Both the position numbers and the translations under genes were made by a program. This document shows positions 1-64,000 of a stretch of DNA of 64,000 nucleotides, in pieces; the first letter of the stretch is position 1, and each line of letters starts with the position of its first letter. Origin of the DNA: Pestalotiopsis fici W106-1 (taxonomy: Eukaryota; Ascomycota; Sordariomycetes; Amphisphaeriales; Sporocadaceae); assembly GCF_000516985.1 (NCBI RefSeq), contig NW_006917095.1, forward strand, positions 3,360,942 through 3,424,941, in the 5' to 3' direction. A model generated the notes under the pieces. The model did not search any database. It was not told the origin of the DNA and saw nothing but the letters and a program-made list of their open reading frames with translations.

Positions 1-643
1 ATCGGTTGCTCTTGTGCAGGAAGTGTGTCTCTTCTTGCAGTCTTCCAGCCACCATTGGATCAAATTTATCGCTGCTGGTGATGACCTATCCGTCAATTTG
101 GCACTTTGTGCTTCAAGGAGCCAGGTTTTCTCTACGTAAGCACAAGGTCAACGGAACGCCACACGAGTTACAAATCATTCATGAAGGTACCGGAACAAAA
201 CTACCTAGAAATTTCTTACTTTCGGGACAGGCCGTAATCGTGTATGTGGTATTTTCGCCCTTCTTGATAGGTGTAAAGTAACCGATTGTCAAGACAAAAC
301 GATCAAACTTTCTGCCCCACCATACACTGATGTTTGTATCAATCTTGTCGCCATGCTCGTTGAATGTGGGCATATCTATGGATTTCAGTCGGTGCTGAGT
401 ACTCGCATGCTGAATCACGAGCGTCACAAGGTTACAGAAGTCGCAGCCAGCAGCTTGGCCGGATTTCCAACTTGCTTTAGGGTGATCGTGCATCTTGATC
501 GTTGTAGGATCTAGACATGGCCACTCAGCTGAAAGGCTACCACCACAGGTTGGACAAGTGTTGAATGATCTGTGTCCGCGTCTCTCCATGAGCAGAGTCC
601 ATCTCACATGAGCAGAACGAAAACAATCCATGGCGACTTTCAT
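1..643 (-). CDS. HET-domain (heterokaryon incompatibility) protein, N-terminal part, cut by window edge
   Basis: Reading leftwards from ATG 643, the protein begins MKVAMDCFRS and has a CPTC pair and a GCDFCNLV motif, the Cys-rich leader found ahead of many fungal HET domains. A probable intron at about 75-219 (donor GTAAGA, acceptor CAG) joins to a second exon reading INLIQWWLEDCKKRHTSC. This matches the typical 'IxxWLxxCxxxHxxC' segment just before the HET domain. The HET domain itself would lie beyond base 1. HET proteins trigger cell death after fusion of incompatible hyphae. The family call rests on the leader and the WLEDC segment; the exact splice is inferred. Confidence 0.72.
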
Positions 644-947
644 AATGTAACGATGAAGACAAATACAACATTCAACAGATGCCCGGCAGTCGTGCTAGGT
701 GGCCCAGTATATAAATCACTGGCGAGGCTGTAAGCAGTGAGTACTACCCCGCAGCACCCCATACACTTTGGTCAGATTACAGGTTGAAAACGCTGGCCAG
801 ATTGAGTGATGCTTGACTGGTCAATCAAACTGGAAAAACCCCCCAGCGCCCCAAGACGCAGCGACAAGTGTCATGAAGTGCTCTTTCTTCGCAATAGTAT
901 TTGAGGCTTCTAGCAACAATGGTGATTGGTCGGCACCATGGAGGTTT

Positions 948-1336
948 CGGCTCCCAATACAGACACGGGGCCCCGTCGATTTAATATCGACGGACCCGTC
1001 GATATTATATAAGCGTTATTTTACAGCGCTTTACAGCGTTCTGCCACTTTTTACAGCGCTTTATAGCGTTATATATAGCAGCGATAGGAATTTATGCCTT
1101 TATTATAGGCTTTGGCGTTTCCTTTTTAATGGCCACAAATAATAATTATAAAATAATTATAATGCGAAAAAGAAAAAAATTATAATACGAAGATAATTAT
1201 AATGCAAAGATAATTGTAATGCGAAAATAATTGCAATGCGAAAATGGTTTAAATTACTTTTATTTTTAATACTAATGCCAGCGCGCAGGGCATGCTTACA
1301 TAATATCGACGGGGCCCCTTGTCTGTATTGGGAGCC
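948..1336. mobile_element. Non-autonomous hAT-like element (MITE) with TIRs and target duplication
   Basis: The left end starts CGGCTCCCAATACAGACA. The right end is its reverse complement (TGTCTGTATTGGGAGCC, with the next base G shared with the flank). The inverted match continues inward through GGGGCCCCGTCGAT for about 33 bases with one mismatch near the centre. Both sides are flanked by the same 8 bases, GGAGGTTT (940-947 and 1337-1344), a target duplication of the length made by hAT transposases. If the terminal CG pair is counted in the TIR, the duplication is 7 bases. The 389-bp interior has no ORF and is AT-rich, with tandem repeats. It must rely on a transposase encoded elsewhere. Confidence 0.85.
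1151..1245. repeat. Degenerate ~17-bp tandem repeat inside the MITE
   Basis: About five imperfect copies of a unit close to ATAATTATAATGCGAAA lie head to tail. Copies differ by A/G or C/T substitutions (for example ATAATTGTAATGCGAAA and ATAATTGCAATGCGAAA). A second short repeat, TTTACAGCGCTTTAYAGCG, occurs at about 1020-1070. Sub-terminal repeats of this kind are common transposase-binding regions, but that role is inferred. Confidence 0.7.
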
Positions 1337-1834
1337 GGAGGTTTCTTAAAGCTCAACATGACAACTGCTATTTTTCTACTTGGTCAATTGCAATCAACCA
1401 AGCTCAATCTCAGTGCGTCTTGCCAAGTCTTCAATGCTCCAGATGTACTGATGATATGAATACGGTTACCTAGATAGATTCGGGTCTCGATGCTTTGAGT
1501 TACAATTATTCAAGTGTACCTACTCTGTAGTGATTGCCGCTGTGGCGCGTGGATCAAACTGCGCCACAGCCACCAAATGGATTAAGTCGCTTCTTTGTTT
1601 GCAGTCAACTCTCGCTTGTACCTCGGTTGCTGTAATCTGTAATTCTGTCCGCTCAAGCGTGACTTATGATCGTATGTTACTCCCACCAAGCCGGACTATT
1701 TTGCTGATCGTACTTTTTTTGCCCGCTTCTGCGGTAAGCGGACTGGCTAAATCTGAAGATATTGATTGCTTCAAAGCTGATACGATCCGATTCGTCACCG
1801 TGGTCGCACAGCAGCCTGCCAACAAACACGCGAG

Positions 1835-3661
1835 ATGATACCACGTGTGGCGCACGGAGTGCCCCTCCTAAGGTGAGTTGAGGCTATACTCGGCCCCCAG
1901 CCAAATTACCACCACACAAACTTACAAGACAAAAATCTAGGCATGGCATCAGAACAGTGAGAGCTGGTCATAATGTTATCAGGCAATTGTCCGGGCGAAG
2001 CAAGACACCATTGCGCAGTGTCATTGCAAGCGATCGAGGTCTCAACTTTGCTATTAAAGGTGTTGCAAATGATTTAAAGCGGACGTCCTTGTGAGTATCG
2101 TCTGCAGCAGTGATTATCTTGCATGCTACATATACTGACATACTTGATAGGCCCAATATATGGCTACGGTAGGCACGAATTGCCCGAGAGAAAGAACACG
2201 ACCGTTGACCCATCGCCAGGGATAACTGCCGGTGCCAGTCTTGCGTCAATCAGGACACGATGCAAAGGGGCTTCAACACATTCGATGTAAGACTTATCTT
2301 GATGCTCGCATCCTATGCCAGTGCTAATACCTCATCAGATCCCACGAGATGTTCATGCACTGAGTGTTGAGAGCAAGGAGGGAGGTGTTAAAGTCCGCTG
2401 TATGTAAAGTCCTCTGGATAATCTTTATCTGGCAGCCAGTAACAGTACTGTAGGGTCCGATGATGCGCATGAGAGTTTTTATCCTTGGGATTTCATCGAC
2501 TACTATCTTGAAGAAGATCAGCCTATTCCCGAGGAAGTAACGTGAGTCGTCCCATCGCATCTATGATTTTCTCTGCTGACCCTCCAAGGATCAACACCTT
2601 TACCTCCAAAGGCAATGCTCTGGCCGAAAAGTGGCCCCCATCAGTCAGCAGCAAAGACATCGAGAAGGATGAGACCAAGGCAATTGGCACCTTGACAAAC
2701 TACATCGTCAGCAACTACTAAGCGCATCCTTTCCAGGATTTGCACTGCGAACGGTGCTGATGAGTCTTGCAGAGAAAATTCGGATTTGGCTTCATTACCG
2801 AGGTGCCATATGATACCGCCGAGCCCAGCCAAAAGCTTCTAGAAAAGATTGCATTCATAAGACAAACTCACTACGGCGGCTTCTATGACTTTGTGCCAGA
2901 TCTGGCACTAGCCGACACAGCCTACACCAACATTGCCCTGGCAGCGCATACAGACAATACTTACTTTTCCGACCCAGCTGGACTACAGGCCTTTCACCTA
3001 CTATCCCACGTTGACAAGTCTGCCGAAAACGGCCAGGCCTCTCTAGGCGGACAATCGCTACTGGTGGATGGGTTTTGGGCGGCCGCCTTGCTCAAGGACG
3101 AGGACCCCAAGGCCTGGAATGTCCTGAGCCGGGTCAAGCTGCCGTGGCATGCCAGCGGAAACGAGGGCATCACAATCTCCCCTGACAAGCTCTACCCCGT
3201 TCTCGAGGTGGATGAGACGACTGGAGAGCTGCAACGAGTTCGATGGAACAATGATGATCGAGGTGTCGTGCCATTCCACAACGAATACTCTCCTGAAGAG
3301 TGGTACGATGCTGCTAGGAAATGGGAGGCTATACTGAAGCGCGAATCTGTTGAGTACTGGTTTCAGTTGACACCAGGCAATCTTTTGGGTGAGCTCGGGC
3401 CTGAGCCGTGAATGTTCGATAACGGCGTTGCATTATTGACTAACAAACATTTTGTAGTCTTTGACAATTGGAGAGTCCTCCACGGCCGAAGCGCCTTTAC
3501 TGGCATCAGACGGATCTGTGGTGGTTACAGTAAGCAGTATATTCGCAGAGAGGAGACATGAGAAAGCTAATGGTGCCGCAGTCAACCGGGATGATTACAT
3601 CTCGCGCTGGAGAAACACAAACTTCCCCCGGGAGGAGATTATGCGCAGGGTTGTCGGTTAG
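1835..3661 (+). CDS. Trimethyllysine dioxygenase (carnitine biosynthesis), mitochondrial
   Basis: Ten exons: 1835-1872, 1941-2090, 2151-2168, 2220-2286, 2339-2399, 2454-2541, 2589-2706, 2773-3388, 3458-3529, 3582-3661, giving 435 residues. The enzyme hydroxylates N6-trimethyllysine using Fe(II) and 2-oxoglutarate, the first step of carnitine synthesis. Visible motifs: Cys-rich WLRDNCRCQSC near the N-terminus (the family's zinc-binding segment), the iron ligands in HTDNTYFSDPAGLQ, GGQSLLVDGF, and the distal His in VLHGRSAFTG followed by RRICGGY. The first about 40 residues are rich in Arg and lack acids (MIPRVAHGVPLLRHGIRTVR), consistent with a mitochondrial presequence. I chose ATG 1835 because splicing 1873-1940 gives this presequence in frame. 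The gamma-butyrobetaine hydroxylase of the same pathway is not in the window. Confidence 0.9.
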
Positions 3662-5727
3662 CCAGCGTTGGACCCCTTCAAAGAGAAAAATTTAAGTTGC
3701 AGCAGTGGAACCATTGTTTGCCATGCCTCTCAGGTGACAGAATGCAGTTTCAATACAGCCTGGTGTATTCGACTCCAGTTCTCGGCGGGAGGATGGTCGC
3801 AGAGCAGTCCATTGCAACCTCAATTGGCTAGATGCGACTTGTGAATGGCAGCCAACAGAGGTACACACAAGCCGGCTATACATGGCTGACAACTTTTGGT
3901 AGTAGCGAAATCATGGGAGAAATGGTACTTCATATACAAGCCCCCTCTATGCCTGAATAAAGATTGGAAATTCGACTGAGATAGATTTGCTATGGAAAAA
4001 AGAAAAGATTCGGTCACGTTGACCGAGATGTTGACATGTTATACGGTCGTGGCTTTGTTTGGATACCTCTCTTTGAGCACGCGGGTTTGGCGTGTTGGCT
4101 GATTTTAAAACTGCATGCTACAAGGACATGAGGTCGGAGTTGGAGTCGCAGTATATAGCGCGTACCTACGGAGGTATTGGTTTGTGTCACGCGATGCACG
4201 GAACTGCAGCTAACTAGAATTGAGCTGACTGGACAAAATGCTCATTGCGCCTGTGAGGGAAGTCTGTCAAGTATCGCTTCTGCAGGGCACCTCAGAGGAC
4301 GTCGAAATGTTGCCAATCAGGTTGGAGATGGCAAAGGCGTATTAGCACGAGTCGATCCTGATGTCAGGACTCTAACAAGAGGCGGCGGCTCACGGCACGG
4401 AGGCATTGCCAAGCCGATACGTGGGCTTGGGTGATTCCAAGCAATTGACTGTTGTGTGGTGTGCCGAGAATTGCTCTGGTTCGTCACAAAGTCCTACTTG
4501 CGCCTAATTATTCTCGGTGAGCATCCCCATGGTCTCTGGCAGCCTGGTGCTCAATACATGTGGCTGCCTCCTGCTTTTTGTTGTGAAACTGCTCCCAAGC
4601 TCCCATCCTAGACCAGGCGACGTCGATATTGTGTAATGGGAATCAAGGGAGAGCGGCGAGTTTTGTGAGTGTAAGCGAATGGTGGGGTTCAAGTGCTCAA
4701 GGCCCGAATGAAAACCCCCAGATTACCTGCCTTCTTTCCCTTATCGGGAATTGTTCTGTGGAAATTCGGTGCTAAATAATAACCCCAGACCAGTCCAATG
4801 ATGAGGAATTCGTATATTTTTGGGTACATTACACATGGGTATCGATGGCAGTACATGGCTCGTATATTTTAGTGTGCTATTGATGTACTACTTATTGCAC
4901 ACAATAGGGGATGATGGAGAGAGAAAAAAACAAACCCAGGGTGAGGGAATCAATTTCAGCCAGATCAAAAACACTCGAGAAATTGGGTTTTGACAAGCTG
5001 CACCTAATAGTCCCTTATCGGAGGAAACCTCTTGCCTGGGCGGCGACGTAACAAAAGTGGTTGGCATGCTTCTAATAGCCTTGTCCCTTTTATTGGCGGC
5101 AGGGTCCAAAATGTGCCTTGCCTCGTCGCTTGTGTCATCAGTCAGACAAGGCATACTTCTGCCATGTCCTTGCGTACTGTCAGTGTCTGTTCGAGATATG
5201 TTTAGAGGTCTCAATATGTAGTTCATGGGCTTGATAATCAAGATAACTTGACATGTAAACCATTACGAAGCTTTGTCCCTTTCACCGCTGGCATTATCCG
5301 AACTTTGGTGCCGCCGACGCTCTCAATACAATTCTCACTCCCACTCCCACTCCCCTCCCTGTTCCCGCTCCCGATCTGTGGGCAGACCCTTTTTTGGAGT
5401 AACATACCTCCAATTGCCCGCCATTCTAGTCGCCCAACCCACTCGCTCCCCTTCAGCTCTGGGCCCCCCATCCAGTACCACCACTACTACTACTAGTACT
5501 ACTTACTCCCAAACCCTCCCATTCCTTTTGCTACCCATTCCTTCATCACGCTCACCAACTGAGCTAACCTACGAAAACCTCACCTCGAGATCTAATCAGA
5601 TCCCTCTCCAGCTGCAACCGCCTCTCTGCTCCGTAATCGCCTCTTTGTCGCCAGCGCTCACCCGTCTTGAACCCCCCCGCCCCTCCTCCTGCAACCCCCC
5701 CGGCGCGGTCCCTCACGAGGCTTCGAA
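3662..5727. other. Intergenic region and probable calcineurin promoter and 5' leader
   Basis: About 2 kb with no supported gene. The last 400 bases (5280-5727) are strongly pyrimidine-rich (C/T) on the plus strand, typical of fungal 5' leaders. A start-stop triplet pair ATG-TAA lies at 5253-5258. Confidence 0.5.
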
Positions 5728-7657
5728 ATGGAGGAAGACGGCCAGCCGCCCTCCATCGTGGAGGAGCAGCAGCGCAACATGCAGGTTGACAATGCCATTC
5801 GCGCCATTCGAGAGAAGAAGCCCGTCCCCGAAATCGACTTCACCATCCACTCCATGGAAGATGGCAGTCAGGTCAACACACAGGAGCGAGTCTGCAAAGG
5901 TATCTGTCTATTGCCCATCCCGCCCGATTTCCCCCCTCCCCCCCTTTGTCCTACCTACGACATAGACACATGCTACCCCGCCGCGGCTTCAGCCTCTTGT
6001 CGCATCACCACCTTGCCCTATCACACAAACACAGTGCACACTCGCCTGCCCATTGCAATGACTGACTTTGCGACCATGCAGATGTACAGGCACCCGCAAC
6101 CTTTACCCCTAGCGACGAGCAATTCTTTGAAGATGAAACCCACACAAAGCCCAACATCACTTTCCTCAAGCAACACTTCTACCGCGAAGGTCGCCTGACC
6201 GAGGAGCAGGCGCTGTGGATCATCAAGAAGGGTACCGAGCTACTTCGCGAGGAACCCAACCTGCTGGAGATGGATGCCCCCATCACCGTCTGTGGTGACG
6301 TTCACGGCCAGTACTATGATCTCATGAAGCTGTTCGAAGTTGGTGGCGACCCGGCAGAGACAAGGTATCTCTTCCTGGGCGACTACGTCGACCGTGGTTA
6401 TTTCAGTATCGAGTGTGTCCTGTACTTGTGGTGCCTCAAGATTCACTACCCAAAGACGCTCTGGTTGCTGCGAGGTAACCACGAATGCCGGCATTTGACC
6501 GACTACTTCACGTTCAAGCTCGAATGCAAGCACAAGTACTCAGAGAACGTGTACGAGGCCTGCATGGAATCCTTCTGCTGCCTGCCTCTGGCTGCTGTCA
6601 TGAACAAGCAGTTCTTGTGTATCCACGGAGGATTGAGTCCCGAGCTGCACACACTCGACGATATTAGAAACATTGACCGCTTCCGCGAGCCCCCTACACA
6701 GGGGCTAATGTGCGATATCCTCTGGGCTGATCCCCTCGAGGACTTTGGCCAGGAGAAGTCGAGCGAGTTCTTCATGCACAACCACGTACGAGGATGCTCC
6801 TACTTCTTCTCCTACCCTGCAGCATGTGCCTTTTTGGAAAAGAACAACCTTTTATCGGTCATTCGGGCGCACGAGGCACAGGATGCCGGATACCGAATGT
6901 ATCGTAAGACGCGCACTACTGGTTTCCCAAGCGTCATGACCATCTTCTCCGCACCCAACTATCTGGATGTCTATAACAACAAGGCAGCCGTGTTGAAGTA
7001 CGAGAACAATGTTATGAACATTCGCCAGTTTAACTGCACGCCTCACCCGTACTGGCTACCAAACTTCATGGATGTCTTTACTTGGTCCTTGCCCTTTGTC
7101 GGAGAGAAGATCACAGACATGTTGATCGCTATCCTGCACACTTGCTCGGAAGAGGAACTCAAGGAGGAGACGCCACTCACCAACTCGCCGGGACCTGCGT
7201 CGCCGCCACTGAATGATCCACTGAACGACCCAGAGTCCATCGAGTACAAGAGACGGGCGATCAAGAACAAAATTCTTGCCATTGGCAGACTGTCGCGTGT
7301 ATTCCAGGTGCTCCGTGAGGAGTCGGAGAAGGTTACAGAACTCAAGACTGTGTCTGGCGGAAGGTTGCCTGCCGGAACCCTTATGCTGGGTGCCGAGGGA
7401 ATTAAGAACGCAATTAGCAGTTTCGAGGATGCCAGAAAAGTTGATCTGCAAAACGAACGACTTCCGCCAACACATGAGGAGGTCCAAAAGGCTGCAACCG
7501 AACAACACGAAGCTGCCATGGAGAGGGCTAAGCGTGAAGCTGATAACGACAAGAAGCTGCAGTCACTCTCGCGGAGACTAAGCACGTAAGTGATATGAAT
7601 CAAAGCTTTGAATTGGTCAAGATGCTGACTCTCAATCCAAGTGATCGCAAGCGATAA
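5728..7657 (+). CDS. cna1: Calcineurin catalytic subunit A (Ca2+/calmodulin-dependent PP2B phosphatase)
   Basis: Exons 5728-5899, 6082-7585 and 7642-7657 encode 563 residues, near the size of other fungal calcineurin A subunits. The phosphatase core carries the metallophosphatase signatures GDVHGQYYD (about residue 129), GDYVDRG and RGNHECR. Downstream are the calcineurin-B-binding segment, a basic calmodulin-binding helix (around [14 protein letters not shown], about residues 450-475) and the autoinhibitory stretch [15 protein letters not shown] (about 495-520). Together with calcineurin B and calmodulin it dephosphorylates Crz1-type factors and controls cation stress, wall integrity and, in pathogens, virulence. 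The last exon adds only the end of STDRKR. The acceptor at 6081 is confirmed by frame and by the [10 protein letters not shown] reading that follows. Confidence 0.97.
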
Positions 7658-8330
7658 ATATGCGTATGTCGCAAAGGTGATTCGCGGAACTCTAGCCAGC
7701 CACGGCTGGCTGAAGAAGATTTCCCAATTTGAGAGCGGTTACCAATTTGTATCCGGAAGATATTCCCTGGAGATGCGCGAGCATTCTTGGAGGGCATGAT
7801 TGGAAAATAAGGCGTCATGGCGGCCGGTAACTGCAGAAGGACATGCTGTTGTTATTCATGAGGTGTGGAAGGAGGTACAGCGCTCAATCCAAATTGAGGC
7901 ATCGAAATAGGATTTAAATTCACGGCTTCCATATGCTAAAGAGCAATTGGTTTGGTTCATGGTACAGCTGATAGACGGGACAGGAGGTCAAGAAATAAGC
8001 ACTGATCTCGTTCTGAAATATATGCTCTTTGGTTCCGTCAAGTTTGCGATTCTTGCTGCACTACAGTTTCTTGGTAGCTGATGTTTTCTTTTCCCCATAT
8101 TCGAAAACAAGTAAGGTCAATATACACAAGTGGCCGCATTGGTCAGGAACTCGACATACGAGCAAGAAGGACCTCTCGTCATTGATTCAAGATGTAAATA
8201 GGCCAACATGGTATTCCGAACTATGCACAGTATAATACTTGCGCGTTTTGCCAATGATTTCAGCCTCGACAGTGAATTGACTTTACTCTTTGCCCAGACA
8301 TTGTCTCATGCTACCTCGCGACACACAAAC
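7658..8330. other. Intergenic region between convergent genes
   Basis: Contains the 3' ends of calcineurin A and the cyclase-family gene. No coding or RNA feature was seen. Confidence 0.5.
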
Positions 8331-9567
8331 TTAGAATATGGCTAGAATATTTGGCGGGCTTTCTTATCAGTACTGGGCTCCTTGGTAATGGACTCTGTTA
8401 CTTACCTGGCAACACCGCCTGGTACATTGCATGGCTCACTCGTGACAAAGAAACTCCATCGCTTTTCCTTTTGGCAGTGCGCAGCCAGTTTCTCAAGGTT
8501 GAAGAGCTCGCCAATCGGGCATCCCCAGCCGCCCAACAGGACTTCGTGGAGAAACCAGTCCTTTTTTGTCGGCCAGCACTCGAGCGCCGGTTGATCGCCG
8601 GCAACGGCAGAAAAGTTGTCCCAGATCCATCTCAGAATTTCCTCGCTCTGCTCCAAACCCACAAAGCGGTGGATTTCCTGATGGGCCTTGATCTCCTCTT
8701 GTGTCTTTTGTGCGTGCTGGGCCATGAAACCTGGAGATGTTGTGAGCCATGAACGATTGATATCAAAGTCAACATACCAGAACGGATGATGAGAATGTCA
8801 CCAAAGCGTAGCTCTGTCCCTTGAGCCTCGAGACATGCCTTGAGATCAGTCAACGGAATATTGGTCGAATCGAAAGCATTGTATGCGCCAAGCTCGCTGT
8901 TTGCTTCTCTCCAGCTGTGCAGATCAACCAGGACACCTCGACCAACGACACCTTGCTCAGACCAAGCTGCCACATCTCTATTAGCCGAGAGCTCTCGCAA
9001 ATCTTGGGAGCCATATAGCTGTGCAATACATACCCTGGATACCATTGACGGTACTCTTGCCCTTGTCGTCCGAGGCGTGAATCTGCTCCATGGTCACGCC
9101 ATTGTAAAAGAGCCCTTCCTTTTGGTAGCCGAAATGGCGGAGACCGTCCCACTGCGTCGATATCTGCGAGTTGAACGTCCAGACGTCGTCGTTGCCCGTG
9201 AACGGCGCCTTGCCCAGGAGCTCCTTGTGGAATGCGCCCCGTCCAAAGAAGGCGGTGCCGCCCTGCGAGGCCTGGGCGTCGAGTGGCCAGTTGAGCGAGA
9301 CTCTGGGTTGCGAAGCGTCAATATAAACTTTTCATGAAAACATGAGAATTACTCGATCAGCCCCGTGGGAGTAACCTACCGATGACCTGTCTGAATCTCC
9401 GACTTGGCGGCGGCGGCGACGCGTTCGTCGGTCAGTCGGTTCAGAAATCCCAACTCGTCTTTATCACCATAGAGGCCCCAGGCGGAACGACGAGGGTCCG
9501 TCTTTCCCAGCGGGAGGTCCTCAAACTCGGGGATGCCGTTCTTGTTGTACTTGATCTCGGCAGCCAT
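8331..9567 (-). CDS. Cyclase-family (PF04199-type) metal-dependent hydrolase
   Basis: Five exons read leftward: 9567-9380, 9302-9034, 8966-8778, 8730-8406, 8358-8331, giving 332 residues. Recognisable family blocks are FEDLPLGKTDPRRSAWGLYG near the start, NDVWTFNSQISTQWDGLRHF (the fungal form of the metal-site region), GVVGRGVLVDL, FGDILIIRSGF and the conserved tail GGVASPPNILAIF. Relatives include kynurenine formamidase-like enzymes and many uncharacterised fungal 'cyclases' of secondary or aromatic metabolism, so the substrate is unknown. An in-frame ATG at 9606 would add 13 residues. I prefer MAAEIKYN at 9567 because it sits nearer the conserved region. The last exon is only 28 bases but restores the family C-terminus exactly. 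Confidence 0.88.
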
Positions 9568-11495
9568 GACGTCTTGGTTCTTGATCTTTGCTAACAATGG
9601 CATCAAGGATAAAAATGGTCGACGAGTTTCCAGTCAAAAATGGCGAGAATGAAGTTGAGTCCTGTTCGAGCAGGTTCATTTCCTTCCACAAACTTTGCTT
9701 TATAAGCCCCCGCATCAGTGTTGGGGATTATAAACTTCTTACGGTCATTATACCGAGGTCCCAGAATTATTGGCTGCTTCTCCATCTGCGAATAGCTCCA
9801 ACTGTGACGTTATAAGGTCGTTCAATGCACGGTTTCCCCGCTCTTGATTGTGTATAAACAAATCCGACAAAATGCTACTGGCTGGATTAGTGCATGAATA
9901 GTCTTTGATTTTTTTGATTTTCTGCGTATATCCGAGAAAGCCTCATCGTGGTTGCAGTCTGTTCCAGTTTCTGCACAATTCCAAGTCCATCATGTATGTA
10001 TGCGCCCTGAACTTGCAACCACGAAACATGTCAACATATTGACAATTCTGCAATTCAAAGAACACAACCGAGATTATCTACAACCTCACTGTATGCAAAA
10101 AAAGGTATGTCATGCAAGATAGAACCAAGGCTTGGTTCTTTTCGCGCGATACTAAAAGTCTGGTCTGACTTTGGATCACAATTGTGATCTGAAGTCGGAG
10201 ATTGGGATTCCCAGGCGACCTATGGACCTCCATCGTTTATAGGATTCGAGAAATTTATATGAGAAACTAGGAAAAAAAAAAGGACATTTATGCCTGTAAT
10301 GTAAGCGGGTTTGCGTCAGCGGTATTGGTGGTCTTCTTTATAGCACCATAAAGTAAGTGGCAAGGTATATTATTTACGTCGTAACTCAAATGATTCACTT
10401 ACTATATGCTATTTCCTAAAAAGAAAAGTAAAAAAAAGAGTAAGTAAAGAAAGAGAGAAAAGTAGAAAGGGGAAGGAAAAAAAGGAAAATTGAGAGAGGG
10501 AGACAAAAAAATGGGTTGTAGAGGGAAGAAAAAGGGAGAAGGGGGTTTGTGTCTCACTCCTGGAACGTGGAATGGCCGCGGTCAGCTTGGATGTGCTATA
10601 TTTCTATTCCTCTAATTGAGTTCAGAATACAAGGAGGGCTCGATGAATTAAGTCTCGAAGAACGGCCGTCTTCCTAAACTACAGAAACGCCAACATCTCA
10701 AAATTGCTTCGGAAAATCCAAAGGCTTCTCATTTTGATTCTTCTTGTTGAGCTCGCCATCCACATTGAGCTGTGCCACAAGCGCCGGCACTTTGGTGACA
10801 ATTTTGTGAACTTTATGGCCCTCACAGTCACAACATGGTCTTTCGACAAGTTGTCCTATATGCCTATTATGTATTGGCTCGACAACTATGATACATAGGC
10901 GCCAGGTACTGTTTGGTGTTGGTTTCTTCGTGCAGACGCAAGCAGAGCAGAAAGGCGGCTTTCTGGAAATGTCTCCAGATGCAAAGGTTACATATTGGTT
11001 CATTTGAGTACAAATTTCTTTTTTTTTTTTTTTTGGAATTACGATCAAAGCTATAGTATCACATCGGATTCTCTTTAATTTCAAAAAGCTTGTCTCATAA
11101 TGGCACTATTCGTAATATGATCATGACACGGTCCTGGTAGTGTCGTCCTACGTAATTCGCTGGCACGTTGTTCACGGCGATTTAGGAGGAGCCACCGGCG
11201 ACCGCCGGATGGCATTCGTTCGGTTCCACCGATTTACGACGGCCTTGGATTTTCGCCAAAGGTTATACAATACCGGACCGCTATCGGGTCCATCCGCCAT
11301 GAAGATACCTAAGTAATATAGTTGCTGAAAGCAGAAAAATAACAGGAACAACTCGAATAGTTCTACGCTCAATTCTACCATTTTACGGGTTCACGCAGAC
11401 TTCTCTTCCTTGATTCTTCTCCAAAGCTGAAAAGTCAACATTCATGTTCATAGTGTTCACCATATCTAATCCCCGGTCATCAACATCTGCTCAAC
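9568..11495. other. Intergenic region, partly low-complexity
   Basis: Divergent promoter region between the cyclase-family gene and the 2-oxoglutarate oxygenase. Includes a purine-only-like tract at about 10416-10550 and a run of 16 T at 11019-11034. A 60-residue minus-strand ORF at 9603-9785 lies just upstream of the cyclase start, and a 128-residue one sits at 10698-11084. Neither has features I recognise. Confidence 0.5.
10416..10550 (+). repeat. Polypurine tract (A/G-rich)
   Basis: The plus strand is almost entirely A and G for about 130 bases, with runs of AAAAAGAAAAG and GAGAGAGGGAG. This is low-complexity sequence of no assigned role. Polypurine runs can adopt non-B structures, but nothing here shows that. 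Confidence 0.6.
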
Positions 11496-12787
11496 ATGAC
11501 CACCGCAAAGCTCGAGCTTCGAACAGCTCTCGGTCCAGTCTATCGCGATGTTCTTCTCACTCCTCCGCGAAATTGCACCCCTGATGAAATACCGGTCATT
11601 GATCTTGAGCATCTATGCGCCGCAGATATCGCCGAGAGGAGGGACGTGGCTCAAGCGATCAGATCGGCCGCCGTGAACACGGGGTTCTTCTACATCAAGA
11701 ACCACGGCATCTCACAAGACGTCATCTCCAAAGCCAAACGACAGGGGCTCGACTTCATGAGACAGTCTCTGGAGCAAAAGGAGCTGATATCATCTAGAAA
11801 GTATAGCAAGTACTTCAACGGCTATTCCGGAGCAGCCACAACCAACATCTCGCCTAGCGAGAGCGTAGATATCAGAGAGAGCTTCTCTTTCCGATACTCG
11901 CCCGAACTGGATCCCGACCACCCGACGGCCATGTCAGAGATTCCGCCGGAAGTGCGGCCGTGGATCAGAGGCGAGGACTTTGTGTGGGAGGGCACGGCAC
12001 ACCTGCCCGACTTTAAGACGGACTGCGTGGCGTACTGGGCGAGCTGCCTGCAGCTCGCGAGGAAGCTAGTCAGGGCGTTTGCGCTCTCGCTGGACTTGGC
12101 CGAGGATTACTGGGACGACAAGGTCACGCACCCGGGCGCGGATTTTGTCTTCAACTATTATCGGCCACGCAGCGAGCAGGAAGTCAAGGGAGGGTTTGTC
12201 GGGCTTGGTAGTCATACCGACTTGCAGCTCTTCACTCTCCTGTGGCAGGATACTATTGGTGGCTTGCAAGTACTTACCAAGGAAGGGCAATGGATCAAGG
12301 TGCAAAAACTCGATTTGTTGAATGAGATTATATGACTGATAAATCGATAGGCTCCACCGATTGAAGGCACGATTGTTGTCAATATTGGAGACTACATGAT
12401 GCGTCTGTCCAACGACACTTACAAGTCGACCGTCCATCGCGTGACGAATGAATCACCATTGGAACGTGTCTCGATGCCTTTCTTCTTCGGTAAGTGGGTC
12501 ACGTAGGTTCAATCAATGCAAACTTAGCTGATATGAATAGGTCTGAATTTCAACTGCATTGAGAGTGTAATCCCAAGTTGCGTATCAGAAACGAATCCAG
12601 CAAAGTACGAACCGATATCTTGCGGGGACTGTAAGTGTGGTGACTAGATGACAGATTGAGGTTGCTGCTAATAATATTGATAGGGTGTCAGATGAGGTTC
12701 AAGATTGAAAGAGAGTCTTTTGACAAGAAACAAGCATCTGCACCTTCGTTGGCTCCAAGTGCAGTGGTTGTTCAGGCTCAGGCTTAG
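11496..12787 (+). CDS. 2-oxoglutarate/Fe(II)-dependent oxygenase, isopenicillin-N-synthase-like
   Basis: Exons 11496-12299, 12351-12489, 12541-12630 and 12684-12787 encode 378 residues. The N-terminal DIOX_N block (IPVIDLEHL ... AVNTGFFYIKNHGI) is followed by the double-stranded beta-helix core. The iron ligands are visible as His and Asp in GSHTDLQLFTLL and the distal His in STVHRVTN. The Arg of ERVSMPFFF is placed to bind 2-oxoglutarate. The fold family includes fungal secondary-metabolite oxygenases and ACC-oxidase-like enzymes; the substrate cannot be read from sequence. The gene is monocistronic, convergent with the chaperone gene downstream. Confidence 0.9.
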
Positions 12788-13199
12788 CCTTTTGTATTGG
12801 TTCTTAATCATGCTCCACTCTCAACTGCACCCTACGCTGCCGTAACCCTAGCCTCGCCCCTGGGTTTCGATCGTGTCTGTCCAGGTATTTGTCGCATCTG
12901 TTCGATAAATGTGATATGATTTCTCACGTGGAGTACACTTTTGGTGCCATATGTGAAGAATAAGTCCGCTGGCGCAAGTATGCACGTTTATCTGTGACAT
13001 CCAGCAATACGTTGTCTGTGGAAGTGTCCTGATTGAAAACAATTCGCGGCCACAGCGTAAAGATCTGCCAGATTATGCAATTTTGTCGGAGTTGTGACGG
13101 ACATGCTCTCCGGAAGGATTGGTTGACATTGAGCAGATATATTCGGGATAGCATAGCAGAAAAAACTGCATTTGTGAATAGGTTGTTTCATTCTGCTGT
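12788..13199. other. Intergenic region between convergent genes
   Basis: No feature beyond the expected 3' untranslated sequence of both neighbours was seen. Confidence 0.5.
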
Positions 13200-13700
13200 C
13201 TATAGGATCTGCTGAACCAATTCAATGACATCAAAGAAAGACTCCCTGTCTGGCTTTGGCTTCAGCAGACCAAGACCGACAATGAGCATTCGCTTTTCAT
13301 CAGGGTTCCTTCGGGAAATGTGGCTGGCGATTTGCACGGCGTAGAGCTGGCCAGAGGATTCCCTCTCCTCGCCTCCACCACCCAACAGAGTTTTGGGGGT
13401 CAGGTGCAGGAGAGGCAGTAAGCTTGTATCGGGCAGAGCCATATCAACACTGGCTGCTGACGGCGCAGATAACGACACTTGAATCTGAAGATCGCGGGTT
13501 AACCATGCCACAAGTCAACCCCGAGGTGAATACCGGCGGCTACTTACCCACTGTGACAAACGGCCTTCTTGTGACAAGGTGACCATGATCTTGTCCGAGA
13601 AAAAGGTCGATGTGGCCTGCGTCTCGACGCCATCAACTTGGCCGACTGCCTCTTTGGACGGGGCCGGAAAAGCGTCCTCTCGAATGTCTGTTTCTTCCAT
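13200..13700 (-). CDS. Proteasome assembly chaperone 3-like protein (Pac3/Poc3 type)
   Basis: Two exons, 13700-13548 and 13484-13200, encode 145 residues, the size of the PAC3 family. The core reads VETQATSTFFSDKIMVTLSQ then EGRLSQWIQV across the splice, resembling the family pattern 'T-x-V-x-x-x-F-x-D-K-I-x-V-x-I-x-Q-x-G-K-I'. A C-terminal part follows with LLGGGGEERESSGQLYAVQI. PAC3 pairs with PAC4 to guide assembly of the 20S proteasome alpha ring. Start is ATG 13700. The call is by pattern only and this family diverges fast, so moderate confidence. Confidence 0.65.
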
Positions 13701-14303
13701 CACTGCGGATCACGCTGTTTTGGATTTCGTCCTTTCGTATGTTTGAAGGACGGGAATACCAATCAGAGATCTTGAACTGGATGTCTAGCTGTTCGTTCCC
13801 AGATGAAGTTCTATCCTTGAGGCTGATGGGTATTGTTTGCGTATTGTTAGAGAAATTGTTATTGCTGAGAAAGGCGAATTATGGGTGACCTCAAGTGCTG
13901 CTATTTTATATCCTACTTGTCGCCAATTCTTGGTTGTCGTGAGGATGGAGCAACAGCCCCTCGCTCACTGTAGTGTAGTGGGGTTCTGCAGCCAAACTGC
14001 CTCGACAGGGATGATGTGCCCGCCCCACTACCCGTCAGTTTAGCATCGTGGGGCTTTTCTGCCGGGCGGTCAAATTTTTCAAAATCGCATACTCTGGGAG
14101 TGATGCTGGTAGATCATCCATGATTTCAGTGGACGGCAAGATCACATTTTCGCATTTTCTTTCCTACCATGAGCTTATGGGCCGGGAAGGGTCTGTATTG
14201 AGCGCCGAAGAACTCTGGACTCAGCACATTGGGTGAAAGTGCCCGGCATTGCCGCCATTTCATCTCAGCTTCTTGAAAGGGCCCTTGAATCCTAGTCGGC
14301 AAG
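13701..14303. promoter_or_regulatory. Divergent promoter region
   Basis: A 603-base interval between the start codons of the chaperone gene and the Ecm16/Dhr1 gene, so it must hold both promoters. I did not find a clear TATA box. Confidence 0.5.
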
Positions 14304-17300
14304 ATGGTCAAGAAATTCGTGCCTCGGCAGAGGAAGCACAAGGTCCTGGCGCGGCAGAAGGCCAGCGGATCAGGACAGGATGATGGCGCAGAGGTTCCCA
14401 TTGCCGACAGCAATGCGCTGGAAATTATCCCTAGCAAAAAGGATGTTGAAACCAAGAAAATGCGCGAAGAGCTAAAGGATCAGGGTGTCAAAGTCAGTGG
14501 CAAGAAGGCCAAGAGACTCGAAAAGTACATCGACAACAAGCTCCAAAATGACGAGAACAAGGCGCTGCTGGCAAAGCTGGCCAACAACAAGGTCGATACT
14601 AGCTTGTTCTTCAGCACTCGCACTCTGGGTCAAGGCAAGGAGACCAAGAAGCAGGCTCTGAAGAGAGCTCTACAGGAACACAAGGCTGGCCTGCGCGATG
14701 ATGAAGATGAAGAGCTATTTGAGCAAAGAAAAGACTCTGATGACGAGTCTGACTCGTTGGAAGCCATTCAACAAGCAATCAAGCCAGCAACGAAACCCGT
14801 AGCACAACCCACACTGAAAGTGGCAGCTCCCAAGCCTCAGGAAAAGTCAGAGCCGATCCAGGAGGAACCTCAGCCTGCTGCTACCGCCTCAAGTGCATCA
14901 ATACAAAAGCCAGCACAGATTGGTTCCGGCTTAAAGCGTCCGCTGGACCTCGGCGAAGATGGTCGCCCTGTAATCCAAAAGCGCCAGAAGCGCGGTGGCG
15001 TCGCATCCAAATTGTCAGCACCAAAGCTACCTGAGCCAGAAAGCGAGTCTGTTTCAGAATCGGGAGAAGATGAATGGAGTGGTCTCAGTTCAGGGGATGA
15101 AGACCACGACGACGAAGACTCTAAGGACGCAGATATGCAAGAGGATGAATCCTCCGAATCCGACTCTGAATCAGATGACGAAGACATGTCGGATGACGAC
15201 AGCGACGAGGATGCCAACGAACAGCAGGAAAATACGAAACAGCGCTCCTCTGCTTTCAAGGCTTGGGCTCACCAGCAGAGGAATGAGGCACTTGGATACC
15301 AACCCATTGAGCCAACTGCTGCATTATTGGATATACCAAAACCGGAGAATTTCAAGCCGAGACCCATGGAACAGGATCCATTACCTCTGGAATTACAAGC
15401 AACGGCAGACGACGACCGGAAAGCCTACAGTGTGCCTGTGATACGATCAACGGAGATTCAAGAAGCAAGAATGAACTTGCCAGTTGTGGCAGAGGAACAA
15501 AAGATTATGGAAGCCATCCACAACAACAATATCGTTGTAATCTGTGGTGCCACGGGTTCCGGAAAGACGACGCAAGTTCCACAATTCCTTTTCGAAGCTG
15601 GATATGGATCACCTGATTCTCCAACACCTGGTTTGATAGGTGTCACTCAACCAAGAAAGGTCGCTGCCGTCAGTATGTCAAAAAGAGTAGGGCAGGAATT
15701 AGGAAACCACTCGGAAAAGGTGGCTTACCAAATCCGGTTCGAGGGCACAGCTGATGAGAAGACGGCCATAAAGTTCATGACTGATGGTGTGCTTCTGCGT
15801 GAGGTTTCAAGTGATATTGCCCTGAGAAAGTACTCGGCCGTCATTATCGACGAGGCTCACGAGAGAAGTGTCAACACGGATATTCTCATTGGTATGCTCA
15901 GCCGTGTCGTCAAGTTGCGTCAAGAATTAGCAGACGAGGACTCGACCGTGAAGCCCTTGAAGCTCATAATCATGTCTGCAACTCTGAGGATAGATGATCT
16001 TGTCAAGAACCCCACACTGTTTTCTACACCACCTCCGGTACTCGATATCGAGGGAAGACAATTCCCAGTCACTATTCACTTTGCCCGCCAAACCAAGCAC
16101 GATTACGTGGATGAAGTATTCAAAAAGATCACCAGGGGCCACAAGAAGCTACCACCAGGAGGCATGCTCGTGTTCTTGACAGGCCACGACGAGATTTCAC
16201 GGTTGAGCAAGAAATTGAAGCAAGCTTCCGGAGGATGGACTTCGGCGGCTTTGCCCAAAGTGAGGATGTCTGCCAACGATGCGCCTTTGGAGATTGAAGA
16301 TATCGAATTCGGTCAAACAAACGATACGACCCAGGACGACTTTGATGAGCTGAATTTTATTGATGAAGACGAAGAGGAGGAGGATGACAAGGAGTTTGAT
16401 ATACCCGATGAGGAGGGAGGAACCGGTCCGCTGAAAATGCACATCTTGCCTCTTTACTCGCTCCTCCCCACCCGAGAGCAGATGCGAGTTTTTGAGCCTC
16501 CGCCCGAAGGACACCGACAGATTGTCATAGCCACCAACGTAGCCGAGACGAGTTTGACCATCCCAGGCACGCGTTATGTCTTTGACTGCGGAAGAGCCAA
16601 AGAGCGGCGATTCGACAAGGAAAGTGGCGTGCAAAGTTATGAGATTGGTTGGATCAGCAAAGCGAGTGCAAACCAGAGATCTGGTCGTGCTGGTCGAACA
16701 GGTCCAGGACACTGCTATCGACTCTACTCTTCAGCCGTGTATGAGAGAGATTTCGTTGAGTTTGCTGATCCAGAGCTTCTCAAGATGCCCATCGAGGGCA
16801 TCGTGCTACAACTCAAAGCAATGAGACTCCAGCACGTTGTAAACTTCCCATTCCCGACGCCGCCGAACAGATTGAGTCTGGCAAAGGCCGAGAAGCTGTT
16901 GACATACCTTTCGGCAATCACGCCAGAAGGTCAAGCAACAGATATTGGTACAACCATGGCCAAATTTCCTCTGCCGCCACGGTTTGCCCGTATTCTGCTC
17001 ATCGGTCATCTCCATGACTGTATACCATATACCGTCGCACTTGTGGCCGGACTGTCCGTCCAGGAAATATTCATCCCCGAGGGTGTCGCGATACCTGCAA
17101 TCTCAGACAGGGAAGAGGGAACCTTCCGCACAAATGAGGATGTCCTGGCAGAAACACAAGCAGCACGCGCAAGGCAAAAGTACAACAAGATCCACCAAAA
17201 CTTCCGCTCCCTCGACGACGCGTCCGACGCCATCAAGCTGCTGCAAGTTGTTGGAGAGTTTGCGCATGACCCTAGCGAGCAGTGGTGCGAGAACCATTTC

Positions 17301-17963
17301 GTCCGCTTCAAGGCTCTTCAGGAGGCGCAGAAGCTCCGCAAGCAAATCACCAGTCTCCTGCAAAAGGATATTCCCGCCTTTGCCAATTTGACATACCAGG
17401 ACAAGCTCGATCGACCTTCTCCCAAGCAAATCAGCGCCCTCAAGCAGATGGTAGCCGCCGGCTTCATTGACCAAGTCGCCATCCGCGGCGATCTGGCTCC
17501 CAACCCGCCCGAGATGGGCAGAAAGCCTCGGCGTGCCATTGACGTGCCATATGTGCCACTGCACCCGATTGACTCACTGAGCGCCGACGACGTTGAAAAG
17601 TGTGTCTACATTCATCCCTCGTCGTCTCTCTCGCACTATAGTCCTCAGGAGTGCCCCGAGTATATTGTGTACTCGCACCTCCAGCGGGCATCCCCAGGCG
17701 TGGATGCCGTCAAGATACCCAAAACGAGGATGATTGCCTTGACCAACGTGACGGGCGCACAGCTTGCTGCCCTGGCCAAGGGTACGCCGCTGCTCACGTA
17801 TGGAAAGCCAATCAAGGAGGTCAAGACGAATGATCCCAACGTGAGGGAGAGTTTCGTAGTGCCATACCTCAGGGCTGAGAGCGCCGGTGGTCAAGGCTGG
17901 CCATTGCCGGTCAAGAAGGTTATACAGAAAAAGGTTCCCGGAAAAGGATGGGTCGCACAATAA
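14304..17963 (+). CDS. ECM16: DEAH-box RNA helicase of the U3 snoRNP (Ecm16/Dhr1, DHX37 family)
   Basis: One uninterrupted exon of 1219 residues. The start MVKKFVPRQRKHKVLARQK is characteristic of Dhr1. Helicase motifs in order: Walker A GATGSGKTTQ (about residue 414), DEAH box in IIDEAHERS (about 515), SAT (about 557) and QRSGRAGRTGPG motif VI (about 791). The HA2 and OB domains follow. A long acidic, serine-rich insertion (about residues 240-320) lies ahead of the helicase core. Dhr1 unwinds U3 from 18S pre-rRNA during small-subunit maturation in the nucleolus. A second acidic insert (EDEEEEDDKEFD) interrupts the RecA2 region, as in other Dhr1 proteins. Confidence 0.96.
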   Translation: MVKKFVPRQRKHKVLARQKASGSGQDDGAEVPIADSNALEIIPSKKDVETKKMREELKDQGVKVSGKKAKRLEKYIDNKLQNDENKALLAKLANNKVDTSLFFSTRTLGQGKETKKQALKRALQEHKAGLRDDEDEELFEQRKDSDDESDSLEAIQQAIKPATKPVAQPTLKVAAPKPQEKSEPIQEEPQPAATASSASIQKPAQIGSGLKRPLDLGEDGRPVIQKRQKRGGVASKLSAPKLPEPESESVSESGEDEWSGLSSGDEDHDDEDSKDADMQEDESSESDSESDDEDMSDDDSDEDANEQQENTKQRSSAFKAWAHQQRNEALGYQPIEPTAALLDIPKPENFKPRPMEQDPLPLELQATADDDRKAYSVPVIRSTEIQEARMNLPVVAEEQKIMEAIHNNNIVVICGATGSGKTTQVPQFLFEAGYGSPDSPTPGLIGVTQPRKVAAVSMSKRVGQELGNHSEKVAYQIRFEGTADEKTAIKFMTDGVLLREVSSDIALRKYSAVIIDEAHERSVNTDILIGMLSRVVKLRQELADEDSTVKPLKLIIMSATLRIDDLVKNPTLFSTPPPVLDIEGRQFPVTIHFARQTKHDYVDEVFKKITRGHKKLPPGGMLVFLTGHDEISRLSKKLKQASGGWTSAALPKVRMSANDAPLEIEDIEFGQTNDTTQDDFDELNFIDEDEEEEDDKEFDIPDEEGGTGPLKMHILPLYSLLPTREQMRVFEPPPEGHRQIVIATNVAETSLTIPGTRYVFDCGRAKERRFDKESGVQSYEIGWISKASANQRSGRAGRTGPGHCYRLYSSAVYERDFVEFADPELLKMPIEGIVLQLKAMRLQHVVNFPFPTPPNRLSLAKAEKLLTYLSAITPEGQATDIGTTMAKFPLPPRFARILLIGHLHDCIPYTVALVAGLSVQEIFIPEGVAIPAISDREEGTFRTNEDVLAETQAARARQKYNKIHQNFRSLDDASDAIKLLQVVGEFAHDPSEQWCENHFVRFKALQEAQKLRKQITSLLQKDIPAFANLTYQDKLDRPSPKQISALKQMVAAGFIDQVAIRGDLAPNPPEMGRKPRRAIDVPYVPLHPIDSLSADDVEKCVYIHPSSSLSHYSPQECPEYIVYSHLQRASPGVDAVKIPKTRMIALTNVTGAQLAALAKGTPLLTYGKPIKEVKTNDPNVRESFVVPYLRAESAGGQGWPLPVKKVIQKKVPGKGWVAQ

Positions 17964-18396
17964 GGGACAGTTCGCGACCGTTGTTTCAAATCATGGAGTT
18001 GAAAATTTCACGGGATATCTATAGACAAGCATCGGCCCCTCAAGGGCATTTTTGAATGATGATCAGTTCCAAAACCACTTTCTTGTCTGTGAAAAATGCA
18101 AGCAAGTACAAATCATTGTAAATGCATTCAATATCTATGCCCCGCGTGCCTCTTAAGGGGTATCAAATGCTCGTTTTCCCGTCCTGCCCGAAAAAGATTT
18201 TGTGCCTTCCAACGCCATAGCAAATGCAAATTCATGGTGATACAAAGTAATAGTCCAGTCGACAACTTTCGTGACCAACCAGCCAAGAGGGGTGGTTTTC
18301 CTTTTCCCCCGGTATGTGCTGTAGCGACGTCCTTCAGATCTTTAATGCTGCCGGCTTCTTCTTCTTGGGGGATTTTTGACGCGGGGACTCCTTCTC

Positions 18397-19353
18397 CTAT
18401 GAAGGCGTAGCCCCGGGTGTCAGTCCTGTCTTGGTCTTCTTGCGCTTTGGCTTCGAGATGCCGCTGTTTGGTGTCTTTGGCGTCTTGGCCTCTTTTGTGC
18501 CATCTTTCTTGTCTACCGCTTTGGTGGAAACTGGATTCTTTAGGTTAGTGGTCAAAGGGTTGAGCGTAGGTGCCCGCGGTCTTTCCTTCCGTCCAGTCGA
18601 GGAGAGATGGAAGCTGCCTGGGTGGCCGGTGATTGGGTTCTCGTCCATGTACTCGCCGCCATATTGCATCTGGACGGCGAAAGAATGCTCGGCCAGGCGC
18701 GCGTCAAGTATTGAAGACTGGGCCGACTTCTTTGGTTCGGATGGTTTGCCAGCAGCGGCTTGGCTGTCGGGGAGAGGTGTAGCTTCCTTGGATGCTGCCA
18801 ATTGCCGTTCGCGAGAGTTGGTAGTGGCCGGTTGGGGTTTGTAAGCGTGACCTTGGGCAGGCGACCACGTTCTGGCTTCGTCGGCGGCCGGGAAGCACTT
18901 GCGTAGCGAGTTGGTGATGGTGGCCATGCGAAAGCTGAGAATGTCGGCTAGTGTCGGGGCCATGTAGATGTTGTAACCGACGACATAGTAGCTAGAGTGA
19001 ACAATGATTTCGTCCTCCTCGCCGGGCCGCTTTCGCCGTGTCTGCTTGCGAATGACCCAGACACCGGTACCTGTGCCAGGCGCCATCTGCGCAGGCTGCT
19101 CCGCGACAATGAACTCGACGCCGCTCATGGTCTTGAGGCGGCCCTCGAAGGCCTCGCGCGTCTGAATGTATTGATACATGGCAGGGTTGAACATGGCTTG
19201 GTTTGCAATGACTGCGTTGTTGGACGTCTTGTCAAAGAAGGGTGATTCGGCAAAGTAGAACAGGACGCTGTTGCTATGAATGCCCTGCATCGAGTCGGCA
19301 AGCTGGGGATGGTGCCACTGGATCTCGTCCAGAGGGATATCCGTAGACCCCAT
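18397..19353 (-). CDS. MED6: Mediator complex subunit 6
   Basis: Intronless, 318 residues. The N-terminal Med6 domain is clear: LDEIQWHHPQL, HSNSVLFYFAESPFFDKTSN, FEGRLKTMSGVEF and YYVVGYNIYMAPTLADIL. The C-terminal half is low-complexity, ending in a basic tail (KPKRKKTK). Med6 is a head-module subunit linking activators to RNA polymerase II. It is convergent with the helicase gene and divergent from the MMTAG2-like gene. Confidence 0.95.
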   Translation of the reverse strand: MGSTDIPLDEIQWHHPQLADSMQGIHSNSVLFYFAESPFFDKTSNNAVIANQAMFNPAMYQYIQTREAFEGRLKTMSGVEFIVAEQPAQMAPGTGTGVWVIRKQTRRKRPGEEDEIIVHSSYYVVGYNIYMAPTLADILSFRMATITNSLRKCFPAADEARTWSPAQGHAYKPQPATTNSRERQLAASKEATPLPDSQAAAGKPSEPKKSAQSSILDARLAEHSFAVQMQYGGEYMDENPITGHPGSFHLSSTGRKERPRAPTLNPLTTNLKNPVSTKAVDKKDGTKEAKTPKTPNSGISKPKRKKTKTGLTPGATPS

Positions 19354-19865
19354 CTTGCTTGTTGGTTGACCAGTCGCTGGTTTGTAGAACCGAGTTTTGT
19401 ATCAATTGTGTGTGATATGCTGTATTGTTGTGTTGTGTGATTGAGTTGCAGTGCGGAATTGGAATGGGTCAAAGTGACGATAAAGTGTAGCTTGGTACTT
19501 GGGTAGCTTTCCATCAATCTGAGCTGCTCACACTTTTAGGTAACCGAAGGGCCCAGCAAGGTCAGCCGGTTGATCGCTGCCAGGGCTGGCGGGGCAACTC
19601 GAGGTACCTTGATGTATGAAGCTTGTGCTTGACAGATGCGCCAAAGCATGCCGAGCGATAAACAATAGCGCCCAGCTTACCTTAGCTCCCGCGCCCATCT
19701 TCCAAATTACAGAAGCAGCCCATTACAACCAAACAACTACTTTTTGGCAGCAACACCAAATCACCAAAGACACTTGCGAATCCTCATTACCACAGCACCA
19801 GTCCTACTCCACCAAGAAACTCCGAATAATTGGGCCAACCCCATTCTATTGCTTGAGCAGAGAAA
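19354..19865. promoter_or_regulatory. Divergent promoter between MED6 and the MMTAG2-like gene
   Basis: A 512-base interval separating two divergent start codons. No specific motif is supported. Confidence 0.45.
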
Positions 19866-20690
19866 ATGGATCTTGTATCCAGTATCCGCAAGTCAGGTTC
19901 TCGCGGTGGCGTCAACTTCAGCTGGGACGAGGTCGCAAATTCAGCACATCGCGAAAACTATTTGGGACATAGTTTAAAAGCACCGGTCGGAAGATGGCAG
20001 CAAGGGCGTGACTTGGAATGGTACGCAAAGAACAAGGATGCAGATGCCGGCCCATCGGACGAAACACCGGAAGAAAGAGCTGCTAGGGAGCGACGGGAGG
20101 AGATCAAAAGGGTCAAGGAGGCAGAGGAGGACGCTCTTGCCCGTGCCCTAGGTTTGCCAGTTAAACAGAGAGATCAGACTGGCGCAAACGCTATAGAAAT
20201 TGGAAAGTCCCGTATTGGTCCGCAAGAAGCACCTAGCAGCGACACCAAACAGCAAGAAGCGCCCGAGCGCAAGCGACACAGACGGCACGACGACTCAGAA
20301 AGACGGCATCGTAGGAGACATAGGAGTCACAGTCGTGATAGGCACACACGATCTGACAGGTCGCCGAGAAGAAGAGAAGACGAGGGTCGCAGAGCGAGGG
20401 ACGATCGTGGCGCGGCAGGTCGAAGAGCTCCCAGCGAAGACCGTGGCTCTGATAGACGACAACACAGGCGGTACGACGATGACCGCCGACGGGAGGACCA
20501 CGGACGGAGGAAAACATACAGCCGAGATCGCGGCCACGAGAAGTCGCATCATAGCTCTAGAAGGGAACGCTCTCGGAGCCCAAGGCCAGAGGGCTCTCAT
20601 AAGCAGGAACGGCGCCGACCACACTCGAGGGATAGACGACGGAGCCGTAGCGTTGACGATCGAAAGCGTCGAAGAAGTCCCTCACCATGA
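19866..20690 (+). CDS. MMTAG2-like protein with RS-rich C-terminus
   Basis: Single exon, 274 residues. The N-terminus matches the multiple-myeloma-tumour-associated protein 2 family: MDLVSSIRKSGSRGGVNFSW, then HRENYLGHSLKAPVGRWQQG and RDLEWYAKNK. An Ala/Glu/Arg-rich helical stretch follows (residues about 70-100). The last about 130 residues are Arg/Ser/His/Asp dipeptide-rich, like splicing-associated proteins. The family is nuclear and poorly understood; a link to RNA processing is inferred from the RS-like tail. Confidence 0.85.
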   Translation: MDLVSSIRKSGSRGGVNFSWDEVANSAHRENYLGHSLKAPVGRWQQGRDLEWYAKNKDADAGPSDETPEERAARERREEIKRVKEAEEDALARALGLPVKQRDQTGANAIEIGKSRIGPQEAPSSDTKQQEAPERKRHRRHDDSERRHRRRHRSHSRDRHTRSDRSPRRREDEGRRARDDRGAAGRRAPSEDRGSDRRQHRRYDDDRRREDHGRRKTYSRDRGHEKSHHSSRRERSRSPRPEGSHKQERRRPHSRDRRRSRSVDDRKRRRSPSP

Positions 20691-21560
20691 TTTCGTATTA
20701 TAGCGGAATAATTGGCTGAATACCAGATTTATGATATGAATTGCACTCGTCCAAAATAAACGACGGAAAGCAGGTTCTAGCATGATATCGTAAAGAGTAA
20801 TAAAGGCCAAATGACTTTCTTTAAGCGAGGATAATCCGAGGCTCCAGAATAAGATACAAATACTGACACTTTACTTGTGTCAAAATATTCACCTTTATAT
20901 AATGTATATATGCCCTTGAATTTGACTTATTCCAGACATTAATCCTTTCAACATGAACACTTTCATCTTTGGCTATGCCATCGAACTGGAAGCAAGGTAG
21001 TGGCGACTGGGGTATCGGCTTTAGTGGAATTAAGCGATAAGAATACGCCTGGGGAGACCCCTGAAAACCAGCATGAGTCTAGGTACATTCATCGGGCATT
21101 GTTTCAGCGCCTGGGGGGCAACTGTTCCATACCGTCATTCTTAAGGCAGTCTCGAGGAGCCACGCAAAGATGTTGATGCCTTTGTAAGCCTTCTTTGGGA
21201 TCACACGTGCTTATTTTTTTGGGGCACTTTCGTTTCTCTACGTCTTTCATCTGTATGCATGTACCCAAAACACGATAAACAGTTCCGAACATCTTGTGGC
21301 GTTTGGCGCATATCGGGGCAGTTGTTCTAGCTTAATCCGTTACCGACTGCTCATTGACAACACGGGCGTCTCAACGACTCTGTGTTCATACCTTCGATCC
21401 ACTACCGCAAACGCATATAGAGGTCGTGCCAGCTCGTCACGGGGCTCCCAAAGCTCCAGCCGTCGTTCCTAGATCGTGGATTCAAATCCGAGAATCCCTC
21501 GAGGCAGTACCTGCGAAAGACCCCGCCACCCACACTTACACAATAGACAGACGCATAGAC
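20691..21560. other. Intergenic region upstream of the sacsin-like gene
   Basis: An open frame continues upstream of the chosen start back to a non-ATG codon at 21354. It has no upstream ATG and no recognised domain, so I treat it as leader. Nothing else was seen. Confidence 0.45.
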
Positions 21561-24500
21561 ATGGATTATGGTAAGCTTCGAGCTGCCGCACTCAGCCATG
21601 GCGAGGACGAGGAAGCTGTCACGGTGGATACCAGAGCCTTGATAGACAAGGTGCTTGCAAGATACTCTGGAGAGTGGACAACGTTGAGAGAGCTCATCCA
21701 AAACGCCGCCGATGCACAAGCAACTACTGTCAAGATCAAATGGGAGACACTGCCCTCGACACAGGTGCCTCTTCCGACGAGTCCTGACCGGTCCGAAATA
21801 CTGAAGCATGTATTGCAACATCATACTCTGCGGCGGCTGGTAGTCTCGAATAATGGCCAGCCCTTTACAAAGACCGACTGGGGAAGACTGAAGAGGATCG
21901 CCGAGGGAAACCCAGACGAGACCAAGATTGGTGCGTTCGGTGTTGGATTCTACAGTGTATTCGCCGACTGCGAGGAACCATTTATCAGCTCGGGGAGTGA
22001 GGCCATGGCATTTTACTGGAAAGGAAACGCTCTATTCACAAGAAAGCTACTGCTTGACGAGGACCAAAAGACCAATGATACTGCATTTGTCCTCGACTAT
22101 AGAAACTCAACAACAACGCTGCCGAACCTACTGTCTGTCGGTCAGTTTCTTGCGACAAGTCTGACATTCGTCGCTCTTCAACACATAGAATTCTGGATCG
22201 ATGACTACCAAGTCCTTTCCCTGCATAAGAAGACAAGCCCAAGTGTCGACGTCACTCTGCATAGAGATATTGAAACAACCACCAAGGATCGGCTTATGAA
22301 GATTCAGAAGGTTGAGAGGGCCAGTGCCCAGATCGATGCTTCGTACATGAGTGCCCTTGGATGGAAGCCTCCGGTTGCCTCTAGATCGAACGAGTCCTAT
22401 GGCATGGGAAATACCGAGGTTCCATCCTTGAGGAGCTTTTTCTCTAGGCTGACGGCCAACACAGCAACATCCAAGGCCAGGAAAGTTGCCAAGGAGGAGA
22501 AGGCTGTCCAGGATGCCATATCGGAAGATATCACTGCAGTCTCCAACTCGAGTATCTTCCTCAGAGTTACTACAGCAAGTATCAAGACCTCGGTTACGGC
22601 CAGCTTCTCCGCCGAACTGGAGCGAGCTACCAAGAAACCTCCCCCCAAGGTCACGAGACTTGCAATTTTGACTTCTTCATACGATGAACTACAAGCGTCT
22701 GAAAGCTCGACACAGTCCGGCGCACTCTCGAAGGCCATTGATGTGTTTGCTTCAGTGTTACCTAGTAAGAAACCTGGCGGTCGTATCTTCATTGGGTTTC
22801 CAACTACACAGACCACTGGTGCGGGTATGCACATATCTGCTCCCTCTGTTATCCCCACCGTAGAACGTGAGGCCATTGATCTGAACGCGCGCTGGGTGAG
22901 GAGCTGGAATATTGAGATGCTGCGAGCAGCGGGTATCATGACGAGGCTGGCCTTTGCCAATGAAATGGACGAGCTTCAGAAAAAGCTTCAAAGGTCTATG
23001 GAACAACCAGGAGCAAAGATCAGCCAGGGGGTGGTGGCTAAGCACATGCCCGAAGCCTTGCACATTCTGAATTCGTTCGCCTTTGGTGAATCTACACCAA
23101 GCGCCCAGGTCTCGCAGATTATTGAGGAGGCTTTTTGGACATCATACAAGAAAGCTCATGTCGAAATTTACAGCACTCGCGGGGTGCGTATGACTACTCA
23201 AGTTCGTCTTGGTTCCGAGGAGCTTACCAAATTTGTTCCTGGCGTTCCGGTTATCCCACCAGAGCTGAAGGATATCTCCTTCGTAAGGAAACTGATCTAC
23301 TATGATTTGCTTTCAGAAATAACCGTCGATGATGTCAGACAGGAGCTGTCAGAATATCCGATGAATAAAGACCAACTGATGGCGTTCCTTCAATGGGCAA
23401 GCAGAAAAGCTGCCCGAGAGGAGCTCAGTCCTACCGACAGAGATCGTCTTCTTGACGCAGCAATCGCGACTCTAGGCGACCAAAGCAACCAGGGTGGGAT
23501 TCTGACTCTGGGAAGCATCAAGACCTTTATCATCCCCAGCAAAATCCCCGCAGGTCTGCCAGTACCACCAACGACGATTCCTTTCGAGTTCACCAAGCAG
23601 ATCAACATCAATGATCTTCGAGCTCTGGGTTGGGAGTCTTTGGAGATTGTCCCATGGCTTCGATTCTTACTGGAAACAAGATCCAGTCGGCCAGACAGCG
23701 AAGACTTTACCAAAACTCCCGACTTTGCAGTGCAAGTTTTGACAGTTCTTTCCAAAGGCTGGGATGGTCTTAGTCCCAGCTCAAAGGACACAGTCGTATC
23801 TCTGCTGAAAGCAAATACTGTCATGCCAACCAAACTTGGCATGAGGAAGCCTGCCGACTCCTTCTTCCCTACTGTGAAACTATTTGACGACCTGCCAACA
23901 ATATCTCAGCAATGTTCTGGACTCCGGGACAAATTCCTGACGGCTTTGGGCGTTCGAAAGACAGTTGCACTTGAGATAATCTTCCAGCGTTTGCTCAACC
24001 CGTCAGAGGGACAGGCGCAGTGGAGTCATGTTGAACTGATCAAGTACTTGGCTTCAGTCCGTGCAGACATACCCAATGATGATCTCAAGAAACTCAAAAG
24101 TTCACGAATCTGCCCAGCCGAGGCTGGCCCGCCAGGGCTTGAGTTCTCAAAGCCAAGCAGCCAACTTTATAGCGTGTCTGAATTACTTGAACCCAATGCA
24201 GCGTTGAGGCCGCTCGGTGTCAAGATCCTACAGTGGCCTGGGCTATACCGTGCCAGCTCTGCAGAAGGCAAATTCCTTACGGCACTGGGCTTGAGAGCAT
24301 ATCCTTCGGCTCCTGAACTAGTTGAGCTGATGTGTTCATCTGACAAAGAACTCCGCAATCACGCCATGCAGTATTTTGTCTCCAACCATGTCACCAATAG
24401 ATATGGGTTGTTTGACATTGGCTCCTGCGGGAAAGGCTTTCTTCCATTGGAAGGGAAAGATGGGAATCTTGTCTCTCCAGGGAGCTGCTACACCAATGAA

Positions 24501-26774
24501 GCTGCAGCGGTCCTGGGCTTCAATATCCTAAGAAGAGATTTGCATGAGCATGCGCTCAAATTTGGCGTCAAGAGAGATCCGCCGATTCAAGATTGCGTGA
24601 ACCGCCTGCTCAGAAACATCCCTCAGACGTCGCAAGCAGCCATCACGGTTTTCAACTACTTTGCGACACGCGTCAATGAATTGGATAGAAGCATCATTTC
24701 TCGTTTGCAGGAAACGCCGATAGTGCCAGTGGTCCGTCGGAAGCTACAATCGGATGTATCAGAAAAATCCAGTAACAGTCTTGTTTCCCACATCAGCCCG
24801 AGGAATTGTTATCTTGGCAGTTCGACTACGTACGGTGATATCTTTGACTTTGTTGATTTCGGCCAGCAGGCAAACTCTTTCTTGTTTAGTCTTGGGGCCA
24901 AGAGCGAGCCCACCAAGCTGGAGATTGCTCATATGGCAGCTGGCGAGCCAGCCCGCCTGCTTAGCGTTTTCCAGAGCTCGGAGAAGTATCTGAATCTGCT
25001 GAGGTCCTTGGCTGAGGATGCTCACACTCTGAAACGAGACAAGGAGCTGTGGCGAAAGCTGAGGACGTCTCGATTCTTGCTCGCATTCAAGGAAATGCCT
25101 ACGGGTAAAGGCAACGCATCCGACCTGGACGAGGATGATGTACCTGTCAGACAGTATCAGCTGGCCTCGCCGGATCAGATTGTGATCCTCGACGACTATA
25201 TAAGCTATCGACTGTTCAAGGATGGCCTTCTTTGTGCGCCTGAAGAAGAGGCCCTAGAAGCATTCTACGTTGCACTCGGCTCTCAAAACCTTGGTAGCCT
25301 TGTCACAGACGACTTGAGGGTTGGTGGCCACAGCGAGAGCCAGGATGGTGCAGTCTGGCTGCGGAAACATGTTATTGAAAGGTCCAAGATCTTTGTCCAC
25401 GAATATTCCAAGCATGCACGCGATCCTATCAAGCATGACATCAGATGGCTCGAGAAGAACCTGGTCGTTGAGGTCGTAAGATCTCTTGCTCTGCGTCGCA
25501 CTCTCCGGGGCCATGGACAGCCCAACACGGAGAAGAAGTCTGCTGCCGCGGCCATGACAAACAAGGGTCTTGTTCTCTATGTTGCATCAGACCGACCGCG
25601 CCCTGACATGTATCAAGTTGGCCATGCCATCTGCCAGCATATTCTCCATCGTCCATCTCAACAGGCCTACACGTTTTTCGAACCCTTTCTGAAACTAGAT
25701 TTGCTTGATCTGCGTTCCCGCGGATACAATGTTGACCGCATTCTCCGCGTGAAGGCAGCAGAAGCCAGGATAGCAGAGGAAGAAAAGCGCAAGGCGTTGG
25801 AGGCTGAACAAGCAAGATTGCGAGAAGAGGCCCAACAACGTGCCCGAACGCAGTCAACTGCAGAGCAGGCACCGACTCAGCGTCCATCAACACCACAAGA
25901 GAGGCCTAGGATGCCAGTAATGCCAGGCTCCTTTGACAGCCCAGAGGAACGTACTACGCCACAGGCCCAAGCTCCCGCCCCTGACCTTCCTCAATGGGGA
26001 CGTAATTTGTTCTCTAACATTCAGAAGCGATTGGGATTAGAGGAAGGCCGTGCTAGTGGTGATGGGTCATCGGTCGACGACAGGGGCAAAATCGAGGAAA
26101 GAGGGAAAAATACCAAGAGCTCTATTCAGCAGAGCGGCCTGTCAAATGTTCAAGACAATTTGCAGGCGGCTGTCAATTCTACGAGGCCTTTCAGCTCCTC
26201 CACCTTGTTCAGCCCGCCTGTCACTCAAGATGTCCAGGAACAGGCCACCTACTGTGACAATATACCCCAGCAGGATCTCGAACTCGCTGCCGAGGCTGCC
26301 AATGGCATGCCAGTTTTCCTCATGAGAAATCTCAACATGAATGCGCAGCAGTTCATCTCGCAGAATCATGAGAATATCAATACGTTTGCTGTTCTCATTC
26401 GTCATGTTGGCGAAGTTTACTCGGTAAAAGCTAAAGCGCTCCACATGTTCTATGACGATTCGGGCACGACGATCGCCTTCAACAGTGGAGGCAGCATCTT
26501 CTGCAATCTGCGATATTTCAACCAACTACACGCAGCGCACATGACAGACGGGCAAAAGCAGGCGGAAGCAGCTATTTGGTGGTGGGTTGTTCTTGCTCAT
26601 GAGCTGGCGCACAATATCGAGAAGCAGCATAATGCTCAGCACAGCTTTTATACCGAGAGCTTCATTCAGCAGTATTTTCCAAAGATGATGCTCAAGGCGG
26701 ATGCTCTATCACCAGCAGCACGATCGCTAACAACAACCCCAAGCAGTCAGCCGCCACCATATAGTAAGCATTAG
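21561..26774 (+). CDS. Giant sacsin-like HATPase protein (DUF3684-type) with C-terminal HELAH motif
   Basis: One exon of 1737 residues from MDYGKLRAAAL. The N-terminal GHKL ATPase motifs are visible: N-box LRELIQNAADAQ (about residues 42-53), LVVSNNGQPF in the place of the usual D-x-G-x-G box, then EGNPDETKIGAFGVGFYS (about 115-131). Sacsin and fungal DUF3684 proteins share this ATP-binding module. A long helical middle region follows, with a charged coiled stretch near residues 1390-1440 and a disordered Pro/Gln linker. The C-terminus carries WWVVLAHELAHNIEKQH (about 1674-1690), an HExxH motif with a further His at +10. The function of the fungal family is unknown; sacsin itself is a chaperone-like protein. 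In-frame sequence upstream of 21561 is not included because it lacks an ATG. Confidence 0.85.
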   Translation: MDYGKLRAAALSHGEDEEAVTVDTRALIDKVLARYSGEWTTLRELIQNAADAQATTVKIKWETLPSTQVPLPTSPDRSEILKHVLQHHTLRRLVVSNNGQPFTKTDWGRLKRIAEGNPDETKIGAFGVGFYSVFADCEEPFISSGSEAMAFYWKGNALFTRKLLLDEDQKTNDTAFVLDYRNSTTTLPNLLSVGQFLATSLTFVALQHIEFWIDDYQVLSLHKKTSPSVDVTLHRDIETTTKDRLMKIQKVERASAQIDASYMSALGWKPPVASRSNESYGMGNTEVPSLRSFFSRLTANTATSKARKVAKEEKAVQDAISEDITAVSNSSIFLRVTTASIKTSVTASFSAELERATKKPPPKVTRLAILTSSYDELQASESSTQSGALSKAIDVFASVLPSKKPGGRIFIGFPTTQTTGAGMHISAPSVIPTVEREAIDLNARWVRSWNIEMLRAAGIMTRLAFANEMDELQKKLQRSMEQPGAKISQGVVAKHMPEALHILNSFAFGESTPSAQVSQIIEEAFWTSYKKAHVEIYSTRGVRMTTQVRLGSEELTKFVPGVPVIPPELKDISFVRKLIYYDLLSEITVDDVRQELSEYPMNKDQLMAFLQWASRKAAREELSPTDRDRLLDAAIATLGDQSNQGGILTLGSIKTFIIPSKIPAGLPVPPTTIPFEFTKQININDLRALGWESLEIVPWLRFLLETRSSRPDSEDFTKTPDFAVQVLTVLSKGWDGLSPSSKDTVVSLLKANTVMPTKLGMRKPADSFFPTVKLFDDLPTISQQCSGLRDKFLTALGVRKTVALEIIFQRLLNPSEGQAQWSHVELIKYLASVRADIPNDDLKKLKSSRICPAEAGPPGLEFSKPSSQLYSVSELLEPNAALRPLGVKILQWPGLYRASSAEGKFLTALGLRAYPSAPELVELMCSSDKELRNHAMQYFVSNHVTNRYGLFDIGSCGKGFLPLEGKDGNLVSPGSCYTNEAAAVLGFNILRRDLHEHALKFGVKRDPPIQDCVNRLLRNIPQTSQAAITVFNYFATRVNELDRSIISRLQETPIVPVVRRKLQSDVSEKSSNSLVSHISPRNCYLGSSTTYGDIFDFVDFGQQANSFLFSLGAKSEPTKLEIAHMAAGEPARLLSVFQSSEKYLNLLRSLAEDAHTLKRDKELWRKLRTSRFLLAFKEMPTGKGNASDLDEDDVPVRQYQLASPDQIVILDDYISYRLFKDGLLCAPEEEALEAFYVALGSQNLGSLVTDDLRVGGHSESQDGAVWLRKHVIERSKIFVHEYSKHARDPIKHDIRWLEKNLVVEVVRSLALRRTLRGHGQPNTEKKSAAAAMTNKGLVLYVASDRPRPDMYQVGHAICQHILHRPSQQAYTFFEPFLKLDLLDLRSRGYNVDRILRVKAAEARIAEEEKRKALEAEQARLREEAQQRARTQSTAEQAPTQRPSTPQERPRMPVMPGSFDSPEERTTPQAQAPAPDLPQWGRNLFSNIQKRLGLEEGRASGDGSSVDDRGKIEERGKNTKSSIQQSGLSNVQDNLQAAVNSTRPFSSSTLFSPPVTQDVQEQATYCDNIPQQDLELAAEAANGMPVFLMRNLNMNAQQFISQNHENINTFAVLIRHVGEVYSVKAKALHMFYDDSGTTIAFNSGGSIFCNLRYFNQLHAAHMTDGQKQAEAAIWWWVVLAHELAHNIEKQHNAQHSFYTESFIQQYFPKMMLKADALSPAARSLTTTPSSQPPPYSKH

Positions 26775-26931
26775 ATGCATGGCGACTGGCATGACGAGTA
26801 ATATTCAGGGGTTTACCGCGGTCCAATGATTGCTAGATAAAGTAGACAGCGTGATTCCAGGCTTATATACAATGAATAGAGAATTAATGCCAACGCTGAT
26901 ATCGCTCGCTTCACATGCAACATAATGAGTC

Positions 26932-28553
26932 CTAAGTTGAATTGTTCGCTTCACATGTCCCGTCTGTCACTGCTGGCGGCTCGTCGCGCGATCCCTTGGC
27001 CAGCTGACGAGTTATCAGTGGACTTTGCTTGACCTGGGACCAGTCGTGTAACATGTACGAGTTCATCTCACTGAGGCGCACCTCCTCGCCGGCGCGGGCA
27101 CGCATCTCCGTCTCATAGACATCAATGATCTCGCTCTGGCTTCTACCGCTCGAACCGGTCAAGAGTTTGACAAGCTTTCCAGCATCGTCTAGAGCATGGT
27201 TCAAGCCCTGTCCGCGGTCTATACAGGGAACAGGTGCGTTAGTTTCATCAAAAGCCCTTCACGGAATGTAAGAGAAAATGAACTCACGATAGGTCATGGC
27301 GTGAGCCGCGTCACCCGCCAGCGTGACCAAGCCGCCGTGGTTATCCCAGGCGTGCTCGGGCAGGCTCGGATCCCAGTTCATGTTGCGCGTCCAATAGACC
27401 TTGTCATGATTGTCGGGGAGCCATGCGTGGGCGCTGCGAATGGGGTCGGCATAGGCCTTGGACTTATCGAGGGCCTGCTGCAGGCGCTCGGGAATGCCCA
27501 TGACCTGGGCCTCGGCCTCTTGCTGCTCGACGGGCGTCCGCCACGAAATGTAAAAGGTGAAGCGCCACTCTTCGGGCTTGTCCTGCTCGGGCGCGTCCAG
27601 CAGCATCAAGACCGCCATGAGGTTGTCCGGATGCACAATGACGCTGGTGATGGGGTGAAAGGAGCGCAGGAACTGGGCCTGCTCGCGCGTGTACGACGCA
27701 TTGATGAAAACGGCGTTAAAGGGCAGCTGCTTGAGCTTGGCGCGCTCCGGGCCCACGAGCAGGTGCCGGGTGATTGAGTTGCTCCCGTCGGCGCCAATGA
27801 CGAGGCGCGCTCGTTCCGAGGTGCCGTCTTCATAGTGAGCCGTCACGTAGGAGGGAGCTTGTGGTTTCCGTCCATCATCTTCTGCTTCTTCTTCTTCTTC
27901 ATGAGCACGTTGTTGGTGATATGTCAGCGACGTCAGACGCTTGCCAAAGCACACATTGATACCCTCAGCCAGCAGCGCCCGCAACCGCGACCGCAGGAAT
28001 CGATACACCTTGGGGAAGTGCAGCTGATTCACCACCTCGCCCGTCGCCCCGTTGTAGACGTTGGGCGCATCCACGTCGGGCGTCTTGAAGTTGGGATCGC
28101 ACTGAACACTCTGCATCCGCGACCACTTTTCGGGCCCCATGAGCTCGGCGAGAATAGGCGCTGACCACTTTTTGTGCGGGTTTTCCGCAAATTGTTTAGT
28201 CTTTGTATACAAAGAGTTGGAGAAAGGAGGAAACTCACATGACAGGCTATGCCCCAGTCGCGCTCATTCTCGCGCATTATGGCAGAGTTCTTTTCAATGA
28301 CTTTGCAGGCTACCCCGGCCTATACGAAAAAGACACTGTCAACTTTGAGACTCTAATATTGCTAATCGAATAGTGCTGGTTCTTCTTGGGTCATCATACC
28401 CTGGTAAGGCCATTTGCTATAGCCAAGCCACAGCAACCTGATATATCAATTGTTAGATTTTCCTGCTTTCAAACTCGGAATCAAGTATCAATACTGACCA
28501 GATCCAATGATTAGAACCGGCAGCTCGGTGGCTGCTGTGCCATTGGTCGACAT
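26932..28553 (-). CDS. FAD-dependent monooxygenase (PF01494 type)
   Basis: Exons read leftward: 28553-28499, 28437-28400, 28319-28239, 28167-27288, 27218-26932; 446 residues. The dinucleotide-binding motif GSGCCGLAIANGLTRAG is assembled across the first two introns. The second FAD motif is GADGSNS and the third is LAGDAAHAMTYHRGQGLNHA, joined across the last intron. Such enzymes hydroxylate aromatic or polyketide substrates with NAD(P)H and O2, and many serve secondary metabolism. No membrane segment was seen. The neighbouring gene is the convergent sacsin-like gene; no pathway partner is adjacent. Confidence 0.92.
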
Positions 28554-29044
28554 AATATTTGGATAGTATCCCAATTGAATGAATAGAGTTGAGGCAAGAA
28601 CAAAGTTTACATGGACAATGGGGGAACCTTGACCAGAGAGTAGACTAATATACACTCTCTCTTAGAGTTGACAGACGAATTAGACAAGACCAAAAAGAAG
28701 AGAGAAGAAAAAAACCGGGGAAGGCCTCAACCGGATGCGGTCTCCCGTTTCTTGATGATCCCGACTTGATAGAACGATGAGAGCGGGGCTGCGTTATATG
28801 GGGATTGCGCCGGGCCGCGCCTGTTTGGAGACGTTGCGTATGTATGGACGTATGTACTATTAGATGGGGGTGGTGGAGGTTGCAATTTGCGAAGTATGTG
28901 CGTTGTACTGCAGAGGGAGACAAAGTAACAGGAAGCCCACGCTTGGAACAATTTCTCGATCAAAATCTGCAAGTTCCAGGAGGTGACATTGGCAGACAAG
29001 AAGAGATCGAGAGTCGAATGATGTGACTTTTTCGATGAGATATT

Positions 29045-29062
29045 CCCCCCCCCCCCCCCCCC
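29045..29062 (+). repeat. Homopolymer of 18 C
   Basis: Uninterrupted run of C, long enough that its length may be uncertain in the assembly. Confidence 0.9.
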
Positions 29063-30253
29063 TCCTTCCCCAGCTACCACGCACGGCTGGATAGTACATA
29101 TTCGGACTAAATCAGTTCACCATGCCCTTTATTATAACATGATCTAGTCTGTCTTTTGCCTAGCCAAGCATGCGGGTTTTGTTTCATCTTGCCACATTTA
29201 GGAGTAGACAAGAAAAGTACGATTACAAATTCACCTGCCTCGGGGTTCGCATGCATAGTACTCACTGGTTTCTGGGGCCCTTTTTTGGTGAGGGTTCAGC
29301 AGCAAAGTGTCGAGGTGTTTCTGGGCGGCAGATGGCGCTGCGACGATCGAGTCATGATGTTAGCCGCCCGCGATCTCCGGGTCCCTTGAAAGAATCGGGT
29401 AACTGCTCCGGGACCTTGGGTTGCGCGGCATGTGTCTGGTGTCAAGCCTCAACGGTCGTGCATTTTTTCTTCTCTCATCAGATCATTTCCAGATCATCAG
29501 GAGCTTGTTTTGCTGTCTTGATCAGCAATTCATCTTATCTTTTGTCCCCTTGCTGCATCATTTTCCCATCACTTTCACGTAATGCAAATATTGGGGGGGG
29601 AAACCCCCAGAAAAAGGGCAACGGTAATTCCCATTCAAAACCCGGAACAGTGTGGATCAAAAGGCCATATTTCCCCACGAGATGGGACGCTGCTAGTCCA
29701 TGACAGTACGTTTCGGCAGTGAGATAGCTCGAGAGGTTCCGCGCCTGGCCATGGGCTCGCGGAACACTTATTCCACGATGGCAATTATATAATTGCCATT
29801 GTCTTGTCGATCAGGGGGGAGGGGGAGCAATAAATCGCGAAGAAGGGTCTATAGTTATTCAGCAACTCGCAGTGTGTTATCAATTAATGTGTAAGCTTGC
29901 CTTGCCTGCCTGGTGTCCCGGGAGCTTTTATGAGTAAAGCACTGTCAAAGCAAAAAAAAGGCCCGGGACTGGTGTCATGAACATCTGTGTGTTATTCTTC
30001 TTCTCCTTCCTGCTCCTACTTTTACTCTTCTTTTCCCAGCCATGATGCTACCTATGCTGTGCAGTTGCAAATATTAATTCCTATAGCATTCTGTCATCAC
30101 TTGCCGTGTTCCACCCTGGGCCCGACGGAATGGGATGGGCTTAGATCTGCGCCCGAGTCGTCGGGTTCAAGTTCCCCATTGTGTTACCAGCAGAACGGTA
30201 CCCTAAATATCTCCCTAGGGCAAGTACCTGCGTATATCGATGGGGAGAGGTCG

Positions 30254-30280
30254 TTTTTTTTTTTTTTTTTTTTTTTTTTT
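30254..30280 (+). repeat. Homopolymer of 27 T
   Basis: Uninterrupted T run. No adjacent retroelement features or target duplication were seen. Confidence 0.9.
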
Positions 30281-31245
30281 CACATTTCTCGCTAATTTTT
30301 AGGACCTTGGCGGGGCTTGCCGCCATCGTCCATCTATTTAACAGCTCTACTAGCTTCGGTATGGAATCGTACAGTGTTGGCCATGTAGAATTATCAGAAA
30401 TTTTCTGGTTAATGTTCAGTTCAAAATCCTAGTTGAATTTCTCTTATGGACAACTGCCAAGGATTCAGGTGAGCAAGCCATCTTGAACATGTCTCTGAAA
30501 TTCAGTCGGAAAGGATTCCTCATGTCTAAGGGGCGCTGGGATTTGGAAATCCCCAGATCATAGGTCCATCGTTTTTGTCCCTTTCGTCCTTTCAGCAGCG
30601 CCACAAATTGGGCTGGTCAGGCAAGACAAAAGACTGCGCCTCTGAAAGTCTGCACCACGCGAGCGAGGCTTCGAGGCTGCACGCTGTCTTCCTTTTTCAG
30701 CTCTGTAGCCATTGAACGGGAGACTTGGTGCTTGGCTCACAAGATACAGCACAATATCTTCCCTTCCGCAGGCAAAACATCAGCACGCCGATAATTGTCG
30801 AGACTCGAACCTACCTAGTAGTCTGCCTTACTTGACACGTGACAGCAAAGAGGGACCGAGAACCCTCGGCATCGCGATCGTATTCCTATGTTCTTTGCAC
30901 CCATTGGCTATTGGGCAGTGTTTTGGCCTTTTTTTCTTTCTTGATATTCTGGGCTGGAAAACCACCTCGCAGATCATCCCGGCACTTGCACAATAGTTTC
31001 TAAAACTTGGTTCATGTGGATTCAACATGGGGGTGACTGCCAGATTTTCAAAAAACCCCCAATCAAGAACCGACAGCCCGAATGCTACCATTTTTAAAGG
31101 ACCCTCGCATGGTGATCGACCTTGCCCTTCTTACACCGGTCGCCTGGGTGGGCGCTCTTGATCCTGGCTGCCTGGAAATTGGGATGATACGTGCCGTGCT
31201 GAGGGGCTCTGCTCGTTCGAATCTAGGTACCGTCCGTATGTTTTG

Positions 31246-31266
31246 CGTGTGTGTGTGTGTGTGTGT
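31246..31266 (+). repeat. GT dinucleotide microsatellite
   Basis: About ten consecutive GT units. Confidence 0.9.
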
Positions 31267-34200
31267 CTGTGGCAAGCTGTGTAGGTCTAGATCTATGACC
31301 TCTGTCCTTTACTCTGGCCAATGACTACGGCTGGCTGAGTGGCTGCCTGCCTGCCTCACGGCCCCTATCCAAGACAAATTATTATAGAAATAGATGGGTC
31401 CTTTCTTCTTGGGTAGCTCAGTTGCAGGAATCCTACAGGATGAACCATGAAGAGATTGTGGGGATAAAACTTGATTGGATACACAATCCGAGCACCGGTA
31501 GTTGGAAAAGCATCCTTCACCCACGTGGCATTCTGCCTCGAGGATCGTAAAGGCGTTTTTGATGTCGTCCATTAGTCCATTACCTACTATACGCAAGCCC
31601 GCCTTGCTTCTTTTTCTCGTATGATCTTGTATCTGTTTATAGTGCAAGCAAGTATCGGGCCGGCACAGGATAGTTTACATCGTGACATCAATGGTTCATC
31701 CTACTTCTCTTACCGGGATTTACAGAGCAGGAAGAGAGTTGAGTCATTGCCGCATCCTGTAAAGTTACAGGCATCGCAAGGCAAACCAGCACATGATGCT
31801 GTAATCGCTGCAGGCCGACGGGGGGCATGATGAAATCTGCTATTCCCGGGGATCTCAAAAAGAAGACTTGTCCCTGACATTTTGCATATATTACATGCGT
31901 CATCTTCGTGCAGCTTCTAGAATAGAATTCCGAGCACGCGGGATCTCACTAATGTTTCCCGTTTTGTCATCTTACTGATAAAACACGTTGCTGATGACTC
32001 TCGGCAGCTGTGGCTGCAGCATCATACTTTGTGCAGGGAGGCTTTGGTAGGTGCATAGTAGCCTTTACCTGATAGAGGATGCGGTCCCCCCACGTATTCC
32101 CTCCCACTTTGGGGAAGTCTGCTGTTCCAGAGTGAGACAGGCGTCTTGCTGCCCTTTGGTGGACGTGAAGTCGTTGCTGACCGGCGCCCCTTTCACGTAT
32201 TTCTTACGCGACGTTACCAGCCAATAACGGGCCTTGCTCGATCCAATTCGGGAGTGTCGACGAGTCGGCGATATGGTTTTCCGTGGCATCAGGCCCCCTT
32301 CCTCGGGGGGAGGTTTCATTTTCATACCTAATCATAGTGATCTTTCGGTTAGCGACAAGCAGGCAGCAGCAGCAGCAACCGGGCGTTATGGATATTCGTG
32401 CATATTGGTCTGGAAGGAAGGGCAGGGCAGAGCCACGGCGACATGATGGCAGCCAAGATGATTCTACTCGCCCTATGTGCGCCTGTGGTGGCTGTATTAT
32501 TATTGTTTTCCAAGTCTTGGGGGTTTGAATATACCATGAGCTGGTCACGCAAAGTTGGATACACAAATACGACCGACATGGGACCGGGGGTGGCTTTCCA
32601 CTGCAAACTGCCAAGTAGGGAGCCAAGCAGACTGCAGGGTTGAGGTAATTCTGCGAATACAGGCTTTTGGTACGCGAGAGTACGGCAAAGGAGATCCTCC
32701 CGCGTATACGACATGAGCGACAGGTTCAGGGTAGAGAAAATTCTGATGATCTGATTCTCGTCAAGAATGCCTAATAGCTGGTGAGTGAGATCCAGGAAGC
32801 ATGCAGGCCAAGCGGAAAACAAGACGAGGACAATTAGGCGAAAAGTGTGACCAGGTATCGGCAACGAGCCAATGATTGCGGGGGCCGTTTGTGACGTCTA
32901 TTATGGCTGGTGAGCGACACACGGGACAAGAGCAGAAGCAGACGGAGGAAGAGATACAAAAAGCAAGAATTAAAAGTAAAACGCAGTCACGCTGACATGT
33001 TTGAGGCTGACCTCATCTTATCGTATGGCTTGGTTCTGGTCATGAGTATCGTACAAAGTGCGGTCGGTCGGTCGGCGTTTGATGCGAGAGTAAAGAAAGA
33101 ATTATGGTACGGAATATGAACAATACGCATCTGGATATGATTCATACCTATGGCCATCAGAAAGAGAAGCAGAGCTGGTTTCTGGGGTGGGCTGTGCTGC
33201 GTGACAGGCGCCGCTGGGGGACGAGTAACAATTGCGAATAGGGTTCGGGGGCTAAAAATAGTTGGTGCTGATGATGATGAATTAGGTAAGGCAGGCGATC
33301 ATTTTTGGAGACCAAGAGTAGGGAAGAAAGACCCCTGACGCAAGCCAAAAACAATTCAAAGAAAAAAGAGAAAAGGTAAGCGCTAATTAGCGACCTCGTC
33401 GTTCATACAACGTCCATTCCATACATTCAGACGATCCCGGGGTTCTGGTGGACGGGTCGGCTTCGCTTGGCATTGGTCCCCGGTTTGTTTTGGGCCCTTT
33501 GTCGATTATCTGAGACTTGATGCTGATAGTGATGTTGCAGTACGATCCTTCGACAGCGCTGGGGGTGTTGAAAAACGCCCAGTCACGAAGCGGAGAATGG
33601 AGCCAGAAATAACTACAATCTATCATGAACCCAAGCGATTAAAGCCTGCAAATGGGACCCTGATTTCGAAATGGGCAGATTGTAATAATAATAAACCTTT
33701 TTCGGTAGCGAAGAATTTAGTAGTCTGGACCCCCAAATTCGGCAACCCCCAACCGATGAATAGCACCTAGGCAACTAGATAGGCAGTAGGAGTATTAGGG
33801 GGCCCAAGCCATCCATGAGAAGGATGAATCGGCTGCTATGATGACCCAAGAACCGATGGGGAAATCATGGGTCGAGCCGTTGAAAGCCTATTACTCCCCC
33901 CGGTGAAAGGAGCCAAGAACGCCGAACGCCCCCGGGACCCCATCGCACTGTAGCATCCAAATTTTGGTTCTGTTCTAGGAATATGTCTCGCTTCGTGTTT
34001 GGCGGCATATGATTGTGTCCTTTTTGCTAAGCAGATTCACATTTCTGACATGCAGCGGCCAAAGGTTGCCGCCGGAATAGCAACAACATTTCCAAAAGAG
34101 AGGGATTTGGAATAAGAGAGAAGAGAATGAAGAGCGGTGGGTGGTGTTGAAAGCCCAAAGCCCGGCACTGACCGAAGAATCGGCATGACGAGTTGCCTAT

Positions 34201-35119
34201 ACAGGCCCTGTAAATATGACAAATGAAAAGTGCCCCACGAAAAAAGCATGCACCCCAGTGAGCGTCAAGCATTAGAAATCTCATGGCATACGGGTTTGTA
34301 GAGAGAGAGAGAGCAAAGATGTGATGCATAACGGTTTCTGGAAGCAACGAGCAGATGCCGGACGACGGCGGAAAAATAGCTTCAGTCACAATTTCGTAAT
34401 CTTACGTTACGGCCACAACTGCGCACTCACTGTACCCGCGCAAGAAGCAGAGAATAGTTGGTTGGTTGGCTGGCTGGTGGTGGTAAGAATTTTGGGACAA
34501 GAGTCATCGGCATACCCAAAACAATTGCACCGCCTGTCTTACGCTCAGCCCTATCCCTGGCAGAGCCCGCAGCCCCCAACCAAATTTAGACCTTCTCTGC
34601 ACCTGCGTGGTCCTTCCATGCGGCGCTACCAACTCTCTTGTAAGACATGAAATGTATGGTCCGTCCTGGACTGGTGGGTATGCTGCGGCCCAGGACTACT
34701 TTCCATATACTCCTTTCTGTCTGTCCTTTCCCAAGGACCTGTCATGTACTACTATCTAGGGTATGCAGATAGAATATGACACCCCAAAATTGGTACCACA
34801 TTCTATCCTTGGCTCTTCTCCAAGTTGTGCTTTACTTGGAACGCTCGAGGCATTCCCATTGGCCCATCTCGTATAGTCACCCCTCGAGGCACCCCTACGC
34901 CCACGTTTTGCGGCTCCAGTTGCCGGTGCATGGATGACGGGACCTGCTGCTGAGAAGAGAGAGAGAGGGAGGCTGTAAGTCTCAGGCACCGCTGTGTTCT
35001 CATGGCAATCAAGGACCCCGTCTGGTCGGCGGGTGGGTGGGTGTGAAGGCCCGGACCTCGCGTGGCATATTCCTATTCATGTAAAGGCCCAGCCCAGTCC
35101 AGTGTTCGACACACAAGTC

Positions 35120-35126
35120 TATATAA
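35120..35126 (+). promoter_or_regulatory. TATA box of the small repeat-protein gene
   Basis: TATATAA stands 250 bases upstream of the ATG at 35377. It is followed by a CA-rich, G-poor leader (about 35160-35376, rich in CATCAAC and CAACA), the composition usual for 5' leaders of abundant fungal transcripts. Spacing implies transcription starting near 35150. The start point is inferred. Confidence 0.6.
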
Positions 35127-35376
35127 GTCCATGAGAGTTCCTGATGTTTGAGGCCATTCTCAGAACCATCATTCACCATCTTCAACAAACACTACATCAA
35201 CTACATCAACATCAACAACACCAGCAATCTAATCATCTTTCCTCTCAAGCAATTTGCTCAACTACCAAAACATTATATATCAACCATCTTGAAACATATA
35301 CTTGCTCAAGTCTCAATCTACTCCAAAACACTTTCATCATAATCGAACAAGTCAAACCTCACTTTTAAATATCACA

Positions 35377-35589
35377 ATGGCCGCTTTCGCTTTCACCAAC
35401 TGCCCCACTGCCGCCGTCTTTGGCCGCTCTGGTTACAACAAGGACGGTGACGATGACAAGGACGAGCAAAAGTTGTTTGGCCGTTCTGGCTACAACAAGG
35501 ATGGCGACAATGACGACGATGACAAGAAGAACTTTGGCCGATCCGGCTACAACAAGGGCGGCAAGAACGATGACGACGAGGAGCAATAA
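35377..35589 (+). CDS. Small acidic protein with three FGRSGYNK repeats, function unknown
   Basis: A 70-residue protein on one exon with a good start context (CACAATGGCC). After MAAFAFTNCPTAAV come three units of 19, 19 and 18 residues (57-base period in DNA: 35419-35475, 35476-35532, 35533-35586). Each begins with the identical octapeptide FGRSGYNK and ends with an acidic D/K/E/N-rich spacer. The repeats vary at synonymous positions (CGC/CGT/CGA for Arg, TCT/TCC for Ser, GGT/GGC for Gly) while the octapeptide stays exact, which points to selection on the peptide. No signal peptide, membrane segment or dibasic Kex2-type spacing is apparent. Glycine is about 14 percent and charge is high, resembling hydrophilin-like disordered stress proteins, but I do not recognise the family. 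Confidence 0.8.
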   Translation: MAAFAFTNCPTAAVFGRSGYNKDGDDDKDEQKLFGRSGYNKDGDNDDDDKKNFGRSGYNKGGKNDDDEEQ

Positions 35590-36023
35590 ACGGCCAACAT
35601 GAGCCTGCATTTGCATTTAGTCGCCATTGGCCATCACAGTTGAGCACGATATGATTTCGGCACAACTCTTGTACCAACCACCTGTATCACCAGTACCACC
35701 AAGTACCACCAACACATCCCTTTTCCTTTGTGGCATTAGATCGGCGTCGGAGAATGGCTTCGTCTTCAAAACTGTACGATAGGACTGGTGTATGATGAGT
35801 GTACGATCACCAAGAAAGAAGAACTGGATTCCGGCAACGGCAAAGGGATAGACTGTACCACCAACATGGCAATATAGAGGGCGCTTGGCGAAAAGGTTGG
35901 ATATACAGGATATACTGGATTAGACATTTGTACAATTTTGGGTATAGATTGTACTTTTATTGGCTTGTTGTTTTAGCTGTACTATTATCCCCGGGGCGTT
36001 CCGGTTTTACTTTTACAATCCAA
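35590..36023. other. Intergenic region between convergent genes
   Basis: Contains the 3' region of the repeat-protein gene, with ACCACC(AA)-type short repeats near 35675-35710. Nothing else was seen. Confidence 0.45.
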
Positions 36024-37851
36024 TCATTTTCCTACACAAAATCTATATCGCCATTAGCATCAGGACTTGACATCGTTGATTGTATAGAACTTACTTTTCA
36101 AAGATGACGCCCAATACCTCTTCAATATCGCCAGCTTCACTACGACCAGTAATGCGAGCCAAGGTGCCCGCGGCATAGCGGAGCTCCTCGGCAGCAATCA
36201 CAAAGTTGAGCTCATCAAAAGCGTCTTCTGATGTGGTATTGGCAATATAATTCTCCAAATGTTCACGGCATTGTGCCAATAGTTGTCTTTGACGCTCAGT
36301 AACGCCGTGGAGATCTTGCTGATTAGTGGGCAGCGTCGTCATGTCTTTGAAAAGGCAACTCAGCCGGTCAGCTACCGCATGGACACCACCGGGATCCTTT
36401 GCATCGCCGAGCTTGTTCTGAGCATCTCTGCAGGAAACCAAGACGGGGTTTAGAGCTGAATCCTGGTTCAGCTCGCCCAAGACAGAGGACCGGAACTTTT
36501 CGAGGAGTTGTTTGAGCTGCTCCTCTGGCAGGACATCGCGCTTGTTGACTACAAGAAAGCCCTTTCCAACAGTTGAAAGCAGGTCAAGCGTTTGCGCGTC
36601 ATAGTTGAGATGAAACTTGCTAGACGAGTCTTGCTCAACAGAGACCAACACCACCACTATATCCGACTCCAATGCCTTGGCCCTGGCCCGCCGAATCCCC
36701 TCTTGCTCGACCAAGCCAATGGGGGCGTCGTCGTTGCTGGCACTTCTAAACCCAGCAGTATCGGCAAATGTACACAGATAGCCGCGGATATCCAGGTGAG
36801 CTTCAACAATATCGCGAGTGGTCCCTGCTTCGCCGGACACGATGGACGCCTCTCTTCCAACGATTTGATTCATGAGAGAGCTTTTGCCCACGTTTGGAGG
36901 ACCAAGCAAAGCAATGCGGATGCCATTTCTGAGAAGCTCTGTGCGCTGACTGGCATTTTCATGCACATCAATGCTGGCGAGTATGTCTCGGACCTGTCGT
37001 GTAACATTTTCGAGCAAATCTATGGGCGTCTCGTCAAAGTGCTGATCTTCCGAAAAGTCAATGATGGCCTCGACCTCGGCTCTGGCCTCAAGCAGTTCTT
37101 GGCGCCATGTCTCGTAGGTTTTCCCCAAGGAGCCCGAGGAACCTCGGACAGCTGCGCGGCGCTGCTGTTCGGTTTCGGCAGAAAGCGTGTCACTCAGAGA
37201 CTCCACCTGAGCAAGGTCGAGGCGATCATTAATGAAGGCTCGCTTTGTGAACTCGCCAGGCTCAGCATAACGAATAGTGCCGGGGCAAGATGCCGGAATG
37301 GCGGAGAGCACAGCCTTCACCGTGGCATTTCCTCCATGCACGTGCAGTTCGAGCACGTCTTCGCCAGTGACAGTTTTTGGCGCTGGGAGGTAGAGGACAA
37401 CGGCATCCGAATCCAACACGACGGTCTGGTCATGGTCAGGTTGGTACAATGTCCTTACTCCGGCAAACCTAGGTTTTGGGATAGGTCTAGTTGGGCATAG
37501 ACCGTCATATATCTGATGTCGTTGTTAACAATAGCGAGCGAGACCACAAAGTAAAGATGGTCAAGGTACCCTTTTGCATAATGGGCCGGAGACTCGAATG
37601 ACAGCAATGCCAGCTTTGCCTTGGGCCGAGGACAAGGCATATATTGTGTCGCTTCGATTACCAGCAGTAAAAAACGTCCTACGAGATCCAACAAACGGCT
37701 TGCATGGCGTCGATGTCGTTTTATTAGGCCATTCTTTGCAGTGTATGCGGGCTTGAAATGAAGCGTTCCTGACGGCAGGGACAGCCAAGCCCCAGCTACG
37801 GCAGAGCGGTCGGCTTGAGCTTCGATTTTTTGTAAGGTACCGGCGAAGCAT
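36024..37851 (-). CDS. MSS1: Mitochondrial tRNA modification GTPase (MnmE/TrmE, GTPBP3 family)
   Basis: Exons read leftward: 37851-37570, 37512-36095, 36042-36024; 572 residues. An Arg/Ser-rich presequence (about residues 1-65) precedes DTIYALSSAQGKAGIAVIRV, the MnmE N-terminal domain. The GTPase motifs are G1 GPPNVGKSS, G2 TTRD, G3 DTAGF and G4 NKRD. The last exon, 19 bases, completes the diagnostic C-terminal FCxGK (here FCVGK), whose Cys is essential in the family. With Mto1 it makes the wobble-uridine 5-modification of mitochondrial tRNAs. Recovery of FCVGK by splicing 36043-36094 confirms the model. Confidence 0.95.
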
Positions 37852-38562
37852 TGACTAAATGAGGCGATTCAGAAATCCACAGTGCTGCTTCGGTGCTTCA
37901 AAGGATACAGAACTCTCTTCCTTGGCAAAGGAAAGACGCGCAATATCCAAGCCGACTTGAAGCTTTCCTGTTCAGGGGCAAATCCTGAGTTCATGTAATA
38001 ATACAAAAGATGTCAAGTCACTTGACGCTATGATGAGTAAATGTAGAGTATGTAGTTTTGTCAACACTGGATTCTAGATCTTTTACATGTACGTATGTAC
38101 CGTACTACTGACTTGCTTATAGAGCTCAGTCGCAGTTGCTGCAACCCAGCAATACAGCAGATGGATACCGGCCTCTCTTGAGCTAAAGGAAACGCGCGAC
38201 TGATGATTGGCAGCTGGTCATGGCTAGACCCCCTGGTGTGGGTCCCGCTAGCTTCACCGCCCGGGCAGATCTGCCTGTTTCCTCGAAATTTTTCTGAATT
38301 GTTGCGATGTTGCGGTTGCTAGCGGCGCCCCTCCAAAAAGGCGAAAAAAAAAGTCCCCAAGCTACATACTACGAGGCTGCTTCAATTCAACACTCGACTT
38401 TTCGTGTAAAAGACTGCTGATGCATCGCACGGAAACATTTTCTATTTTTCTTCTCAGTACAATTCAGCATCACGCTTTGGTGTGATTTTTCTTCAATTCC
38501 ATCCAAGTCCAAACGGCCACCAGTACCTCTCGAGTTTTTCTCTACGACCTTCACCAGCCAAC
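37852..38562. promoter_or_regulatory. Divergent promoter region of MSS1 and MAK16
   Basis: A 711-base interval between two divergent translation starts. No clear motif is assigned. Confidence 0.45.
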
Positions 38563-39724
38563 ATGGCGTCGGACGAGATCGTCTGGCAGATTATCAACCA
38601 GCAATTCGTACGCATATGCGAAAGCCCGTCTGCCGTAGCCTCTACTGACCTTTGCAACAACAGTGCTCTTTCAAGCTCAAGACGACCAAGAACCAGAACT
38701 TCTGCAGAAATGAATATAACGTGACGGGATTGTGCAATCGGCAATCATGCGTAAGTCCCTTCCAGAACAGGTAGACAGGCATGATCACATACACAAATGC
38801 TGACTGGCATCATTAGCCACTAGCCAACTCCAGATATGCAACTGTGCGCGCACACCCTACCAAGGGCACGCTGTACCTCTACATGAAGACCATGTGAGTT
38901 GTCCATGGCTTGCAAAGTACAAACGGGGCCGATCTGCTAACTTGCTTTCTTCTAGTGAGCGAGCGCATCAACCCTCCAAGCTCTGGGAAAGGAGAAAGCT
39001 CTCTGCCAACTACCAGACGGCTTTGAAACAACTGGACGAGTGGCTGATCTACTGGCCCAACTTCTTGATTCACAAGGCAAAGCAAAGGCTCACCCGACTC
39101 ACGCAAGTTGCCATACGCATGCGACGAATCGCGAAAGAGGAAGCTCGACTCGGCGAAAAGGTTGTACCCAAGCTTGCTCCCAAGATCCGCAAGAGAGAAG
39201 CGACGCGCGAGCGCAAGGCCGAGGCTGCTGCCAAACTTGAACGCACAATCGAGCGAGAACTTTTGCAGAGATTACGAGAGGGTGCTTATGGCGATCAACC
39301 CCTCAACGTCAGCGAGAACATCTGGAAGAAGGTTCTCAACGAGATGGAGCGCGAGGGTGAGGGAACAAGAGACAAGGACATGGACAAGGGCATTGCCTCG
39401 GACGACGAGGAGGAGAACGAGTACGAGGAAGAAGAGGAGGAAGAGGACGGTGCTGTCGAGTACGTCAGTGATCTTGAGGAAAGCGACGATGATCTCGAGG
39501 ACATTGAAGACTGGCTCGGCAGCGATCAGGAATCCGAAGACGATGAAGAGTCTGCGAGCGACGACAGCGAGGATGAGGAGGAGCAGCCTGCCAAGAAGCC
39601 GGATGCTGGTGGCAAGAGGAAACGCGAAGCTCCTGCTCGCAAGCCCAAGAAGGGAGTCAAGAGAAGACGGGAGATTGAGCACGAGGTTGAGATGGAACCC
39701 CGTGCCCGCGAGCTGGCCTTCTAA
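38563..39724 (+). CDS. MAK16: Ribosome biogenesis protein Mak16
   Basis: Exons 38563-38607, 38664-38750, 38817-38893 and 38956-39724; 325 residues, close to yeast Mak16. The start [19 protein letters not shown], then [20 protein letters not shown] and [19 protein letters not shown] are family hallmarks and cross all three introns in frame. The conserved Cys residues here are thought to bind metal. The C-terminal third is strongly acidic and ends in a basic nuclear-signal-like cluster ([19 protein letters not shown]). Mak16 acts with Rpf1 in early 60S subunit assembly in the nucleolus. Confidence 0.96.
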
Positions 39725-40486
39725 GGCCGTACGTTGGCCTAGGTTGGGCGACTTTTTTCTTCATTGTATCTCAGGCGTTTACTCAAGATACCAATTGCGC
39801 AGCGCAGCTATTGCCATTGCTCCCAAAAAGAAGTATTCGTCAGGACCCATGCGCCGCTTCTTTATTCCTCTTTGTTTGGTGGCGCCTAATCAATGCCCCT
39901 GATGATGCGGTTGCCATGTAGGGCCTAGAATTGCGGTTGTCCAATGAAGCATAAATGAATGCAGTTGCTCGAGACTTGAGTGTCTCTTTATTATGGATAC
40001 CGTACATGCTGGTGGCTGCGGTTTAGGTGACCCAGTACTTAACTAGCGCCTTCGAACCCCCACCATCGACTCGGCATTGATTACCTTGAAACAATAACCA
40101 TTCAAGCTCAGACACTGCACATAATAATTCATTCTACCTAACTAACCACTTTCCGGCTCGCTTTCTTTCACTCTCGCAAGTTAAAAGACTTTGACTTTGG
40201 CAGCAGTAAAAGTCTCAGAACCACGCTCGAATTCCTGACCTGACCACGCCCGTCGTCAACCCACCGTACGATTCGAGGTCTTCAACGCCCCTGAACTGAC
40301 ACAGACCAGAACTCTCGGTGACGTCGAGTCGAGAAAGCCTGGGGATCAGACCTTGCGAGCCGCAAAGAGTGGCAACGAGTCTCGGCCGAGTCTTTTCTTT
40401 TTCCTTTGCCAAACTCTATTTTCTGCCCGCCTACGGAGTAGTTGTCGCAGCAGCAGCGGGTAGCGCTGCTCACAACCACCGCCAGC
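39725..40486. other. Intergenic region with promoter and leader of MSO1
   Basis: About 760 bases between tandem genes. Contains a C-rich 5' leader before MSO1; no other feature is recognised. Confidence 0.45.
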
Positions 40487-41341
40487 ATGTCGTGGTACTC
40501 AAACATTCTCACAAACACAACTTCGCGCATCAACAACCTCCAGCGTAGCTTCCTCGGTGGCGAGACGGACGGCGACACCGAAGACGACACCCACGTCTGC
40601 CGCGTTCTGCGCCAACACTACACGGAGAAAGGGCGGCCCTTTCCAGGCTGGCTACCGCCCGACCCCAAGGCGCCGCCCCCGGTCCAACCCGTCCTTGCGC
40701 AGAATAGCGGTGTCGGCTCACGATATGGCGGCCTCACACAACAAGGAGGAGGAGGTAGCCTGAGCAGCTTGTGGGATAACAACCCGGTTTCGCAGCCACA
40801 GGACAGTCAGAGCTTGAGACGAGGCAGGGGAGCGCCACCCCCCACGAGAGGCAACGATCCCAGGAACAACCCGATGAATCCTTTTAATAGCGGCTCAGGC
40901 GGTGGTGGTCGTGATGACATACAAGCCCGGCCACTGCCCAGTCAAAGAGCGGGCAGCTATCAGAGCGCAAACATGTTACAGGCACCGGCCGGGGGTTCAG
41001 CCGGCGGAAGCGCTCAAGACCGGTTGAGGCAGCGGCTATGGGGAGGTTCTAGGACGGCGAGCCCAGCGGCCAACAGTCCGTTCAGCCCACCACCGCAGCA
41101 AAGTAGTTCACGAGGAGCAAGCACAGATGATTACGATTCACGATTTGCACCCGGAGGCACCTACGACCCAAGTGGTGGCGGTAGCAGGGGCGGCGACAAG
41201 CCGTTCATGGCTTCAAATTCGCCATGGGCCACGGACGAGAGCCAAATGTATGGCGGTGGAGGAGGTGGCAGTGGCAGATCAGGGGGACTTCCAGGGGCTA
41301 ATAGAAGGGCGGGCCTTCCCAGTGGTCCGCGCATGAGATAA
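40487..41341 (+). CDS. MSO1: Mso1-like Sec1-binding protein (exocytosis)
   Basis: Single exon, 284 residues. The N-terminal Sec1-binding region reads MSWYSNILTNTTSRINNLQR, then SFLGGETDGDTEDDTHVCRV and GRPFPGWLPPDPKAPPP, matching the fungal Mso1 domain. The rest is disordered: Gly-, Ser-, Pro- and Gln-rich, with QDRLRQRLWGG and SPWATDESQMY short motifs and a basic GPRMR end. In yeast Mso1 binds Sec1 and promotes SNARE complex assembly at sites of vesicle fusion. Confidence 0.85.
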   Translation: MSWYSNILTNTTSRINNLQRSFLGGETDGDTEDDTHVCRVLRQHYTEKGRPFPGWLPPDPKAPPPVQPVLAQNSGVGSRYGGLTQQGGGGSLSSLWDNNPVSQPQDSQSLRRGRGAPPPTRGNDPRNNPMNPFNSGSGGGGRDDIQARPLPSQRAGSYQSANMLQAPAGGSAGGSAQDRLRQRLWGGSRTASPAANSPFSPPPQQSSSRGASTDDYDSRFAPGGTYDPSGGGSRGGDKPFMASNSPWATDESQMYGGGGGGSGRSGGLPGANRRAGLPSGPRMR

Positions 41342-42809
41342 GGTCACCCCTGATTACTGGTGTTATACTGCCATTGCGACAGGCGTTGGGCGTTTGACAC
41401 CGGAATATGCGGCGGGACCGTGACTCTTGGACTTCATGTCTAGGTGTAGTTATGTACGTACGTATGTTTTGCGTAGATAATAATGAGCGACGGCCGTAGC
41501 TGCCGCTGCGAACAACACCCAGCCAATGGTTCGATTTGTGTAGGCATTATGCAACAATAAAATACAGATAAAATTGAACCATGTTATAGATTCATACTCT
41601 AGTCTTCACCTCTCGCCACTTGTCTCTAATATCTCGCCGAGGTCCTACCAATTACAGAGTAGCAGGTATCACGAATGCTGCTGCCTTACCTAGCTGACGC
41701 GGCTGGTGTCGTATTCCACGCTTTCGAAGCGAGGTGAAGCACAGTAGATTAGGCCATATACTAGTGAATACGCAGACTAGATGGAGATTGATTGCATGGC
41801 TGTACTTTGGAGTACACGAAGGGGGCGGTCAATCTGATGAGCGGCAAAGTTAAGGAAAGAGGTATGCTGTATGTGTATAGTTGTGAAATCCATCCGAGGG
41901 TACCTCGTATGCAATGCTTGTGGGGATTAATTTTCTGAAGAATTGAATTCCTCGAGATAGCTTCAGTATATATATGCCTACTAGGTACTAAGTCTAGGAA
42001 CCAACTGGGGTATCATGCAATGTATGAGAAATCGTATGAAGTAGTCTTCTATAGAAGATTACGAAATACATTAAGTAACTGCATACAGGTTACGGGACAC
42101 AACAACCTTGGGTGAGGCGTCACACGCTTTTGTATAGGTCCTACCTTACACTACAGCTGAATATGGCGGTTTTCAAAGCCGATGGCGATTTGCCGCGCAA
42201 TGCGAATGCGCATGACTTTTTGCCCGTAGGATCTCTCGTAGATGGAGCCGCCGCAAGGTCACCCCAAGTAAAAAGTGACTTATGACCAGCAGCAGCTGTG
42301 TATGGTCATGTCGGGTATCTATCAGTTATCTATACTACCCCGCTACTAATGTAGTTGGTAGTAGCAACAAACATACGAGCTCGTAGCGGGGCTCCATACA
42401 TACCTTATGCTGATGCCTTGCGCCTTCGCCGTTACCTTGCCCTCCACTACAGTGGCTCACATGCCATACATTTAGAGCAAACGACCTGGGCACTTGACAC
42501 GAGTGAAGTCGAACAGTCTGTCTCCTGCACAGGCTCTCCTCCCAAACATATTACACGGCTACACATCACTAGACACCACGAACTTGCGACAGTTCCACCA
42601 CACCCGTGGGCATTAGTGCCCCTCCGTGAAGTGATGTCATCACCCGCGCCGAAGCGTCCAGGCTCACCATCTGTATGTTGTGTGTTTAGTACCTAATTCA
42701 AGAGCTCATCTGGGAATATACTAGATGTAGACAGCTTGACTCAATATCTCGGCGACAAAAAAGAACTGTTTTTACTGACTGCAATACTGCAAAGGGGTCG
42801 CTCTACGCC
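41342..42809. other. Intergenic region of 1.5 kb
   Basis: Contains the MSO1 3' end and the GYP7 promoter. It is AT-moderate, with GTACGTACGTATG repeats near 41453-41467. A 113-codon open frame at 42355-42696 has no recognisable features and is not called. Confidence 0.45.
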
Positions 42810-45337
42810 ATGTCGGACGACTCGGAAAATGACTACGACACCATCACGCATACAGAGTCGGGTCGTGGTGTCAAACTCCTCTACTCCAAGAGCAAAGTCT
42901 ATATACACCCAACCCCATCCTCCAAAGACAACATACCAGGCTTTATAGCCCTCTTGCAACAGAAGGGTGTCCGAAATGAGCGTCCCACGTCGTCGAGCTC
43001 GCGGGCTTCCACGGCTCCCGCCGCCTCCGATCTCCTGCTTGCCTGGGTTCCCGAGGCCAGTCTGGGCGATGCCGCTAGCATCTACGTCAAGGTCGACCTG
43101 ACGGATGGAGAGTCGCCGCCCAAGCAGAGCTACCTCGTGCCTCCCATCCCCACCGTGACGACGCATCGCGGCTCCATCGGACACTATGCCTTTGCCATTC
43201 CCGTCAGCGCCATCTATTCGTTGCTCGTGCGGCCGCCGAGTCTCGGTTGGTGGTTTGGCAGCGTAGTGGTCAATACTCGGGCTGGAGATAGCTTCCCTGC
43301 CCTGTTCTTCCACGATAGCGAATGCCAGAGCACGATTCTACAAAAGAAGAAACGAGCCAAGGATAGTTTTGATCCGTTTGGCGAGCATGGGCAAATGTTC
43401 TGGGGTGGTGATGAGGTGCTCAGGTGGCTCAGGAGGTACGTCAAGATCGAAAGGAGTGAAGCGGAACCGAATATCTACTTGGTGGAGCCGAGCAAGGAAG
43501 ACAGCGAGGCCTTTGGCGGCAAGCTGACGAGCAGCGCGTCGTCGCCAAACGACCGGAGGAACAGCTCGAGGGGTGCCAACATTACAGGTGCCGCCGGAAC
43601 TGGAGCTGCCGGTCCTAGTGGTCAGGGTGGCAGCGATGCGCAGATGGACCCTTTTACAAAATTCGTCAAGGAGACAGGATGGAACATTATGGAGAAATTC
43701 AGCAAGGTTACCACTTTCACCCGGCGGACGGCGCAGGACGTGTTGGAGAATCCAAAGATGCCGCCTCAGGTGCGCCGACTGATGCGCAACCCCGAAGTTC
43801 AAACTCTCCAGGAGGAATTTGACAGCGCCAGGATATATCTAGCCAGATGGGCCATGGGAATTGCCGAACAGAGCGAACGTGATAGAAATCAGAGGGTCTG
43901 GACCGCCCGTGATGTCTTGGAGTTGGAAGATACCGAGGTTGGAGAATTTGAGCTACTGGAAACCACTGACATGTCCCTCGAGGATCGGAGAAAACCCGTC
44001 ACTATGAAGGAATGGAACACATTTTTTGACGCTAGAACTGGACGGCTGTCAGTTACAATCGACGAAGTCAAGGAGCGAGTTTTCCACGGAGGGTTGGATC
44101 CCGATGACGGCGTGCGTAAGGAGGCTTGGCTCTTCATCCTGGGCGTCTACGACTGGTATAGCACATCGGAGGAGAGAAGAGCACAAATTGCATCTCTGCG
44201 CGATGAATACGTAAAGCTCAAGGCTGCATGGTGGGAGCGGCTGATTGATCTTGGTGGTGAAGGTGAAGAGGGAGAATGGTGGAGAGAGCAGAGAAATCGC
44301 ATAGGTGAGTCGATTCTGGCTCGTGTTGGACCACGTTAAAGAGTGATACTAACAAATATTCCAGAGAAAGACGTTCACCGGACTGATCGTACAGTTCCTA
44401 TTTTCGCTGGCGAGGATATTCCGCATCCTGATCCCGACTCTCCGTTTGCTGACGCCGGGACCAATGTTCACATGGAGCAGATGAAGGACATGCTGCTCAC
44501 TTATAACGAATACAATAAAGATCTTGGCTACGTCCAGGGCATGTCAGATCTTCTAGCACCCATTTATGCAGTCCTGCAGGACGATGCGATCGCCTTCTGG
44601 GGCTTTCAACGCTTCATGGAGCGCATGGAGCGCAACTTCCTACGCGATCAGTCGGGGATGCGCAATCAACTCTTGACATTGGACCACCTTGTTCAGTTCA
44701 TCGACCCCAAGCTGTATCTCCACCTGCAGTCGGCCGACAGCACCAATTTCTTCTTTTTCTTCCGCATGCTACTCGTCTGGTATAAACGGGAGTTCAAGTG
44801 GATGGACATTTTGCACCTTTGGGAAGTTCTATGGACCGACTATCTCAGCAGTAGCTTTCATCTCTTCATCGCCCTCGCTATACTGGAGAAACACCGCGAT
44901 GTTATCATGACCCATCTTCAGCATTTTGATGAGGTGCTCAAATACGGTATGTTCGTAAAACTGTAATTATACATTTCTTCGAAAATGTACTGACATTGAG
45001 AAATATAGTAAATGAACTGTCAAATACCATTGATCTCGACTCCACTCTCATTCGAGCAGAAGCTCTCTTCCATCGCTTCCAGCGTAGGGTCGAGGCCGTG
45101 GACAAGAAGCAAAACTTTCCCAAGCCCAAAACGTCACGGCAGAGTAGCAGCTCTTCGGCGCCGCAAGGGGAGTCTGGAGATCCTTCGGCAACCAGCAACG
45201 GAAAGGCCAAGGAGGATGCTGCTCCCAAAGTGATCAGCCCGGAGCTCCGCAAGCTGCTGAGCAGGGAGGTGGAAGTGCTTCCGCGAAAGGTTGTTCAGAA
45301 GAAGGGTGACGGGTTTACCGCAGACCTCCGCAGGTAA
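42810..45337 (+). CDS. GYP7: Rab GTPase-activating protein of the TBC family (Gyp7)
   Basis: Exons 42810-44304, 44365-44946 and 45009-45337; 801 residues. The N-terminal DUF3548-type region begins VKLLYSKSKVYIHPTPSSKD and contains WWFGSVVVNTRAGDSFPALF. The TBC domain begins at VKERVFHGGLDPDDGVRKEA. The catalytic arginine finger of IxxDxxR is completed across the first intron (IEKDVHR, about residue 504), and the glutamine finger is in YVQGMSDL (about 554). Yeast Gyp7 inactivates the vacuolar Rab Ypt7. A Gly/Ser-rich spacer separates the two regions. Confidence 0.95.
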
Positions 45338-45607
45338 ATCTGTTGAGCTTTACGAGGGGGCAAACGGCGATCATGAAATTCAAAGTAACAAAACTACTGG
45401 AAAGCATACCCGGGGCAGGGCATAACGAAGGCACGGCGTTTAAAGATGTCTTAGCAGGCGTACATTTTATATGAACTTTTTTTCATCATTTTTCCAAGTG
45501 CGAGTCTTGAAAATTCTTGCTCATCTATCCTTGGCTGGATACATATGTACAAATCTATCTTCAAACGGCAAAACTATCATTACACATGTCATGCAAGTTT
45601 TGTTTCA

Positions 45608-48232
45608 TTATAGCTCGTCGTGACTATGTCCCGGGGCAGCCAGGTCAGGCATGGCCATGATCTTGACAATGAGACTTGTCCATCCGGTAAAGTGCTGAGT
45701 GCGCTGGCCGCGGCCCGTCTCTGGGTTGTACTGCTCCCAGGCGAAGCCAGTCTCCTCCCAGCTGTTGTATACAGTGTCGACGAGTGCTCCACGAAGGCGA
45801 CTGTAGAGATCAACGGCCGTGGCTTTGAAGGGGCCGTCTTGGCGCGCAACATTCTAATTGGAATTAGTATCCGTGATGTCAAAGGAATAAAGTGACAAGA
45901 AATGAAAGAAATCAACACTTACGTAGAGCTGGACGACGACCAGGTAGTTGATGTTGATCCAAACCGGGCTGCGCCAGTAGTTCTCGTCTGTGCCATAAAG
46001 CTCGTTCTTCTTGCTCAAGCTACGGATACCATGGGGACTCCAGAGTTCTTCCTCGTCACCAATGAGCTTGAGAAGGTTGCCGAGCTTGGGGTCATCATGC
46101 TTCAGCAGTCCGGTCAAGAAGGGGAACAAGGTGATGTAGCCCTTGTGACAGACGAGCTGGTTCTCCTCAAATGCGTCAATGGTGGCATCGCAGAAGCAGC
46201 CCTCCTCCTCTGACCAGTGAAGGTCTACGAGGTTGTGCTCAATATTGTCGAGAACGGTGGCATAGTCTTTGGCATCTGCCTCTTCACCAATTGCAGTGGC
46301 AATGGTGTTCAAGGTTTTCGCCATGAGACCGACCCATGACATGAGATCGAGATGAAGCTCACCGGGGTGCGGAGGTTGAGGGCGGGGATAGTCGTCGAGA
46401 CCGCTGGTCAGGATGTGCTGGACGGATCTGCCGCGCCATCTGTAAGCCTCCCTCGACGAGTGGGCCTCTCGCTCGTAAGACTTGATATCGCCGAACTGGG
46501 TCTTCTTGAACCAGTAGAACTGGCGTCGCAGTAGGGGATAGATATCCTGCAGATACTTCAAGCCCATAGAAGGATTGGCGAGAAGGGCACTGTCATGGTG
46601 AAGGCCCTGTCGGGAGAGGGTCTCCCTCTTGGATGCTTGAGTTCCATTGGCCTTCTGAAGCTTTTCGAGGAAGTTCTCAATGATCAAGAACAGTGTCGGC
46701 GGGTTCGCATAGTGAGGGTACTGAATCTGGAACTCTGCAGGCACCTTACTGCGAGCCTCGTCACCCAGGATCTGCTCACGAGCAATCCAACCATCTTCGT
46801 CCATCAGGTTGTACCAGCTCTTGACGATTTCCATGGCCAGGTCCGTGTCCCATTCAATGATGGGCATGAGGTGGAAACCCTCGTCCCAAAGGAATCCTCG
46901 GGGAAAGAAAGGCCGAGAGGGAATGCTACTAAAGAGTTCAAAAGGTCCCTCGGCCTGCTCCTGGTGTCGAGCTCTAGCCTCTGCAGTATCCTCCCAGAAT
47001 CCCTCATTCTCCTCCTCATACTCGGGTGCGTTGGATCGATCGACGACTTGGTTGCCGTAAAAGTATCCGATGCCTCCAGCAAGGTTGGATAGCAAGCTAC
47101 GACCAAATTTCTGGTACTTTTGGGCATTGAAGGGCTCCAGCGGCGCCAGGACATCGAGGAACTTTTCGCTGAAAGACTCCGTGGTCAACTTGATCTCGCG
47201 AGTAAGGTCGTCGCTTGTCACATCCTTGCCAGCAGAGCCGCTGCTGAAGAGAACGTCGAATTCGAACGGGCCCTCAAACACCTTCTGGATCATTTGCACG
47301 TTACCCTTCCCGGCATTATTGGAAAGCTGGTAGGTCTGCCACGGAGGAGGTGCATTGTCTGCGCCAAATTCCTCAACAATGCCGTCCACGCCCTGCTTAA
47401 GCTGCGTGAATAGGACCTCCCTTGCTCGCCAAAGGTGTTCCTCGGGCATTGCCAATGACTGAACGATTGTCTTCTCCAAGTCGCGCCGCTGTGAGATGGC
47501 GTGGTTGCTGTGAGGGTGGTCACCCTTGCCCTTTGTGATGACCATCTTCCATTCACCAAGATCCTCTGAGCTTCCTGTAAGGGTCACATCCGCGTCGAAG
47601 CCGAACTCGTCTCCGTCATCTGTGACCTGAATCTCGTCCCAGCGGGGCTCCGAAGTCACGTAGAAGACGACGGTTGTCTTGAGGTCGTCGGGCGCATCTG
47701 ATCTGGGTTCGCCCTTGATGCGTGCAGCCCAGCTGCCGCCATGAGTACCGCCAGGAATCTTTACAAATGAAGTCGTAATATCAATCTTATTCTGGGTATC
47801 GTGGATTGTCTGAACGCCGCCCTTTCTGGTGTCGTACTCGTCCCAGCCATAGCCAGCCATGCCTTCGTTCTGCTCGCAAGTGTATCGGAAACCTGTAGCA
47901 AGAGTATCAGAATTGAATTCGCACACCCCATGTGCCATGGACTGACGCAAAGTCCACGGGGAAGACTCACTGTTTTGAACGTCGACAAAGTTGTCAACCT
48001 TGGCCCACATCAATCCCGTCATGATGCTCTTGGGCAAGCGAGGCCGGACGCCAAAGTACAAGTTTGGACGGTAGGGACCCCATAACAAGCTCTGGTTGTT
48101 CTCGCGAGCGACAGCATCACTCAGAATCGTCTCATCCTGAGCTTCGGCGCGAGCTCCGCTGATGAAGGCATTGCCGGCGACCAGAAGGAGGAGGAACGAC
48201 AGCAGAGCTGTCAATTGGTCACGGATTGCCAT
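45608..48232 (-). CDS. CWH41: Mannosyl-oligosaccharide glucosidase I (GH63, ER)
   Basis: Exons read leftward: 48232-47971, 47892-45923, 45853-45608; 825 residues. A hydrophobic N-terminal segment (LTALLSFLLLLVAGNAF) acts as signal anchor. Then come LLWGPYRPNLYFGVRPRLPK, FRYTCEQNEGMAGYGWDEYD, RGFLWDEGFHLMPIIEWD and, in the last exon, ETGFAWEQYNPETGRGQRTQ with the catalytic-region Glu. The enzyme removes the terminal alpha-1,2-glucose from Glc3Man9GlcNAc2 on new glycoproteins in the ER. Removal of the 78-base intron 47893-47970 restores the conserved VDNFVDVQNSFRYTC; because the intron is a multiple of three without stops, the frame is open through it. Confidence 0.95.
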
Positions 48233-49169
48233 GGCTTTAAGATTGTGATTCCACCATCTGTGTTGCCGACAGTCGCAGCTTCGTCGGTATAAAACAGGGA
48301 AAGAAAGGCTGGTTGGATAGTATCGCAAAAAGCCAACCTTGGGTGATTAAAAGGTATAGTGTTGTTCGTTTCTGGACACGGTTTTGGGTTTTTGGAGCTG
48401 CGTCAGCGCTTTGGGAGCTTCGTAGGTCCCTGACAAGGTGTACGCAATACCCCTGTAAATCCACGAATACGGTCTGGTTAGCGCAAGAAGCTTCCCCTGA
48501 TTAATGCCCGCCGCTGTGAAGTAAAGGGACGGGACCGGGAACGGCGGGGCATTTTTGAGTACCGATCTCTTATCGATAATGTATACTGCTACAAATATGT
48601 ATGGTTGTTTGTCCATGTTGCACCTTGACTTGGCAATACCCGCTATCATGGTTATAGTGATTTTATGATTATGGAAAAAGTATCTCCTGTATCTATCATT
48701 ACTCCATGCTCCATATATGCCCCATCGTGTCCTGCTCAGCCTATGAAAGAGGAGGGTACCGGACATATGCCGATGGCTGCAAGCCGTGTATGAATGATTT
48801 ACCTAACGGCCACACACAATACAATAGAAATGTTGTCGTTGCTAAAGTGTCGATGGCTTCTTCGCCTTGGATATGATGAATCCTGATTCATGGAATTGAC
48901 ACTAAGATTTATGGATCAACGGCCAGCGGTGTTTTGGTATACAAATCCTGACTCCAATACTGCAGCTCCAATCCCCGTAGGACTACGAGCACGGGCTCGG
49001 GGTAGCACAAAGTATGTCGACTCGACAATGTCCCAAATACATATTCGCTCTCATTATGGTATCGTTTCCATGGTTGTCGTGGATGTAGAATTCGAATACT
49101 GGCATGACCACCATAAAGCCAAAGACAGTTGGAAGTTTGCTGTAAGTATTGTCAGCCGTCGTGGCAAAC
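48233..49169. other. Intergenic region, promoter side of CWH41 and 3' side of the SNRNP27-like gene
   Basis: No supported feature. A 98-codon open frame at 48890-49186 overlaps the neighbouring gene end and has no recognisable domain. Confidence 0.45.
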
Positions 49170-49976
49170 CTATCGGCCAGGACTGAGAGGCCGATTGAAA
49201 CCTCCCACGCGATTCATGTACTGGCGATATTCGGTTTTCTTCTCCTTCCTGACGCCTCCAACGTTGTTGCCCACAACTTTGGTGTTCTTGGTTGTGCCGA
49301 ATCCTCCGAATCCCATCATTGCCTGCATGGCAGCCAAGCCATCGTCAACCTCGACTTCCTCTTCTTCTTCGTCCACTTCACCGTCTTCATCCATGGCATC
49401 ACCCCTGTCTTCACTGGTTGCCCTCCCACGGCTCTCATCCTCTCTGCTAGGACGCGGTACATCCTCGTCGTTCTTACCGACGCGGAATGATAGTGGGGTG
49501 TTCCGATCATTCTTGGGACGTGACGGGAGAGGAGACTCGTGTTCCGAACGCAGATCTTTTCTCGAGGTGGCATCTCTCGCTGTTTCTTTGCCAAACCGCA
49601 GGTCTTCAGCATCTCTGCTGTCGTGCCGCGACTCCTGCTCGCGGTCATCGCGGCGTCGCCTGTCTGAGTCTCTGTCTCGGTCCCGATCCCTGTCACCATG
49701 CTCGCGGTCGCGGTCTCGGTCTCGGCCGTGGCCTCGCTCTCTGTCTCTGTCGCGATACCTGTCGGAGGGCGCATCTCCACGGTCGCGTGCGCCTCCACGA
49801 TCACGGTCGCGTCTGTCGCTTCTTCCTGGTGATCCTGATCTTGACCTGTGCCTGTGGCTTCTGTCGTCTCTTCTTCTATCATCTCTTCGGTCGTCTCTGC
49901 GGTCGCTGCGTCTATCATAGTCTCGTCTTCTGTCGTAGTCACGATCGCGCGGTCCGCGCCCTCCGCGTCGCTCCAT
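49170..49976 (-). CDS. SNRNP27-like U4/U6.U5 tri-snRNP protein with RD/RS-rich N-terminus
   Basis: Intronless, 268 residues. The first about 130 residues are Arg-Asp and Arg-Ser dipeptides (MERRGGRGPRDRDYDRRRDY onwards). The C-terminal 55 residues form the conserved SNRNP27 domain: AAMQAMMGFGGFGTT, KNTKVVGNNVGG and KTEYRQYMNRVGGFNRP. In human this protein belongs to the tri-snRNP and contacts U6 near the 5' splice site. An acidic linker (DEDGEVDEEEEEVEVDD) separates the halves. Confidence 0.9.
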   Translation of the reverse strand: MERRGGRGPRDRDYDRRRDYDRRSDRRDDRRDDRRRDDRSHRHRSRSGSPGRSDRRDRDRGGARDRGDAPSDRYRDRDRERGHGRDRDRDREHGDRDRDRDRDSDRRRRDDREQESRHDSRDAEDLRFGKETARDATSRKDLRSEHESPLPSRPKNDRNTPLSFRVGKNDEDVPRPSREDESRGRATSEDRGDAMDEDGEVDEEEEEVEVDDGLAAMQAMMGFGGFGTTKNTKVVGNNVGGVRKEKKTEYRQYMNRVGGFNRPLSPGR

Positions 49977-50661
49977 GTTGGGTTGTTTGTTCCTTTCCAG
50001 TTGAGATATTCGGCAGATTCGTAACTCGGGTGGCTATCGCAGCAGATTATGAAGTGTTTGTGAAGTATTCTTGGCGTTGTGTCGGCGGGCGTTGGGGAGA
50101 ATAAAAATCTTATAGGGACAAACGGGATGAGAATACAGGCCTTCAAATTCTAGATTGTCGCGGAATGTCGACCGGGAAGTGGGGCCATGCGACAGCACTC
50201 GGGTCCAAAATCCACCAACATGGACCAAGTACCAAGCACGCAGCTGCCTTATATGCAAAAGGACATCACTCCATACTTCCTGTCAATTTACCTCGATTTA
50301 CACAATTTCAAGGTTCAATGTGATGCGATTTCCTCCCGAGCCTAATATTTACTCAGTAAAAATATAGACAAGGCGTGTGAACAGCATACACAGCTTGTGC
50401 AATTCTCTGTATGAAGTAACCACTACCTTACCCTAAATCTACCTAGGGGCACGCAGCCAGCAATTGAATGCTCCATGAACCTGGGAAGCGCCATAAGCCA
50501 AGATCTGGCACAGAGGTTTTAAACAACCAGCGTGCATATGGAGTGCCTCCGCCCGAGTTCTGGGATGACACATACATTTGGACATCCTGAGAATGTGAAC
50601 CAAATTCCAGTCACTCTACCAATGTATCTTTCTCCAGGTTTGTAAAGCCACTTCTTTAATC
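49977..50661. other. Intergenic region at the border of the accessory block
   Basis: Promoter side of the SNRNP27-like gene. I see nothing coding or repetitive in it. Confidence 0.45.
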
Positions 50662-51300
50662 ATGAATGGTCATTCGAGGCCTCCTGACGCAGCAAACATC
50701 ATGCAGACCGATTGGTAGTGGAAAGTGTACCAACTCAATATCGTCGTCTTGGGCGTAGGTATGTGACTCATTTTCACCTATGTCACCAAATAATTAGACT
50801 AACAAGTTTGTACAGGTCTCACTGGTAAATTTGCAGCGTAGCGCTTGCTTCAGGCGCATTCAGAGACATAGCCGGCCACTCTGGAGCGTGGCTATTGTGT
50901 CGAACGAGTATGGAGCGAGCGTGCAGGATCCAAGACTTCAAGGTTGCTTCACTTGTGCTGTTTTTCGACATGATATAGGACGGATTAAGATCCCAGCTTC
51001 TGGTCGTAATGGCCACGTGGCACAGGCAAATTCTCCGGCATGTCCATGGATTATTCGCATTATTGGAAACGGCTTGCTGGGATCTGCAGCCTTCGCGCCT
51101 ATTAATCTGACTGCGTCGTATAGTAGGAGTTGGAGCGTCACAAGCGAGGATCATGGTATCCATGTAGCTGTCTTATCTTATTCCCTAACGACCTTCGTGA
51201 ACATCGTTCCTCTATCACCACCTTTGCCATGGAGCCTGTGGGCACTTTATCTGCTTCTCTGGATATTTCAGTTTGCAATTATGCTGGCTCCTTAGTATAA
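50662..51300 (+). pseudogene. Decayed FAD-dependent monooxygenase fragment
   Basis: From ATG 50662 the frame reads MNGHSRPPDAANIMQTDW, then a stop, then VYQLNIVVLGVG to 50758. A well-formed intron (GTATGT ... CTAAC ... TACAG, 50759-50815) leads to GLTGKFAA, stop, RLLQAHSET, stop. Joined, the fragment reproduces the N-terminal FAD-binding pattern of aromatic-ring monooxygenases (I-V-V-x-G-x-G-x-x-G, then A-x-x-L-x-Q-A-H-S). In a shifted frame near 50905-50935, EYGASVQDP matches the next family block (E-x-G-A-x-x-Q-x-P). At least three in-frame stops and a frameshift show that it is dead. The right boundary is uncertain: stop-interrupted open stretches continue to about 52130 but I cannot align them to the family. 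Confidence 0.7.
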
Positions 51301-52448
51301 ATAATGACCAAGGCTTTGAAACGCGACAGTGAGTGAGTTGATACCCTGTCTCTTGCCAAATCCTATGAACTATGGCATATATTGACAGTTTCTAGGATCA
51401 TCCAGCATAACGGGGACCGCCGAAGACCATGCTGTCGCTGGGAACGTTCATTTTCGTCACGCCGATGTCAATCGTCTGTGCGGAAAAGAGATGTGCCTTA
51501 TTGATGAGGATGGAACACATTTCCCATGTCACGGGATGTTGTGTGGGCGTGAGAGGAGAGTTGGGCTTGACATGTTTGATCACAACACGCTCATGACACT
51601 CGGCTTACCTTTTTCCCAAGAACCTAGAACCGTAAAATGAGACCGCCAAGTGGGACAAGCTTGTAGGCGAGGCAGACGAACTGATCCTTCAGCGGTTAGC
51701 CATGCTCAGAAACCCACATGAGGACTACCACAACTGGGACGAGCCAACGCCGTATCGACTTGATCGCATAATGGCTCCCTTGTACGACGAATCTATTCTC
51801 TTTTAAAATCACATGATTACCGGAACAAAATTATCGCAGCCGAGGCGCAAGCCATGTGGGCAGTGGCTGACTGGGTGGAAGTAGCTTACTGGTGGGACAT
51901 GCGTTCAAGCTGGCCCCTGCCGCAGAAAGGGAAACCAATATTGTCCACATGATTGCTGGAACAAGCGTCGCTATCTCTCAAATGGCGACTCTAGAAATTT
52001 TGATGGCGTCTCGTTCGTAGATGGCCTGTTGGACGAGATCACCCTCACAGCGCCTTGGGAAAGTGGCTGGCCCTGCACCTATCATCCCTGCGGATCTAAG
52101 CAAGTTGTGGCAGAAATATCTCCGTAAAGCTTCTACTTGATGCTGGTACTGTGCAGTGTTTCTTTTAATAGTTTTGCCGAAGCTCAGCATATCTTATAGC
52201 GGACCCTTGTTGAACCGCGACTTGAAGCAGTGCGGCTAGAATCTGGAGGAGTGCCAAGTGAATAGATCCATGCAACTGTGCCGCGCCCTGAACCAGGTTG
52301 AACAGTCACGACATATATCGACGGCGGCGGCATAAATAGCTTTTCTCTGTATCCGACACGGGCTGTAACACAAATTCTCAAAGACTCAACTTTGCACTTG
52401 TTGATGCTCCTTTGGTTCAGAGCTCATACTCTACAGCTGTTTCAAGTC
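51301..52448. other. Stop-interrupted stretch, possibly further relic sequence
   Basis: Holds open, non-ATG stretches on the plus strand at about 51412-51639 (with CLIDEDGTHFPCHG) and 51652-51804 (with WDEPTPYRLDRIMAPLYDE). Both end in stops and neither belongs to a family I can name. They may continue the decayed monooxygenase or be another dead gene. The final 100 bases serve as the P450 promoter. Confidence 0.4.
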
Positions 52449-54214
52449 ATGGCATTCATTGGACCGCTCGTTCCTTACGGGCTTGTCGTTTTAGCTGCTT
52501 ATGTGAGACCATATTTTTCATATACTGTACCTAACTACGTAATATACTAACAATCTTGAGGTGTGGAGTTTGTCTTGATCTTGGGCTACCGTGTTCTAGT
52601 ACATCCACTTCGAAAGTATCCCGGTCCATTTTTTGCAAGTCTCTCAGAGGCATATGGAGGATTATATGCCCTTCGAAAGAGTCTTCATTTGCAGACGTAT
52701 TATAACCACCTCAACTATGGTAAGCTGTGATACCAAACAAAGCCATTAGTTTCTGCTAAAATCTACGATAGGACCGGTTGTGAGAGAGGCACCCGATCGG
52801 CTCGTGTTCAATACAGTCACAGCTTTACAAGGTATGTGTTTGGAGGCTTCGCGATCTCGTTTCAAGTTCTGATTATGACAGATATCTATCAAAATGAGAA
52901 CAGCACGAAGTCGTACGTCTATCTGGCGGCACAACCTGACAAGCCCAATATTTTCACCATTGCAGACAAGAACGAGCATCGTCCAAAAAGGAAACTCATC
53001 AGCCATGTCCTCTCGGATCATTCAATGAGAAAGTTTGAATCTTCTATGCTGGCACAGATTGATATTTTCCTAAAACAGATTCTGTATTTCAAGTCGTCGG
53101 CATACAACATGACACCTGCATGTCGCCACATGGGTCTAAACATTGCTGGAAAGCTCGGCTTTGGTTTCGACCTCGGCCTCCAGACAGATGACACAAACAG
53201 GAGTCTTCCCACCGCCATCACACTCGGAAACCATAAAACAAACGCATGTATGCAATTCACGACCCTTGCGGTACTACTCAAGCCTGGATTCATTGTGAAT
53301 ATGTTCACTAGCAGCCTAAGGGCCCGACTGATGGACATGTTGATGAGCATGATAAAATCTCGTCTGGCTAAACCATCAGATGCCGAACAAGATTTGTTGG
53401 CTGTTTATGCAGAACAGTCCGATAGTGATATCAAAAATATCAAGCAGCAGAGCCTCTGGGCCGAGGCTGTCTTTTTCTTTGCAGCTGGTATGCTTTCTTT
53501 ACTCTCATTCAAGATAGTTCTTGGTTTCTAAACTAATTCTTGCTCGCAGGAGGGGAAACCATAGCATCGACCCTGTCTGCTGCATTCTTTTACCTTTCGC
53601 GTAACGCTGAGATTTACGAAAAGCTGGCCGAGGAGATACGGACTACGTTCCAATCAGCCGATGAAATCCGCGGCGGATCAAAGCTTTCTGGCTGTCGATA
53701 CCTGCGTGCTTGCATCGACGAAACGATGCGCATGTCTCCCCCAGTACCCTCGACTCTATGGCGCGAGGCCGTCAAAGGCCAGTCACTGGTCGTAGATGGT
53801 CACGCCATTCCTCCAGGGACTCAGGTTGGGGTGAATATCTACAGCCTTCACCATAACGAGGAATATTTCCCGGATTCGTTCAAATTTGACCCCGAAAGAT
53901 GGATGCCTGGTGCACAGCCCGGCCGAGCCCACCACGCAGCCTTTACGCCGTTTTCCTTTGGATCTCGTGGATGTGCTGGAAAGTCAATGGCGTATCTCGA
54001 GATGAGTCTTGTTTTGGCCAAGACGCTGTGGTACTTTGACTTTCAGAGGGCGTCCTCTGGTGCTGAGAAGATCATGGGAGATGGTATATCTGGCTTCACA
54101 CATCATGGGGGCGAGGAGACCGAGTTTCCGATGTACAATCTTTTCGCCGCGGGTCACGATGGGCCAGTTCTCAAGTTTACTTCGCGGGGCACTTGGTGCG
54201 ATGAATTGCAATAG
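52449..54214 (+). CDS. Cytochrome P450 monooxygenase
   Basis: Exons 52449-52502, 52569-52719, 52772-52831, 52882-53487 and 53550-54214; 511 residues. A hydrophobic N-terminal anchor (LVVLAAYFVLILGYRVLV) is followed by the HPLRKYPGP hinge. The I-helix is at AGGETIAS, spliced across intron 4. The K-helix ExxR is in CIDETMRMSPPVP (about residue 348), the PERF-type segment is FDPERWMPG and the heme-binding loop is FSFGSRGCAGKS with the Cys ligand near residue 431. It looks intact. This class acts on terpenoids, polyketides or other small molecules in the ER; the substrate is not inferable. It stands between the dead FAD monooxygenase and the GMC oxidoreductase. Confidence 0.93.
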
Positions 54215-55679
54215 ACCCAAGTATCTGAGTCAATCATACAGAATCGTTTTGTCTTCTGGCCCCACGCATATATTCCGTGTGTTTCGGAAAGAAATTCAAG
54301 AAGAAAGGGTCTTTGGGCATTTTATAATTTCAGCGTTATTCAATTGGAGATGTGCAATGTCCGCTGCGTCGTGTTCCTCTTGCCTGTGACTTGACCCACC
54401 TTCAAGTGTAAAACCAATGGCCCTAGCTTAACCCTAGCCCGACCCCGACGAAACTAACAACTATTCGATACTTTCCAAGCAAATAGCAATGAACAAATCC
54501 AGTCCTGTCCAGTCTCTTTCTACCACAATTGCTGCATACAGCCCAGTGGCAGACGTATTTCTAAAGGTAAGTTGGGTCGAATTGAAAATACCAGAGAAAC
54601 AGATACTCATTGGTGTTTCGGACCTGGACATCTTGAAAGGGACCGTGCTGTCGGTGGCAGTCTGGCCAAACAAACTATGATTGCTACTATCCTTCTAGTT
54701 GATATAATATATATCCCCAATATTCATGCTGGAAATGCCCTTGACCGCGAATCCAGCAATAGTGACACAAAGGCTCTGCATCATCGCCATGGGCACCAGC
54801 CTGAATCATAACCTCTCATTGCACAATCCAGAAGCAAATATTCATGGGTTTTGGGTGAACGCGAGACGTGTACGGTAGAGTACTGATCCATCAGGACTTG
54901 TGGAATGTCCGCCTCGTCGGGTTTGGTGCGTAAAAGGGCCTAAAATTATTGAAGAAGAAAGCACAACTCTAGTGTTCAGCGCAGCCTGGATGAGTTTGTC
55001 TCACAAAAAGGATGGGGCCAGAGATCTTTTTGTTAACCCGTCACGAGCCGAGCAAAGAGTTCCACTGTCTTTAGAAAACCCAAGCACCAGCAACTATATG
55101 GTTTTATCGTAACCAACCACACGGTAGACCTAGTCCGCAGACCATCTAATAATGTTCCTCGGATCCATTCCAACCACTGCCTTGCTAATTATAGAACCTG
55201 TCTTAGAATCAAGCCTAGTTCTTATGTACATCCATTGTAAAGTGCGGACATACTGTCGATCTCGTTTCCTATTTTGACGTGCAAGACTCATAAGAAGAAC
55301 AACTCGCAGTGAATACAGTCAGTGTGGCTCGTGCTCTATCGTCTTTGCATAACACATGAGGAGAGCGCTACTATAGGCCGGCACCCTTGGCGGTAAGTTG
55401 AGCCACATCTTGGCGACTTGGCATACCTCGCGTTTGTCAAGTTTCTTAAATCCGCACCCTTGGACACTTATAGTTCCTGGGCAATTCGAATATGACGGAC
55501 TTTGGTGAGACTTTAGCAGCAGCGATCAATTTGGAGAAGGCGAGCACGGAGATAGCGATGCATTGTACGCGACCATGGAGCAGATATATAGAGACAAGAA
55601 GACTCGGTAAGACAATGAGAATAATATCAACAAACACTCATCACTGAACATTGCATCTCGTCGAAATCCACACGCAAAT
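54215..55679. other. Intergenic region of 1.5 kb
   Basis: Between the tandem P450 and GMC genes. Small open frames (54461-54673 minus, 54900-55112 plus) have no recognisable features. Nothing else was seen. Confidence 0.45.
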
Positions 55680-57941
55680 ATGCGAAAGACATCATTCTTC
55701 TCTCCCCTGATGCTCGCGAGCTGTGTCGCGGCATTGCCAGTTGCAAATGATGCTGCCGAGTACGAATATGTGATCATTGGCTCGGGCCCTGGCGGAGGCA
55801 CTCTGGCGTAAGTTGAGCGACAACATACAGGAGAAATACCTTTTAACAATCACCAGGGCAAATCTGGCACGCAGTGGCCACTCAGTCTTCTTGATTGAAG
55901 CCGGAGCTGACAATGGCGACACTCTTCTGCAGCAGATTCCGGCAATGTGAGTACAACCAAGTTGAGAACCATTATTCTTTTCAAATGACTTATGATTTTC
56001 AGGGCCGACCCTGTCTCTGAGCACCCTGAAATGTCTTGGGAGTTCTTCGTCTCTCATTTCCAAAACGATACTCAAGCCCGTCGCGATTCCAAGTTTACTT
56101 ACCGTTTGGCTAACGGGTCCTACTACTACGGTCTTGAACCTCCCGCAGATGCAGAGCCGTAGGATATCCCCTGATACCAGTTATATCTTTGATCATTGAC
56201 TGACTTTCGGTAGTTTGGGTATTTTCTACCCTCGAGGTGCTACACTCGGTGGCTCAGCCCAGCTCAATGCCATGAACTTTGCCCTGCCTCCCGACAACGA
56301 CTGGGAGTACATAGCGGAGCTTACTGGTGACGAATCATGGAGAGCTGATAACATGCGCACGTATTTCACACAAGTTGAAAATTGCACCTATATCCCACCC
56401 GGTACGGAGGGTCATGGATTCGAGGGATTCATTTCGGTATGTGCCATCTATCCCGTTTCTATTGCACAAAAACGCCAGGCTAACGAAATTGCCATGATCA
56501 TAGAGCAACCGTAACAACATATCCTATGTCACTTCACGCCCAGGCGTTGTCGAGGTCCTTCAACATGCGTTCCTCGAAGCTGAGGACATTGACATTACAA
56601 GTCCCGAACAGATTGGAGAGCTCATGGAAAGGGACCTCAATGCGGCCGACGCAGGGCGCTATGCACGCAACGGCATCTACCAACTTCCACTACATTATGA
56701 CGAGTTTCGTCGTCGTGACGGGTCCAGAAACTACATTGTAGAGACACTTGCTGCACGCTCTCCGACCGATGACTCCGCCCTATACCCTCTGACGCTGAGT
56801 ACAAACTCTCTCGCCACCCGCGTTTTATTTGAAAATACACAAGACGGCCGTCCAAAGGCATACGGCGTCGAGTATATGGTTGGCGAGGGGCTTTACGCAG
56901 CTGACAGGAGATATGATGCCGAGGCTGCAGGGGAATTGCGTCGTGTGACGGCATCGCGCGAAGTCATTGTTAGTGGCGGTGCCTTTAACACGCCGCAGAT
57001 TTTGAAGCTCAGTGGCGTCGGACCACGAGATGAGCTGGAAGCATTGGGCATTGACGTCGTAGTGGATCTTCCTGCAGTGGTGAGTTGTGCATCCTTTGCA
57101 CTGATGCCCAGCGATTTCTTGGTGGCTTTGGAACTAACGATGAGTCTTTACACAGGGCTTATATATGCAAGACAACTATGAGGCGGGTGTCACGGTGGAG
57201 GCCGCGATTCCCTGGGAGAACAACCCCTTTGCCGAGTGTCTATTCAACGTCTCCGATTCGTCTGATCCCTGCCTGGTTGAATGGCAGACCACACATACTG
57301 GGCCATATGGTGAAGGTGCAGCACCCATCTCCATGCTCTACCGCACCAGTGTATCCGAGAATGAAGATGCCGACCTTCTCATCTTTGGTGCTGCCGGTAC
57401 GGTGTTTCGCGGCTTCTTCCCCGGCTACTCTACGGCGCACTATCCGGCAGAGTCGTGGTTCTGGTCCATTGCCAAGATGCAGACGCCCGGCGATCAGAGT
57501 CAGGGCACAGTGACGTTGCGCTCTGCTGACCCGAGGGATGTGCCCTCGATTGATTTCAACTGGTTCACCGAGGAGACCAGAGACCGCGATCTCCAGGCCC
57601 TCGAAGAGGGTGTCGCGTTTGCCATGCGCATGTTCAACGCAACGGGGCCGCCTTATGCCCCCTTTACCGTTGTTGAGCCACGGCCCGACGTTGGTGACAC
57701 TAGACAGGCGATTGTGGATGAGGCGTTTAGTCACCACGTCACGTCAACCTGTCGCATGGGACCATCTGCTGAGGACGCCAGCCAAAGATACTGTGTGGAC
57801 TCCAAGTTCAGGGTCCATGGCGTGGATGGGCTCAGAGTGGTTGATGCCTCCGTGTTCCCGAGGACACCTGGAGCCATGCCAGTTGCTCCCACCTTTGTTA
57901 TGAGTCAGAAGGCTTTCAATGTCATTATGGCAGACATCTAG
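55680..57941 (+). CDS. Secreted GMC-family FAD oxidoreductase
   Basis: Exons 55680-55807, 55857-55946, 56003-56158, 56214-56436, 56504-57079 and 57156-57941; 652 residues. A signal peptide ([20 protein letters not shown]) precedes the FAD-binding motif in [23 protein letters not shown] signature 1 is [17 protein letters not shown] and signature 2 is [18 protein letters not shown]. The C-terminal catalytic His lies in [10 protein letters not shown] (about residue 584), and the segment [19 protein letters not shown] closes the FAD domain. Several NxS/T sites fit secretion. Family members oxidise alcohols or sugars outside the cell, or act in secondary metabolism. A partnership with the adjacent P450 is possible but only suggested by position. 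Confidence 0.93.
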
Positions 57942-58077
57942 AGTTCATAGGTTCAAGTTTACTACATGCTTCAGTCCTCACACCTGACTACCTACAGCAT
58001 CTCTCTTTTGTAGATCGGGGGATCAACCCAGACATCTGTCATACGCTATTTCAATCTCATCTTCCCTTTACATTGGC

Positions 58078-61000
58078 TCAGGTCAGATAGGTATTCCATA
58101 GGAACGCTCCTAGAAAGCCAATCAACAATGCCATGGTACGCGGGCTTATCATGAACTGATTTTCTTTGGCCGTGGAGTTTGTCGTCTGTCGGACTGTGTT
58201 TGTAGCCAGCTCGTCGTCACCCGAATCTGCTAGAACACCCTTAGCCAAGGTTCTCGACCCCTCACCATGATCAGACTCCTGCCGACGAAACTGGGAGTTC
58301 TGCAGTAGTCTTGCCGTGTTGCTCAGCGTCTCGGCCGTCATAACTTGCGACTCGCTTGTAGTGGCAATATTGACTGCAATGCTGATAGTGTTTTTTATCT
58401 AGCGCTGAATGTCAGTCCAATATTCACGCGGCCAACATGCTGTAACGGGAGGAGCGACATACCTGTCGGCCATTAAGCGGCACCTCGGCCAAAGTTTGCA
58501 GAGCATCCTGAGTAACATCCACCTTGATTCTCTTGGACTTGCGCGCATTCTCCATCAAGCTATCCCAAACTCTGTAACGTGAAGCAGTATCGAGACTGAA
58601 ATACTGAAGGGAGAGGTGGATTCGGCCTGACAACAGACAACGTTGTAATTAGCAAACGTCGATCATCAAATGGTGGCACACCAACTTTGAAAGGCCTCAT
58701 CAATGACTTGAGCTTGGTTGGTGGTCAAGATGAGAATGCCCTGGTAGTATTCGAGCTCTCTAAGAAAGACGGAAACTATCGCATTTCTTTCAATGTCTGT
58801 CGTTGTTCGCTGAGCAAGAAAGACGTCTGCCTCATCTAGCAGAAGCACTGCCTTCCAGTGGCTTGCTAGCTTGAGGATGCTAGACAATTTGTCGTGAATC
58901 TTGGTCGCCTCGTGGCCCAGTGCTCCACTGGATATTGCATACAGCGGCATTTTGGCAGTTTCGGCAATCGCTTCGGCCGTCAATGTCTTGCCGGATCCTG
59001 GAGGTCCGTAGAGGAGCCCGACAAGGCCCTTGCCCTTGCCCTTGATGAGATCATCAAAGTCCGAATTTCCTGCACCATGGGCAACGACGAGCTGATATAT
59101 TACATCTTTGAGCGACTTCTCCATGACAAGAGAATCAAATATGGTCCTGTACCAGGCGTCAGTCAGAGGGGTCAAATCTCATCAAGTAGTATATGAAAGT
59201 TTTGGTGAAGAAAAGCAGATGAAATGGTAAACAAATAAGAGAAAACAAGATGAAACTTGAGGGATAGCTAACTCATTCCAATCAATTTCCGACACTCGAT
59301 CAACAGAAAAGGCACCTGCGAATTTGTCAGCAAATCGTGGCAACCCCTACTTCGGACATTGGCGTACCCCAAGTACTATCGCGCAGGCTATATCCATAGA
59401 CAAAGCCAGAGACAAGAAGCATCTGCTTCTTGGACAGCTGAACTCTTCGAGCTGTTGATCGATTTTGTCTAGATGCTGGTAAAGACGTCCACGTTTCGTT
59501 ATCGCTTGATGATGCGCTGCCACTACTGCTGCTGCTGCTGCGATAAAACGGGGGTAAACCTGGTGGAGGGCGCATGATTCCCGGAACTCGAGGGGGTGGA
59601 CGACCTCTTCCGTAGCTTCTGTTCCTCGCGTTATGTTTGCCAGAATCTCCGCCCACAAACTCAAGCATAGCGTCGCTCGCATCTTTCAGAAGCTCCTTGA
59701 GAAGCTCTTCTGACGTGTTTGGGCCCTGCACTCGCATCAGTACTCATGATTTATAGCGAGGGGATAATGATTGAAATACCTCGTGACTCATTGAGAACTC
59801 CGCCATTGATACTCTAGAAATTTTGCGCAGATTGCTGATTGCACTGGAATGTGGCATGACTGGGTTGGATGGATCCATTCGCCGCATCGTCTTGGGATCT
59901 ACCACTACACGCCCGCTGAACTGTGATCTTGTTTTCAGCTTCGATGGGACTTTTACATCATAAAGTAACATGTTTCAGACTTACTGGGTAGTAATCAACC
60001 TTGTCGTGGACCTTGGCCAAACCAGTGCCCTGATGCTCGAGGTGTCGGAAATGAGGTTGCCAGAACTCCAAGGCCTTGACGCTACGCTTCAGGACATTCT
60101 TCATTGCTTCCTCACGTTGTGGGTGGTAATCCAAGGGGATGTATGGAAGATCCCGTATCAGCTTGACACCAGTGAACATTGGGATCCGCAACATCTGGTG
60201 CACGCTTCCTGCCTTGGACCCGTCCCAGATAATGTTCTCTGCCTCCATGATCAAGAAGTTTTGGCCTTGTATGCATTGAACGCTGTGGCTCCGCACGCAC
60301 CAGATGCTCTGAAAGTCAAGTGCATCCGTTCCAACAATCAAGCAATCGGGTGGCAAAATTGCCCACAGGTACTCAAAAGTGATGGAATGAGGTAGCAATG
60401 AGTCTAGAACCGAGACCATTTCTCCATACTGGGTATCAATGAAGTTGAAAGCGGCACCCATCTCGAAGACGGCCGTCTTGTCTCCAACCTCATGGTAATG
60501 CTTCGCAAGGAGCTCGAATTCGGGTCGAGCCCAAAACATGAAACTTGGATCGAGCTATAAGGGCATACGTATGTTATTTACCAGATATTTTGACAAATAA
60601 TACTGTTCGACAAGAATGAACGGGCAATACTGACCTCTGTGATGATATTCTCGGTCAACCCAAAACCTGCTGCCCCACGGAATATGTTTCGCAGGGCGTT
60701 TCGAAGGACTTCTCCAGAAATGATCAAGACGGTTTGGTAATCAGTCATCTCTGGGTTATAGTCTCGACGAACAAAGATGACGCAGTCTTTGTATCTTCTA
60801 GACTCATTCTTGGGTTTTGCAGGCTTCTTCAAAACAAATTGCCGCTTGAATCTGTAGACGGCATCAATATTAGACTCGGTCTGAAGATGGTGGGGATATC
60901 AGTCAATAACAGAATTTGAATCAACGCACCTATCCCAGCTATTGCAAAGCAGGTTAGACTATGAGCGTAACTATAATCATGCCACAAATGGAATGATCAT

Positions 61001-61438
61001 TAGAGGGAATTGAATACATACTATCGGTCTCTAGTCACTATTTCCTGTCGATTGTCTAGGTCTGGGGTTGGATTACCCTCTGACTCGGACCCGGACTCTC
61101 CATCGGTCTCTGCCTTGCCATTAGGTGGCTCTTGCTCGGGAGACTTGTTCTTCATCCCGAAAAACTTGTCAATTGCTGGGCATTGAAAACACAGCGTAAG
61201 CGACATACCCTAGCGCTCAAGAGAGAGAGAGAGGGAAAAGGGTGGTGCTCCATGGAAATTTCTTACCACCAGCCATATCATTGCCAAATTCCTTTTGAAG
61301 TCGTTCAATTACTTTTGGAGAGACTTTTTGATCAACTTGGTGCTCGAATTGCGAAATATCAAAGACATTGTGAGGGCCGTCGGTTGTTTCTTGCTTGGCC
61401 AGAAGGGCCAACTTGTCCCGGTCTGTCATGCTATCCAT
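58078..61438 (-). CDS. Fungal AAA ATPase with N-terminal extension and C-terminal membrane segment
   Basis: Eleven exons read leftward: 61438-61267, 61175-61022, 60938-60930, 60851-60635, 60554-59985, 59920-59780, 59725-59368, 59315-59273, 59146-58686, 58626-58463, 58398-58078; 869 residues in one frame. The N-terminal half follows the layout of large fungal AAA proteins: a basic/acidic leader, a DUF7025-like domain (FWARPEFELLAKHYHE, FSGRVVVDPKTMRRMDP) and a Pro/Ser-rich insert. The AAA module has Walker A LLYGPPGSGKTLTAEAIAE (about 598-616), Walker B VLLLDEADVFLAQR and sensor-1 LILTTNQ. The protein ends with a hydrophobic stretch, MALLIGFLGAFLWNTYL, which would make it tail-anchored. The 9-base exon at 60930-60938 is inferred from phase; an alternative N-terminal splice is possible. 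Confidence 0.85.
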
Positions 61439-62050
61439 TTTTCACGGGATAATGTGATGGTCTTGCCAACTCGTTTGAATGTCAATGACAGAGAGGAAGT
61501 TGCAACAAAAGTTTGTGAGATGTATCTGATATTTGACCAGCGTAATTCGGGATCACTGACAAGGTCAAAGGCAGGCTGGGCGGAGGGGCTGTGCATGCAC
61601 ATATACGTGCTATACAGGCACAAAGAGGCACAGGTGCCTTGAGCGAGCCTTGTGGTCGCTTTCTGCTACCTAGAGTCGCACAATAAGCGGGGTTGATGAT
61701 TGATATTTGAGGCAGACATGCAAGCTGACCAGATCCCACCAATGCTAGCAGACTTTGATTAGTGTAAGCAACTATTAGGCAGACTTTTGCCTGACCACCA
61801 TGATATGATTTGCATGCAAATTGCCTGTAATTGCAAGACATTGTCCATTTTTTGAAAGCGCAACCGGGATCCCAATAGGCCCTTTTCCCTTCCCACCCGT
61901 CTACTGCCCAGGTAGCTATATCACCTACATGCCTACTACGTATACAATCAAGTTTTGCCCCGCGATTCCGTAACTTTTTTACTTTCAACGATGATAATTT
62001 GATCAACTTCTTTCAACCCCTCAAATGATTCAAAATTGAAGCAGATCAAG
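61439..62050. promoter_or_regulatory. Shared divergent promoter of the AAA ATPase and NLR genes
   Basis: A 612-base interval between two divergent start codons, so regulation may be coupled. No clear TATA box or repeat was identified. Confidence 0.5.
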
Positions 62051-64000
62051 ATGGCTGCAGATTTCCTTGGTCTCAGGGTGATATGGCCTCCGGATGGCGC
62101 ACTACCGCCAAAGCACAAATACGAGTACGTTCTTGTTGGCCTTCTCACTGCTGTCATCTTGGCCTGAAAACCTTGGAAATTCTGAAGTTGACTTATTGCA
62201 TTAGTATTGTCTTTGTTCATGGCCTCCATGGAGGGCCAATCTCTGACTGGCAGAATGAAGACGGGGTATGCTGGCCATTGGCACAGTTACCTTTGGACTT
62301 GGGAAACGCACGCATTTTGGCGTTTGGCTATGACCCGAACCGGCTCTCAATCCGCTCCGACGACTTTTACCAAGGCGGTATTGTTTTCGAACCCGGTCAA
62401 ACGCTGCGCATGGCCTTGATGCGCAACCGAATGTCAAAGAAGGTGAGCATGGCATGGACTCTGTTCTCGACTGAGTATATTGTACTTAGTGTATCGCTTC
62501 TAGATACAAGTTCCCCTCGTTCTGATCGGACACGATGTGGGAGGTCTTGTAATCAAAAATGTCAGTACTTCTCACCGTGACCAGATCCACGGATGGCACC
62601 GTAGCTTAGCCATTGATTCTAGGCTCTTTGCTCTTCGCATGTCGACAAGGATGCCGTTGTGCTGAAAAAGACTAAACACGTCATTTTTCTTGAAACGCCA
62701 CATTCCGACCTGAGTTGGGACACTTGGAGACAGATTTCCATGGCTTCTTCCAGCCAAGACAGTATTGGAAGGTGGAAAATCTGGTCTGCTGTCGTTGAAA
62801 GCACACAAAAAGCTTTTCTTGAAATTGCCTCTCGTTTCAACATAACGACGGGACTTGTTGGTGTCAACAATGACACGGCCGACGTTGTAACCAATGTGAG
62901 TACATTTTGGAGAACATACAGTCCTCCAGACCCTGCCTTGGCCGACTTTTGGAGCCGAATTCATAGCTCATTTTCATCACAGATTGAGTCTGAGGCTTTC
63001 AACTTTGCTTCTTTGAATCATGTCAACCGGGCCTTCTTCCCTGGAGCAGACCACAGAAGCATATCTAAGCTTTGCCGGGGAACAGCCAACTACGATCAAT
63101 TGCTCCGCTGTATCCAAGAGGGCATGGAATGCACTACCCAGCTACCGGAGGACATTCAAAGAGTACGGGACTGGCTTGGACGGCGCCCTGATACTCTTAA
63201 CAAAATTGACTATCAAAAGCAGCTCGACCAGTACCACACAGGCACTGGAAAATGGCTCCTGGAACTCGAACTTTTCCGCAAATGGGTCACATTGGAGTCA
63301 CCAAGCCCCATCCTTTGGGTCACCGGTCCCGAGGGCTGTGGAAAATCCGTTCTCTGCGCTACTACTTCTCAGTGGGTGCAACGGACCTCTCAAAAGCCTG
63401 CCGTCGTGTATCTCATGCTAAAATTTGATCACCCCCGGTCCGAATACCAGCTCCTGGTCCAAATTGCCTTACAATTGCTCGACTACCTTGTTGAGCGCGG
63501 ACATGGCGTCGACACAGAGGTATTGTCGGGACTGAATGGGCATCCCGATGGACATGAAAAGATGCTAAAAGTACAGGACTTGATCAAATGTCTCATCCGT
63601 CAATGCCATATTGCATTTGTCTTCATTGATGGTCTGGACGAAGTCAGTCTGGAATTGCAGGGATCATCACAAGGAAAAGCCACCGACATCGACTTGCCAA
63701 AGCAACAACTTCATTCAACTTTGACTTTTCTTGTTGGACTAACAAAAGAAGGTGGAGAAATGCCACTTCGCATATGGTGTAGCTCAAATAGATCAGGCGA
63801 GATGGGGAAATGGATCGACGAATGTGGCGCGCTTGAGCTACCCTTGGATGCGCAATCGCTGGCAGGTGATGTTGCTTCATATGCTCATCACAGGTTAACC
63901 GGTTCTCTGGAAGGGGAAATGCCAAAAGTCGTCGGATCTGAAATACTGGAGACTACCAGTGACAACTTTCTGTTGGCAGCCACTGCTTTGGACAGATTGC
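62051..64000 (+). CDS. NLR-type protein: alpha/beta-hydrolase plus NACHT, cut by window edge
   Basis: Exons 62051-62124, 62205-62442, 62504-62560 and 62623 onward, open to the last base. The N-terminus (MAADFLGLRVIWPPDG, then DIVFVHGLHGGPISDW) is the hydrolase-like effector domain of SesB type seen in fungal NLRs. Its nucleophile elbow reads GHDVGG, with Asp (residue 115) in place of the usual Ser. The block FFPGADHRSISKLCR corresponds to the family's catalytic-His region. The link NKIDYQKQLDQYHTGTGKWL leads into the NACHT domain, with Walker A GPEGCGKS (358-365) and Walker B FVFIDGLDE (D459, D462). The repeat sensor domain expected at the C-terminus lies outside the window. Such proteins control non-self recognition and regulated cell death. 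Confidence 0.88.

What the first reader, a model, noticed from the sequence alone, without database searches (positions are those of the whole stretch)
35377..35589. Small protein with three exact FGRSGYNK repeats under apparent peptide-level selection
The octapeptide is identical in all three 57-base units although codons differ at Arg, Ser and Gly, so recent duplication alone does not explain the identity. Acidic spacers alternate with the basic/aromatic cores. There is no signal peptide or dibasic cleavage pattern, so a secreted Kex2-processed peptide precursor looks unlikely. An abundant hydrophilin-like protein or a cytosolic multivalent peptide is more likely. I do not know a described family with this motif.
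Basis: partly seen in the sequence, partly recalled or inferred. Interest (0 to 1): 0.75.

Follow-up and report, generated by a model that had tools for sequence, protein, structure and literature searches.

The report
Fungal protein repeating GRSGYN motif
This is a real, uncharacterised fungal gene whose tiny floppy protein carries a few copies of the same six-letter motif, kept almost unchanged among its relatives while the rest drifts, which suggests the motif docks onto a partner that is still unknown.

Summary
Window 35377-35589 (+) is an intact 70-residue ORF with three exact FGRSGYNK copies 57 bases apart; Arg, Ser and Gly codons differ between copies without any amino-acid change. It belongs to a conserved family: searches gave 143, 246 and 225 hits (120 listed each). 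Listed hits with organism names are Sordariomycetes (ten checked; others recalled), essentially all hypothetical. Over 163 listed relatives plus the window, 513 of 518 motif copies (at most 2 mismatches; one linker word dropped) are exactly GRSGYN; linkers are acidic and variable (243 distinct of 344). So the conserved unit is the hexapeptide GRSGYN. The first copy follows exactly 15 residues in 132 of 161. AlphaFold2 gives no confident structure (mean pLDDT 57). A KEX2 peptide precursor does not fit: no evident signal peptide, and 104 of 161 lack any KR or RR. Composition meets the hydrophilin rule in 154 of 161, which cannot explain an exact motif. Best reading: a probably abundant, disordered, cytosolic protein presenting copies of an undescribed linear motif to an unidentified partner (inferred, 0.45). 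Three searches for the motif in the held papers found nothing.

The parts
35377..35589 (+). Single-exon ORF, 70 aa, acidic (pI 4.4) protein, predicted disordered, with three GRSGYN motifs
   Evidence: 163 relatives listed; AlphaFold2 mean pLDDT 57.3, pTM 0.10
35377..35418 (+). N-terminal segment MAAFAFTNCPTAAV; with the aromatic residue that follows, the family keeps 15 residues before the first GRSGYN
   Evidence: first motif after exactly 15 residues in 132 of 161 trimmed proteins; position 2 is Ala in 153 of 161
35419..35442 (+). Motif copy 1: FGRSGYNK (invariant part GRSGYN, 35422-35439)
35443..35475 (+). Acidic linker 1: DGDDDKDEQKL
   Evidence: acidic fraction of linkers 0.39 family-wide
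35476..35499 (+). Motif copy 2: FGRSGYNK
35500..35532 (+). Acidic linker 2: DGDNDDDDKKN
35533..35556 (+). Motif copy 3: FGRSGYNK
35557..35586 (+). Acidic C-terminal tail GGKNDDDEEQ; absent in relatives that end on GRSGYN
   Evidence: 37 of 164 proteins end exactly on GRSGYN
35120..35125 (+). TATA-like box of the probable core promoter
   Evidence: pattern scan; consensus match only
35150..35376 (+). Probable 5' leader: 5% G, no ATG, no GTRNGT splice donor
   Evidence: transcription start is inferred from the TATA-like box, not measured. Folding energy of 35150-35400 is -16.2 kcal/mol, low in absolute terms but not weaker than shuffles (mean -11.7, z -1.56)

Best explanation
The locus is a real gene, probably highly expressed and with a single-exon coding frame, of a family of small disordered proteins spread through the Sordariomycetes. 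Shown: a nearly invariant hexapeptide GRSGYN, in 2-4 copies in 163 of 164 proteins, joined by variable acidic linkers behind a short N-terminal segment of mostly fixed length, without an evident classical secretion signal. Inferred: each GRSGYN is a short linear motif that docks in a pocket of one conserved cytosolic or nuclear partner. Several copies on a flexible acidic string give avidity, so the protein acts as a multivalent ligand (scaffold, competitor or sequestering factor) of that partner. The partner is unknown.
For: Core entropy is 0.00-0.04 bits per position against 1.4-3.7 for flanking positions -6 to +13 over 518 units. Only 5 of 518 units deviate, while 243 of 344 linkers are distinct and range from 6 to 36 residues. 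In Fusarium (7 proteins) and Colletotrichum (7 proteins), chosen by hand, linkers at the same position agree between species (0.70, 0.76) far better than linkers at different positions (0.26, 0.50), so the units duplicated long ago and the cores were held by selection. Core changes in the window are synonymous only. AlphaFold2 on 57 sequences gives no residue above pLDDT 70, as expected of motifs on a string. Codons are biased (AAG 8 of 8, TAC 3 of 3, C-ending two-fold codons 22 of 30 against 376 of 702 in four neighbouring ORFs) and the leader is G-poor and free of ATG, consistent with high expression. The gene has one match in its genome, and outside it no match that reads GRSGYN lies in an open frame longer than 63 residues (codons split by introns not covered), so the motif appears confined to this gene.
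Against: No partner, localisation, transcript or phenotype is known. Word-based searching favours proteins that keep the motif, so conservation is overstated to some degree; even leaving one exact anchor copy per protein out, 349 of 354 remaining units are exact. The relatives are not independent samples (many from Colletotrichum, Fusarium and Xylariales). In Verticillium and Diaporthales linkers are as alike within a protein as between species, so recent duplication or homogenisation contributes there. Strict conservation could also reflect modification, cleavage or contact with nucleic acid rather than docking.
Confidence: 0.45

Rival explanations
1. A hydrophilin-type stress protectant: an abundant, soluble, disordered, glycine-rich protein that protects other molecules during drying, osmotic stress or spore dormancy through bulk composition.
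For: Gly 14.3% and hydrophilicity 1.62 in the window protein; 154 of 161 proteins meet Gly > 6% and hydrophilicity > 1 (rule as quoted in passages of PMC7448490). Low model confidence suggests disorder; codon bias. Two CCCCT stress-element-like sites at 34880 and 34892 (a five-base consensus, with no count of chance matches).
Against: A composition-based role does not require an exact hexapeptide; conservative swaps (Lys for Arg, Thr for Ser, Phe for Tyr, Asp for Asn) are absent among the 5 deviating units.
Confidence: 0.25
2. A precursor of small peptides: GRSGYN-containing peptides are cut out of the repeats and act as signals or are modified, like a RiPP precursor but without the classical secretion route.
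For: Identical cores with variable spacers is the layout of fungal repeat precursors (passages of PMC6339444). 67 of 349 later units have a dibasic pair within five residues upstream.
Against: No common cleavage site flanks the core: the residues before and after it vary and 37 of 164 proteins end on the core. 104 of 161 proteins have no KR or RR. The N-terminal segment is about 15 residues; its best 8-residue hydropathy is below 1.5 (my own threshold) in 92 of 161, but 2.0 or more in 25. No UstYa-type Pfam match (name recalled) among 20 other window ORFs scanned; genes split by introns may be missed.
Confidence: 0.1
3. The motif is the recognition sequence of a modifying enzyme (for example arginine, serine or tyrosine modification), and the protein is its dedicated multi-site substrate or decoy.
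For: Arg, Ser and Tyr are each kept in 517 of 518 units, with both glycines and Asn in 516-518; acidic flanks could aid kinase recognition (inference).
Against: No enzyme identified; the motif matches no modification consensus that I can name from memory.
Confidence: 0.12
4. An RNA-binding or condensate-forming protein in which Arg and Tyr act as stickers between acidic spacers.
For: Regular Arg/Tyr/Gly units in a chain predicted to be disordered.
Against: Known sticker sequences tolerate substitution and register change (recalled, not tested); here the hexapeptide is fixed. Strongly acidic linkers disfavour nucleic-acid binding (inference).
Confidence: 0.05
5. A chance ORF or a recent microsatellite-like expansion with no function.
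For: Repeat array with simple acidic codons.
Against: 163 listed relatives with the same architecture, from at least ten orders of the class.
Confidence: 0.01

Closest known systems
Unnamed hypothetical proteins of Sordariomycetes (e.g. Neurospora crassa GE21DRAFT_8140, Fusarium oxysporum FOXG_19552, Colletotrichum graminicola GLRG_05052, Diaporthe eres SLS64_005099)
   Same: Same family: start MA, about 15-residue lead, exact GRSGYN copies, acidic linkers
   Different: Copy number and linkers vary; these four are named hypothetical or uncharacterised; six locus tags of the family searched in the paper library gave 0 papers
Hydrophilins / LEA-like stress proteins
   Same: Small, predicted disordered, glycine-rich, very hydrophilic
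   Different: Hydrophilins are defined by composition; this family keeps an exact hexapeptide. Stress induction not tested
KEX2-processed repeat proteins (KEPs) and dikaritin-type fungal RiPP precursors
   Same: Repeated identical cores separated by variable spacers
   Different: No evident signal peptide, no KR/RR in 104 of 161 members, no common cleavage flank
Endosulfine/Igo phosphatase inhibitors (short conserved motif in a small disordered protein; recalled as a lead only)
   Same: Small disordered regulator built around one short motif containing Ser-Gly and Tyr (recalled)
   Different: Motif repeated here; no endosulfine family among the 8 Pfam families matched at E <= 0.1 by any of 57 members

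Membership tests
GRSGYN family (defined here) | At least two exact GRSGYN copies in a small protein starting MA or MG | tested here: met
   Window has three; copies are 1 in 1, 2 in 23, 3 in 94 and 4 in 46 of 164 proteins
GRSGYN family (defined here) | First copy about 15 residues from the start Met | tested here: met
   15 in the window and in 132 of 161 trimmed proteins; 3 of 164 had no fitting Met and were left out
KEX2-processed repeat proteins (KEPs) | N-terminal signal peptide | tested here: not met
   Window N terminus: about 15 residues, no basic residue, best 8-residue hydropathy 1.16; below 1.5 in 92 of 161 members, 2.0 or more in 25. No dedicated signal-peptide predictor was available, so this is a rough test
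KEX2-processed repeat proteins (KEPs) | KEX2 sites between repeats | tested here: not met
   Window has no KR or RR (one KK, in linker 2); 104 of 161 members have none; definition read in passages of PMC6339444
KEX2-processed repeat proteins (KEPs) | Internal repeats | tested here: met
Hydrophilins | Glycine above 6% and hydrophilicity index above 1 | tested here: met
   14.3% and 1.62; 154 of 161 proteins; rule from passages of PMC7448490
Hydrophilins | Accumulation under water deficit or hyperosmosis and a protective effect | not testable with these tools
Any Pfam-A family | Match above curated cut-off | tested here: not met
   Window protein: best is FARP at 13.7 bits, cut-off 15.5. 57 members scanned: no family matched by more than 2 at E <= 0.1, best E 0.0042 (cut-offs are not shown there for members other than the first)

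The most novel reading that the evidence does not exclude
GRSGYN is a new class-wide linear motif, carried mainly by this dedicated small protein, that acts as a multivalent intracellular ligand (or as an intracellularly processed or modified peptide) for a conserved fungal receptor or enzyme not yet known to have such a regulator.
Probability: 0.35. Interest if true: 0.75.

Novelty: new variant of a known kind. Interest (0 to 1): 0.52.

Why it matters
A six-residue motif kept in 513 of 518 copies in otherwise drifting, apparently disordered proteins, across a class that includes Neurospora, Fusarium, Colletotrichum and Diaporthe, points to a precise molecular contact for which my searches found no description. 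It is directly testable in Neurospora by peptide pull-down and gene deletion, and would identify either a new regulator or a new protein-peptide interface of filamentous fungi.

Tried and rejected
Secreted KEX2 peptide precursor: rejected on the N terminus and the lack of KR/RR sites. Other genomic uses of the motif: the 18-base pattern gives 11 matches in this genome, three of them in this gene, against 15 for the reversed control; outside this gene the four that read GRSGYN lie in open frames of at most 63 residues and look like chance. Paralogues: none found (one match). Prokaryote or virus homologues: viral contigs and genome-contig scans had 2 and 21 pattern matches but no relative. Literature: FGRSGYN, GRSGYN and RSGYNK gave 0 papers each; GRSGY gave 1, an unrelated viral coat word in a table, seen as one passage; the tag GE21DRAFT_8140 gave 0 and six other locus tags gave 0; 'Sordariomycetes-specific' with 'intrinsically disordered' and 'repeat' gave 0. 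A search for ccg-6 in Neurospora, tried on a vague recollection, gave 8 papers, of which only the listing was seen and nothing used. Searches for KEPs and hydrophilins listed 6 of 11 and 6 of 9 papers; one of each was read in passages. Structure comparison was not run because the model has no confident part (DSSP returned nothing for it). PDB: the single sequence finds nothing up to E 10; the profile finds one chance match at E 0.94. NCBIfam, 4 proteins scanned: weak matches of one relative to collagen-like models at 24 bits and below, against cut-offs of 325 and 400. Antisense ORF 35365-35616 (83 aa): not pursued, because third-position drift between units and the relatives point to the + strand. 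DNA of fungal relatives was not available, so no between-species dN/dS was computed. A first trimming of gene models (130 of 161 at 15 residues) had cut a few members at an inner Met; it was redone (132 of 161) and the conclusions did not change.

Full report
Observation. The ORF at 35377-35589 (+) is intact, starts in the context CACAATGGCC, and encodes 70 residues with FGRSGYNK at residues 15-22, 34-41 and 53-60. The array was found independently by TRF. Between the three cores the Arg codon is CGC, CGT and CGA, Ser is TCT, TCT and TCC, and Gly is GGT, GGC and GGC. That is four minimal changes, all synonymous. With 24-26% of possible single-base changes synonymous, the chance of four out of four is about 0.003-0.005. 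In 2000 shuffles of the residues no word longer than 5 occurred three times, while the real protein has 8.

What organism. The best relative is from a Pestalotiopsis (90% identity, P0001) and the window lies in a 51.7-Mb assembly of 20 contigs, so the source is probably a Pestalotiopsis-like fungus (genus in Amphisphaeriales, Sordariomycetes). Neighbours are ordinary: an MnmE/Mss1-type GTPase (36091-37449 -), MAK16 (38894-39724 +), an Mso1-type ORF, a Rab-GAP and a GH63 glucosidase. Upstream lie a sacsin/DUF3684 ORF, a Med6 ORF and a DEAD/DEAH-box helicase ORF. No enzyme that I would expect in a peptide-precursor cluster matched among the 20 other ORFs scanned; split genes may have been missed, and one search lists further ORFs that were not scanned.

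Family. The first protein search gave 143 hits at E <= 0.001, a profile of 57 gave 246 (only the 7983 candidates sharing most words were scored), and a profile of 25 divergent members gave 225; each lists its best 120. Together 163 distinct relatives were listed. The listed hits that carry an organism name belong to genera that I know as Sordariomycetes. Ten names were checked in the taxonomy and fall in ten orders: Amphisphaeriales, Microascales, Magnaporthales, Cephalothecales, Diaporthales, Sordariales, Coniochaetales, Hypocreales, Glomerellales and Xylariales. No listed hit has a precomputed Pfam domain. The names given are hypothetical, uncharacterised, unnamed or mere identifiers, except P0001, which bears the name MAK16, partial; I take that to be a fused or mislabelled gene model, since MAK16 lies about 3.3 kb downstream here.

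Conservation. Over the 163 relatives plus the window there are 513 exact GRSGYN units. Six other words lie within two mismatches: GGSGYN, GRAGYN, ARSGYN, GRSGHA, ARSGYS and GRSFLN. The last, inside a linker of P0141, I dropped as not a unit, which gives 513 of 518. More degenerate units exist, for example GRNAFN in P0109, GRTPLN in P0163 and GPLGLN in P0097, and were not counted. Core positions have entropy 0.00-0.04 bits, flanking positions 1.4-3.7. Copies per protein: 1 in 1, 2 in 23, 3 in 94, 4 in 46. The searches need shared five-residue words, so a bias towards kept motifs is built in; removing one exact anchor copy per protein leaves 349 of 354 exact. The sequences are related and unevenly sampled, so these are counts, not independent events. 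Linkers are variable (243 distinct of 344, length 6-36) and 330 of 344 are net negative (161 proteins). The residue before the motif is aromatic in 155 of 164 first units but in 140 of 349 later units, and Lys follows in 357 of 481. The selected unit is therefore GRSGYN. The first unit follows exactly 15 residues in 132 of 161 proteins.

Age of the units. In Fusarium and Colletotrichum the linker at a given position resembles the same linker of other species (0.70 and 0.76) more than other linkers of the same protein (0.27 and 0.51). The units are therefore old, and the identity of their cores is not due to recent duplication. In Xylariaceae/Hypoxylaceae the difference is small (0.67 against 0.63; 7 of the 8 proteins chosen were used). 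In Diaporthales (0.79 against 0.78) and Verticillium (0.93 against 0.91) there is almost none, so homogenisation or recent duplication is possible there. These groups were chosen by hand from the listed relatives.

Physical character. pI 4.4, GRAVY -1.62. AlphaFold2 with 57 sequences: mean pLDDT 57.3, pTM 0.10, no residue at 70 or above, no secondary structure reported. Spacings of 12-42 residues between core starts (121 proteins) argue against a solenoid. Expression could not be measured. Codon bias and a 227-nt, 5%-G, ATG-free stretch behind a TATA-like box suggest high expression. The folding energy of the leader region is low in absolute terms (-16.2 kcal/mol for 251 nt) but not weaker than shuffles (z -1.56). 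The reference for codon bias is four neighbouring ORFs only.

Secretion and processing. The short N-terminal segment (about 15 residues, best 8-residue hydropathy 1.16 in the window, below 1.5 in 92 of 161, 2.0 or more in 25) does not look like a classical signal peptide; no dedicated predictor was at hand. KR or RR is absent from 104 of 161 members, and a dibasic pair lies within five residues upstream of 67 of 349 later units. KEPs are defined by signal peptide, internal repeats and KEX2 sites between them (passages of PMC6339444), so I do not file the family there.

Hydrophilin. The composition rule (Gly > 6%, hydrophilicity > 1; passages of PMC7448490) is met by the window and by 154 of 161 proteins. 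The protein may behave like a hydrophilin, but that does not explain the exact motif.

Mechanism. Shown: conserved gene, nearly invariant hexapeptide, acidic variable context without confident structure, mostly fixed N-terminal distance, no classical secretion or KEX2 pattern. Inferred: the hexapeptide is a docking motif for a conserved partner, with multivalency through 2-4 copies. The partner, compartment and biological role are unknown. I give the docking mechanism 0.45, a pure stress protectant 0.25, a modification substrate or decoy 0.12, and a peptide precursor 0.10.

Novelty. No Pfam or NCBIfam match above cut-off for the window protein and no PDB relative, and no paper in the held open-access library containing FGRSGYN, GRSGYN or RSGYNK. 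Subscription papers and supplements were not searched, so prior mention under another description is possible. As a kind of thing, a small disordered protein with repeated linear motifs, it is a variant of a known kind; as a family it appears undescribed.

Noticed in passing
35416-35442: The Neopestalotiopsis sp. 37M gene model (P0005) lacks exactly the nine residues VFGRSGYNK; in this window that 27-nt stretch begins GT and ends AG, so that model probably contains a spurious mini-intron and its copy number is understated. Several other relatives (P0012, P0013, P0023, P0029, P0031) leave the common pattern just after GRSGYNKD.
   Followed up: partly
35150-35376: Leader with 5% G and no ATG; in Fusarium and other relatives the annotated proteins often start far upstream with Ser/Thr/Asn-rich stretches that look like such leaders read in frame (e.g. 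P0130).
   Followed up: partly
35365-35616: Antisense 83-aa hydrophobic ORF covering the whole gene, probably a by-product of GAC/GAT-rich codons read on the other strand.
   Followed up: no
21354-26774: Single 1806-aa ORF with sacsin and DUF3684 domains.
   Followed up: no
49439-49521: tRNA-Lys (ctt) predicted by ARAGORN.
   Followed up: no
1141-1245: AT-rich tandem repeats of 11 and 17 bases.
   Followed up: no
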